From: Bdellovibrionales bacterium
GTDB lineage: Bacteria > Bdellovibrionota > Bdellovibrionia > Bdellovibrionales > UBA1609
Assembly (NCBI GenBank): GCA_022450595.1
Contig: JAKUPT010000020.1
Span: 1-44,940 of the forward strand
Length of the DNA stretch: 44,940 nucleotides
Direction: 5' to 3'
In this document: positions 1-44,940 of the stretch, in pieces
Layout of the letters: each line of letters begins with the position of its first letter
Numbering within the stretch: position 1 is the stretch's first letter
The notes under the pieces: generated by a model
What the model saw: only the letters and a program-made list of their open reading frames with translations
The model's database searches: none
What the model was told of the DNA's origin: nothing
Program-made: the position numbers and the translations under genes

Positions 1-135
1 TTAATGAGTCTGGGGATTGGTATGGCCGTTTACAACAGTACTGCTAGCACAGAATTAAAAGCCATTATGATCTTTACGGGGCTTTGTGTGGGTATTTATA
101 TTGTCACAAGAAGGTCGAAAAAGGCCGAATATTAA
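1..135 (+). CDS. C-terminal end of a membrane protein (partial)
   Basis: The first reading frame is open from the window edge to a TAA at 133-135, giving the last 44 residues of a protein that starts outside the window. The tail contains one clear hydrophobic stretch (AIMIFTGLCVGIYIV) followed by a basic end (TRRSKKAEY), typical of a final membrane helix with a cytoplasmic tail. A shorter hydrophobic segment at the window edge (LMSLGIGMAV) could be part of the preceding helix. The arrangement resembles the end of a small permease, but the family cannot be named from this fragment. No convincing terminator follows it. Confidence 0.6.
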   Translation, partial: LMSLGIGMAVYNSTASTELKAIMIFTGLCVGIYIVTRRSKKAEY

Positions 136-153
136 ATTATAAAGACAAATATC

Positions 154-171
154 TGTGTAGCTCTTTACACA
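154..171. promoter_or_regulatory. Inverted repeat, candidate enhancer-binding site
   Basis: TGTGTA and TACACA form perfect 6-bp arms around a 6-bp spacer. The repeat is centred about 155 bp upstream of the start point expected from the sigma-54 promoter at 293-308. That is the usual distance for a sigma-54 activator (bEBP) binding site. The function is inferred from position and symmetry only. Confidence 0.35.
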
Positions 172-292
172 ATCTTTTCATCATTCCAAAAAGAAAGTTT
201 TACTCAATTTTATTAAACTGAGACTAAGTGCTCAACTGTTGTGACACTTTTTCTCAAACAACACACAAAAACAATTTGTTCGGGGAAGGGGT

Positions 293-308
293 TGGCATAA
301 CAGTTGCT
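293..308 (+). promoter_or_regulatory. Sigma-54 (-24/-12) promoter of hsp20
   Basis: The sequence TGGCATAACAGTTGCT carries GG and GC exactly 10 bp apart and matches the family consensus TGGCAC-N5-TTGCA/T at all but one core base. Transcription would start near 319-320, about 30 bp before the hsp20 start codon. A sigma-54 promoter implies dependence on an AAA+ activator, so hsp20 and the CBS gene behind it are probably switched on by a specific signal. Confidence 0.75.
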
Positions 309-348
309 CAAATAGTTTATGTTTTATTAACCAAAAAAGGAGTTTTAC

Positions 349-798
349 ATGAAAAAAAATGGAATGAGCCTAACTAACAGAGATTGGTCAAGACCTTTTG
401 GAGACATGTTTGATCAGTTTTTTACCTCAGACATGATGCCCACTCCAATGAAAAACAGAGAGGTGGACTTTAATTTTTCACCCAGTTGTGAAGTCAAAGA
501 AGACGAAAAAAATTACTATTTTAGAGTAGATATCCCTGGTGTTAAAAAAGAAGATATTAGCATTGATTACGAGAATCAAACTCTAACCATTCAGGCCGAG
601 CGCCAAGAGGAAAAGGAAGAGAAGTCAGAAAAACAATTTTTTTCAGAAATTTACTATGGCTCCTACTCTAGATCCTTTCACTTAGACAAACCCATTGATG
701 ATAATAAAATCGATGCTAAATATAAAGATGGAGTGTTAAGTTTAGAAATTCCTAAGCGTGAAAAAGAAAAAGAAAGACGAAGAATTCAAATTAACTAA
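349..798 (+). CDS. Small heat shock protein, Hsp20/alpha-crystallin family
   Basis: This 149-residue protein is an ATP-independent holdase chaperone that binds unfolding proteins in the cytoplasm. The alpha-crystallin domain spans about residues 45-140. It contains the typical first strand region (FRVDIPGVKKEDI), an internal YSRSFHL segment and the hallmark A-K-Y-K-D-G-V-L-S-L. The C-terminus ends in R-R-I-Q-I-N, which holds the I-x-I motif used for oligomer assembly. The ATG follows a clear AAGGAG ribosome site. A sigma-54 promoter lies directly upstream and a CBS-domain gene follows 38 bp downstream, probably in the same transcript. Confidence 0.93.
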   Translation: MKKNGMSLTNRDWSRPFGDMFDQFFTSDMMPTPMKNREVDFNFSPSCEVKEDEKNYYFRVDIPGVKKEDISIDYENQTLTIQAERQEEKEEKSEKQFFSEIYYGSYSRSFHLDKPIDDNKIDAKYKDGVLSLEIPKREKEKERRRIQIN

Positions 799-836
799 AA
801 GGCATTAGGAATTTTAGTTTTGGGTAAGGAGTAAAA

Positions 837-1238
837 ATGAGACCAATTTCTATTAAAGTTGAAGAGTTCACGACTGTGAACCCGATCACTGTGAGCCAAG
901 AGGACTCTTTGGATAAAGTTAAAACAATCATGATGGAAAAAGACATACGTCATTTACCTGTGATTGATCAAGGTCAACCTGTAGGAATCATCTCTCACCG
1001 AGATGTGAACTTAACCCACAGGTTTGATCTAAATTTTAAGTTAAAGGCTAAAGACATCATGACCGCCGACCCATACACGGTGAGTTTTGAAGCCAATCTT
1101 GATGATGTGGCCTTCGAAATGTCTAGAAATAAGTATGGCAGTGCTATTGTGATGGATAATAACGATGAGGTCTATGGAATCTTTACCTCAACAGATGCGC
1201 TTAACGCCTTGATTGAAGTTCTTAGAAAAGAAGCTTAG
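837..1238 (+). CDS. CBS-domain pair protein
   Basis: The 133-residue protein consists of two CBS motifs (about residues 10-60 and 72-128) and nothing else. Each repeat shows the usual signature: TVNPITVSQEDSL...HLPVIDQGQPVGIIS for the first and TADPYTVSFEANL...GSAIVMDNNDEVYGIF for the second. Tandem CBS modules bind adenosine nucleotides (AMP, ATP, SAM) and act as energy or ligand sensors. Free-standing pairs are common and their partners are usually unknown. A strong ribosome site (AAGGAG, 6 nt spacing) sets the start. Being 38 bp behind hsp20, it is likely part of the same sigma-54-controlled stress operon. Confidence 0.9.
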   Translation: MRPISIKVEEFTTVNPITVSQEDSLDKVKTIMMEKDIRHLPVIDQGQPVGIISHRDVNLTHRFDLNFKLKAKDIMTADPYTVSFEANLDDVAFEMSRNKYGSAIVMDNNDEVYGIFTSTDALNALIEVLRKEA

Positions 1239-1271
1239 TAATTAATCGTTATTGTGAGTAAAACCTTAAGA

Positions 1272-1652
1272 TTACGCAGCCCTAGCTTGAAAGATAAGCT
1301 CTTTCAAGTAGGGGAAGTTTACGGGTTTACTTATATAGTCACTGGCTCCTAAGGACTTTGCTTCATTAACATGAATATCATCACCATAGGCTGAAACCAT
1401 ATAGACATTTTGCCTTTGATTGATTTTTTTGATTTCTTTTAACAACTCAAATCCGTCCATATTGGGCATATTAATATCACTCAAAACTAAATCGACTTTT
1501 CCAGACAGTTCATTTTTAAGAGCCTTCAGTGCTTTCTCTCCTGAGTCGTAACAATAAAGCTCAACCTGTTGGTTTTTGATTTCTTTTCTAAACATTAGTT
1601 TATACAACAGTAGCGAGTCTTTTTCATCATCTACAACCATTAACCTAATCAT
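1272..1652 (-). CDS. Single-domain response regulator (CheY-like)
   Basis: The 126-residue protein is a receiver domain with no output domain. The acidic pair is D8-D9 (VVDDE), the phospho-acceptor is D59 (LSDINMPNMDG), the switch Ser is S87 and the conserved Lys-Pro pair is K109-P110. It is translationally coupled to the upstream kinase gene by an ATGA overlap, and AAGGAA precedes its ATG. The coupling makes it the probable final phospho-acceptor of the two kinases encoded just upstream, signalling by protein-protein contact. The target is not visible. Confidence 0.93.
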   Translation of the reverse strand: MIRLMVVDDEKDSLLLYKLMFRKEIKNQQVELYCYDSGEKALKALKNELSGKVDLVLSDINMPNMDGFELLKEIKKINQRQNVYMVSAYGDDIHVNEAKSLGASDYISKPVNFPYLKELIFQARAA

Positions 1653-3052
1653 GCAACGTTCCTTTTTTGTAGGTGGTTTAAGTAGGGTAAACGGAGAGTA
1701 AACTCAGTCCATTCACCGGGTTGACTTTTACAAATCATACTCCCTTGATGTTGATTTGTTATAATGTCATAACTAATTGATAACCCAAGTCCAGTCCCAA
1801 CACCTGTTGGTTTGGTGGTGTAAAATGGATCAAAAATATGTTTGAGTTTTTCATCACTTATGCCTTCTCCATTGTCTTTAATGATAACTTCAAAGGCATC
1901 CTCACAGTGTTTCGTATTTACTTCTAAACGTGGCTTAAAATCTTTTGCCTGTTTTGCTTTTTCACTCATTGAGTAGTAGGAGTTGCTCAAAATATTTATA
2001 AATACTCTTCCCATATCTTGAATAACAAAAGCGGAATCTTTAATTTCAGTATCTAAATTTAAAATATTTTGACAGTGAAAATTTGAATGTAGCGATCTTG
2101 CGCTCACGTAGGCCAAGTTTAGATATTTATTAATAATGTTATTAATGTTCTCAGTTTCATCAACAATTCCCTCACCCCGTGAGTGAATCAGCATGCTTTC
2201 AATAATTGAATTGGCTCTTGCGGCGTGCTCTTTTATTTTTTTGCTGGTGGTAAACATAAGCTCTGTAAGTTCATTTAAGTCTTCTTGATCTGTTGTAGTC
2301 TTAATGTTTTCATTTACCTCTTGAATAATATTTAATATTGAGTCTGAAAAGTTAGAGATAAAATGCAATGGATTTTTAAGCTCATGTGCAATGCCGGCAG
2401 TCATTGTTCCTAGTGAGGCCAACTTTTCTTGGTTTACTAGGGTTTCTTGCATGTTTTTTATTTCTTCAAGCTGTTGTTTGAGTTGCTCGGTTCTTTTTTC
2501 AACCATAGTCTCAAGCTTATTGCTATAGGCTTGATTTTCTTGATTCAATGCAAATTTAATAGTTTGAGACAGAGCAATTTGTTTTATGGCAGTGGGATCA
2601 AAAGGTTTAGGAACAAATAAAACTTTATCAGTGTGTCCAAGCTCTTTGGCAATCTCTTCCCAATTGTAATCTGAGAAAGCGGTGCAAATAACAAACTCAA
2701 GGTGGGGGTAGTCTTTTCGTAAAAGCTTTATAGTTTGAATGCCGTCAATGCCTGGTGGCATTCTCACATCCATAAATATCAAAGAATAAGGGGCATTTTG
2801 AGTTTCGGCCTCGACCACCTTTAGCATGGCCTCTTCACCTTGTTTTGCAAAATGAAGCTCATACTCAACCGAGTCATTATTAGCTTGTGTGTTTTCACTC
2901 TGGTCACCATCAATTTCATTAATTAATGAGGATAGCTTACTTGATAGCTCACGCTTTTCCTGCTGAGCTTCAGAAAACCCAAGGGTGAATCGAAAGTCAT
3001 CATGGATAGACTCATTATCATCACAGATAAGAATTTTAGGCTTAGTACTCAT
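1649..3052 (-). CDS. Hybrid histidine kinase with N-terminal receiver domain
   Basis: The 467-residue cytoplasmic protein has no membrane segment. An N-terminal receiver (residues 5-160; D11-D12, phospho-acceptor D95 in FMDVRMPPGIDG, K149-P150) is followed by a coiled coil (about 175-210). Next come a HisKA domain with H223 (GIAHELKNPL) and an HATPase domain with N-box near 353-357, G1 box DNGEG (393-397), F box DPFYTT and G2 box GTGLGL (419-424). The receiver is unusual: about 40 extra polar residues (roughly 28-65) lie between the acidic pair and the phospho-acceptor strand. The gene sits one base after a PAS kinase gene and overlaps a lone receiver gene, suggesting a phosphorelay. Confidence 0.93.
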   Translation of the reverse strand: MSTKPKILICDDNESIHDDFRFTLGFSEAQQEKRELSSKLSSLINEIDGDQSENTQANNDSVEYELHFAKQGEEAMLKVVEAETQNAPYSLIFMDVRMPPGIDGIQTIKLLRKDYPHLEFVICTAFSDYNWEEIAKELGHTDKVLFVPKPFDPTAIKQIALSQTIKFALNQENQAYSNKLETMVEKRTEQLKQQLEEIKNMQETLVNQEKLASLGTMTAGIAHELKNPLHFISNFSDSILNIIQEVNENIKTTTDQEDLNELTELMFTTSKKIKEHAARANSIIESMLIHSRGEGIVDETENINNIINKYLNLAYVSARSLHSNFHCQNILNLDTEIKDSAFVIQDMGRVFINILSNSYYSMSEKAKQAKDFKPRLEVNTKHCEDAFEVIIKDNGEGISDEKLKHIFDPFYTTKPTGVGTGLGLSISYDIITNQHQGSMICKSQPGEWTEFTLRLPYLNHLQKRNVA

Positions 3053-3053
3053 C

Positions 3054-4637
3054 TTAAGCCGCCCTCTTTTTAGTCTTTCTAGATTGCAGTCTAAGTGGCA
3101 GTTTTAATATAAAAGTGGCACCTTTATTAAGGCCCTCACTTTTAACCGTAATTTCTCCATTCATTTCTTCAAGATATTTTTTGCAGGTGGCAAGGCCAAA
3201 TCCATGTCCAGAGGACTTTGTGGTATAACCATAGTTAAAGACTTTTTTTATGTTATCTTTACTAATGCCATATCCGTTATCGGTGACTTCAATGTAGGCA
3301 TAAAAATCATCATTATGAAGTTTGACTCTCATCTCTCTGTGATCGATGGGTTTAGAGTTCATGGCCTCTTTTGAGTTTTTGATCAGGTTTAGTAATGTAT
3401 GAAACAAATGACTTTTTTGTCCAAACGCAGCGATTTTTGATTTTGTATCATAGTTTTTAACAATTTTAACTGAGTGTCTTTGCAGGCCAATACTTTCTAC
3501 AGTGAAGACATCTTCTAAAAAATCATTCAAAGTGATTTTTTCTAAATTGTCAGAATAGCTAGCGAAGCTTTGCTGTGATTCAATAATTTTTTGTATACCT
3601 TCGCACACATTAAAGAGTCTTTGTAATTGAATTTTAATCTCTGAATGTTCCATTTTATAAAGCTTTTCAAGTTCTATAAAAATTTCCGGCAAATTATTCT
3701 TCAAAGTTTCCATATCAGTGTTGCCGTTTAGTTTATCTACAACTAATTGGTGCTGTTTTAGACTTGAACCGTCTAAAACCTTTTCTATTTCTTTTAACGA
3801 CACAAATAAATGCGATAAAGCGTTACCAGTGTTATGTAAGATTCCGTTTGTAAGCTGTGAGCCCTCTGCTAATTGTGTCAGGCGTATTAAGTTTTCAGTG
3901 TTTGCACTTAAGTTATTCACGGCTTTAATCTCAGGTGAGACATCTTTTAAAGTTAAAGCATAGCCCATAAAACCCAATTCATCGGCCCATATGGGGCGCA
4001 AATGAACATGAATGTGTTGTTGGTTTCTTTTATAAGTTTTAGAAAACAAATCTTGAGCGGATTCAGATTTTTTGAAGAGAGCCTGCTTAATATCTGTGTA
4101 TTCTTCAATGTCTAAAATATCAGTGATTTTAAACTCTTCAATTTCTTTGTATTCACAAAGTTTCTCATTTTGTGTGAGAGCAATCATAAGCTCGCAGGCG
4201 TATTGGTTAAATTGTCTGACTTTTAACTCTTTATCAATTAAAAGTAGCCCATCTTTAGAGCTTTCAATAATCGGTTTTAAAAAAGACTGTTTCCAGTAAA
4301 GTTCAATAAGCTTTTCTTTTTCTGGTAACTTTGGGGTTAAGCAGGCAATAATATGATCGCCCTCGGATTTTATATGAAACAAAGTATGAACAGTTTGTTC
4401 GCCAACAATAAAATCAGTCATAAATTCATAAGTTAAATCTTCATTAAAACTCTTTTTCAAGAGTTCAAGCACATACTCTTTGTTATCTTCAGCAATTAAG
4501 TTTTCAAGAGCTTTTCCAAGCAATTGTTTTTTATCAAATCCAAATGAACGTAAAGCAGAATCATTCACATCCACTATGTTTTGATTTTTATCTAATAATA
4601 TAATATTTGTTGGTATGCTATTCAGTTTCCGCTGCAT
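3054..4637 (-). CDS. PAS-domain sensor histidine kinase (HNxGN-type H-box)
   Basis: I place the start at ATG 4637, where GAGGAAG lies just upstream; an in-frame GTG at 4649 has no ribosome site. The 527-residue protein lacks membrane helices. It has two PAS-like regions (about 5-105 and 115-235, the first with ILLDKNQNIVDVND). Next is a non-standard H-box in which H268 sits in GILHNTGNALSHL, a variant found in some delta-proteobacterial and planctomycete kinases. The HATPase domain has N-box NLIKNSKEAM, G1 box DNGYG and G2 box GHGFGL. It is first in a tight minus-strand set with the receiver-kinase and response regulator, probably one signalling pathway responding to a cytoplasmic cue. Confidence 0.9.
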   Translation of the reverse strand: MQRKLNSIPTNIILLDKNQNIVDVNDSALRSFGFDKKQLLGKALENLIAEDNKEYVLELLKKSFNEDLTYEFMTDFIVGEQTVHTLFHIKSEGDHIIACLTPKLPEKEKLIELYWKQSFLKPIIESSKDGLLLIDKELKVRQFNQYACELMIALTQNEKLCEYKEIEEFKITDILDIEEYTDIKQALFKKSESAQDLFSKTYKRNQQHIHVHLRPIWADELGFMGYALTLKDVSPEIKAVNNLSANTENLIRLTQLAEGSQLTNGILHNTGNALSHLFVSLKEIEKVLDGSSLKQHQLVVDKLNGNTDMETLKNNLPEIFIELEKLYKMEHSEIKIQLQRLFNVCEGIQKIIESQQSFASYSDNLEKITLNDFLEDVFTVESIGLQRHSVKIVKNYDTKSKIAAFGQKSHLFHTLLNLIKNSKEAMNSKPIDHREMRVKLHNDDFYAYIEVTDNGYGISKDNIKKVFNYGYTTKSSGHGFGLATCKKYLEEMNGEITVKSEGLNKGATFILKLPLRLQSRKTKKRAA

Positions 4638-4669
4638 TCTTCCTCGCACTAACAGTCTAGTTTTTAGCC

Positions 4670-4879
4670 CTATAAATAATTATCGGTGTGAATTAAAAAA
4701 ACAATAGACTCAGATTGAGAAATTTTAAAATATTTTGACATTTTCTCGCTAATTTTGAGTGAATACGAGTCATATTCAGGTTTGTTTGTTAACTTACTGT
4801 TAAGTCTTATATCAGGACAACTGTAAACAAGTCTTGATGAGAATTTTAATCCCTTAATTTTATTAAAATTTGCTGGCAC
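4670..4879 (-). CDS. Doubtful small ORF between phosphatase and kinase genes
   Basis: A 69-codon frame begins at a GTG inside the end of the phosphatase gene, with AGAGGA just upstream, and ends 32 bp before the PAS-kinase start. The predicted product has no recognisable domain. It contains one cysteine in a VYSCPDIRLN segment and a mildly amphipathic C-terminal half (ISEKMSKYFKI). The frame fills a gap that is otherwise long for this gene set and could be translationally coupled to the phosphatase. It could equally be a chance reading frame. Confidence 0.25.
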   Translation of the reverse strand: MPANFNKIKGLKFSSRLVYSCPDIRLNSKLTNKPEYDSYSLKISEKMSKYFKISQSESIVFLIHTDNYL

Positions 4880-5310
4880 CCATCCTCTATAATATCCATA
4901 ACCAGCTCAAAACCTTCAGCGCCTCCGCTGTAAGGATCAGGCACTTCGCTCACTTCATGAATCTTGCACCAATCAGTAAAGCGTTGAACTTTGGCCTTTA
5001 ACTCTTCTTGAGGGGCCAACCGAAGTACATTATTGTAGTTAGACTGATCCATGGTTAAAATAAGATCAAATTTCTTAAAGTCATCCATTGGGTCAAATCG
5101 CCGAGCCAAAGAATTTAGCTCATAACCCCTTAGCCGGGCATGATCTTTCATACGCATATCAGCCATATCGCCGACGTGGTAGGCTGAAGTCCCTGCAGAA
5201 TCAACAAGTACATTTGTTATTCCATGCTTTTTAAGTAGGGTGGTCATTACACCTTCAGCAGCAGGTGATCTACAAATGTTTCCTAAACATACAAACAGTA
5301 TACTTTTCAT
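4846..5310 (-). CDS. Low-molecular-weight protein tyrosine phosphatase
   Basis: The 154-residue protein matches the LMW-PTP family along its full length. The active-site P-loop C-x5-R-S is C8-LGNIC-R14-S15 near the N-terminus, and the general-acid loop is the DPYSGG motif near residue 125. Enzymes of this family dephosphorylate phosphotyrosine, often on bacterial tyrosine kinases of polysaccharide export. The related arsenate reductases share this fold. No kinase or polysaccharide gene is nearby, so the substrate is unknown. It is transcribed divergently from the nitroreductase gene and may lead the minus-strand signalling gene set. Confidence 0.92.
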   Translation of the reverse strand: MKSILFVCLGNICRSPAAEGVMTTLLKKHGITNVLVDSAGTSAYHVGDMADMRMKDHARLRGYELNSLARRFDPMDDFKKFDLILTMDQSNYNNVLRLAPQEELKAKVQRFTDWCKIHEVSEVPDPYSGGAEGFELVMDIIEDGCQQILIKLRD

Positions 5311-5327
5311 TTTTTTTATGAACCTTT

Positions 5328-5340
5328 ATTTGTTACAAAT
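5328..5340. promoter_or_regulatory. Short palindrome in divergent intergenic region
   Basis: ATTTGT and ACAAAT form perfect 6-bp arms around one base. The site lies between the divergent phosphatase and nitroreductase genes, where a shared operator would be expected. A+T-rich palindromes of this size can arise by chance. Confidence 0.2.
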
Positions 5341-5390
5341 CCTGTGTTTATGATAATTTCAACTGGCTACTTTTAAAAGGATTATTTAGT

Positions 5391-5942
5391 TTGAATATTG
5401 AAGAACTCATAAAAAACCGTCGAACCGCACAACAGTTTAAAAAAGATCCCATTGACTTTAACCTTGTTCATAAAGCCATTGAGCTTATGGCCTATGCACC
5501 TAACCACAAGCACACCTTCCCTTGGGGAGCATACAGGTTGAGTTCTGAGGAAAAAAATATTTTGATCAATCTTCTGGTTGAAAAAAAATTAAAGAAAGTT
5601 TCAAACCCAACCCCAGTTCAAGTATCGGCTGTTCGCCAAAACTTTGAAAATATTCCTGAGATGGTGGCACTGCTGCAAAAAAAACAAGAAGATGCATTTA
5701 CCCAAAAAGAGGACTACGCAAGTCTTGCCTGTGGAGTTCAGATTTTAAGTCTCTATTTGTGGCAACATGACATAGCTTGTAAGTGGAGCACCACCGGAAT
5801 GATGAACAACGAAAGCTTTAAACAGGCCACTCAAATTGACTGGAATCAGTGGGATATTGAGGGCCTTGTTTTTATTGGAAAAGCAGCGAGAATCCCTCAA
5901 AGGCCAGAGCGCCCAAGGGTTCTGATTAATGAGACGACTTGA
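5391..5942 (+). CDS. Nitroreductase family protein
   Basis: The 183-residue protein starts at a TTG preceded by AAAAGGA. The N-terminal NIEELIKNRRTAQQF matches the phosphate-binding R-R-S/T start of FMN-dependent nitroreductases. The SLACGVQILSLYLWQ helix and the late GLVFIGKA segment match the rest of the fold. Such proteins are dimeric flavoenzymes that use NAD(P)H to reduce nitro groups, quinones or enones. The natural substrate cannot be told from sequence. The 3' end overlaps the convergent hypothetical gene by 17 bp. Confidence 0.85.
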   Translation: MNIEELIKNRRTAQQFKKDPIDFNLVHKAIELMAYAPNHKHTFPWGAYRLSSEEKNILINLLVEKKLKKVSNPTPVQVSAVRQNFENIPEMVALLQKKQEDAFTQKEDYASLACGVQILSLYLWQHDIACKWSTTGMMNNESFKQATQIDWNQWDIEGLVFIGKAARIPQRPERPRVLINETT

Positions 5943-6321
5943 TTTGATTTAAATTTTCAATACGTTGATCAAGCTCTGTAAAGGGTGGTTTAATTTCCTC
6001 AATTTGTGCTCTGAAAAGTTTCATAAGAGTTTTTAGTGATCGGCCTTTTTCAGGCCAGGTCAGTAAAGCTTCAATGGCTGGAACATATTTAAAAATCAAT
6101 CGCTTTCCTGCGTAGTCAAACTCATAGCTCCATTTTGGCAAAGCCTTTATTTGCCGCACAAGACTCGGAGGAGCCTCATCTAAACTTATGCAAAGGGAGC
6201 TTTTATCTATTGTTGCCAGTAGGCTTTTGTTCATCCACTTTAAATAAATTCCAACTCTTGGCAGGCTGATCCAAGATTTTGGTGTGTACTTAGAATGAAT
6301 TAGCTTTAGTTCTATCCCCAT
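5926..6321 (-). CDS. Hypothetical protein, 131 residues
   Basis: No family is recognised. I choose ATG 6321 because longer versions would run into the divergent esterase gene, although no good ribosome site precedes it. The product has no signal peptide or membrane segment. It is rich in Lys, Leu and Trp (KSWISLPRVGIYLKW, LPKWSYEFDYAGKRL), suggesting a small beta-rich N-terminal part, and ends in a helical region (about 95-131). It overlaps the nitroreductase gene tail to tail and is divergent from the esterase gene with a 46-bp gap. Confidence 0.55.
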   Translation of the reverse strand: MGIELKLIHSKYTPKSWISLPRVGIYLKWMNKSLLATIDKSSLCISLDEAPPSLVRQIKALPKWSYEFDYAGKRLIFKYVPAIEALLTWPEKGRSLKTLMKLFRAQIEEIKPPFTELDQRIENLNQIKSSH

Positions 6322-6367
6322 AAATATGATATAACTGAACCCCTTTATAATGAAAAGGAGTTTATCA

Positions 6368-7045
6368 GTGAGCCTGAAAAAGCTTAAAAGTTTAGAGTAT
6401 GTAGAGGCGGGAGTCTTGGGAGCCAAAACAGCCATTGTTTTATTCCACGGTTATGGGGCCAATTGTCATGATCTTTTAGGACTTTCTGAGTTTATCAAGC
6501 CCCATGGTGGCGCTCATTTTTATTTTCCAAATGGAATTTTAAATGTTCCCTTAGGGCCCTTTGCCTCAGGGCGGGCATGGTTTCCCATTGATATGCAGGC
6601 ATTGGATCGATTGATGCAAAAAGGAGAGTTTAGAAACTTTCAAGCGCATCGTCCGGATGGTCTTCAAAAAGCCCATGATATGGCCCATGAATTTTTAAAT
6701 GAAATTAATAAAAATCACGATCAAGTGATTGTTGGAGGCTTTAGCCAAGGGGCGATGCTTTCAACGGATCTGGTTCTTGCTCAATCTATTCTCGTTCAGC
6801 ATTTACTTATTTTATCGGGAGCCTACTTAAATAAGGATCTATGGTTAGAGCTGGCTGAAAAACTAGCTCCTATTTCCTTCTTTCAAAGCCATGGTGAAAA
6901 TGATCCCATACTGCCTTTTGAGGGAGCTCAGGCCTTGTATGAAGATTTAACCAAATCAGGCCATCATGGAGTGTTCTCAGGCTTTAAAGGGGGACATGAG
7001 ATACCCTATAAGGCGCTTACAGATCTATCAAACTTTCTTAAGTGA
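6368..7045 (+). CDS. Carboxylesterase/phospholipase family alpha/beta hydrolase
   Basis: The start is GTG 6368, because AAGGAG lies 8 nt before it; an in-frame ATG at 6350 would place that ribosome site inside the gene. The 225-residue protein has the alpha/beta-hydrolase oxyanion motif HGYGAN (27-32), nucleophile S126 in GGFSQGAM, D179 in GENDPILP and H210 in KGGHEIP. These match the prokaryotic acyl-protein-thioesterase-like carboxylesterase group (YpfH/Pfam Abhydrolase_2). It has no signal peptide, so it acts in the cytoplasm on small esters or lysophospholipids. It is followed 66 bp later by the MerC-like gene. Confidence 0.9.
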   Translation: MSLKKLKSLEYVEAGVLGAKTAIVLFHGYGANCHDLLGLSEFIKPHGGAHFYFPNGILNVPLGPFASGRAWFPIDMQALDRLMQKGEFRNFQAHRPDGLQKAHDMAHEFLNEINKNHDQVIVGGFSQGAMLSTDLVLAQSILVQHLLILSGAYLNKDLWLELAEKLAPISFFQSHGENDPILPFEGAQALYEDLTKSGHHGVFSGFKGGHEIPYKALTDLSNFLK

Positions 7046-7111
7046 TAAAAACTCTAAGACGGGCAGTTCTGGTTGACGCAGAGTTTATCATAAAGCATAA
7101 GCATAACCCAT

Positions 7112-7540
7112 ATGGGCAAAGCTAAAGCTAAGAAAAAATTTAAATTCACATGGGATGGAGTTGGAATGGCTCTGTCAGGTATTTGTATTCTCCATTGTAT
7201 TTTATTGCCTGTTTTTTTAATCGGTTTTCCCGCGATCACGGGCTTTATCCCAATTTCTGAAGATCTAACTCATAGTATTTTATTGTTATTTTTAATACCG
7301 ACGGCTCTTTTTGCTGTCTACTCGGGCTATAAAATGCATCAGCAAAAAAAGCCTCTGATTTTAATGATGATAGGCCTTATCATTGTTTTAATTGGAACCT
7401 TATTTATCCATGAGTTTGTGGATCATCATTGGGAGCCCATTGTGGTGACCATTGGCAGTTTGATCATCGTTCGAGCACATTTTTTAAACCGCCATCACTG
7501 CAAGCGCTGTGAGCACGATGAGCATGACTGTATCTGGTAA
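7112..7540 (+). CDS. MerC-domain integral membrane protein
   Basis: The 142-residue protein has about four membrane helices (roughly 19-42, 53-69, 77-96, 102-117). The first helix carries the C-I-L-H-C pair preceded by a GxxxAxxGI pattern, as in MerC-type proteins. The C-terminus is rich in His and Cys (HHCKRCEHDEHDC), which suggests metal binding. Canonical MerC moves Hg(II) across the membrane, but many chromosomal relatives stand alone without mer genes and are probably linked to other metals such as zinc. No merR, merA or Zur-like site is evident here. Confidence 0.8.
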   Translation: MGKAKAKKKFKFTWDGVGMALSGICILHCILLPVFLIGFPAITGFIPISEDLTHSILLLFLIPTALFAVYSGYKMHQQKKPLILMMIGLIIVLIGTLFIHEFVDHHWEPIVVTIGSLIIVRAHFLNRHHCKRCEHDEHDCIW

Positions 7541-7541
7541 T

Positions 7542-8651
7542 TTATAAAAAGTCTTCGTACTTAATTTTAACGACTGGGCTAATGGCGCGAGCCTGACAGG
7601 TTAAAGTCTCATTCTTTTTTAAGTTCTCTTCAACCAATATACCAGCATCTTCTTGAAACACCTGACCTTCTTCAACTACAGCCATACATGCCATACAGGC
7701 TCCTGACATACATGAAAAAGGAGGGTTTTCACCGGCAGTAAGTAGGGCATCTAAAAGAGATTCTTCTTCAGAACATTCGACCTCAACAGTCTCGCCGTCA
7801 ATTTCCGCAATCACTTTTGAATTCACCGCCTTATAGTTACTTCCAATAAAAACTTTTTCAGAACTTTCTTTGGCGGACTCGCTCATTTGAGTGAAGTTGT
7901 CTTCAATGTCAAAACTTTCTTTTCGCAGTTGGCATTTTGAAAGTGACGACTTGTAATACTTTTCCACCGCTGACATAAAGCCCGACGGGCCACACATATA
8001 CACAAAGGTGTTTTCTTCAACGAACGGGAAAAACTGTTTTTGTGAAAGACTAAAAATACTAACCCCAGACAAGCGTTGCTCTAGGGCATCTTTCATATCG
8101 CCTTTACTCTGTGTGAAGAACCAATGCACCTTAAAGCGATCTTCAAACTCAGAGGCGAGTTTTAAAATTTCATCTTTAAAAATAACGTTGTCATAGGACT
8201 TATTAGAATAAACTAAATCCACTTTGGTGGATTTGGAGTGGTATAAAATATCTTTTAAAATACTCAGTATGGGAGTGATGCCACTTCCCGCAGCATAGAG
8301 GTGAAAGTTGGAATCAGCGTTTTTCACATCTTCTTTATGGTAAAACTCTCCAGTAATCGGTGTGACTCGCAGCTCATCACCTTGTTGAATATGATCAAGT
8401 AGGTGGTTAGACATAAGACCGTCCTGAACTCTTCTGGCTGTAAAGCGTAAATAAGGATCTACTTTAGGGGTGGATGAAAAAGAATAGCTTCTAGGGGTCT
8501 CTTGATTCTTTATGTCTGCAATAACTGTTAAGTACTGCCCGGGTTCATAACTGGAGTCATAATCTTTATCTAAGGGCTGTAAGTAAAAACTGGCTGTGTC
8601 TTTGGTCTCCCAAACTTTTTTTTCTACTTTCATTTTAAAATACTTACTCAT
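7542..8651 (-). CDS. Flavin oxidoreductase with C-terminal 2Fe-2S ferredoxin domain
   Basis: The 369-residue protein has the order FAD domain, NAD(P) domain, ferredoxin domain, as in PaaE/KshB-type oxygenase reductases. R-S-Y-S-F-S-S (54-60) is the FAD-binding motif, GSGITPILS (122-130) binds the nicotinamide nucleotide and YMCGPSGFM (218-226) closes that domain. The plant-type cluster ligands are C314, C319, C322 and C352 (C-x4-C-x2-C...C), all intact. It passes electrons from NAD(P)H through FAD and the cluster to a partner, usually an oxygenase or desaturase. No oxygenase gene lies nearby. Its ATG overlaps the dapF stop (ATGA), so the two are co-transcribed. Confidence 0.92.
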   Translation of the reverse strand: MSKYFKMKVEKKVWETKDTASFYLQPLDKDYDSSYEPGQYLTVIADIKNQETPRSYSFSSTPKVDPYLRFTARRVQDGLMSNHLLDHIQQGDELRVTPITGEFYHKEDVKNADSNFHLYAAGSGITPILSILKDILYHSKSTKVDLVYSNKSYDNVIFKDEILKLASEFEDRFKVHWFFTQSKGDMKDALEQRLSGVSIFSLSQKQFFPFVEENTFVYMCGPSGFMSAVEKYYKSSLSKCQLRKESFDIEDNFTQMSESAKESSEKVFIGSNYKAVNSKVIAEIDGETVEVECSEEESLLDALLTAGENPPFSCMSGACMACMAVVEEGQVFQEDAGILVEENLKKNETLTCQARAISPVVKIKYEDFL

Positions 8652-9484
8652 GCTTTTTCCTTTAAATAGTTATATTCAATGTCGGCAATATATTCTGCTG
8701 GCCCTGTCATATAAACTTCATCTTGTTTAAATTCAATCAACAACTGTCCACCGGGAACTTTGACTTTTACACTGTCAAACTGAGGGTTTTTTTTGCGGTA
8801 ACTAAATGCTGCAGCAACAGCCCCAGTTCCACAGGCCAGTGTGAAGTCCTCAACTCCACGTTCAAAACTCACGGACTCAATATGTCCATCTGATAGGGGT
8901 TTGTAAAGGGTGACGTTAGTGGCGTCGGGTGCAAACAAGGGGTTGTCTTGAATTTCTTTACAAAGAGTTTTTAAAATATCATTTAAGATATAATCTTGTT
9001 TGCAAATGACAACATGGGGAACTCCAGAGTTAACAAAATCAAAATCAATTTTTTGATGGGCCATTTTCAAAGTTTGTCCCAATTGAGCGTTGTCTATTTT
9101 GGTCATTTTTACTCGTACGGAGTTTTGTATAACTTCTGCAAAAATGGAGCCGGCCCCAGTCAGAATTTCAAAACTTTCCTGTGAGATCAGTTGCTTTTCG
9201 AAAGCATAACGAGCGGCACATCTTGAAGCATTGCCACACATTTCTGCACTTGAGCCGTCAGCGTTGTAGAAGTCCCACTCCAAAACGCTAGGGCTTTTTA
9301 AAGATAAGATCACTAAGCCGTCGGCTCCGATTCCAAAATGACGATCACACAATATTTGAGTCAATTCAGAACGATTGGAAACCTTGAAAACATTAAAATA
9401 ATCTTCAGGTTTAAAATCTGCTTCAGGCCAAATCAAAAAGTCATTGCCTGTGCCAGTCATTTTTGTCAGTTTTAAACTTTTCAT
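8648..9484 (-). CDS. dapF: Diaminopimelate epimerase
   Basis: The 278-residue enzyme converts LL- to meso-diaminopimelate for lysine and peptidoglycan synthesis. It shows the N-terminal KMTGTGNDF motif and both catalytic cysteines: C83 in NADGSSAEMCGNASR and C218 in ACGTGAVAAA. Length and motif spacing are normal. A GAGGGT ribosome site precedes the ATG. It leads a two-gene unit with the ferredoxin-containing oxidoreductase and is divergent from lexA. Confidence 0.96.
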   Translation of the reverse strand: MKSLKLTKMTGTGNDFLIWPEADFKPEDYFNVFKVSNRSELTQILCDRHFGIGADGLVILSLKSPSVLEWDFYNADGSSAEMCGNASRCAARYAFEKQLISQESFEILTGAGSIFAEVIQNSVRVKMTKIDNAQLGQTLKMAHQKIDFDFVNSGVPHVVICKQDYILNDILKTLCKEIQDNPLFAPDATNVTLYKPLSDGHIESVSFERGVEDFTLACGTGAVAAAFSYRKKNPQFDSVKVKVPGGQLLIEFKQDEVYMTGPAEYIADIEYNYLKEKA

Positions 9485-9604
9485 GCTAGCTTTGTACCCT
9501 CGGTGTTTAAAAGATGCAAAGATATCATAGACTTAATTTAATAGAACCTATTACCTTGTTTTGGGCGTAGTGTAGAATTAAAAATAAATTTAAAAAAATA
9601 AAAC

Positions 9605-9619
9605 TTACACTTGACTTAC
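9605..9619 (+). promoter_or_regulatory. TTAC-N7-TTAC direct repeat, candidate LexA operator
   Basis: Two copies of ACTTACAC lie 11 bp apart just upstream of lexA, giving TTAC-N7-TTAC at 9605-9608 and 9616-9619. The reported Bdellovibrio LexA box is TTAC-N3-GTAA, with the same half-site in inverted order. Alpha-proteobacterial LexA uses a direct repeat (GTTC-N7-GTTC) of the same 11-bp period. The repeat brackets the -35 hexamer, as expected for autoregulation. The assignment is inference. Confidence 0.4.
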
Positions 9620-9639
9620 ACATAACATACAACTATTTT
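9611..9639 (+). promoter_or_regulatory. Candidate sigma-70 promoter of lexA
   Basis: TTGACT (9611-9616) and TATTTT (9634-9639) are separated by 17 bp. Initiation 7 bp after the -10 would fall on the lexA ATG itself, implying a leaderless or nearly leaderless message. A GGAG only 2 nt from the ATG is too close to be a normal ribosome site, which agrees with that reading. Confidence 0.45.
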
Positions 9640-9645
9640 GGAGCT

Positions 9646-10353
9646 ATGAAAAGAGTCACAAAACAAGCAAAACCGCTCACGCCAAAAGAAAAGTCTGTCT
9701 TAGAGTTTTTAGAAAACTTTATTTCAAAAAAAGGCTATTCTCCAACTTTCACGGAAATAAAAGAGCATTTTGGATTTGCCTCGATCAATTCTGTTCAGCG
9801 CTATTTAAAACAGTTGCAACAGAAAAACTACATTCATTCTCCCGGTGGCAATCAAAAAAGAGCCATTGAGTTGATTCAGTCTTCAAAAAGTTTTCAAAAA
9901 AGTGTTCTGACCCAAACCCTTAGCCAAAAAAGACCTTTTTTTGAAAAAAAGGCTCCGTCTTCGGCGGAGCCTTTCTCTATTCCTTTACTCGGTTCTGTGG
10001 CGGCCGGTCTTCCTATTGAAGCCATGGAGCACGACACATATGTAGATATTAGCCCGAGTTTAGTTAAAGACCCTAGCAGAACATTTGCTCTTACTGTAAA
10101 AGGCGACTCTATGATTGAAGCCGGAGTGCTGGAAGGTGACACATTGTTGGTTCATCAACAGCCTGTGGCACAAGTAGGAGATATGGTTGTGGCCGTTGTA
10201 GATAATGAAGCTACTGTGAAGTACTACCACCCCAATTTAGAAAAAGCTTTAATTGAATTAAGACCTGCAAACTCAGAAATGTCCTCTTTTTTCTATGATC
10301 CGGAAGTTGTAGAAATCAAGGGCAAAGTTATCGGCTTAACTCGAAAAATTTAA
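9646..10353 (+). CDS. lexA: SOS repressor LexA
   Basis: The 235-residue repressor controls the SOS response. The N-terminal winged helix-turn-helix covers residues 10-72 (LTPKEKSVLEFLENF, SPTFTEIKEHFGFAS, NSVQRYLKQL). The C-terminal S24 autoprotease domain covers 111-235, with cleavage site A120-G121 (SVAAGLP), catalytic S155 (KGDSMIEAGV) and K192 (EATVKYY). It is longer than the usual ~200 residues because of an extended linker (about 75-110). That linker's DNA contains a terminator-like hairpin that works best on the opposite strand. RecA-stimulated self-cleavage should apply. The 3' end overlaps the convergent 80-codon gene by 4 bp. Confidence 0.96.
   Translation: MKRVTKQAKPLTPKEKSVLEFLENFISKKGYSPTFTEIKEHFGFASINSVQRYLKQLQQKNYIHSPGGNQKRAIELIQSSKSFQKSVLTQTLSQKRPFFEKKAPSSAEPFSIPLLGSVAAGLPIEAMEHDTYVDISPSLVKDPSRTFALTVKGDSMIEAGVLEGDTLLVHQQPVAQVGDMVVAVVDNEATVKYYHPNLEKALIELRPANSEMSSFFYDPEVVEIKGKVIGLTRKI
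9944..9974 (-). terminator. Minus-strand intrinsic terminator inside lexA
   Basis: A 10-bp perfect stem (AAAGGCTCCG 9948-9957, CGGAGCCTTT 9965-9974) has a 7-nt loop. Read on the minus strand, the G+C-rich stem is followed by seven T (complement of A 9944-9950), a textbook Rho-independent terminator. On the plus strand the tail is only TTTCTC. It would end transcripts from the convergent gene at 10350-10592 after about 400 nt of lexA antisense. A second perfect repeat (9934-9952) shares the AAAGG arm. Confidence 0.55.
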
Positions 10354-10592
10354 TTTAAATAGACACTAATTTGTTCCAAAAGCTTTAGTTTTGCCTCATA
10401 GCAAGCATCATTAAATTGCTGCGCATATCCCTCAGCCTCAAAATAAAAACCCTCTGTGCTATAAGTCATTGTGACATTCACAAAAGGAGCTGCTCCAGAT
10501 TTGTATTTTTTCTGAGTCACATGAATGTCCCCTTTTTGCTGAGTAAAGCTATTCAGTTCTAAAAGGCAGCTAAACACCAAATCTTCTTTCAT
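10350..10592 (-). CDS. Small protein resembling part of HPF/RaiA
   Basis: The 80-residue protein starts at an ATG with a good AGGAG site. Its second half (VNVTMTYSTEGFYFEAEGY followed by a helix NDACYEAKLKLLEQISVYL) resembles the last strand and helix of ribosome hibernation factor HPF/RaiA (beta strand, then DMYxAIDxAVDKLExQL). The first half is shorter than the usual family N-terminus. If the resemblance is real, the protein could contact ribosomes; otherwise it is an uncharacterised small alpha/beta protein. It lies convergent to lexA and divergent from ung. Confidence 0.6.
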   Translation of the reverse strand: MKEDLVFSCLLELNSFTQQKGDIHVTQKKYKSGAAPFVNVTMTYSTEGFYFEAEGYAQQFNDACYEAKLKLLEQISVYLN

Positions 10593-10655
10593 ATAATCTC
10601 CTAAAAAAATAACCTATAAAGCTTTTCGGTGCTTTTATTATGCGGTATAGGGGTA

Positions 10656-10692
10656 TGAAGATATCTTCAAAACACTTTCATATATGTATGAA
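10656..10692. promoter_or_regulatory. Two adjacent palindromes between divergent genes
   Basis: TGAAGATATCTTCA (10656-10669) is a perfect 14-bp palindrome. TTCATA and TATGAA arms around 4 bp (10677-10692) form a second one, about 22 bp away centre to centre (two helical turns). They lie between the HPF-like gene (minus) and ung (plus), positioned to control either. No known operator is recognised. Confidence 0.3.
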
Positions 10693-10733
10693 TTTTGTTT
10701 ATTTATAGAGCTAAAAAATGAGGAAATTTACAT

Positions 10734-11423
10734 ATGTCATTAGTGAACATGGAACCACAGTGGAAACAGCACCTTGAACATGAGTTTTCAAAAGACTATA
10801 TGAAGTCTCTTAAAAGCTTTCTTTCAGAAGAGGTTAAAACGAATAAAGTTTACCCAAAAGGCTCTGAGTACTTTCAAGCTTTTAACTTAACCCCCTTTGA
10901 GAAGGTGAAGGTCGTTATTTTGGGACAAGATCCTTACCACGGCCCCAATCAGGCACATGGGCTTTGTTTTTCCGTAAAACCTGGTGTTAAGGTTCCTCCT
11001 TCATTGGTTAATATTTATAAAGAGCTTAAGTCTGATGTAAATTTTGAAATACCACCCCATGGGTTTTTAAAACATTGGGCAGATCAAGGGGTGCTACTAT
11101 TAAATGCCACATTAAGTGTGAGAGCTGGCGCGGCTGGATCTCATCAAAAAAAAGGCTGGGAAGAATTCACTGATCAGGCCATACATGCTCTTGACCAGCA
11201 AAGACAAGGGATTGTGTTTATGCTTTGGGGCTCTTATGCACAAAAAAAAGGCGGGTTTATAGATACTAAAAAGCATTTGGTATTAAAAGCTCCTCATCCA
11301 TCTCCATTGTCTGCTCACAGAGGTTTTTTAGGCTGTAAGCACTTTTCAAAATGCAATGAGTATTTAAAGAAACACGGCATTGAGCCAATTCATTGGCAGC
11401 TTCCCTTATCTGTGGAATACTAG
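10734..11423 (+). CDS. ung: Uracil-DNA glycosylase, family 1
   Basis: The 229-residue enzyme excises uracil from DNA to start base-excision repair. It has the water-activating motif [14 protein letters not shown] with D66. The DNA-intercalation loop [17 protein letters not shown] (near 190-206) includes the conserved His. Size and motif order are those of E. coli Ung. AGGA lies 9 nt before the ATG. The gene is close to lexA, but no SOS-box-like sequence is evident before it. Its last bases are 23 bp ahead of the peptide-binding lipoprotein gene. Confidence 0.96.
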
Positions 11424-11446
11424 ACCAAATTCGGGGGGACACCAAA

Positions 11447-13054
11447 ATGAAGTATATTCTTATTATATGTTTATCTGCTTTTTTAATTCAATGTACATCT
11501 GGATCTAAAGCTCCAACTGACACTTTTGTGTTCTGCTCAGTGGGAAGTCCAAGTAGTTTTAACCCACAACTGGCAACCGACGGCCCTAGCTTTAACGCCT
11601 CATCCAGTCCTATCTATAACCGTTTGGTTGAGTTTGAACATGGAAAAACCAAGCTTATTCCAGCTCTTGCTGAATCTTGGGACATATCTGAAGATGCAAT
11701 GACTTACACTTTCAGATTAAGAGAAGATGTGAAATTTCACACCACAGACTACTTTACACCTACCAGAAATATGAATGCTGATGACGTTATATTTTCTTTT
11801 ATGAGGCAAAAAGATAACTCACACCCCTATCATAATGTTAGTGGGGGTCTTTATAAATATTTTGAATCCATGGGAATGGGCGAGCTCATAGACTCAATCA
11901 AAAAGATAGATGAACACACCATTGTGATTCAGCTTACCAGGCCAGAGGCTCCCTTTTTAGCAAACTTAGCTATGGACTATGCAAGCATTTTATCTAAAGA
12001 GTACGCGGACCAATTGGCCGCCAAAGATCAGCACCAGCAAATAGATCAACAGCCCATTGGCACTGGCCCCTTTCAATTTAAAAAATACATGAAAGACTCC
12101 ATTGTAAGATTTGAATCACACCCAGCTTATTTTAAAGGGGAACCTAAAATTAAAAAAATGGTGTTTTCAATTAACACAGATGCTTCTGTAAGAACTCAAA
12201 AGCTTTTAAATGGAGAATGTCATTTATTAAATGAGCCCGCACCACAGGACTTAGAAAAAATTAAAGCCTCCAAGCAGCATAAGGTCATCTCAGCCCCTGG
12301 TTTAAATGTGGGATATTTAGCATTTAACACCTCAAAAAAACCATTTGATAATAAGCTTGTAAGGCAAGCCATTAACCATGCCTTGAACAAAGACTCTTAT
12401 ATGGAAGCCATTTATTTAAACCACGCCACACCGGCAGTAAATCCACTTCCTCCAACAATTTGGTCCTATAATAAACAGATTCAACCCTATGAGTACAATC
12501 TTGAGAAAGCGAAACAACTTTTAAAACAAGCAGGACATGAAAAAGGTTTTGAGGCAGAGCTTTGGACTTTGCCGGTCTCCAGACCTTACAACCCCAATGG
12601 CAAGAAAATGGGAGAGATGATGCAGGCCGATCTAGCAAAGATAGGAATTAAAGTAAAGCTCATCACCTATGATTGGTCGACCTATTTAGATAAAACCAGA
12701 AAAGGTGAACATGATATGGCTCAACTTGGATGGAGTGGAGATAACGGCGACCCAGATAACTTTTTAAACATTTTATTAAGTTGTGAAGCCATTGAGGGTG
12801 GAAACAACATTTCCAAATGGTGTCACAAAAAGTACAGTCAATTGGTGCAAAAAGCACGAACTGAAACCGACATAGAGACGAGAACCAAGCTCTACAAACA
12901 AGCCCAAGAAATCTTTCACAAGGAAGCGCCATGGGCACCTATTGCACATGCCACTGTTTTTAAAGCTATGGATAAAGATCTTCAGGGCTACAAAATCAAT
13001 CCCCTGTCTGTGGAACAGTTTTATCCCTTATTTTTTGGAGAAGAATCTCAATGA
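11447..13054 (+). CDS. Peptide/dipeptide ABC transporter substrate-binding lipoprotein
   Basis: The start is ATG 11447, after a GGGGGG ribosome site and giving a proper signal sequence; an upstream in-frame start would lie inside ung. The 535-residue protein begins MKYILIICLSAFLIQC, a lipoprotein signal with Cys16 although Gln at -1 is atypical. The rest matches the SBP_bac_5 (DppA/OppA) family: LAESWDISEDAMTYTFRLR, a long middle lobe, GYLAFNTSKKPFDNKLVRQAIN and a closing AGHEKGFEAELWT region. It captures peptides, or possibly nickel or other ligands, in the periplasm for the permeases encoded directly behind it. The permease gene overlaps its stop by 4 bp. Confidence 0.92.
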   Translation: MKYILIICLSAFLIQCTSGSKAPTDTFVFCSVGSPSSFNPQLATDGPSFNASSSPIYNRLVEFEHGKTKLIPALAESWDISEDAMTYTFRLREDVKFHTTDYFTPTRNMNADDVIFSFMRQKDNSHPYHNVSGGLYKYFESMGMGELIDSIKKIDEHTIVIQLTRPEAPFLANLAMDYASILSKEYADQLAAKDQHQQIDQQPIGTGPFQFKKYMKDSIVRFESHPAYFKGEPKIKKMVFSINTDASVRTQKLLNGECHLLNEPAPQDLEKIKASKQHKVISAPGLNVGYLAFNTSKKPFDNKLVRQAINHALNKDSYMEAIYLNHATPAVNPLPPTIWSYNKQIQPYEYNLEKAKQLLKQAGHEKGFEAELWTLPVSRPYNPNGKKMGEMMQADLAKIGIKVKLITYDWSTYLDKTRKGEHDMAQLGWSGDNGDPDNFLNILLSCEAIEGGNNISKWCHKKYSQLVQKARTETDIETRTKLYKQAQEIFHKEAPWAPIAHATVFKAMDKDLQGYKINPLSVEQFYPLFFGEESQ

Positions 13055-14058
13055 TTCTAAAGTTTGGTAAAAAACTTTTTTCAGCTCTACCAACTTTATT
13101 TGGAGTGAGCCTATTTGCTTTTTTGTTAATAAGGCTTGCCCCCGGTGACCCTGTTCTTACTTTGTTGGGGGAACGAGGTGCTGACCCAGAAGTCTACCAA
13201 CAAATGAAGCAAAGCCTAGGTTTAGACAAACCCATGTATCAGCAGTTTTTTATATACTTAGGTGATTTGATGCAATTGGATTTAGGAACCTCCATTCATT
13301 CCAAGCAAAGTGTTTGGAGTGAGTTTATCTCAAGGTTCCCTGCCACAATGGAGCTTTCTATTATGGCCATTATCATTGCTATAATTGTAGGGCTTATTCT
13401 CGGTGTTGTGGCTGCTCTATATAAGGGAAAGTTTATAGACACCATACTTATGAGCAGTGCGCTGGTGGGTTATTCAATGCCTATTTTCTGGTGGGGGCTT
13501 GTACTGATTTTAATTTTCTCTAGTCATTTTGGAATAACCCCGGTTGCAGGGCGCATGAGTGCTCTGTATGAGGTGAATACAGTAACGGGTTTTTACCTGA
13601 TAGATTCTTGGTTTTCGGACAACCCGGTGAGAGTTTTTAATCAAGCTCTTCGACACATGATTTTACCTGCCATTGTATTAGCCACAATCCCTATGGCAGC
13701 CATTGCTCGAATGACCCGATCAAGTTTGTTGGATGTACTTAAAGAAGATTACATAAGAACCGCTAAGTCTAAAGGTTTAAGCTCGGTCTATGTGATTTCA
13801 AAACATGCTTTAAGAAACGCCTTTATGCCAATACTAACGGTAATGGGTGTTATGTTTGGCACATTACTTACTGGAGCCATTTTAACAGAGACTATCTTTT
13901 CTTGGCCGGGCATAGGTAAATGGATTCTCAATGCAGTTCAAGCCAGAGACTATCCTGTGATTCAAGGAGGGGTTGTGCTGATAGCTTTAATTATTTTTGT
14001 TATAAACTCCCTTGTGGATTTCTTATACATCGTTGTGAACCCGAGATTGAGGAAGTAA
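13051..14058 (+). CDS. Peptide ABC transporter permease, DppB/OppB type
   Basis: The 335-residue inner-membrane protein has about six helices. It carries the family's N-terminal signature FGKKLFSALPTLFGVSLFAFLLIRLAPGDP and the cytoplasmic coupling-helix EAA-type loop (YIRTAKSKGLSSVYVISKHALRNAF). It forms half of the translocation channel with the next gene product. The ATG overlaps the binding-protein stop (ATGA) and the next gene starts 3 bp after its stop, so the three form one operon. Confidence 0.94.
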   Translation: MILKFGKKLFSALPTLFGVSLFAFLLIRLAPGDPVLTLLGERGADPEVYQQMKQSLGLDKPMYQQFFIYLGDLMQLDLGTSIHSKQSVWSEFISRFPATMELSIMAIIIAIIVGLILGVVAALYKGKFIDTILMSSALVGYSMPIFWWGLVLILIFSSHFGITPVAGRMSALYEVNTVTGFYLIDSWFSDNPVRVFNQALRHMILPAIVLATIPMAAIARMTRSSLLDVLKEDYIRTAKSKGLSSVYVISKHALRNAFMPILTVMGVMFGTLLTGAILTETIFSWPGIGKWILNAVQARDYPVIQGGVVLIALIIFVINSLVDFLYIVVNPRLRK

Positions 14059-14061
14059 TCA

Positions 14062-14907
14062 GTGACTTGGTCTAAGATACTAAAAAAGTTTAAATCACAT
14101 CGTGGAGGACAGGTTGGTTTATTTTTTATAGCGGTTTTTGTTTTAATCGCTGTGTTTGCTCCGGCTCTTGCTCCTTATGATCCAAGTCAATTGCATGAAG
14201 GAGTGTTAAGACTGCCACCTATTTGGAGTTCAAGTAGTCAGGCGGCATTTTTTCTTGGCACTGATGATATTGGTCGCGACCTGTTAAGCCGCCTCATATA
14301 TGGTGCTAGAATTTCAATTGGAACAGGTTTTTTTGTTGTGTTTATTTCTTTCTCCATTGGTGTGTTTCTCGGTTTACTTGCGGGATATTTTGGAGGAAAG
14401 TTTGACGCTTTAATTTCTCGGTTTGTTGATATTTTAATGTCACTGCCGAGTATATTAATAGCTATTGTTATAGCTGCCATCCTAGGGCCAAATTTAGTCA
14501 ATGGTATTTTAGCCGTCAGTATTGTGGCCTTGCCTGGGTTTATTCGTATTGTAAGATCCACAGTGATGAGTGAAAAAGAGAAGCTCTATGTTCAGGCTGA
14601 AAAAAACTTTGGTGCAGGTCACAGCAGAATTCTTTTTAAAAATATTTTACCAAACTGTTGGGGCCCTATCATTGTACAATCCACTTTGGCATTTAGCGAT
14701 GGGATCTTAAACGTTGCAGCCCTTGGCTTTCTTGGTCTTGGAGCTCAAGCTCCAACTCCAGAGTGGGGAGTGATGCTGGCTGACTACAAACCCTATATGG
14801 AAAGCTCTCCATGGCTTGTGACTCTTCCAGGGCTATGTATTTTGATTGTGGTATTAGCTTTTAATCTTTTAGGTGATGCACTTAGAGATATCTTAGACCC
14901 TAAATAA
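14062..14907 (+). CDS. Peptide ABC transporter permease, DppC/OppC type
   Basis: The 281-residue protein starts at GTG. It has an N-terminal helix with the RGGQVGLFFI segment and the extracytoplasmic APYDPSQLHEG-type region with GTDDIGRDLLSRLIYGARISI, a DppC hallmark. The EAA loop (YVQAEKNFGAGHSRILFKNILPN) and the end motif WGVMLAD...FNLLGDALRDILDPK are also present. It pairs with the preceding permease. No ATPase genes (DppD/DppF) follow, so the ATPases must be encoded elsewhere or shared with another transporter. Confidence 0.94.
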   Translation: MTWSKILKKFKSHRGGQVGLFFIAVFVLIAVFAPALAPYDPSQLHEGVLRLPPIWSSSSQAAFFLGTDDIGRDLLSRLIYGARISIGTGFFVVFISFSIGVFLGLLAGYFGGKFDALISRFVDILMSLPSILIAIVIAAILGPNLVNGILAVSIVALPGFIRIVRSTVMSEKEKLYVQAEKNFGAGHSRILFKNILPNCWGPIIVQSTLAFSDGILNVAALGFLGLGAQAPTPEWGVMLADYKPYMESSPWLVTLPGLCILIVVLAFNLLGDALRDILDPK

Positions 14908-14961
14908 AAAAATAAGGGCTAGTGCCTAATGATAGCTTGAGGGGCACCAGGACACTAGCCC
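14905..14961 (-). terminator. Hairpin with minus-strand T-run
   Basis: GGGCTAGTG (14916-14924) and CACTAGCCC (14953-14961) form a perfect 9-bp stem with a 28-nt loop that can fold further (CCT/AGG, or GTGCC/GGCAC). Read on the minus strand the stem is followed by TTATTTTTTTATTT. On the plus strand it is followed by A-rich DNA, so it is not a good terminator for the permease operon. It implies a transcript arriving from the right on the minus strand. Confidence 0.5.
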
Positions 14962-15283
14962 ATTAAAAAAACAAAACCTAAACTCTGGGGCGAAAATCAA
15001 CATGAAATCCACAATTATTAAGAGCATCCCCAGACCATATTCATAACAACACCCTGCTTACTTAATCTTTATCGGCAGCACCGGCCAAAAGATTAGCTAA
15101 AATTTCGACAAAAAATTGAACTTTTGAAGTGCAGTGTATATATGTGATATGAACTTGTTTTGTATTGATACAATCATCAAAAACTAAAGGTTTGAATGAG
15201 CTTTTTTTTAGCCCCAAGTAATTCTAAAAATAAAATACAAAGCTGTTGCGCTTTTGATTCAATGATATTTTCAAAAAAATGGG
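14908..15283. other. Gene-poor gap with possible minus-strand small transcript
   Basis: No convincing protein gene is present. The gap holds the hairpin at 14916-14961, a second perfect 7-bp inverted repeat TCTGGGG/CCCCAGA (14984-14990 and 15028-15034) and a TTGTAT-TG-ATACAA palindrome (15160-15173). A possible minus-strand promoter is TTGAAT (complement of 15257-15262), 17 bp, then TGTATT (complement of 15234-15239). Together these could define an RNA of about 320 nt. A minus-strand frame at 15062-15217 (51 codons, ending LANLLAGAADKD) has only a TTG start and no ribosome site. The plus-strand promoter of the AroA-like gene should also lie here. Confidence 0.35.
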
Positions 15284-15292
15284 TTGGTTTTT

Positions 15293-16474
15293 ATGAGTGA
15301 ACTGCACTTTGTTGGTAAAGTCTGTGGCTCAAAAGATCAACTCAATCGAGCCTTAATTGTTCAAAGCTTTTTCCCACATTTAAGTATTGAAGGTGACTCC
15401 CAATGTGAGGACATTTTGTCTATGAAAAAAGCTCTAAAGGACTTTCAAAACGGAGCCAAAGAAATTGAGTGTGGAGATAGTAGAACCATTTTAAACTATT
15501 TAGCTTTAAGAGTTTCTCGTCAAAAAGGCCAATATATTTTAAAAGCATCAAATCGTTTATTCAAGCTGCGGCAAAATGATTTGCTTAAAATTTTAATGCA
15601 GTTGGGCTGTGAAGTTGAAATAGGGGAGAGTTATTTAAAAATCATTTCTTATGGTTGGAAGCCTCAGGGGGACGGACTGCATGTGAATCAAAAACAAAGC
15701 TCTGAATTTTTATCAGCCCTTCTGCTTTCCGCCTGGGAGTTACCGCAACCTTTATTTATACATAGACACTCCGAGGCCCTTGTTTCACAGTCGTATTTAA
15801 ATTTAACACTGAGTTTTTTAGGGGCACTTGGTATGACCATTAAGCACTCTAAAGATGGCTACTTTATAGATAAAGGCCAAAGTATTAGTGTCGCTAATTT
15901 TAAACTAGAGCCAGATATGAGTGTCTGCTATGCCTTAGCTTGTCATGCCTTGCTTCGTGGTTCTGCACGAATTCAGGAGTTTCCTCACCATAGTGTTCAA
16001 CCAGACTTTGCCTTTGTAAACCTATTAAAGCTTATGGGGGCCGAGATATACTATAAAGAAAACACATTAGTTGTTAAAAAAACAGCTCCACTCATGCCTA
16101 TGGCTATTGAATTTAATGAGATCCCAGATATGTTTCCAATGACCGCGGCTTTGTTTGGATTTTTCCCCTACGAAAGCAAGCTCTATGGATCTGCTCAATT
16201 GAGTTTTAAAGAGTCTCATTGTGTTGAGAATTGTATAAGCTTACTACAAGCCGTTGGGCGCAATGTCCACCCATGGAAAGATGGACTTTTGATAGAAAAA
16301 GGTGAGCCCGATTTCAATATGACTCCTGTGGTTTATGATGAAGGTCATGACCCTCGAATGGCAATGGCTGCGAGTTTATACATGGCCATGGGCTACCCAA
16401 TTACTATCAATGACCCTAATGTTGTTAATAAGACTTATCCAGAGTTCTGGTCTAGCATAGGTGTGAGGCCTTAA
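15293..16474 (+). CDS. EPSP-synthase-like protein (AroA family) with altered active site
   Basis: The start is ATG 15293; an in-frame TTG 9 bp upstream lacks a ribosome site. The 393-residue protein aligns over its whole length with 3-phosphoshikimate 1-carboxyvinyltransferase, the enzyme joining PEP to shikimate-3-phosphate. Conserved parts are GSK...NRAL (12-20), S136-S137, the S-x-x-Y motif (S165, Y168), D279 (IPDMFPMT), K306-E307, R355 and K380 (NKTYPEFW). Several residues standard in E. coli AroA differ: Ser23 is D15, the GNAGTAMR loop reads GDSRTILN (61-68), Gln171 is E138, Arg344 is C310 (KESHC instead of KETDR) and DHRMAM reads HDPRMAM. It may be a lineage-specific AroA or a changed function. 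The location beside DAHP synthase and men genes supports a chorismate role. Confidence 0.8.
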   Translation: MSELHFVGKVCGSKDQLNRALIVQSFFPHLSIEGDSQCEDILSMKKALKDFQNGAKEIECGDSRTILNYLALRVSRQKGQYILKASNRLFKLRQNDLLKILMQLGCEVEIGESYLKIISYGWKPQGDGLHVNQKQSSEFLSALLLSAWELPQPLFIHRHSEALVSQSYLNLTLSFLGALGMTIKHSKDGYFIDKGQSISVANFKLEPDMSVCYALACHALLRGSARIQEFPHHSVQPDFAFVNLLKLMGAEIYYKENTLVVKKTAPLMPMAIEFNEIPDMFPMTAALFGFFPYESKLYGSAQLSFKESHCVENCISLLQAVGRNVHPWKDGLLIEKGEPDFNMTPVVYDEGHDPRMAMAASLYMAMGYPITINDPNVVNKTYPEFWSSIGVRP

Positions 16475-16690
16475 AAGCTTATACTCTTTGAAATGGACCA
16501 AGCCACAACAGCTATGGGCTGGTGTTGGGGCGCTAATGAGCGAATGAGAGATAGAAAGCATTTTTAACTGCGAAAATCCTTCAAAATATTTAATTGTAGA
16601 AAATTTAATGCATATGAAGAGCTTTGGATGGGTTGAGTTCCAGAGGGTGTTTTATTATAAAAGTCTAAAGTTTTTCTTTGGGGGGGATGT

Positions 16691-18994
16691 GTGAAAGCTT
16701 TTATTTTATCAATAATTATTTTGTCATTTCATATGGGCATGGCTGCAGAGCGCGAAAATCCATGCTCCAAACTAGCTAGCACCTTTAAAGCCTCATCAGA
16801 TAGTCTCATTCAGAGTGTAAGCAACAACTATGAGTACTGTGAGAACTCACATGTTAAAAAACCAAAGTTTATACTTTTTATGCTTCATGGGCTAAAAGGG
16901 GATGTAACCACTTTTGGAGACTTTAAATCTATTTTAGAAACTAGGTATCCAGATATGCGGGTGGTCCCGTTGAGCTATCCAACAGGACACCAGCAAGTGC
17001 AGCTGTTTGATTTTAGAGATATTTTATACGCTAAAGTTTTAAACCATTTTCGTGAGTTTGATTTAAATCCAAACACTCCTTACGGCTTTCTTGTCCATTC
17101 TCAAGGGGGCTACATAGCCACCTCTTATGCACTTCAGTGCATCACCAAAGATCGTAGAGCGGATAAAAGTGTTTGTGGTTATAATGCTGGTAGAAAAAAA
17201 CTTAAAAAATTTGCTGTCAGTGATTTGCATGTTTTGCAGTCCGAGCAAATGCCTTCCATGTCACTTGAAGAGATCAAGCGTTGGCACCCAGCTAACTTAC
17301 AGCTTCTACTCACTTTAGGGACCCCTCACCACGGCTCTCCAATGGCCGCCACTGTGGTCAATAGTTGGTATGGCCCAATAGTCACAAAAGTCGGTGGTAT
17401 TTCATTTACAGAACTTGAAAGTATGAGCTTTGGAAGTGTAACAGCTCGAGTGGTAAGAACTATGCTTGAGGGACAGGCTGATGAACGTTTTCAACTGCCC
17501 AATGATTTTGATATTTACAACATAGCTGGGGACATTAGAAGCTCAACAAAGGTCTACAGTGATAAAATTCTGCAAAAAATTTCCTCCTATGCAGCAGATG
17601 TGATTAAAGATTATTTAATACCAGATAGAGAGTCTGACATGGTGGTTGAAACACCAGACGCTCGATTTGATTATATATCTGTGAATGAAGTTTCAAATAA
17701 TGAATTTGAAACAAAGCTAATTTCTAACGCCTCAAAATTTATGTCCGTGGATCTTCCCCATTTTAACTCTCCTATAGAGATTGGCATTGCTCGTATTTAT
17801 AAAAAATGTCAGTCGGCTTCAAATGCCGAAGATATGTTCCGTGAACGAGGCTACAAAGATGAGTACAGAAAAAACGCTAAGGCCAACTGCCCAGCCACAC
17901 ATCCTGGTTATGCTGTGATCACAAAAATCTTTGATAACAAGATGTCTGAGTATGGAATTCAGCACAGTTCAGCTTATCGCTCTTACTTAAAATCAGGAGA
18001 CCTATTTACCGAAGCAAATAGTCTGATTAAATCTGAAATTTCTAAGACTTTTCCAGTAAAACCATTTAAGAAGTTTTCTACTCAGATTGTAATTGATGTT
18101 CCAAGCGGTTATGCCAGAAGCTTTACACCTCCAAGTGAAATTGCAAAAGCCTACAAAAAAGAGGGCTTAAGGTCTGAAAGCTTTCAGGTTTTTGACTCTT
18201 ATTTTGATGTGTTTTTACAAGAGCTTAAAGACTATTTATTTTTAGAACTCACAGATGATGTAAAAGTCAGTCTTCAAACCTACAAGGATTTTAAAAAACA
18301 AGTCGTTGAAATTGAGGAGCTGACACCAAACTCAGTGGCTGAGTTTTATGAAAAAAACAACCTAGTTCATCAACTCAGTTCCACTAAAGCTTATTTAAGT
18401 CAGTCAAACTTCACTTACTTTCATCAGGGAACCTTAGAAAATCACTACAGCTTTCGTTTGAATGAAAATATGGAGACAGCTAAAAATCTATCTGATTTAA
18501 AAACAGCCAATTTAAAATATACGATTCAAATACCTGGCTGGCACAAAAAAGAAGTGACGGTTCCCGTTGCAGCCTCTTATAAGTCTGTGGCTACAGTGAC
18601 TGTTTCCCCATATTTACCAATTGCTTCTAATACTTCTCAATGTTTTATTGCTATTGTTGGAAGACATATGAAGTCTCATCGAGGAGTTATTTATCCCAAA
18701 GCACACTCACAACATGTGGATGTGGTTAAAGACAATGAGCTCTTTCAAGCCTCTTTAACAAATGCAGGCGCTGAGGTGTTACCAGAGTATACCTTATTGA
18801 AAATTCAAAAAAGAGTGACCACAGAAAGTTATGATAGATACAAAGTTGAAACTCTTATCGACACTCCATTTAGACACTACAGAGATTATCCAAAAAGCTC
18901 TTTGCCAAGAAGAGGCTATATAGATGTTCGAGATGTTGATGTTTTAGAGCCCTGTGCTGTTGTTAAAGGTCACAGACCCTTTCCAAGGGATTAA
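16691..18994 (+). CDS. Large secreted alpha/beta hydrolase (PGAP1/lipase-like)
   Basis: The 767-residue protein starts at GTG after a run of G (ribosome site) and has a signal peptide (MKAFILSIIILSFHMGMAA). Residues 58-330 form an alpha/beta-hydrolase domain with MLHGLKGDVTTF for the oxyanion hole and nucleophile S137 in LVHSQGGYIATSYA. TLGTPHHGSPMAA is a signature of PGAP1-like and triacylglycerol lipases, and D326/H-type residues would come from the ESDMVVETPDARF and DLPHFNSP regions. The C-terminal ~400 residues match nothing I recognise. They include a region with KVSLQTYKDFKKQVVEIEEL and a beta-rich end. It probably acts on lipids or esters in the periplasm or outside the cell. It stands alone between the AroA-like gene and menG. 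Confidence 0.75.
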   Translation: MKAFILSIIILSFHMGMAAERENPCSKLASTFKASSDSLIQSVSNNYEYCENSHVKKPKFILFMLHGLKGDVTTFGDFKSILETRYPDMRVVPLSYPTGHQQVQLFDFRDILYAKVLNHFREFDLNPNTPYGFLVHSQGGYIATSYALQCITKDRRADKSVCGYNAGRKKLKKFAVSDLHVLQSEQMPSMSLEEIKRWHPANLQLLLTLGTPHHGSPMAATVVNSWYGPIVTKVGGISFTELESMSFGSVTARVVRTMLEGQADERFQLPNDFDIYNIAGDIRSSTKVYSDKILQKISSYAADVIKDYLIPDRESDMVVETPDARFDYISVNEVSNNEFETKLISNASKFMSVDLPHFNSPIEIGIARIYKKCQSASNAEDMFRERGYKDEYRKNAKANCPATHPGYAVITKIFDNKMSEYGIQHSSAYRSYLKSGDLFTEANSLIKSEISKTFPVKPFKKFSTQIVIDVPSGYARSFTPPSEIAKAYKKEGLRSESFQVFDSYFDVFLQELKDYLFLELTDDVKVSLQTYKDFKKQVVEIEELTPNSVAEFYEKNNLVHQLSSTKAYLSQSNFTYFHQGTLENHYSFRLNENMETAKNLSDLKTANLKYTIQIPGWHKKEVTVPVAASYKSVATVTVSPYLPIASNTSQCFIAIVGRHMKSHRGVIYPKAHSQHVDVVKDNELFQASLTNAGAEVLPEYTLLKIQKRVTTESYDRYKVETLIDTPFRHYRDYPKSSLPRRGYIDVRDVDVLEPCAVVKGHRPFPRD

Positions 18995-19017
18995 TATATT
19001 TTCACTAAAAAAGTCAT

Positions 19018-19032
19018 GTCGCCATTGGCGAC
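19018..19032. terminator. Hairpin between convergent genes, weak bidirectional terminator
   Basis: GTCGCC and GGCGAC form a 6-bp G+C-rich stem with an ATT loop, in the 176-bp gap between the convergent lipase and menG genes. On the minus strand a run of six T follows after five bases; on the plus strand TTTT follows after six. It most likely ends the menG transcript. The stem is short, so the call is tentative. Confidence 0.4.
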
Positions 19033-19170
19033 AGTGGCTTTTAGTATGAGCGCCATTGTTGTTGGCTTAGATGTTTGTATTTAATAGATAATCAGAGTTT
19101 TAAATTAAGCCTTATTTTTAACAAAGCTCTAATGTTTTTCTTAGATAAGTCCAAAACTACTATTGAGATA

Positions 19171-19884
19171 TTACTTAACAATGCCTTTATAAATAAAGCT
19201 GGCACCACCCATTAGAGAAGAAAATTCCCTGTGTTTAAAAACCTGTGCTTGATCCATAAGAGCAATGAACTTTTCTTTACTGGGAAAGTGAGTAGAGGAC
19301 TGATTTAAATACTCATAGGCTTTTTTATTGCCACCGGCCCATCCACCTAAGCGAGGAACTAAGTATTTAAAGTATGCTGTTATAAATGGCTGCAATATAG
19401 GATTTCCAGTGTCTCCTGTTTCTAAAATCATGACTTTGCCACCAGGTTTTGTGACTCGAGCCATTTCTTGTAAAGCCTTAAGGGGGTCTTCAACATTACG
19501 AATGCCGTAACCAATACTAGTAATGTCAAAACGATTGTCTTCATAAGGAAGTTGAGTGGCATCAGCCAATTCAAAATCCACTTCAAGATTCATTTGTTTG
19601 GCTTTTTTTGGGGCTTCTTCCAGCATTCCATCACAAAAGTCAGTGCCTAGCACATAACCCTCAGGGCCCACAGCCTCTTTAAAGCAAAAGGCTAAATCGC
19701 CGGTGCCCGTGGCACAGTCTAAAACATGGTCACCTTTTTTTGCCTCACTTAACTCAACAAACTTTTTTCGCCAGCGCTTGACCATTCCAAGAGTGATCAC
19801 ATCGTTGGCTTTGTCATAGTTAGAAGAAATAGAATTAAAAGTTTGTTTTATAAATTCCGGCTCAGGGCCTTTGATTGTTTGCAT
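19171..19884 (-). CDS. ubiE: Demethylmenaquinone methyltransferase (MenG/UbiE)
   Basis: The 237-residue SAM-dependent methyltransferase carries out the last step of menaquinone synthesis, C-methylation of the naphthoquinone ring. Motif I is VLDCATGTGDLAF. The family signatures are the N-terminal FNSISSNYDKANDVITLGMVKRWR and YGIRNVEDPLKALQEMARVTKPGG, with the C-terminal YEYLNQSSTHFPS region also typical. Its ATG follows the DAHP synthase stop with no gap, so both are one unit. No ubiquinone genes are nearby, so the menaquinone role (menG) is favoured. Confidence 0.95.
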   Translation of the reverse strand: MQTIKGPEPEFIKQTFNSISSNYDKANDVITLGMVKRWRKKFVELSEAKKGDHVLDCATGTGDLAFCFKEAVGPEGYVLGTDFCDGMLEEAPKKAKQMNLEVDFELADATQLPYEDNRFDITSIGYGIRNVEDPLKALQEMARVTKPGGKVMILETGDTGNPILQPFITAYFKYLVPRLGGWAGGNKKAYEYLNQSSTHFPSKEKFIALMDQAQVFKHREFSSLMGGASFIYKGIVK

Positions 19885-20676
19885 TTACACACTCTCAAGC
19901 TTTTTATTAAATACAGATAAAACATTTTTTAATTGAGTCATCATTTGATCAAAATTTTCAAAGTCTAAAGCTTGAAAACCATCAGACAAAGCTTTATTCG
20001 GCTCTGGGTGAACTTCAACCATAACCCCATCAGCTCCAGCACTGGCAGCAGCTAAGGTGACAGGTGTGACAAAGTCACTGATTCCTGTGCCATGACTAGG
20101 GTCTGCAATGATGGGAAACTCTGTACGCTGTTTAATATAAACAATAGCATTAATATCAAAAGTGTTTCGAGTGACAGTTTCAAAGCTACGGATGCCTCTT
20201 TCACAAAAAATAATGTCTTCGTTACCACCTTGAACCAAATAATCAGCAGCCTTCAGCCACTCTTCAACCGTTGCACAAAAACCGCGCTTTAAAATGATCG
20301 GTGTTTTTGTTTGTCCAAGTTCTTTTAAAAGCTCATAATTATGCATATTTCGTGAACCCACTTGAAAAGCATCAACCACTCCAGCCAGGTCAGGAATCTG
20401 CCTTGGGTCAGTGACTTCTGTAACAAAAGGAATATTTAGTTCTGATCTGATTTTTTTAACAATAGAAAAGGCTTTTTCACCCAAACCTTGAAAGCTATTG
20501 GGACTCGTGCGTAATTTATAAACACCACCACGGATCACACAGGCACCTTTGCTTTTAACAAACTCAGCAGTTTCAAAGGCTTGTTTTTCAGATTCAATAG
20601 AGCACGGGCCTGCAAATACAGCAAAATGACTACCGCCAATGAGCGTGGACCCAATTTTCACAGTTTTCGTTTTCAT
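19885..20676 (-). CDS. DAHP synthase, type I-beta (no regulatory domain)
   Basis: The 263-residue enzyme condenses PEP and erythrose-4-phosphate, the first step of the shikimate pathway. It shows FAGPCSIES, the GGVYKLRTSPNSFQG loop, QVGSRNMHNYELL, ILKRGFCATVEEW, CERGIRSF, DPSHGTG and a metal-binding EVHPEP motif. This matches the KDO8P-synthase-like AroF/AroA(Q)-type group. The R-T-S-P sequence favours DAHP over KDO8P synthase. There is no ACT or chorismate mutase extension, so it is probably not feedback-regulated in cis. It is followed immediately by menG and is divergent from menF, linking chorismate supply to quinone synthesis. Confidence 0.93.
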   Translation of the reverse strand: MKTKTVKIGSTLIGGSHFAVFAGPCSIESEKQAFETAEFVKSKGACVIRGGVYKLRTSPNSFQGLGEKAFSIVKKIRSELNIPFVTEVTDPRQIPDLAGVVDAFQVGSRNMHNYELLKELGQTKTPIILKRGFCATVEEWLKAADYLVQGGNEDIIFCERGIRSFETVTRNTFDINAIVYIKQRTEFPIIADPSHGTGISDFVTPVTLAAASAGADGVMVEVHPEPNKALSDGFQALDFENFDQMMTQLKNVLSVFNKKLESV

Positions 20677-20778
20677 TTATAACCTCAACAGATGGACATT
20701 TACGCCCATTTGGTTTAAAAAAATACCTTATACATCAGTAAAGTCCAACCAGTTTTGACGTTTGGCGGTAAGGTTTTC

Positions 20779-21858
20779 ATGTTTGTCCTAGATCAATTTT
20801 TATACAGTGGTGCGGTTATACAAGAATCAGACACCAGTTGGCTAGTATTTTGGGGAGATTATAGCTGGGAAGATAAGCCAGATCCAAATCAACCATCTCT
20901 GTATGCTCCTGATTTCTTTATGAAAAACCAAAACCAATGGCTATGGTTTAAAAATTATAAAAGCTTTACTAGCTCTGAGTTGCAGCAGTCTCTTGAAGGG
21001 CGCAAAGAAGGTGAAAAGATCAGCTTAAAACAGCTACAGCACCAATGGGAGCAGATGAACTCTTTAACCTGGAACTGGAAACAGCCAGAAAAATCTGACT
21101 TTGCCCAGGAATTTCAGGAAATCCAGCAGCTATTTGATTCGCAAAAATTAGAAAAAGCCGTTCCGATAGTTTTTGCCAAGTCTCCAATAATCCCTGAAGA
21201 TTTTGTTTTAAAAAACTTAATCCATAAACTCTTATTAACGGCTCCAGGGCAGCATGCCTATGGGTTTTGGACTCAAGAAGAGGGCATGTTAGGAATCAGT
21301 CCTGAGGTTTTATTTGAAAAAAACAAGAACAACTTAAAAACCCTGGCCCTTGCAGGAACGGCGCAAGATCCTCAAGCACTTATTAAGGATCAAAAACAGC
21401 TAAAAGAGCATCATTTGGTCATTGAGGGAATTAAAGAGAGCTTTAATGGTCATAAACTGACCACCAAAGAGACTGAAGCTTGGAGTGTTGGAGACTTTTG
21501 GCATTTAAAAACTCCAATTCAAATTGAATTACAAACTGATCTTAAATTTGAACAGATTGTTTCAAAGTTTCACCCAACGCCAGCCCTTGGAGGTTATCCG
21601 AAATCTCATTTTTGGGACTGGGCCATTGAAAACAGCCAAGGCAAAGAGCAGAGGATGCGATTTGGAGCACCTTTTGGTGTTCATTTATCAAGTAGTGAAA
21701 GTAAAGTGCTTGTTGCCATACGAAATGTTCAATGGAATGAAACAGAGGGCTTAAGCGTTATTAGTGGTTGTGGTGTTGTGCCTGAAAGCCAGTTAGATTC
21801 AGAGTGGAATGAGTTAAGCCTTAAAAGACAAGCTGTATTTAGGATGTTTGGGCTATGA
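20779..21858 (+). CDS. menF: Isochorismate synthase
   Basis: I choose ATG 20779 because TAAGG lies just upstream; an in-frame TTG 24 bp earlier has no ribosome site. The 359-residue enzyme turns chorismate into isochorismate, opening the menaquinone branch. The C-terminal chorismate-binding domain has LALAGTA, EHHLVIEGIKESF, FHPTPALGGYPK and the closing VAIRNVQW...SGCGVVPESQLDSEWNE. The N-terminal third is divergent, as is common in MenF. It is the first gene of menF-D-H-B-A-C and overlaps menD by 4 bp. Confidence 0.92.
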   Translation: MFVLDQFLYSGAVIQESDTSWLVFWGDYSWEDKPDPNQPSLYAPDFFMKNQNQWLWFKNYKSFTSSELQQSLEGRKEGEKISLKQLQHQWEQMNSLTWNWKQPEKSDFAQEFQEIQQLFDSQKLEKAVPIVFAKSPIIPEDFVLKNLIHKLLLTAPGQHAYGFWTQEEGMLGISPEVLFEKNKNNLKTLALAGTAQDPQALIKDQKQLKEHHLVIEGIKESFNGHKLTTKETEAWSVGDFWHLKTPIQIELQTDLKFEQIVSKFHPTPALGGYPKSHFWDWAIENSQGKEQRMRFGAPFGVHLSSSESKVLVAIRNVQWNETEGLSVISGCGVVPESQLDSEWNELSLKRQAVFRMFGL

Positions 21859-23426
21859 ATGTAAAATCAAGCTTTCAGCTTATAAATGAGCTTTACCTTT
21901 GGGGCGTGAGAGATTTTGTTGTGTGTGCCGGAGCAAGAAATGCTCCCTTTATTCATGTGCTTGAAAATTTAAAAAAAGATATTAATGTTTACAGCTTTTT
22001 TGAAGAAAGAAGTGCCGGCTTTTTTGCTCTTGGAAAAATAAAAAAAAATAACAAACCAACCGTTGTGATCACTACAAGTGGCACAGCTGTTGCGAATCTT
22101 TTACCCAGTGTTATCGAGGCTCATTACACCGGACTGCCTCTTGTGATAATTAGCTGTGATCGACCACAGTCTTACCGGGGAAGTGGTGCCCCCCAAAGTA
22201 TTGACCAAGTAGGTATTTTTTCCAATTATGTGGAAAAAACTTGGGATATTGCCATTAATAAATTCTTAGACTGGGTGTTTATCAAGAATCTTTCAAAGCG
22301 AAAGCCCCATCATATTAATGTTTGCATTGATGAACCTTTAATAGATGAAGCCATTGATGAGTCTCTATGGCAAGAGCCAAAAGACAGCACATCAGTGCAT
22401 GAACTAAAAGATAAAAACTTTTCTGAACAAATTGATATTATCTATACATTAAAATTCCCCCTCATTCTTATTGGTGGGCTCAAGCAAGAAGACCGTGCCA
22501 AAGTTAAAGCATTTTTGTTAAAACTCAAATCACCTTTTTATGCAGAAGCGGCCAGTGGCCTGCGTGAAGATGCTGAACTGGATAAGTTTAGAATCAAGTG
22601 CTCGGAAAAAATATTACCCAAAATTGAATTTAAAAGTATTTTAAGAATTGGCTCAGTTCCTACTATGAGGTTTTGGAGAGATTTAGAGGGTAAGTTTTCA
22701 AAGCTGCCAGTGGTCAGTGTGTCTCATCTTGCTTTTAAAGGCCTTTCTCGACACTCTAAACTTGTTCCTTTAAGTTTACTTGAAACTGTAGAAGTTGAAA
22801 AAATGGTAGATAAGTTAAGTCTTGCAACCTTAGAGCAGGATAAAAGTCAGTGTAAAAACATTCAAAGCTTATTGGCTAAATTTCCAAACTCTGAACAGGC
22901 CATAGTGTCAAAACTCTCGCAAGTGATTCCTTCCGAACAAATGGTGTTTTTAGGCAATAGTTTGCCCATTAGAGAATGGAACGAGTTTGCAAGCTATGAC
23001 CATCCTCACCCTTGCATTGAAGCTAACAGAGGTGCCAATGGAATTGATGGCATAATATCCACAAGCCTTGGCTTGTGCTCATCCAACCAACCGGTTTGGG
23101 CGATAGTGGGGGATCTGACGGCCATGTATGACATGTCGGCTTTATGGCCGCTAAGCCCCAACAATCAGCAGTCAAAGCTGGAAGGGGATTTTAAACTAGT
23201 AATTGTAAATAATGGCGGCGGTAAAATATTTGAACAAAAGTTTAAGGAAAAGCTGTTTTTAAATACCCACACAACAGACTTTAAATCACTGGCAAACTTT
23301 TGGAATGTGGACTACACCACCGATATGAGTATTGCTAAACAGTATCAGCGTTGTATTTGTGAGTTAAAACCAGACTCCGAGCAAACAGCCCAATTTTTTA
23401 AAGAGTATAACGAGCTATTTGAATGA
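21855..23426 (+). CDS. menD: SEPHCHC synthase
   Basis: The 523-residue thiamine-diphosphate enzyme adds a succinyl semialdehyde unit from 2-oxoglutarate to isochorismate. The N-terminal part has VCAGARNAPFI (normally CPGSRSxPL; here SRS reads ARN), FEERSAGFFALG with the ThDP-activating Glu, and TTSGTAVANLLPS. The C-terminal half holds EANRGANGIDG and the ThDP/Mg motif GDLTAMYDMSALW...NNGGG. Length is slightly below the usual ~555. It overlaps both neighbours by 4 bp (ATGA). Confidence 0.94.
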   Translation: MNVKSSFQLINELYLWGVRDFVVCAGARNAPFIHVLENLKKDINVYSFFEERSAGFFALGKIKKNNKPTVVITTSGTAVANLLPSVIEAHYTGLPLVIISCDRPQSYRGSGAPQSIDQVGIFSNYVEKTWDIAINKFLDWVFIKNLSKRKPHHINVCIDEPLIDEAIDESLWQEPKDSTSVHELKDKNFSEQIDIIYTLKFPLILIGGLKQEDRAKVKAFLLKLKSPFYAEAASGLREDAELDKFRIKCSEKILPKIEFKSILRIGSVPTMRFWRDLEGKFSKLPVVSVSHLAFKGLSRHSKLVPLSLLETVEVEKMVDKLSLATLEQDKSQCKNIQSLLAKFPNSEQAIVSKLSQVIPSEQMVFLGNSLPIREWNEFASYDHPHPCIEANRGANGIDGIISTSLGLCSSNQPVWAIVGDLTAMYDMSALWPLSPNNQQSKLEGDFKLVIVNNGGGKIFEQKFKEKLFLNTHTTDFKSLANFWNVDYTTDMSIAKQYQRCICELKPDSEQTAQFFKEYNELFE

Positions 23427-24136
23427 TTTGGGTGCTTCCAGGATTTTTAGGTCAATCAAAGGACTTTGAAGTATTAGAGAAGTTTCAATACAAAGTGATA
23501 CCTTTGTTTGAAAAAAATCATGAACTAAATATTAATATTAGAAAAAAAAAGTGGGTTGAAAATTTCACTCATTATATTCAAGAACAAAAGCAAACCAGCA
23601 ATATTCTTTTAGGTTATTCTTTTGGAGCAAGGTTAGCTCTTGAAGTTCTTAAAAGTCACAAAGATTTGTTTACTCATTGTGTTTTTATATCAGCTAACAC
23701 CATAAACTTGTCGTCTGAGGAGCGCAGTGCTCGTAAGCTCAAGGACCAAAAGTGGGCACACGGCTTTTTAAAAAATGATTGGGAGCAGACACTTAAACAG
23801 TGGAACAATCAGGCTGTATTAAAAAACTCCACCCAAGCCAAAAGAAAAAAACATGATTTTGACTTTAAAGCCATTGAATTAGCTTTTACTGAATACTCCC
23901 TTGCTGAGCAAAACCTTCGAGCTGAAGATTTTAAAGATGTAAACTCCAAACTGCTATGGCTGTTCGGTGAGCAGGATTCAAAGTTTGTTAAAATTTCTAA
24001 AAATATGCAGGATTTATCTTGGCCAGGGCAGTTCTTAACAATCCCCAATGCTGGACATCGATTGCATTTGGACAATCCAGAAGACTTTTTAACGACATTG
24101 AGTGAATTCCTTGCTAACAAAATAGAGATGTTGTAA
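23423..24136 (+). CDS. menH: SHCHC synthase-type alpha/beta hydrolase
   Basis: The 237-residue alpha/beta-hydrolase has LPGFLGQSKDFE for the oxyanion loop, S66 in LLGYSFGARLALEVL as nucleophile, and a late GHRLHLDNP His. This matches MenH, which eliminates pyruvate from SEPHCHC. Identification rests on the fold plus its position directly behind menD (4-bp overlap) and ahead of menB. A similar hydrolase with another job is unlikely here. Confidence 0.88.
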   Translation: MIWVLPGFLGQSKDFEVLEKFQYKVIPLFEKNHELNINIRKKKWVENFTHYIQEQKQTSNILLGYSFGARLALEVLKSHKDLFTHCVFISANTINLSSEERSARKLKDQKWAHGFLKNDWEQTLKQWNNQAVLKNSTQAKRKKHDFDFKAIELAFTEYSLAEQNLRAEDFKDVNSKLLWLFGEQDSKFVKISKNMQDLSWPGQFLTIPNAGHRLHLDNPEDFLTTLSEFLANKIEML

Positions 24137-24210
24137 TTAAAAATCATACAAACAGATCAAAAGTTTAAGCCTTTTCTTAAAAGGAAATTTTCAAACGACG
24201 GGAGAGTCAA

Positions 24211-25032
24211 ATGTCAGAATCTTGGGTATCTATTAAGCAATATGAAGATATTAAATTTGAAAGAACAGAAGATGGTGTTGCTAAAATCACTATTAACCGT
24301 CCTGAGGTTAGAAATGCCTTCAGACCACAAACCGTGCACGAGCTTAAAGATGCTTTAGAGATTTGCCGTGAAGAACCACAAATCGGAGTGATTGTTCTTA
24401 CCGGAGAAGGCAAAGATGCTTTTTGTGCTGGAGGAGACCAAAAAGTAAGAGGCTCTGCAGGCTATATTGGAAGCGATGGTGTGCCTCGTTTAAATATTTT
24501 AGATGTACAAAAAATGATCCGCCAAATGCCAAAACCAGTGGTGGCAATGGTCGCCGGATATGCCATTGGTGGTGGCCACGTATTGCATGTGGTTTGTGAT
24601 CTCACTATTGCTGCGGATAATGCCATCTTTGGTCAAACCGGTCCAAAAGTAGGATCATTTGACGGTGGCTTAGGAAGTAGTTATTTAGCAAGAATCGTTG
24701 GTCAGAAAAAAGCCCGCGAGATCTGGTTTTTATGCAGACAGTACAACGCCGAACAGGCTATGGATATGGGCTTAGTGAATCATGTGGTTCCTTATGCTGA
24801 GCTTGAACAAGAAACTTTAAAGTGGTGTCGTGAAATGCTTGAACACTCACCAATGGCACTTCGTTGTTTAAAGTCCTGTTTAAATGCGGACTGTGATGGT
24901 CAAGTTGGATTACTAGATTTAGCCGGCAATGCCACTTTGATGTACTACATGACTGAAGAGGCACAAGAGGGTAAAAAAGCCTTTGTTGAAAAGCGTAAGC
25001 CAGATTTTAATAAATTCCCTCGTCTGCCTTAA
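24211..25032 (+). CDS. menB: 1,4-dihydroxy-2-naphthoyl-CoA synthase
   Basis: The 273-residue crotonase-fold enzyme closes the second ring of the naphthoquinone from o-succinylbenzoyl-CoA. It has the family sequence [11 protein letters not shown] (oxyanion), [39 protein letters not shown] and the C-terminal [12 protein letters not shown] that completes the active site. These are nearly invariant in MenB. GGGAGA precedes the ATG. A 74-bp gap separates it from menH, so a separate ribosome entry or minor promoter is possible. Confidence 0.97.
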
Positions 25033-25036
25033 TTAA

Positions 25037-25915
25037 ATGTTTAAAAGTGTATTATTAGCGATAAGACCAAAAACCCTGACTGCTGCCATAGTGCCAATTA
25101 TGGTGGCAGCCAGTTTAGTCCAAATGCAAGAGCAAAAGCTTCAGTTGTGGATTGTGGCTTGTGCTCTTCTCTCAGCTATTTTTATTCAAATTGCGACAAA
25201 CTTTTTTAATGATGCCATAGATTTCAAAAAAGGTGCCGACACCGATCAGCGCATCGGTCCTCAACGTGTCACTCAAAGTGGATTAATGAGTTCTCAATCT
25301 GTATTTTGGTGGGCCATTGGCTTTTGTGTGCTGGCCTTATTTTTTGGGGTGCCCTTAGTTTATAAAGGAGGCTGGGTCATTGTAGGTATTGGACTGCTGT
25401 CTTTGTTTTTAGCCTACGGCTATACGGGCGGTCCTTTCCCTCTGGCCTATAAAGGGCTTGGTGATTTTTTTGTGATTCTATTTTTTGGTCTTATTGCTGT
25501 GGGAGGCGTTTACTACTTACTTGTTGAAAGTTGGAGTGTAGATGCATTAGTTGCCGGCCTCCAGTGCGGGTTTTTAGCAACCGTACTTATCGCGATAAAT
25601 AACTTAAGAGACGTTGAGCAAGATAAGCTGGTACATAAAAAAACTCTACCAGTACGCTTTGGAGTAAGCTTTGCAAAATTAGAAATTATTCTTTTAATCT
25701 CATTGTCTTATTTACTCAACCTATACTGGTGGTTTACTTATAAGTTGATTTGGGTGTCGCTACTTCCTCTTTTAACATTGCCCTTAGCTGTAGTTTTAAT
25801 TTATAAACTTTTAATGACAAAGCCCTCTAAAATATACAATCAGTTTTTAGCTCTCTCGGCCTTGTTACAAATAATTTTCTGTGGACTTCTTTCTATTGGG
25901 TTTTTATTACAATGA
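25037..25915 (+). CDS. menA: 1,4-dihydroxy-2-naphthoate polyprenyltransferase
   Basis: The 292-residue UbiA-superfamily membrane protein has about eight or nine helices and attaches the prenyl tail to DHNA. Both Mg-diphosphate motifs are present: N58-D59-x2-D62 with D68 (NFFNDAIDFKKGAD) and the second Asp-rich motif NNLRDVEQDKLVHKKTLPVRFG. The start MFKSVLLAIRPKTLTAAIVP is typical of MenA. It begins 4 bp after menB and overlaps menC by 4 bp. A second UbiA-like gene lies at 29473-30537. Confidence 0.95.
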   Translation: MFKSVLLAIRPKTLTAAIVPIMVAASLVQMQEQKLQLWIVACALLSAIFIQIATNFFNDAIDFKKGADTDQRIGPQRVTQSGLMSSQSVFWWAIGFCVLALFFGVPLVYKGGWVIVGIGLLSLFLAYGYTGGPFPLAYKGLGDFFVILFFGLIAVGGVYYLLVESWSVDALVAGLQCGFLATVLIAINNLRDVEQDKLVHKKTLPVRFGVSFAKLEIILLISLSYLLNLYWWFTYKLIWVSLLPLLTLPLAVVLIYKLLMTKPSKIYNQFLALSALLQIIFCGLLSIGFLLQ

Positions 25916-26784
25916 AACTCTTTATTGCCGAAAAAACACAAAAGTCTTTAGACAAAAAAATTCTTATTCTAAAGCTAGAAGACCAAAATGAAGCTGGTAT
26001 TGCCTCACTCACCAGTTGGCCTCATCTTGGGGATACATCTCTGGCAGATCTAAAATTAGACCTACTTTCTGATCAAAATCACAGTCTTGTTCAAAAATCC
26101 TTATATTTTGCTATGAAAGACTTAAAGCAAGAAAATTTAAAAAACATTACACTGCCTGAAAGTCATAAACTAATTCAAGATGAAAAATATTTAGCGACAA
26201 GCCCACCGTTCAATAAACTCAAATTAAAGCCCAAGCAGAATTTTGAAAAGCTTGCAGAAACACTAAACGCTCTAAATTTTAAAGCCAATAGCTTGCGGTT
26301 AGACTTTAATAATAAACTTTCATTTGATGAGTTTTATAGTTTTTTAAAATTATGTCACTCCAAAACCTTAGAGGCTTTTGATTTTATTGAAGATCCTTTT
26401 GCCTACGAAGAAAAACTATGGGCTCAAATCAAAGCTGACTTCCCAAATCTCTCTTTAGCTTTAGATCACAGTATTGAGTTTAATCAACCGTGTTTTGATT
26501 TTTATATTTGGAAGCCTGCCAAAAGCTTTTACCCGAACATATCTTGTAATATTGTTCCCACTCACTATATGTCCGATGAAATTGAATGGTATTGTTCACT
26601 TTGGGAGGCCTCTGAAAAAAAACTACTGAATAATATATGTGGTTTTGGGACTGAGCATTTATTAAATTTGGATTTTAAGGCTGGGGACATGACTGTGATT
26701 AAAAAACATTGGAATCAAAATTTAGATGATTTTTCTTGGCATTTACTGTCTGAAAATTTTCAACTGACTTTTAAACTTCCCTAA
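25912..26784 (+). CDS. menC: o-Succinylbenzoate synthase (divergent)
   Basis: The 290-residue protein is a divergent enolase-superfamily member. The catalytic set can be placed: K106-x-K108 (KLKPK), metal ligands D131 (SLRLDFN), E160 (FIEDPF) and D185 (LALDHS), and the second-side Lys K201 (IWKPAK). The order and approximate spacing match E. coli MenC (K131/K133, D161, E190, D213, K235). It dehydrates SHCHC to o-succinylbenzoate. It is the last gene of the men operon and overlaps the convergent menE by 42 bp. Confidence 0.88.
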   Translation: MKLFIAEKTQKSLDKKILILKLEDQNEAGIASLTSWPHLGDTSLADLKLDLLSDQNHSLVQKSLYFAMKDLKQENLKNITLPESHKLIQDEKYLATSPPFNKLKLKPKQNFEKLAETLNALNFKANSLRLDFNNKLSFDEFYSFLKLCHSKTLEAFDFIEDPFAYEEKLWAQIKADFPNLSLALDHSIEFNQPCFDFYIWKPAKSFYPNISCNIVPTHYMSDEIEWYCSLWEASEKKLLNNICGFGTEHLLNLDFKAGDMTVIKKHWNQNLDDFSWHLLSENFQLTFKLP

Positions 26785-27861
26785 TTCGGTGCGCTCTAAC
26801 AAGTTGACTCTATAGATACGCTGTATTTTTTCATAAGTTTTTAAATTTTTATTCAGATCATCAATAAGGTTTTGAATTTGTGAAAAATGATAGTCTTCAA
26901 AAAAAACCACTAAGTCATTTTCTCTTCTGGTGTTTTTCATGTTTTGAATCACAAATTTTCTGGGATCAAATTTTTTAGATTCAGCAAGGGATGACAGTTT
27001 TTTGTTTAATGAGGATTTATCCACTAAGTAGCCAAGGACTTTTACTCTATCTGAAATTCGTTGTTTAAAATTTAGATAGCTTTCCTTGAGCTCAACTTGG
27101 TCTTCTGTAGTGATGTAGTCATCTGCTTTTTGCACTTCAATATTATGATTTATAATTGTCACTTTGTAGGTGTATTTTGAGGGACCATCTAATAACAATA
27201 AAGAGTCTTTGTTGAGCTTGGCCTTAATATGGGCAAGTAGTTTTAGCTTCGGATACTCTTGATTGTCTAAGCTAGACAGTTCCGCGGTGGCCACTTGAGA
27301 GGACATTTCTGTCATGCCATAAGTGGTTAATAGTGGCCAGTTAAGCTGTCGGGCTTTTTTGTAAAGTTCAGGAGTTAAATGGCCTCCGCCTACAAAAACG
27401 GCACGCACGGTTTTTGGGCAACTCATTTTAGCTTGAACGATGTCATACACCTGTGTGGGCACCAAACTTATAAGAGAGGCTTGAGTAGACTGAATGTGTT
27501 GGTTGAAAGTCAATGGGCTCCAAGGTTTGATACTGCGATTGTAAACAACACTGCCAGAGAGGTGACTTCGAGCTAAAATACTTAAACCACCAATATGGTA
27601 AAGTGGCAGAGTATTGAGCCAAATGTCTTTTTCATTCACTTTTATAAACTGATTCACGGAATGAGCCGAAGCTAAGATGGCCTGTTTTTTTAGGCCAATC
27701 CATTTCTCATGATTTGATGTTGTGCCAGAAGTTTTAAGCCAGATTAGGCCAGGTTCATTAAAAATATCTTTTTGATGGTAGTCCTTTAACAAAGACTCGG
27801 CTGAAAGTATGTGGCTTTGATCACTGAGCCAGTCAATATCAAAACTGGTTGTGGGTTTCAT
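26743..27861 (-). CDS. menE: o-Succinylbenzoate-CoA ligase (short form)
   Basis: The 372-residue adenylate-forming enzyme activates o-succinylbenzoate to its CoA ester. The ATP loop is WLKTSGTTSNHEKWIGL, LPLYHIGGLSIL is the A4-like motif, TTYGMTEMSSQVATA is the A5 region and the terminal RTELGKFKSQLK contains the A10 Lys. It is shorter than the usual ~450-490 residues, mainly by a reduced N-terminal domain. It overlaps the thioesterase-fusion gene start by 4 bp and menC tail to tail by 42 bp. The minus-strand pair thus completes the pathway begun on the plus strand. Confidence 0.92.
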   Translation of the reverse strand: MKPTTSFDIDWLSDQSHILSAESLLKDYHQKDIFNEPGLIWLKTSGTTSNHEKWIGLKKQAILASAHSVNQFIKVNEKDIWLNTLPLYHIGGLSILARSHLSGSVVYNRSIKPWSPLTFNQHIQSTQASLISLVPTQVYDIVQAKMSCPKTVRAVFVGGGHLTPELYKKARQLNWPLLTTYGMTEMSSQVATAELSSLDNQEYPKLKLLAHIKAKLNKDSLLLLDGPSKYTYKVTIINHNIEVQKADDYITTEDQVELKESYLNFKQRISDRVKVLGYLVDKSSLNKKLSSLAESKKFDPRKFVIQNMKNTRRENDLVVFFEDYHFSQIQNLIDDLNKNLKTYEKIQRIYRVNLLERTELGKFKSQLKIFRQ

Positions 27862-28439
27862 ATTAGATATCTATTAAGTCTTTCATGGAAAATTTGTGGC
27901 ATTTTGGTTTTTTCAAGCTTTGCTTTATCAATAAAGGTGTGAACTGTTTTAACCACGGCATGAATCTCTTCAGAGTCATTGTGTATGTAGTCCATTTGAA
28001 AGCCAACAGTGGATTGTGAAAGCTTAAAGCAACAAATATGAATGGCATAAGTGTCACCAGCTTTGATGGGTCGTTTAAACTGAGTGTCGGCATGAACAAT
28101 GGGGGCGCCAATAAGTTTGTCATCAAACCAGTCTTCCCACTTTATCCCAATATGCTGAATAAACTCTTCCAAAGCTTGATGGGAGATTCTATATATATTC
28201 CCAAAAAATAATACCCCTGCTGAAACAGCCTCCACCAGTATACTTCTACGTTCTTTTACTAGATCTGAGATGCGGTTTAAAGCTTTTAAAGCTTTTTCTG
28301 CTTTCATCTGTTGATCTGCCTTAGAGTCTTCATCTAACCCATTGTTTAAGGACTCAATCATCCCCATTGCAATCATTAAAGGAGAAGAAATATCGTGAAT
28401 AAATGCTCGTTCTTTTTTTATATAGTCATCCGCTGCCAT
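27858..28439 (-). CDS. Histidine-kinase-like DHp hairpin fused to DHNA-CoA thioesterase-like domain
   Basis: The 193-residue protein has an AGGTG site before its ATG. Residues 8-65 look like the two-helix dimerisation/H-box domain of a histidine kinase: H15 in AFIHDISSPLMIAMGM, then a second helix KALKALNRISDLVKERR. No ATPase domain follows. Residues 66-193 are a 4HBT hotdog thioesterase most like cyanobacterial DHNA-CoA thioesterase (AGVLFFGNIYRISHQALEEF; APIVHADTQFKRPIKAGD). The family's catalytic Asp (D-x-D-x-A-G, second D) is V72 here, and the first D is E70 (EAVSAG). Its place ahead of menE suggests it removes CoA from DHNA-CoA, or senses or scaffolds that step. Confidence 0.8.
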   Translation of the reverse strand: MAADDYIKKERAFIHDISSPLMIAMGMIESLNNGLDEDSKADQQMKAEKALKALNRISDLVKERRSILVEAVSAGVLFFGNIYRISHQALEEFIQHIGIKWEDWFDDKLIGAPIVHADTQFKRPIKAGDTYAIHICCFKLSQSTVGFQMDYIHNDSEEIHAVVKTVHTFIDKAKLEKTKMPQIFHERLNRYLI

Positions 28440-28456
28440 GTGTCACCTATAAAGAA

Positions 28457-28485
28457 AGTATACATGGCGGAATGCTGTTTGACAG
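28457..28485 (-). promoter_or_regulatory. Candidate promoter of the thioesterase-menE unit
   Basis: On the minus strand CTGTCA (-35, complement of 28480-28485) and TATACT (-10, complement of 28457-28462) are 17 bp apart. They are correctly placed upstream of the ATG at 28439. The -35 lies within the inverted repeat 28472-28488. Confidence 0.4.
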
Positions 28486-28488
28486 CAT
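28472..28488. promoter_or_regulatory. Inverted repeat, candidate operator in quinone region
   Basis: ATGCTGT and ACAGCAT form perfect 7-bp arms around TTG. The repeat sits in the 100-bp divergent gap between the thioesterase-menE genes and the polyprenyl synthase gene and covers the minus-strand -35. A regulator bound here could control both units. A plus-strand -35-like TTGACA lies at 28499-28504. Confidence 0.4.
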
Positions 28489-28539
28489 AGACACCGTATT
28501 GACAACCAGTGTAATAAACATTATTGCCTATAGGCACTC

Positions 28540-29472
28540 ATGAATATCAAAATATACGACGCTCAAGATTTTCCATCCTATTTGCCAAAGCTCAATGCTT
28601 TGTACGATGACCTGTTTTCTCATGGCAAAGGCTTTAGAAGTAAACTGATTCAAAAAATATCGGATCATTTAAAACTAGAAAAAAAGCAGATTCATTTGCT
28701 TGCTCAAACCATTGAATTCATTCACAACGCCTCGCTTTTACATGACGACCTAGTGGATCGTTCTCACCTAAGGCGTAATAAAACAACAGCTTGGTTAAAG
28801 TACACCCCCGAGTATGCAGTACTGGCTGGTGACTACTTGTTAGCTCGTGTGATGGTGAATCTTTCTAGGTACGGCAATTTACAACTGCTTCAATACACGG
28901 CTGAGATGATCTCTGATTTGCTTGAAGGGGAGTGGATTCAAGATTCTTTGGTAAAAGATTGGGATGTTCAGCTTAAGCAGTTAGATGAGGTTCACAAACT
29001 TAAAACCGCCTCTTTGTTCAAGTGGTGTATGAGAGCCCCCTTTTTTGCAAAAGAAATTTATTCAGATTCCACTCATGATCTATTAGATCAGTTGGGGGCC
29101 ATATTAGGTTTATTATTTCAAAGATCAGATGATCTTTTAGATTTTGACATCAGAAATTATGAAAATAAGGCTGTATTGGGCGATTTAAAATCCGGCTATA
29201 TGAACTCTTTTGCCGTGTTTTTAACTCACGACTTAGACGCACCAGTCAAAACTCAATTCCGCGATTGCAAAAGTATTGAAGATGTTCAGAGTTTATTAGG
29301 AAAAGATTTTGTCGAAATGCGTTTGTCAGAATTTGATAAAGAAAATCAAAGATACATTGATCTGTACCATCACTTTTTAGAGCAGCTCAAACAAGAGGTA
29401 GGCTCTGAGTATCAAAGTGTTGTTGAACCACTGTCAAAATTGCCTGAACCTTTATATTGGCGAAAAGCATAA
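28540..29472 (+). CDS. Polyprenyl diphosphate synthase
   Basis: The 310-residue trans-prenyltransferase makes the isoprenoid tail for menaquinone. The first Asp-rich motif is DDLVD in ASLLHDDLVDRSHLRRN, with two basic residues after it. The second is DDLLD in QRSDDLLDF. FSHGKGFRSKL replaces the usual GGKRLRP region near the N-terminus. Chain length cannot be set by eye. The end abuts the UbiA-like gene (TAA then ATG). Confidence 0.93.
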   Translation: MNIKIYDAQDFPSYLPKLNALYDDLFSHGKGFRSKLIQKISDHLKLEKKQIHLLAQTIEFIHNASLLHDDLVDRSHLRRNKTTAWLKYTPEYAVLAGDYLLARVMVNLSRYGNLQLLQYTAEMISDLLEGEWIQDSLVKDWDVQLKQLDEVHKLKTASLFKWCMRAPFFAKEIYSDSTHDLLDQLGAILGLLFQRSDDLLDFDIRNYENKAVLGDLKSGYMNSFAVFLTHDLDAPVKTQFRDCKSIEDVQSLLGKDFVEMRLSEFDKENQRYIDLYHHFLEQLKQEVGSEYQSVVEPLSKLPEPLYWRKA

Positions 29473-30537
29473 ATGAAAACTCAAAATCAGTTTGTGACTC
29501 TATCTAAAAACAATAAAGATTTTACCGCTTATTTGACGGGAAGTTTTTCAGACCAAAAGCGTGCTATCCCCATTCATTCGTTTTCAGTTAATACACCGGT
29601 TGAAAAAGTCACTTTTGAGTTAAAAAAGCTTTCAGAAATAAACAGGCCCTCTTTTGTTTTTTTACTTCTGTGTTTGAGCCGCCCAAGATATTGGGTGTTT
29701 ACCTTAGGCCCATTAATGATCACCCTAGGACTCAATTATGCTTTGGGGTTACCTCTAAATTTTTATCATGTGATTTTAAGTTTTATCAGTTTAATTCTTT
29801 TAAACTTATCAGCCTTTTCTTTAAATGATTACTTTGATCACTTGGCCGGTGTGGATCGCATCAGTCAGACCTCCGGCAGCCAGGTTATTCAAAAAGCATG
29901 GCTTGCGGCCAGTCAGGTAAAAAATATTGCTTATATTTGTTTGTTTTTAACCCTCTTGTTTTCATTACCATTATTTGTGGCAGAGCCTTTGGTGAGTATT
30001 GTTATGGCCTTATTTGCCGCCTTTGCCTTATTTGCATTTTCTTACAAAGACTTGGGGCTTAAGTATAAAGGCATTGGAGAATTTATTGTTTTTTTAGCAC
30101 TAGGTCCTTTAATTGTAATTGGCTTAAGCTCAGTGATATCCAGTGAGGTTAGAATTGAGCATATAGGTGTGGGAAGCTGCCTGGGTTGGATTGCCATGAT
30201 TCATATGCAAATTAAAAATTGGATGCATATTATGCCCAATTCAAAAGCTGGAATTAAAACTTTTATAAGTCGATTGGGTTTTGATAAAGCGAAGTTGTAT
30301 TTATGTTTTCAGTTAATCATTCTTTGCGTTTTAAGTTTTGGTATATACTATTTGCCAATTTCAATAGAGGCAGCCAGTTTATTTTGTGGATCAGTTGTAG
30401 GAAGTAGTTTGTTTATGATCTATAAAATTTTAAAAATATACTCACCAGTGTCTTCACAACTTAAAAAAGTTTATAAGTACGCTATGAATTTAAATTGGTT
30501 TTACTGTTTGATATTTGCAGGAGTGTTGTTTTTTTGA
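29473..30537 (+). CDS. Second UbiA-like membrane protein with degenerate second motif
   Basis: The 354-residue protein has a polar N-terminal extension of about 60 residues and then roughly eight or nine helices with UbiA-family features. The first Mg-diphosphate motif is intact (N118-D119-x2-D122 in SLNDYFDHLAGVDR), followed by SGSQVIQKAWL as in MenA. Where MenA has the second Asp motif (NNLRDVEQDK), this protein reads MQIKNWMHIMPNSKAG, with no Asp. It is probably either a UbiA-fold enzyme with changed chemistry or an inactive partner of MenA. It abuts the polyprenyl synthase gene and overlaps rsmJ by 4 bp, so it is co-transcribed with its likely substrate supplier. Confidence 0.8.
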   Translation: MKTQNQFVTLSKNNKDFTAYLTGSFSDQKRAIPIHSFSVNTPVEKVTFELKKLSEINRPSFVFLLLCLSRPRYWVFTLGPLMITLGLNYALGLPLNFYHVILSFISLILLNLSAFSLNDYFDHLAGVDRISQTSGSQVIQKAWLAASQVKNIAYICLFLTLLFSLPLFVAEPLVSIVMALFAAFALFAFSYKDLGLKYKGIGEFIVFLALGPLIVIGLSSVISSEVRIEHIGVGSCLGWIAMIHMQIKNWMHIMPNSKAGIKTFISRLGFDKAKLYLCFQLIILCVLSFGIYYLPISIEAASLFCGSVVGSSLFMIYKILKIYSPVSSQLKKVYKYAMNLNWFYCLIFAGVLFF

Positions 30538-31226
30538 GAATAGACCCAGAAATACTTTCCCAAGCTCAACGAGAATGTAACAAGGCAGGTATAAGTCTTG
30601 TTATTGAAGATCAAAAGTTTATGATCTTTAAAAAAGAAATATCTCAAAAACCCTACGGCGTTGATTTTACTCAAAGCTATTATTTAAATTTAATAAAAAA
30701 AAAGCCAAGTAAAAAGCAGCCTCTGGCTAAAGCTTTAGGCGTGGGCAGTACAGTGTTAGATCTAAGTGCTGGCACATTAAAAGACAGTTTTTATATGGCA
30801 AGCCTTGGCTTTAAAGTCACAGCGCTGGAGCGTTCGCCCACAGTTTTTTTACTTCTCAAGAGTGCAATAAATGAGCTCTCAGAAGACTCAGAAATTTATA
30901 AGTTTATTTGTGAGCGTATAAATATTTTGTATTCAGAAGCTATAGAGTATTTTGAACTGATAGATGAAAAGCCAGATGTTATTTACTTCGATCCCATGTT
31001 TCCCGACAAAAAAAAGCAGGCCTTGTCTCAGAAGTCGATGCAGTTATTTAAGGCCCTACTACCCGCAGATGAAGTGGAAAATAAAAAAATTGCCAACAAG
31101 GCCTTATCTGTGGCGAAAAAACGCTTTGTTACAAAGCGCCCCCTACACGCTGAGGCATTGACCCCCATAGTGACTCAAAGGTATATAGGTAAAAGTATAA
31201 GATATGATATGGTATCTACGGTTTAG
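30534..31226 (+). CDS. rsmJ: 16S rRNA guanine-N2-methyltransferase RsmJ
   Basis: The start is TTG 30534, with AGGAG 10 nt upstream inside the preceding gene; an in-frame ATG at 30495 would lack that site and bury the start in the membrane-protein gene. The 230-residue protein has SAM motif I VLDLSAGTLKDSF, VTALERSPTVFLLL and the family signature YFDPMFPDKKKQALSQK...MQLFKALL. These match E. coli RsmJ (YhiQ), which methylates G1516. It is translationally coupled to the UbiA-like gene. Confidence 0.9.
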   Translation: MRIDPEILSQAQRECNKAGISLVIEDQKFMIFKKEISQKPYGVDFTQSYYLNLIKKKPSKKQPLAKALGVGSTVLDLSAGTLKDSFYMASLGFKVTALERSPTVFLLLKSAINELSEDSEIYKFICERINILYSEAIEYFELIDEKPDVIYFDPMFPDKKKQALSQKSMQLFKALLPADEVENKKIANKALSVAKKRFVTKRPLHAEALTPIVTQRYIGKSIRYDMVSTV

Positions 31227-31238
31227 AAAGGACATCGC

Positions 31239-32900
31239 TTGGACCCCGGTGGAGCAACAATCACAGCGATTGTTTTATTGACAGCATTATTTGCATTAAT
31301 CATTTATTCATTACGGATTTTCTCTCAAGGCCTGCAAGTTTTATTTGAAAAACAAATCTCTTGTTTAGTGAATGCCTTTAGTCATAATAAATATAAAACA
31401 TTTTCACTGGCAGCTATACTGAGTTTTTTCATTCAATCAGTGACCAGCACTTCTACAATGGCTTTAAGCTTTAGCTCATCAGGCCTGTTGAGTTTGCAAG
31501 AGCTGTTTATGGTTCTTTCTTCATCCTATGTCGGCGTTTTGCCCTTAGTGTATTTACCACTACTAGATTGGCCACTGCTGGGCGTGAGCTTGGTGGCTTT
31601 GTTCACCTTACCAATGCTTTATAGCAGAAGATATTATTTGCAAAGTTTTAGTAAATCTATGTTTGCTGTGGGTTTGCTGTTAATATCCATTATGATGTTT
31701 GAACATTTGGCTGTTTACTTAATGCCCTTAAAAATGTTTTTTCAAACAGATGTTTTTCTTTACAACCCTAATTGGTCCTTTTTGATTCTTGTTCTTGCAG
31801 CTGCCTTTATTATGTATTTTGCAAGATCTGTTATTGCCTTTGTATTAATATGTATAGCTCTATCTGAAATTAAAGTTTTACCAACTTCATTGGCTATAAT
31901 GTTAGTGATCGGAGCCAGTCTTGGTCAAAGTCTTCCAATTTTAAAAACTGCCTGGGGAATTGGTCCTGTGGCCAAAAGAGGAGGCCTGGCACAGTTCTTA
32001 GTTTTACTGCTCTCCACAGTGATTGCCTTTTTTCTGTTTAAGCCTATTTATCGTACCGCATTTCAGTGGGCGCAAATGCTGACAAACAACCATCAAAGCG
32101 CTGTATCTATTATGCTGGTTCATACGGGGTACACATTATGGTCGTCTTTATTATTTTTGAGTCTATCTTCGTTATTTAAAAAGCTCACAATTAAGTGGGT
32201 TCCAAATCCTGTTAAAAAAATTCCTCAGAAGTTAATCTATCCAGGAAGAACATTACATCTGTCACCGGCTCTGGCATTAGAACAAGTGCACCAAGAGATT
32301 AAAAAAATGGCGGCAACTGTTGAAACCAGTTTAGAGTTAACCATTGAGGCTTTTCAAGAAGAGGACCTTAAAGAGCACATTGAACGTGTCACTAAATACG
32401 AGCGTATTACAGATAATATACAAGATGAAATTTACATTTTTTTAAATCGGGTGATGGAAGTGCCTCTCACTGAAAAACAAGGGGCCAGAGTCCGAAATTT
32501 GACTAGAATTGCCACTGAGCTTGAAAGCCTTGCTGATCGATGTCGTTTAGTGGTTGAATCATTAAAAGAGATTCATATTTTAGGTGTTGAAATTGAAGGT
32601 GGCTTTAAGACTGAGATTACAAAAGTCTGCCAGCAATTGCTAACATGTTATGAGTCCACTTTTGATATGTTGACGGGGCAAGTAGGGCCCGAGAAAGCAA
32701 AATACTCCAAACAGGTGATGAAGTTTGATCAGATGTTATTTGGGTTGAGAAAGTCCTATCTGACATGGCTGCGCTCAGAGGCTGGCTCCAATTATGAAGT
32801 GGAAGCTGGCATTAAACTCAGTGATATTTTGGTGGCCATTAAACAAATGCGTTCAATCAATGAGAACATTTACGAAGCCTATTCCAGTCAGTTAAAATAA
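31239..32900 (+). CDS. Na+/phosphate cotransporter-like protein with PhoU domain
   Basis: The 553-residue protein starts at TTG with AAAGGA 6 nt upstream. The N-terminal ~330 residues hold about eight to ten membrane helices in two Na/Pi-cotransporter repeats. The C-terminal part (about 350-550) is a helical PhoU-like domain (VHQEIKKMAATVETSLELTIEAF...ELESLADRCR). The transport motifs are altered: the first repeat reads QSVTSTSTMA rather than QSSSATT, and the second GASLGQS rather than GANIGTT. It may transport phosphate or another anion, or act as a sensor. It follows rsmJ by 12 bp. Confidence 0.82.
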   Translation: MDPGGATITAIVLLTALFALIIYSLRIFSQGLQVLFEKQISCLVNAFSHNKYKTFSLAAILSFFIQSVTSTSTMALSFSSSGLLSLQELFMVLSSSYVGVLPLVYLPLLDWPLLGVSLVALFTLPMLYSRRYYLQSFSKSMFAVGLLLISIMMFEHLAVYLMPLKMFFQTDVFLYNPNWSFLILVLAAAFIMYFARSVIAFVLICIALSEIKVLPTSLAIMLVIGASLGQSLPILKTAWGIGPVAKRGGLAQFLVLLLSTVIAFFLFKPIYRTAFQWAQMLTNNHQSAVSIMLVHTGYTLWSSLLFLSLSSLFKKLTIKWVPNPVKKIPQKLIYPGRTLHLSPALALEQVHQEIKKMAATVETSLELTIEAFQEEDLKEHIERVTKYERITDNIQDEIYIFLNRVMEVPLTEKQGARVRNLTRIATELESLADRCRLVVESLKEIHILGVEIEGGFKTEITKVCQQLLTCYESTFDMLTGQVGPEKAKYSKQVMKFDQMLFGLRKSYLTWLRSEAGSNYEVEAGIKLSDILVAIKQMRSINENIYEAYSSQLK

Positions 32901-33788
32901 TTAATGAAAAGTTATGGGCTCTTGCTTTAAAAGTAAGTCCACGCGCTCTTTGTGAATAGCTTGTAATTCATAGTAGGCAAGTTTAATGCTTTTAGGAGTG
33001 TTGTTAATGTCGGTAAAAGACATATATCGTTTTAAATCATTATAAGCTTTGTTGGTTTGTCCTAATTCTTTGTACAATAAGGCTCTTTCAGACAGGCTGT
33101 GCAAATGATTTTTATCAACACTTAAATAAATATTTAACAGCTTTAGGTACACTTTGGGTGCATTAAATTTATTATAAAATGTCATCATTTGAAGTAAATA
33201 TTTTTTTAGTAAGTCAATGTCAGTTAGGCTTTCAAGGCAGAGCTTGTTTGAAGATTTAGAACCACGTTGGTTAAAACAGAGAATGATTTCTTGTTGGGTG
33301 AGACGTTTGGCTTTTAAAAACAAATTTAAAAACTGTTCGTCGTTGTTGTTTTTCCATGCCACAAGACACAAGTCACTGTGCTCGACCGCCTGAAGATCAA
33401 TGTTCAACTCTAAAGCAAAAAATAAAAATATCATTCTGCTTATAAAGGCCGTAGAGCTTCGTTGTGAGAGTGCGTTTGCAAGTTCCCAATGGGGGAGTTT
33501 TTCGTAGCCATTTTTATCTATAATTTCAAAATTTATTTTATTAAAAAAGTAATCAATCAAAATGCCTAGTCGGTCAGCTTCAGATTGATCTTTGACTAAG
33601 CTCTTAAGAGTGAGTAGGTGAGTTTTTAACTCTTTATAAAAAAGCTCAGAGTCACAATTTGGGTTAATGTACTGTTCTATATTCAGCATTAACAAAAGAA
33701 GATTGTTATTCTGGTTTGGCAAAGCTTGTATCTCTGCTTGTATCTGTTCAAGTGTGGGGCCAAATTGACTTTGCATAGAACTTATCAC
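32901..33788 (-). CDS. SirB1/transglutaminase-like protein with TPR-like tail
   Basis: The 295-residue protein has no signal peptide. Residues 80-190 resemble the SirB1 (Transglut_core2) family: a YFFNKINFEII segment, then the N/H-x-L-ANALSQRSSTAFISRMIFLFFALEL core and AVEHSDLCLVAW where family members have V-x-x-PGHF. The C-terminal third (about 215-290) looks like helical TPR repeats (KVYLKLLNIYLSVDKNHLHSLSERALLYKELGQTNKAYNDLKRY). The usual Cys and His catalytic positions are not apparent, so it is probably non-enzymatic. Function is unknown. It abuts the Na/Pi gene tail to tail. Confidence 0.6.
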   Translation of the reverse strand: MISSMQSQFGPTLEQIQAEIQALPNQNNNLLLLMLNIEQYINPNCDSELFYKELKTHLLTLKSLVKDQSEADRLGILIDYFFNKINFEIIDKNGYEKLPHWELANALSQRSSTAFISRMIFLFFALELNIDLQAVEHSDLCLVAWKNNNDEQFLNLFLKAKRLTQQEIILCFNQRGSKSSNKLCLESLTDIDLLKKYLLQMMTFYNKFNAPKVYLKLLNIYLSVDKNHLHSLSERALLYKELGQTNKAYNDLKRYMSFTDINNTPKSIKLAYYELQAIHKERVDLLLKQEPITFH

Positions 33789-33885
33789 TAATCAGATGCT
33801 GTAAATGTTTCAAGATTTTTATGGCACTAAATATTTGCGTCATATTTCAGAAGGCAAGTATGTATTAGCAGTCACTCTTAGAGCG

Positions 33886-33951
33886 AAATAAAGGCGGTGT
33901 CTGGACCTTTGTGTGGATGGTTGGCTGCAGAATTAGTTAAAGGCTTTATTT
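33886..33951 (+). other. Structured leader upstream of SpoIIE-like gene
   Basis: AAATAAAG (33886-33893) pairs with CTTTATTT (33944-33951), and CCTTT (33906-33910) pairs with AAAGG (33939-33943). The right arms are contiguous, giving a two-part stem with a 12-nt bulge. A promoter-like TTGCGT (33835-33840), 18 bp, TATGTA (33859-33864) would start transcription just upstream. It does not match a riboswitch class I recognise. Confidence 0.3.
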
Positions 33952-34041
33952 TGAGAGGATCTGTTACAAACAGGCGTTTAATTCATTTTCCAGCTTAGAA
34001 AAAGATTGACGCTCTATGAAAAGAAAACGGACAATTTCTCT

Positions 34042-34941
34042 ATGTCAGATGAAATAATAAGCAAATTGCGACAACAAATAGAAGATCTGCAAGCACAGCT
34101 TTCAGAGCGTGACGATGATGTGAATCGCTACAAACAAGAGTTAATAGCGGCAAACAGTCAGCTTGAGTCTTTAATAATGAATTTAAACCATGACATCAAT
34201 GTGATGCACCAAATTCAAAAGCTACTCATTCCAACAGAGTTTCCCAGCATTTCAGGCTTTGAATTTAGCACGAAATTTATAGCCGGAGGTCAGTCCGGTG
34301 GGGACTATTTAGATATTTTTTCCCATATGGACAAACTGCGGTTTGGAGTGCTTGTTTCCAGCAGTTCCGGCTATGGGGCTTCTACTTTGCTATTGTCTAT
34401 TTTGTTAAAATTGACCGGCACCATGGAGGCAAGGACTGGAGCCGAGCCAGAAAAAGTGGTTGAGATGATAAGATCCGAAGCTGTGCAGTCTTTAAAGCCA
34501 GAGGAGTTCTCTGATGTGTTCTACGCCCGTGTCGACCGGCGTAGCTTTGAGATGGACTACTGTTTGCTGGGCGATATCAGCGTTTTAGTGCAAGAGTATT
34601 CCTCCGGTGAGTTGAGGCTTTTGCCCGCAACGCAGGGTCCAATATCTGCTCAGCTCAAACAAGTCAAAGCCTCACAAAAACTCAGCTTGAATCCTCGGGA
34701 TCGAATTATTATTGTCTCCAAAGGTGTTTTACAGGCTGAGAATATTGAAGGCGAAGCCTACGGTCTCAAGCGACTTATGAGCTCCATTGCAAAAGCACCA
34801 AGCAAAGGTGTGCATGAGCTGAGAAACCAATTGCTTTTTGATGTGCAAAATTTTGCATCAGGTAAAAATCAAAAAGCCGACAGAACGGTAGTTGTGGCTG
34901 AAGTGAAAGACCGTGTGATAAAGCTAGCGAAAAAAAATTAA
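34042..34941 (+). CDS. SpoIIE/RsbU-like phosphatase-fold protein with lost metal ligands
   Basis: I choose ATG 34042; a TTG at 34006 is possible. Neither has a strong ribosome site. The 299-residue protein has an N-terminal coiled coil (5-60) followed by a PP2C-type SpoIIE domain beginning QIQKLLIPTEFP. The first metal motif GGDYLD (D88, D91) remains. The D-V-x-GHG motif reads SSSSGYG (106-112), TDG reads SKG (226-228) and the terminal DD reads AD (A279-D280). Most Mn/Mg ligands are therefore gone and activity is doubtful. It may bind an anti-sigma-factor antagonist or act as a regulator. The lipase gene follows 16 bp later. Confidence 0.8.
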   Translation: MSDEIISKLRQQIEDLQAQLSERDDDVNRYKQELIAANSQLESLIMNLNHDINVMHQIQKLLIPTEFPSISGFEFSTKFIAGGQSGGDYLDIFSHMDKLRFGVLVSSSSGYGASTLLLSILLKLTGTMEARTGAEPEKVVEMIRSEAVQSLKPEEFSDVFYARVDRRSFEMDYCLLGDISVLVQEYSSGELRLLPATQGPISAQLKQVKASQKLSLNPRDRIIIVSKGVLQAENIEGEAYGLKRLMSSIAKAPSKGVHELRNQLLFDVQNFASGKNQKADRTVVVAEVKDRVIKLAKKN

Positions 34942-34957
34942 AAGGATTGTTGTTTCT

Positions 34958-35728
34958 GTGTTGATAAAAATTGATTTTGAAAATGTGATTCAAACAATTC
35001 AAGCTGGTGGGAAAGAGTTAAGAGCCCACTTAAAAGCTGTACAGCACTACCCCTTGGGGTTGATTAAAGTCAACGAAGTGGCCTCTTCTCATCCTGTGAC
35101 AAGCTTCAACCCAAGACCAGTTTTGCTTTTGCATGGTGTGATCCATAATCGCTCAGCATTTTTGTCATTAAAAAAACAAATGCGCAGTTGGGGCTGGAGC
35201 AATATCTTTACATTAAACTATTCTACAAGGCATGGCAGTCTGACTGGTATGGTTGAAGATCTCGCATCAAAAATAGAACAGATTCAAAAAAAAACATGCT
35301 GTAAAGAAATTGATATCATTGCCCATAGCCTGGGGGGCCTTGTTGCAAGGCAGTACATGTGCTCGGCTTTAAGTGCGGGTCACATCAACACGTTGTTGAC
35401 GTTGGGAACCGCTCATCAGGGAACATCTGCCAGTTCATTTTTAAAATTATTTCTATCAGGCAGTCTTTCAAAAGATCTGCGCCGAGACTCTTTTTATATT
35501 AAAGCCTTAAATAACACTCCCATTCCTAAAGGCAGTCGACTGATCAGTGTATATTCGAATAAGGATTGGACGGTTTGGCCCACAAACTCGGCTCATGTCG
35601 AAAGTGAAAGAGCCGTCAACATTGAATTGGATCATGTGGGACATGTTGGCCTTTTGTATGACTCTCGTGTGTTTTCTATTATAAAAAATCAGATAGGTCG
35701 CAAGACACCTACCCACTTAAGTATGTAG
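34958..35728 (+). CDS. Lipase/PGAP1-like alpha/beta hydrolase
   Basis: The 256-residue protein starts at GTG 34958 with AAAAGGA 11 nt upstream. It has LLLHGVIHNRSAF for the oxyanion loop, nucleophile Ser in IDIIAHSLGGLVARQYM and the TLGTAHQGTSAS signature of triacylglycerol lipase/PGAP1 relatives. A SNKDWTVWPTNSA region may supply the Asp and ELDHVGHVGLLY the His. There is no signal peptide. Family members hydrolyse acyl esters of lipids. It is probably co-transcribed with the SpoIIE-like gene. Confidence 0.87.
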   Translation: MLIKIDFENVIQTIQAGGKELRAHLKAVQHYPLGLIKVNEVASSHPVTSFNPRPVLLLHGVIHNRSAFLSLKKQMRSWGWSNIFTLNYSTRHGSLTGMVEDLASKIEQIQKKTCCKEIDIIAHSLGGLVARQYMCSALSAGHINTLLTLGTAHQGTSASSFLKLFLSGSLSKDLRRDSFYIKALNNTPIPKGSRLISVYSNKDWTVWPTNSAHVESERAVNIELDHVGHVGLLYDSRVFSIIKNQIGRKTPTHLSM

Positions 35729-35845
35729 ACAAAAATATATAACTATAACTTGGTGCCCATATTCTTGTACGACAGCCGCGAATAGTGTAAACCTAGAGCA
35801 TGTTTTATTTTTTCACAAATCACTTAAATAAAGGGGGAATGACCC

Positions 35846-36895
35846 ATGGCTGAAGTATACGCAGGAGCAGTGGATAAAGGTCTTGAAGGGGTCATAGCTT
35901 GTACAACCGCAATTTCATCAATAGTCGATGCAACACTTTGCTATCGTGGTTACTTGATTGAAGATCTTGCCGCCAACTCAAGCTATGAAGAGGTTGTGTT
36001 TTTACTATGGAACGATCGACTGCCATCTAAGCAAGAGTTAGATAATTTTAAAAAAACATTGAGCAAAGACATCAGTTTAAAACCAGAAACTGTGAACATG
36101 TTAAAGCTTTTACCAACCAAAGATGTTCACCCCATGGCATGGTTAAGAACAGCGGTTTCTTCTTTAGCTCTTTGGGATGAAGACGCACAAGACGATTCTG
36201 AAGAGGCCAGATTTAGAGTGGCTTCCAGACTGACTGCTAAAATGGGAACGCTTGTGGCATTATTTGAAAGATTTCGTCAAGGCAAAGACTATGTAGAACC
36301 AAACCCTGAAAAAAGTTTTGCTTGGAATTTTAATTACATGCTTACAGGAAAAGAGCCCGATCAAGACATCGTAGATGTGTTTGACACTTGCATGATTTTA
36401 CATGCCGATCATGAGTTAAACTGTTCAGCTTTTGCCTCTCGTGTTACAGCCTCTTCTTTAAGTGATGTTTACTCTTCTGTTACCAGTGGTATCGGCGCTT
36501 TAAAAGGACCACTTCACGGTGGAGCCAACGAGCAGGTGATGCGCATGTTAATCGAGGTGGGCTCAGTAGAGAAAGCCAAAGAGTGGGTTAAAGACGCCTT
36601 AGCTAGCAAGAAAAAGATCATGGGTTTTGGACACCGTGTTTATAAAAATGGAGATCCAAGAGCCAAGATCTTAAGAAGCATGAGTGAAAAGCTATGTAAT
36701 AAAGCCGGAACTCAATATTATGAGATGTCTAAAATTATTGACGAGACTGTACAAAAAGAAAAAGGCTTACTTCCAAACGTGGATTTCTACTCAGCCTCAG
36801 TTTACTACAGCATGGGCATCCCGTTAGATCTATACACTCCCATCTTTGCCACCTCTCGTGTGAGTGGTTGGTTGGCCCATATTTTTGAGCAATAA
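35846..36895 (+). CDS. gltA: Citrate synthase
   Basis: The 349-residue enzyme condenses oxaloacetate with acetyl-CoA to enter the TCA cycle. Catalytic residues are H224 (GPLHGGANEQVM), H263 (GFGHRVYKNGDPRA) and D313 (NVDFYSASVYY). LHADHELNCSAFASRV is the other family signature. It is the short type that lacks the N-terminal NADH-sensitive domain, so 2-methylcitrate synthase is an alternative; no prp genes are present. A G-rich AAAGGGGG site precedes the ATG. A strong terminator follows, so it is a single-gene unit. Confidence 0.93.
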   Translation: MAEVYAGAVDKGLEGVIACTTAISSIVDATLCYRGYLIEDLAANSSYEEVVFLLWNDRLPSKQELDNFKKTLSKDISLKPETVNMLKLLPTKDVHPMAWLRTAVSSLALWDEDAQDDSEEARFRVASRLTAKMGTLVALFERFRQGKDYVEPNPEKSFAWNFNYMLTGKEPDQDIVDVFDTCMILHADHELNCSAFASRVTASSLSDVYSSVTSGIGALKGPLHGGANEQVMRMLIEVGSVEKAKEWVKDALASKKKIMGFGHRVYKNGDPRAKILRSMSEKLCNKAGTQYYEMSKIIDETVQKEKGLLPNVDFYSASVYYSMGIPLDLYTPIFATSRVSGWLAHIFEQ

Positions 36896-36994
36896 ACAAA
36901 CAACCGCATTTACCGTCCTCGTGGTGAATGGGTGGGAAAAAACGGCCTTAAATACACACCAATATCTGAAAGATAATCAAAGCTTCATTTTAAA

Positions 36995-37036
36995 ACGACG
37001 ACCCCTTTGTGGTCGTCGTAGTTTTGTGTTTTTACA
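36995..37036 (+). terminator. Rho-independent terminator of gltA
   Basis: ACGACGACC (36995-37003) and GGTCGTCGT (37011-37019) form a perfect 9-bp stem with a 7-nt loop, followed by AGTTTTGTGTTTTT. It lies 100 bp after the gltA stop. The rest of the 347-bp gap to 37242 holds no gene I can support; a GTG-initiated frame at 37009-37236 begins inside this hairpin. Confidence 0.85.
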
Positions 37037-37242
37037 GTTCACTGAATAAAAACTCAAACGAAATATTAGAACAGCTTCAGAACATATCCTCTGTGTTTGA
37101 AACACCTAAGATTACACCTAGTTTGATAAACACTAGAGAGTTAAGCTGGAACCCAGGCTATTTCCATATTTATTTGTATACCTTGTGTATTATTTTGAGA
37201 CTAAGCTATTTAGTGAAAGCCACAAGAAGACGATAAGCCATT

Positions 37243-37941
37243 ATGATGAATCGGCGCAAACTTCTCTGCTTTTTTGAGTCCTCTTATCTTGAGGAAACCT
37301 TTAAGGACATTTCTAATGAACTGCATATGCCAGTGATGTTTAAAAAGCAGTGGTCTGAACTTCATCCAATATTACTATCCAAGCAAGTCGACACCTTAAT
37401 CATTGAGTGTATGCAGCCCAATGAAACTTTAATCACTTATTTAAAGCAAACCTTGGATAAAAACTTAGTTAGAAAAGTTTTATTTTTAACCTACCATGAT
37501 GTTTATCAATCACTGATTAAAAATAGACTTCTTTTGGAAGTGCCTCGTAATTGGTACAACGTTATGCTTCCAGAACTGACAGATAATTTAAAAACTTTAT
37601 TAATTAAAACATCAGCTGCGATCAATGTGCCGGGGCAAAAGTTTCCTCGCTATGAAGCCAACTTTCCTATAGAGATAAGCTCTCTATCAAGCTCACAAAA
37701 TATGGGCGCGAAAATGATCAATTTGTCCTATGGTGGTGTTCAATGCACTTGTCCTACAAACACAGAGTTTAAGGCCGGTGAATATATTCGTTTGAATGTT
37801 AAGCTTACTGACTTAAATAAGTCTCACACATTGAATGCTAAAATTGTATGGATAGAAGATAAAGCTCAAGCCCCAAAAAAAATGGGGCTAGCCTTTGTGT
37901 CTCAGCAAGATATGTACAGTGAAATGTTAAATGCTATTTAA
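37243..37941 (+). CDS. PilZ-domain protein with degenerate receiver-like N-terminus
   Basis: The 232-residue protein has two parts. Residues 5-120 look like a receiver fold without the acidic pair (KLLCFFESSYLEETF, VDTLIIEC, KVLFLTYHD). Residues 133-228 form a PilZ domain with N160-x-S162-x2-G165 (NLSYGGV) and the closing IVWIEDKAQAPKKMGLAFV. PilZ binds c-di-GMP through R-x3-R plus D/N-x-S-x2-G; here the first motif reads R136-YEA-N140, so the second Arg is missing. It may bind weakly or not at all. Its end overlaps the convergent gene by 8 bp. Confidence 0.82.
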   Translation: MMNRRKLLCFFESSYLEETFKDISNELHMPVMFKKQWSELHPILLSKQVDTLIIECMQPNETLITYLKQTLDKNLVRKVLFLTYHDVYQSLIKNRLLLEVPRNWYNVMLPELTDNLKTLLIKTSAAINVPGQKFPRYEANFPIEISSLSSSQNMGAKMINLSYGGVQCTCPTNTEFKAGEYIRLNVKLTDLNKSHTLNAKIVWIEDKAQAPKKMGLAFVSQQDMYSEMLNAI

Positions 37942-38497
37942 AAAATGGAAATTCATGAGAGTCAGACCAGCTCTTGACCTCTTGAAAAGCCTGATGACTT
38001 TCACAGCCTTTGTGTTCTAACTGTTTTTTAAACTCATTAGAAGTCCATTGTGATTTTTTAAAGGGGCCACCAAAACTACTCTTTCGAATATGGGTGTTCG
38101 AAAAGTCATTTAAAGCTAAAAGAAAAATAGCAGCATGTTTTTTTGTTTTTAAAACATTTTTAGCCTCTTCAATTTTATAGACCTCGTCTAAAGAGCGATT
38201 GATAATATTAATTTCTGACTGCGCAATGACTTTTGTTTCATCCCAATTTTGACATTGGTAAAATAAGTACTTTTCAAGCATCAAGCCTTTCTTTTTAAAA
38301 GCCTCACTGTCGACAAAAATCTCTGAATCATTAACAGTAAGCAGTTGTGAAGGCCTGCTTTCTTTTGCGCTAGCAAAAAAAGTAATAATGCCGCCAATGG
38401 CTTGAACAACTAAAATTGGTGCGCCAATAATGTCAGCCTTTAGCGGTAGAGCCATGGCTAAGACTAAAGCTAAACTGGTGATTTGATTTTTAAACAT
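37934..38497 (-). CDS. Secreted hypothetical protein
   Basis: The 187-residue protein has a near-perfect AAGGAGG ribosome site and a signal peptide (MFKNQITSLALVLAMALPLKA). A second hydrophobic stretch (about 27-43, APILVVQAIGGIITFFA) could anchor it in the membrane. The remainder is polar and helical with cysteines at about 81 and 169 (FYQCQNWDE, HKGCESHQ) that could pair in the periplasm. No family is recognised. It is convergent with the PilZ gene and divergent from the enoyl-CoA hydratase-like gene. Confidence 0.75.
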   Translation of the reverse strand: MFKNQITSLALVLAMALPLKADIIGAPILVVQAIGGIITFFASAKESRPSQLLTVNDSEIFVDSEAFKKKGLMLEKYLFYQCQNWDETKVIAQSEINIINRSLDEVYKIEEAKNVLKTKKHAAIFLLALNDFSNTHIRKSSFGGPFKKSQWTSNEFKKQLEHKGCESHQAFQEVKSWSDSHEFPFFK

Positions 38498-38631
38498 AAT
38501 TCCCCTCCTTAAAAGAAATCAAAACTACAGTCTTTTTACTCACAAGGCTAATATAAAAACAGTTTGAAAATCTTACCCATAGGTGGGAACAATAAGGTGT
38601 GTTGAGTTTACAAACAAAGAGGTGTTTTTTC

Positions 38632-39324
38632 ATGAGTAAAGCTTTAACCCATCAATGGTTGGCAGATAAGGTTTTAAATATAGACTATTGCAATTTGCAA
38701 TCAGCAAACAGTCTGACTCCTGAACTATTAACTGAAGTTTTATCGATCATTGAAGAGCAGCAGCCCCTGGCTTTGATATTTACCTCTTCGCACCCTCGAG
38801 TGTATTGCTCTGGAGGCAACCTTAAAAAATATGCTCAAATGACAGAGGCTGAAAGTCGCAAATCCAATCAACAGATGCGAGAGCTATTAGACCGGTTTTC
38901 TAAAATGCCGGTGCACACGGTGGCCTTTGTCACAGGTGATTGTTTTGGTGGTGGTTTAGAGTTTTTATCCAGTTTTGATGAAGTTCATGCCATGCCCTAT
39001 TGTTTGTTTGGTTTTTGGCAAAAAAAACAGACATTAAGTTTTGGCTGGGGAGGTTTTGAAAGACTTAAAAAAAGACTTTCTGAGAAATCACTTCTTGTTT
39101 CTCTACAAAACTCTCAGACTTTAATTTCTTCTCAAGCTTTAAAGCTTGGACTTATTGACAGTGTAGAAACAGACTTAAATGTCTTAGTTAATCATATTAG
39201 TAAATGCATTCGCACCGAAAACTTTAAAGTTATAAAAGGTCTTCAAAGTAAAAATGAAACTGAAGTTTTTGAAAGTCTTTGGTTTTCAAAAGATCATAAA
39301 AAAAAGCTTGAGGGCCGCAAATAA
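38632..39324 (+). CDS. Enoyl-CoA hydratase/isomerase family protein
   Basis: The start is ATG 38632, 7 nt after GAGGTG; an upstream in-frame GTG has no such site. The 230-residue crotonase-fold protein has the oxyanion loops YCSGGNLKKYAQM and TGDCFGGGLEFLSSFDEV, and ALKLGLIDSVE near the end. It is shorter than the usual ~260 residues at the C-terminus. The FGFWQKKQTLSFGWGG region lacks a recognisable catalytic Glu pair, so the reaction is unclear. It stands alone, tail to tail with nth. Confidence 0.82.
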   Translation: MSKALTHQWLADKVLNIDYCNLQSANSLTPELLTEVLSIIEEQQPLALIFTSSHPRVYCSGGNLKKYAQMTEAESRKSNQQMRELLDRFSKMPVHTVAFVTGDCFGGGLEFLSSFDEVHAMPYCLFGFWQKKQTLSFGWGGFERLKKRLSEKSLLVSLQNSQTLISSQALKLGLIDSVETDLNVLVNHISKCIRTENFKVIKGLQSKNETEVFESLWFSKDHKKKLEGRK

Positions 39325-39325
39325 A

Positions 39326-39988
39326 TCATTCCCTGTAGCTGGGGCAAATGTCATCTAAAAAACAAGTGGTGCATTTGGGCTTGCGGGCTTTACAAACTTG
39401 TCGACCGTGAAAAATAAGCCAATGAGAAAACATGATCCAATGTTTTTTATCAATCAACTCACAGAGCTCTTTTTCAATAAGAACAGGGTTGTCTTTTTTA
39501 GTAAACTCTAATCTTTGTGATAAACGCCTTACATGTGTATCTACCACCACGCCGGAGCTAATATTAAAACTATTTCCTAATACAACATTCGCAGTCTTTC
39601 GGCCCACACCTGCCAGTGAGGTCATCTCATCTATAGTTTTAGGGAGCTCTCCCTTGAATTCGGTCAATAATTTTTGAGCACAAGCTTTAATGTTTTTTGC
39701 TTTATTTTTGTAAAACCCCGTGGGTTTAACATCTTGCTCTAATTCGTTGATGTCAGCACTGGCAAAATGTTTGAGTGAGGGATATTTTTTAAAAAGAGAT
39801 TTTGTGACAATATTCACTCGTTCATCGGTGCACTGAGCACTTAAAATCGTTGCAATCAATAGCTCTTCCGGAGTGCTATGGTCTAGGGCGCAATGGGCAT
39901 CAGGATAGTATTTTTTGAGTCTTTTGATGACCTCTTGTGCGCGCTTTTTTTTCTTTTCTTTGGACTCTCTCATAGTGTCATAGTTCAT
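39326..39988 (-). CDS. nth: Endonuclease III
   Basis: The start is ATG 39988, preceded by AGGAG. The 220-residue DNA glycosylase/AP lyase removes oxidised pyrimidines. The helix-hairpin-helix LAGVGRKTANVVLG carries catalytic K131, VVVDTHVRRLSQRL supplies D150, and the C-terminal cluster loop is C-x6-C-x2-C-x5-C (CKARKPKCTTCFLDDIC) for a [4Fe-4S] centre. It is divergent from the GNAT gene. Confidence 0.96.
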   Translation of the reverse strand: MNYDTMRESKEKKKKRAQEVIKRLKKYYPDAHCALDHSTPEELLIATILSAQCTDERVNIVTKSLFKKYPSLKHFASADINELEQDVKPTGFYKNKAKNIKACAQKLLTEFKGELPKTIDEMTSLAGVGRKTANVVLGNSFNISSGVVVDTHVRRLSQRLEFTKKDNPVLIEKELCELIDKKHWIMFSHWLIFHGRQVCKARKPKCTTCFLDDICPSYRE

Positions 39989-40103
39989 AGCACTCCTGTC
40001 TGTGAAGGGCAAACAGGAACTTAGACCAGAGATGTACTCTGACAAAAGAATAGTTTTCGTGTTTCAGGGGTTATTGTGTCGCGAATACAGATACAATAAA
40101 CAT

Positions 40104-41189
40104 ATGGAAGCTCAAAAAATATCAAAACAAGATTATCCAAAATTATTAGAGTTTTTAAATCAGCAGCTAAGACCCCATGTGGAGTGGTCTATTGAGGCGG
40201 AATACCCTCAGGTCTTTCAAACTCATAACCAGTCTCGCATGATGGTGGTAAAAAATAATGAGGGCGAAATACTCTCCCATGCGCTTTACAAAGTTCTTCC
40301 CATTAAGTCCATTTATGGAATGATCAAACTCGCAGCCATTGGCTCAGTTGTGACTCACACTAAGCATCGAGGAAAAGGCTATAGCCGTAAAGTGGTGCAA
40401 GCCTGTGTGGATCAGGCAAAGTCTGAGGGATGTGAGTTAAGTATACTTTGGTCGGATCTATTTGATTTTTATAAGGGCATGAATTTTTATAAAACTGGTT
40501 ATGAATACGCCTTTATGGTAGATCGGCCTTTAACAGAAAAACAAAATCACTTTCATGTAGGAGCCAATGTCTCCGCCTCAACCATTGAAAATCTATACCG
40601 CAAACAAAGCTTTCAGGTGTTAAGAAAAACTATAGATTTTGAAGCCAATTTAAAAATACCCAAATCCTACGTTTACACTTTGTGGGACAAAAGCAATAAG
40701 CTTTTAAGTTACGCCATAGAGGGTAAAGGTGTGGATTTTACAGGATATATTCATGAGTGGGGTGGAGGGGTGAACTCTATAAAAGAACTTCTGACTCATA
40801 TATACTCTTATCGACAACAAAACCTCACACTCATAGTTCCAGGTCACAGTGTTAACCTCAGGGGAGACTTAAAAAACCTTGGGATAAAAAACCATTTAGG
40901 AATTCTGGGGCTAGTTCGCTTACTGGGATTAGAAAGCCTAACTGCAAAAATGAATCTGTATTGTAAGAGGCTTGGCTATGCTGTTGAGTTTGAAGCTACG
41001 GACAACCAATCACTTGTGATCCGCTCAGGTGAAGAAAAGGTGCTCTTAACTGGAGAAGAAGTGATTTTACAAACTTTGTTTGGCCCCCATGAGCTTTTGG
41101 GCGACAAAGCCTTGAACAATTTTTTGCAGTCAAAGCTAAAAAATATTTTACCTCTTCCTCTGTGGGTTTGGGGTTGGGATTCCATTTAG
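40104..41189 (+). CDS. GNAT-family acetyltransferase, two-domain
   Basis: I prefer ATG 40104 as start because the N-terminal sequence then resembles a GNAT start; no strong ribosome site is visible and longer versions (40032, 40002) overlap nth. The 361-residue protein has a GNAT domain (about 1-145) with acetyl-CoA motif SVVTHTKHRGKGYSRKVVQ (R-G-x-G-Y/F) and the later LSILWSDLFDFYKGMNFYKTGYEY. The C-terminal part (about 160-361) is of unknown type; it includes YIHEWGGGVNSIKELLTHIY and resembles Eis-like multi-domain acetyltransferases only loosely. The substrate is unknown. The lipoprotein gene follows 7 bp later. Confidence 0.8.
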   Translation: MEAQKISKQDYPKLLEFLNQQLRPHVEWSIEAEYPQVFQTHNQSRMMVVKNNEGEILSHALYKVLPIKSIYGMIKLAAIGSVVTHTKHRGKGYSRKVVQACVDQAKSEGCELSILWSDLFDFYKGMNFYKTGYEYAFMVDRPLTEKQNHFHVGANVSASTIENLYRKQSFQVLRKTIDFEANLKIPKSYVYTLWDKSNKLLSYAIEGKGVDFTGYIHEWGGGVNSIKELLTHIYSYRQQNLTLIVPGHSVNLRGDLKNLGIKNHLGILGLVRLLGLESLTAKMNLYCKRLGYAVEFEATDNQSLVIRSGEEKVLLTGEEVILQTLFGPHELLGDKALNNFLQSKLKNILPLPLWVWGWDSI

Positions 41190-41196
41190 GAGAATT

Positions 41197-41958
41197 ATGA
41201 AAGCCGTTCTTGTTTTATTTTTAAGTATCATTTTGCTCTCTTGCATGAAACAACTGGAAGAAGAGCCTTTAGAAGACTATTTTAATAAAGCCAATCAAAA
41301 TAGTTTTGAAGAGTTTCAAGAAGTACTAACTCGTATTTACCAGGAAAAACAGGTTGATTTTTTGGAGATCCCAGTTGGGCTGTACACTTTTTATGAAGTA
41401 AATAACCAAATTCAAACCCCAACCAACAGTTTTTTACTCGCGGATTTTATTTCTTTGATTCATGCCCGTGAAGAAAATGAAAAAATGGTCCACTACAATA
41501 TTCGCCGAGAAGAAATATATTACGATGAAAATAATGAGCAAAGCTCAAGAATTTACGACGAAGACTTTTCAGTTCCAAAGCCCATTGGCCCAAGTCAAAC
41601 ACTGAAGCCACTTGAGGAGAAAGAAGAGTCCGTCACTCTTCATAACTTAGAGTATGAGACTTATAAAAAGCCTGTTCCCAGCCGTGTGGCTGAAAAAGGG
41701 GAGTGCTCACCTTGTGAGTTAAACATTCATAAACTCTCAGTGGATGTGTACAACCGTGAAAACAATCAGGTGGAGCATATTGAATGGGAGATTTCTACAG
41801 ACTTCGTTGGTTATATTAGCTCAGACTTTGATCTTTATGACGGCACCGTGAGCCGATGTAACAAAAGATGGATCGAGGTTAATGAGGGACAAAATGTCTT
41901 TTTAAGCCAATGTTGGGTGCTTCGTGACTATGGCATCAAAGAGCCCGATTCCATCTAA
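41197..41958 (+). CDS. Hypothetical lipoprotein
   Basis: The 253-residue protein begins MKAVLVLFLSIILLSC, a good lipobox (L-L-S-C) with Cys16. The mature part is acidic and polar, with a EEPLEDYFNKANQ start and a CSPCEL motif near 170. A final Cys (SQCWVLRDYG) lies close to the end. No known family is recognised. GGAG precedes the ATG and the gene is likely co-transcribed with the GNAT gene. Confidence 0.78.
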   Translation: MKAVLVLFLSIILLSCMKQLEEEPLEDYFNKANQNSFEEFQEVLTRIYQEKQVDFLEIPVGLYTFYEVNNQIQTPTNSFLLADFISLIHAREENEKMVHYNIRREEIYYDENNEQSSRIYDEDFSVPKPIGPSQTLKPLEEKEESVTLHNLEYETYKKPVPSRVAEKGECSPCELNIHKLSVDVYNRENNQVEHIEWEISTDFVGYISSDFDLYDGTVSRCNKRWIEVNEGQNVFLSQCWVLRDYGIKEPDSI

Positions 41959-42036
41959 AGTCTGGTCTTTTATTGTTGAGTTGAATTTCTGTCTAACCTC
42001 ACTAATCATATAAAAAACAATAAAAAAGGGGGAACT

Positions 42037-43248
42037 GTGGTTCGCAATCTACTTGGAGCTGCAGCAGTGGTATTTGGTTTCTCATCACTGCACGCACAAA
42101 ATATGGACACGAGGTTTTATGGATATCTAGACGGCTACTTTGAAAGTGTCGAAGATCAAACGTCAGCAAATGGGGCTGTAGACGAAAACTCATCAGAGTT
42201 TAACGTACCAAACCTTTCATTAGTGATTAACAGTAACATCAACAATGACTACAGAGCTTACATGAATTTAACAGGACAGGGTGCCGGAAATATAAGTGTA
42301 AGAAATGCCTGGGTTGAAAAGTCTTTAGCTGGTGATTACTTAAAATTTAGAATTGGTAAATTGTACCGTCCATTTGGAATTTACAATGAAATCTTAGATG
42401 CCGTTCCAACTTATATTGGTATTGAAGCACCTGAGCTTTTTGATACAGATCACCTAATGCTTACAAGAACAACAAACCTAATGCTTTGGGGGCAAAAAAA
42501 CCTTGGAGTTTGGTCTTTGCGATATGTATTAAAAACTGGAAACGACGAACGTGAATCAAGCCAAGTGCCTTACGGAATCGACTTACAGTATAACATTGGG
42601 TCTAACTGGAAATTTGGTTTTTCTTACTACGACACCAATGGAAAAGCAAAACCTATCAATGATAAAGCTGATAGCCCTTCAGAAGGTGGTGTTCATGCAT
42701 GGATGTCTGAAGATGAGTATAATGTGATGGGTCCATACTTTCAATATAAGGGCTCTAAGTGGACTGTTCAGGCGGCTACTTATCAAGCTGACCACAACGC
42801 GACAAGAGATGATAGTGGTAATGTTGGTGAGTCTAAGGCTGATTTAATCTGTCAATCAACAACTTCAGCAAATCAAAGAATTAAAGATAGATTTGGCTGT
42901 GTAGGTAATGATGCGCAAAATACTAATGCTGATTACAAAATCGACACATACTACTTAAGAGTGGGTTACAACTTTGATCTTGAAAGTGGTGGTCAGATAA
43001 CTCCTTATGCTCAGTACGATTACTATAAAAACCCAGAAATGGTTTATGACAAATCACTTGGTGGAGATAAAGAAGCTGGTGTATCTGATGATGGCGACTT
43101 TGTTAAGTGGACTGTGGGTACTGTATACAGACCTAACTATACGGTGACTTTCAAGCTTGATTACAGTCAGCATATGCAAGATGTAGTTAACGAGAGCAAA
43201 GATTACGGTGAGATTCGCTTTTCTTACTCTTACTTTTGGAAATTCTAA
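42037..43248 (+). CDS. Outer-membrane porin-like beta-barrel protein
   Basis: The 403-residue protein starts at GTG after AGGGGG and has a signal peptide (MVRNLLGAAAVVFGFSSLHA). The mature part alternates aromatic and polar residues in many strands (FYGYLDGYFESVEDQ, WKFGFSYYDTNG, TYYLRVGYNFDLESGGQITPYAQYDYY). It ends in the aromatic C-terminal strand SYSYFWKF expected by the BAM machinery. FRIGKLYRPFGIYNE resembles the phosphate-selective porin (OprO/OprP) type. It is co-transcribed with a small phosphate-binding-like protein gene 11 bp downstream. Confidence 0.85.
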   Translation: MVRNLLGAAAVVFGFSSLHAQNMDTRFYGYLDGYFESVEDQTSANGAVDENSSEFNVPNLSLVINSNINNDYRAYMNLTGQGAGNISVRNAWVEKSLAGDYLKFRIGKLYRPFGIYNEILDAVPTYIGIEAPELFDTDHLMLTRTTNLMLWGQKNLGVWSLRYVLKTGNDERESSQVPYGIDLQYNIGSNWKFGFSYYDTNGKAKPINDKADSPSEGGVHAWMSEDEYNVMGPYFQYKGSKWTVQAATYQADHNATRDDSGNVGESKADLICQSTTSANQRIKDRFGCVGNDAQNTNADYKIDTYYLRVGYNFDLESGGQITPYAQYDYYKNPEMVYDKSLGGDKEAGVSDDGDFVKWTVGTVYRPNYTVTFKLDYSQHMQDVVNESKDYGEIRFSYSYFWKF

Positions 43249-43259
43249 GGAGTTAAAAC

Positions 43260-43673
43260 ATGAAATTTATATTAATCGCATTAACAGTTTTATTTAGCCA
43301 GTTTGCTTTGGCCTCAGAATACATGGTGATTGTGAGTGAAAGCGCTGGAATCAACGAGATTAACAAAAATGACTTAAAACAAGTTTATTTAGGTCAAAAG
43401 TCAAATGTTGGTGGGGTAAGCTTAACTCCGTCAATTTTGCCAACAGCTTTTAAAGCCACTCAAAACTTTATCAAAGAAGGCATGGGCATGAGTCGTGCGG
43501 AATTTGAAAAGTATTGGATGGAAAAGGAAATGTCTGGACAGGCAACCCCTCCTAAAAGACAAACCACTCCTAATGACATGATTAATTTTATTAAATCAAA
43601 TCCGTCATTTATTGGTGTGATTCCAAGTGCTGACAAAGCGCCGGCTGGAGTAAAGGCCTTAAAGGTACTTTAA
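43260..43673 (+). CDS. Small secreted PstS-like (phosphate-binding family) protein
   Basis: The 137-residue protein has a signal peptide (MKFILIALTVLFSQFALA) and the core of a periplasmic binding fold seen in small PstS relatives: ESAGINEINKNDLKQVYLGQKS, RAEFEKYWMEKEMSGQATPPKR and FIKSNPSFIGVIPSA. It is much shorter than PstS (~320 residues), covering about one lobe. AAGGAG precedes the ATG and a strong terminator follows. With the porin it forms a two-gene outer-membrane/periplasm module, possibly for anion or phosphate uptake. Confidence 0.82.
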   Translation: MKFILIALTVLFSQFALASEYMVIVSESAGINEINKNDLKQVYLGQKSNVGGVSLTPSILPTAFKATQNFIKEGMGMSRAEFEKYWMEKEMSGQATPPKRQTTPNDMINFIKSNPSFIGVIPSADKAPAGVKALKVL

Positions 43674-43700
43674 GTTTGTAATTTTATTTAAATCAAAATA

Positions 43701-43733
43701 AAGACCCCTAAGCGTTCTTAGGGGTCTTTTTTT
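43701..43733 (+). terminator. Rho-independent terminator of porin operon
   Basis: AAGACCCCTAAG (43701-43712) and CTTAGGGGTCTT (43717-43728) form a perfect 12-bp stem with a CGTT loop, followed by T through 43733. This is the strongest plus-strand terminator in the window. It ends the porin/PstS-like operon. Confidence 0.93.
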
Positions 43734-43860
43734 ATGACTCGGCGGCAACAAATATAATTTTCGCCATTTAAACCAATAACGCGGTCGTTCGACAAAGTTA
43801 GTAGGTACCTTATTAAGCATCTTTTTGCCATACTATGGGGCCTAAATAGGAGGCCAATCA

Positions 43861-44511
43861 ATGAGAAAAATAGCCGTAATGTTATCTGGTTGTGGATTTA
43901 AAGATGGCGCTGAAATCACAGAAGCTGTATCAACCTACATTGCTCTTGGAGAGCTCAATGTGGAGTACAAAAGTTTTTCTATAAATAAAGACTTTAAATC
44001 CGTCAATCATATCACTGATGATGAAGAAGACACTCGCAACGTCCTTACAGAGTCCAGTCGAATCACCCGTGGAGATGTTGAGAGTCTAGATAAACTCAAT
44101 CCCAATGAATTTGATGCCATTATTTTTCCTGGAGGATTTGGGGTGGCCAAGCACTTTTGTGAGTTTGCAGCCTTGGGCTCTAAGGCCAGTGTGAAGCCTG
44201 AGATCAAAGCTCTTATTGAAAAGTTTCATAGTCAGTCTAAGCCCATTGGAGCCTTTTGTATTTCACCAGCATTAATTGCACTGGTTTTAGGCTCTCATAA
44301 TGTGGCCGTGACCATTGGCAATGATCAAGCTGTGGCCCAAGAGATTGAAAAAACTGGTGCTCAGCACATTGAGTGTGATGTGACGGACTATATTACTGAC
44401 CGGGAAAATAAAATAATAACAACTCCAGCTTATATGTACGACAGTGCGAAACCTTTTGAGGTGTTTAAAGGCATTCAAAGTGCTATAAAAGAAATAGTAG
44501 AAATGGCTTAA
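43861..44511 (+). CDS. elbB: DJ-1/PfpI-family glyoxalase ElbB
   Basis: The 216-residue protein matches ElbB along its length: MRKIAVMLSGCGFKDGAEITEAV, VNHIT...TRNVLTESSRITRG, FDAIIFPGGFGVAKHFCEFA, the nucleophilic Cys in IGAFCISPALIALVL and NKIITTPAYMYD. E. coli ElbB has weak glyoxalase activity and has been tied to isoprenoid production. A TAGGAGG site precedes the ATG. The DoxX-like gene follows 12 bp later. Confidence 0.93.
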   Translation: MRKIAVMLSGCGFKDGAEITEAVSTYIALGELNVEYKSFSINKDFKSVNHITDDEEDTRNVLTESSRITRGDVESLDKLNPNEFDAIIFPGGFGVAKHFCEFAALGSKASVKPEIKALIEKFHSQSKPIGAFCISPALIALVLGSHNVAVTIGNDQAVAQEIEKTGAQHIECDVTDYITDRENKIITTPAYMYDSAKPFEVFKGIQSAIKEIVEMA

Positions 44512-44523
44512 AAGGATTTAAAT

Positions 44524-44940
44524 ATGTTTACCTCTTTTTTTGAAAGTATAAAGTATGTTGGACACCTTGTACCTATGGCGTTTATGCGGGTGTTTATGGG
44601 CTATTACTTTTTCCAAAGGGCTGTGGAAAATACCACTAATGGGTTTTTAGATAAGCCCCATTTGGCAGCCTCTATCAACGAGTGGGTGCCTTTGAGTTCC
44701 GCCCCTGATTGGTATAAAAGCTTTTTACAAACTTTTGTGGTGTCTAACTGGGATCTTTTTGCTTACTTTATCAATGGCTTTCAGTTTTTAATCGCTTTTA
44801 GTTTCGTTGTGGGCTTTGCTGTCAGACCTGTTAGTATTTTAGGTTTTATTATGAGTCTGAACTTTTTGTACATAAGTGAACCTGCAGCAGGAGATTTGTA
44901 CCGCTTTTTGCTAGCCCTTTTTATAGTTATGTGTTGGATT
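44524..44940 (+). CDS. DoxX-like membrane protein (partial)
   Basis: The frame starts at ATG 44524 after AAAGGA and remains open to the window edge (139 codons). Hydrophobic segments alternate with an outward loop: HLVPMAFMRVFMGYYFFQRAVE, then a polar region with WVPLSSAPDWYKSFLQTFV, then WDLFAYFINGFQFLIAFSFVVGFAVRPVSILGFIM and YRFLLALFIVMCW. The layout (helix, periplasmic loop with Trp, helix pair ending in R-P) fits the DoxX family of small integral membrane proteins. The rest of the gene lies outside the window. Confidence 0.7.
   Translation, partial: MFTSFFESIKYVGHLVPMAFMRVFMGYYFFQRAVENTTNGFLDKPHLAASINEWVPLSSAPDWYKSFLQTFVVSNWDLFAYFINGFQFLIAFSFVVGFAVRPVSILGFIMSLNFLYISEPAAGDLYRFLLALFIVMCWI

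Follow-up and report, generated by a model that had tools for sequence, protein, structure and literature searches.

A DHp-hotdog fusion in a Bdellovibrionales menaquinone locus, best explained by deletion between neighbouring genes and inversion of menE

How does a hairpin of the histidine-kinase type come to share one reading frame with a menaquinone-type thioesterase that has no catalytic Asp? A 193-aa protein poses this question in the window, the 44,940-nucleotide stretch of Bdellovibrionales DNA, from a relative of predatory bacteria, that was analysed as a whole. The odd architecture is best explained as a deletion fusion combined with an inversion of menE, rather than as an evolved DHp-thioesterase.

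One frame, two domains

The features on which the argument depends are these, with positions counted in the window.

27858..28439, minus strand: fused DHp-hotdog open reading frame (ORF), 193 aa, ATG start, a fusion absent from the relatives searched
28233..28439, minus strand: DHp-like half, residues 1-69, with the H-box FIHDISSPL (sub-threshold HisKA match at 0.0012, family alignment, hhalign)
28218..28239, minus strand: fusion junction, about residues 68-74 (L-V-E-A-V-S-A), placed by aligning the ORF with DHp and hotdog genes that stand apart in relatives
27861..28221, minus strand: hotdog half, residues 74-193, without native strand 1 and catalytic Asp (4HBT_2, Foldseek)
26743..27861, minus strand: menE (AMP-binding 5e-20; TIGR01923 1.1e-34), with a start codon (ATG) that overlaps the fused ORF's stop
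26743..26784, plus strand: menC 3' end, which shares these positions with the 3' end of the inverted menE (MenC alignment with relatives)
28540..29472, plus strand: polyprenyl diphosphate synthase, the divergent neighbour and a conserved landmark of the locus

The sequence-only reading had described a DHp-like hairpin without an ATPase domain, continuous with a hotdog of the DHNA-CoA thioesterase type and lying among menaquinone genes, and that description is sound. Pfam places HisKA on residues 15-62 (E 0.0012; 19.3 bits, short of the family cut-off of 26.9 bits) and 4HBT_2 on residues 78-187 (3.8e-12), while neither the sequence nor Pfam reveals an ATPase domain inside the ORF. The key residues of the DHp half are His15, Asp16, Ser19 and Pro20, and this half is 51% identical to a separate DHp gene of a relative, G108. 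For the hotdog half, the top matches in a sequence search of solved structures were 2hx5 (8.9e-7) and 4k00 (1.7e-6), the latter being Slr0204, the DHNA-CoA hydrolase of Synechocystis; a Foldseek search with the predicted structure of the fused protein put the same two entries on top. The staphylococcal model NF047424 MenI_Staph has a cut-off of 225 bits; the fused protein scores 26.3 bits, and the separate orthologues of the relatives also fail to reach the cut-off. The fused ORF lies in the menaquinone locus, and synteny together with similarity makes DHNA-CoA the putative substrate of the hotdog.

Separate genes, a lost segment and an inverted menE

We searched 141 genomes of the order for both halves, and the hotdog and DHp matches fall at separate places. 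At this locus they are separate neighbours in 12 related Bdellovibrionales genomes. The DHp gene directly adjoins the hotdog gene in ten of them (G094, G136, G101, G107, G127, G102, G100, G099, G115 and G114), with an overlap of exactly 4 nt in six (G107, G101, G094, G100, G136 and G115), and a receiver (REC) gene stands between the two in G108 and G109. G098 keeps DHp-REC and has no hotdog; the REC identity of these receivers is backed by Pfam matches of 1e-21 to 4e-23. The gene order in relatives is menD-menH-menB-menA-menC-menE / hotdog-DHp / polyprenyl synthase, and wherever the contig is long enough the pair sits between menE and the polyprenyl diphosphate synthase gene. The relatives' DHp gene is an ORF of 65-110 aa with the pattern F-[IL]-H-D-x-x-x-P; their hotdog proteins, 130-145 aa long, start about 15 residues ahead of a D-P-A-G motif and carry the Asp.

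An evolved DHp-thioesterase architecture is thus not supported by the domain pair itself, which related genomes encode as separate genes. Homologues beginning at the hotdog domain, which the sequence-only reading had named as a refuting outcome, are what the relatives show. Scans of the order, the phylum and GTDB gave no second fused DHp-hotdog ORF, and a conserved DHp-hotdog family was rejected since the fusion is limited to the window genome. A 307-aa open frame in G137 was rejected as a second fusion; its extra length comes from an open antisense run that precedes a normal hotdog start.

The same comparison accounts for the missing nucleophile. The catalytic column holds D in all 55 of the other, distinct hotdog sequences, and V occurs solely in the window gene. 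The sequence-only reading had placed Val at the nucleophile position, and the stretch does read E-A-V-S-A-G, but this is no point substitution, because the hotdog has lost its first ~16 residues and the terminal part of the DHp aligns in their place. By orthologue alignment, the native hotdog part begins at A74-G75, the counterparts of G107 residues 17-18; everything that precedes these in G107 (residues 1-16, including the first strand, F11 and the catalytic D15) is absent. What aligns to the missing N-terminus in the window is VKERRSILVEAVS; it comes from the end of the DHp gene, which has itself been cut short of its tail and stop. No alternative hotdog start is concealed in either of the other frames at the junction, as both contain stops. 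Where a catalytic residue seems to be missing, comparison with separate orthologues should come first.

The reading we prefer, at a probability of roughly 0.7, is an in-frame deletion that spanned the border of two adjacent menaquinone-locus genes and left the hotdog dead or crippled. The deletion would have taken the boundary between a small stand-alone DHp gene and a hotdog gene of the DHNA-CoA type, removing the DHp tail and stop along with the first ~16 residues of the hotdog, strand 1 and catalytic Asp among them. A receiver gene was perhaps lost in the same event, since some relatives are arranged DHp-REC-hotdog. The fusion is known from one genome, the single one to represent its genus, and most of the relatives are metagenome assemblies. 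In a concatenated tree of six locus proteins the window lies nearest G127 (DHp-hotdog) and G098 (DHp-REC) with support of 0.98, and all branches are long, so the tree does not date the fusion. Downstream of the junction the frame is intact and all 10 of 10 strictly invariant positions are retained, a lack of decay that would be expected alike if the event were recent, if it were an artefact or if function had been retained.

An artefact would mean that the fusion stems from an error in a metagenome-type assembly, as the menE inversion may too, and that the organism has two intact genes. The undecayed remainder of the hotdog, the lone genome in 156 contigs and the absence of the fusion from every other genome scanned all speak for such an error. 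We nevertheless regard it as unlikely: the join is in frame, menE is whole at both ends and overlaps the fused ORF by exactly ATGA, and the junctions have no long repeat that could explain a collapse.

The second rearrangement concerns menE. Wherever menE and the hotdog were found close together in a relative, the two have opposite orientations; in the window they share one direction, the TGA of the fused ORF sharing 4 nt with the menE ATG (ATGA). The statement that the fused gene starts the menE unit is therefore literally correct, but merely because menE is inverted here. As the inversion sets the window apart from all relatives examined, the operon-like, co-directional DHp-hotdog-menE unit is derived in this genome. 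Under the deletion account, the inversion would have been simultaneous or earlier, creating the ATGA-coupled arrangement. MenE and MenC are both complete, and the window MenC bears an extra short tail, SENFQLTFKLP, antisense to the end of menE, which we read as a probable scar of the inversion. Repeats that might drive an inversion or deletion were limited to imperfect ones of 11-22 nt, none of them located at the junctions, and a promoter scan gave nothing above chance. The ATGA overlap could couple translation of menE to the fused ORF, and the reading frame may persist mainly because of this coupling.

The locus holds two genes of the UbiA family, at 25037-25915 and 29473-30537; the latter adjoins the polyprenyl synthase and evolves fast. 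In G132 (L160:4080-6281), a single open frame of 733 aa appears to combine a polyprenyl diphosphate synthase with a UbiA-type prenyltransferase.

Fate of the hotdog half

In MenI of Staphylococcus aureus, strand 1 comprises residues 1-10, E31 is required for substrate binding and the D16A change lowers activity 300-fold; related enzymes are fully inactive once the Asp is lost (PMC8918352). The window hotdog is without equivalents of both the MenI Asp and strand 1. In the AlphaFold model, residues 60-65 of the fused protein, which belong to the DHp, replace strand 1 in a block with pLDDT of 60-71, against 93 for an intact control orthologue, and the supplied alignment biases the model at this strand. 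Most likely the hotdog half is inactive or crippled, with the DHp end standing in for strand 1.

It may instead be that the thioesterase still works through another residue or an activated water, with the DHp as a dimerisation add-on. Some activity does remain in S. aureus D16A (PMC8918352), and the fused protein keeps E91, H87 and every other strictly conserved position. Set against this are the loss of Asp and native strand 1, the presence of the Asp in every hotdog of the relatives and the complete inactivation of related enzymes by its removal, which together make continued catalysis quite improbable.

On the deletion account with a dead or strongly crippled hotdog, DHNA-CoA hydrolysis would be supplied by another thioesterase or would be non-essential. 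No second member of this DHNA-CoA thioesterase family was found in the window genome. This genome holds four other 4HBT genes. Three are YciA-like; the fourth is YbgC-like, keeps its ETD motif intact and encodes a possible substitute. The hotdog went undetected in ten genomes with menB at least 72% identical to that of the window (G096, G097, G098, G104, G106, G123-G126 and G131; some of these assemblies are incomplete), which implies that its loss is tolerated. Alone among six locus genes, the hotdog has a longer-than-average window branch (mean patristic distance 2.46 versus 2.15, sd 0.14), a weak sign of relaxed constraint.

The sequence-only reading had also suggested that the domain senses DHNA-CoA. 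In such a protein the hotdog would bind DHNA-CoA or DHNA uncleaved and signal through the DHp half. FapR, which uses a hotdog for sensing malonyl-CoA, is a precedent (PMC3536700), S. aureus MenD is under feedback by DHNA (PMC9835592), substrate-side conserved residues including E91 are retained, and relatives have a DHp-REC module at the same locus. A sensor is nonetheless very improbable here, because strand 1 and the first loop are replaced, the window locus has no receiver left and the fusion occurs in a single genome. Neither a sensor family nor DHNA-CoA sensing in particular finds support in these results.

A stand-alone DHp family and its receivers

Set free from the fusion, the DHp gene belongs to a family of its own. 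An alignment of 23 members has F13, H15, P20 and R65 invariant; the window reads HDISSP in the H-box, and the His is present in 23 of 23. In HisKA domains the kinase and phosphatase residues are an acidic one at H+1 and T/N at H+4 (PMC3510030), and the window DHp has D at H+1 and S at H+4. By hhalign the family matches HisKA of kinases from the phylum at 95.3% (P 2e-8), a value mildly biased by the choice of the seven comparison kinases by H-box pattern, against 0.2% for an HPt alignment. The family profile matched no solved DHp among solved structures, giving coiled-coil-type chance matches alone.

The family is widespread in Bdellovibrionota. At 1e-5, a phylum-wide search hit 157 of 369 genomes; among the matches listed, the majority lie in frames of 65-160 aa and some within full kinases. 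In several families the DHp adjoins REC or kinase genes, at L038, L039, L042, L044, L048-L051, L134-L136, L138-L140 and L151, and REC and a C-terminal DHp of this family share one open frame in G309 (L150:4586-5212). In the menaquinone locus, a single-domain receiver follows straight after the DHp at L031:4660-5064, L037:5476-5916 and L034:4279-4638 (G098). DHp-only proteins of another family, f12 (L124-L133 and L153-L155) occupy a conserved neighbourhood near genes for rpoZ-like and AMP-binding-like proteins and have no receiver neighbours.

We infer that the family's putative role is likely that of a stand-alone phosphotransfer hairpin, the adjacent or fused REC genes of relatives making phosphate transfer to a receiver likely. 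A tie between menaquinone synthesis and phospho-signalling had been suggested for the fused protein. It survives in modified form: where the DHp is a gene of its own, the three relatives with a receiver after it in this locus make the link plausible, and the fusion does not create it. In the window genome, the DHp half left by the deletion may still hold a dimer together, or relay phosphate between kinases and receivers that are unlinked to it. The most improbable of the readings that we weighed goes further, and takes the DHp-only proteins as a large phosphotransfer family, the DHp-receiver pair as built, in one lineage, into the menaquinone locus next to the DHNA-CoA thioesterase, and the window fusion, with its thioesterase inactivated, as a ligand-controlled phosphotransfer protein tuning menaquinone synthesis.

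The fusion illustrates one route to a striking two-domain protein, deletion between overlapping neighbour genes. The Bdellovibrionota family of DHp proteins without an ATPase domain, with its receivers inside the menaquinone locus, is a better lead than the fusion, and the link that it offers between a phosphorelay and respiratory quinone is directly testable in relatives with intact genes.

Among the known systems close to the hotdog half, the separate menaquinone-locus hotdogs of Bdellovibrionales are syntenic orthologues with identity of up to 38%, although these begin at the hotdog domain and all have the Asp. Slr0204-type enzymes (4k00; 2hx5) share with the window the hotdog fold, sequence similarity, the menaquinone locus and the Glu of the main helix, but they have the catalytic Asp and a native first strand and no 69-residue DHp half ahead. 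The HisKA/DHp domains of histidine kinases resemble the DHp half in the H-D-x-x-S-P-L H-box, the two-helix hairpin and the profile match, whereas they are accompanied by an ATPase domain and the window sequence scores below the Pfam cut-off. ChpT and Spo0B are, like the window DHp, kinase-like hairpins without autokinase ability, which they use for phosphate relay. Spo0B carries a C-terminal ATPase-like domain. ChpT does so too (PMC3433190), whereas the Bdellovibrionota DHp proteins, at 65-110 aa, consist of the hairpin alone.
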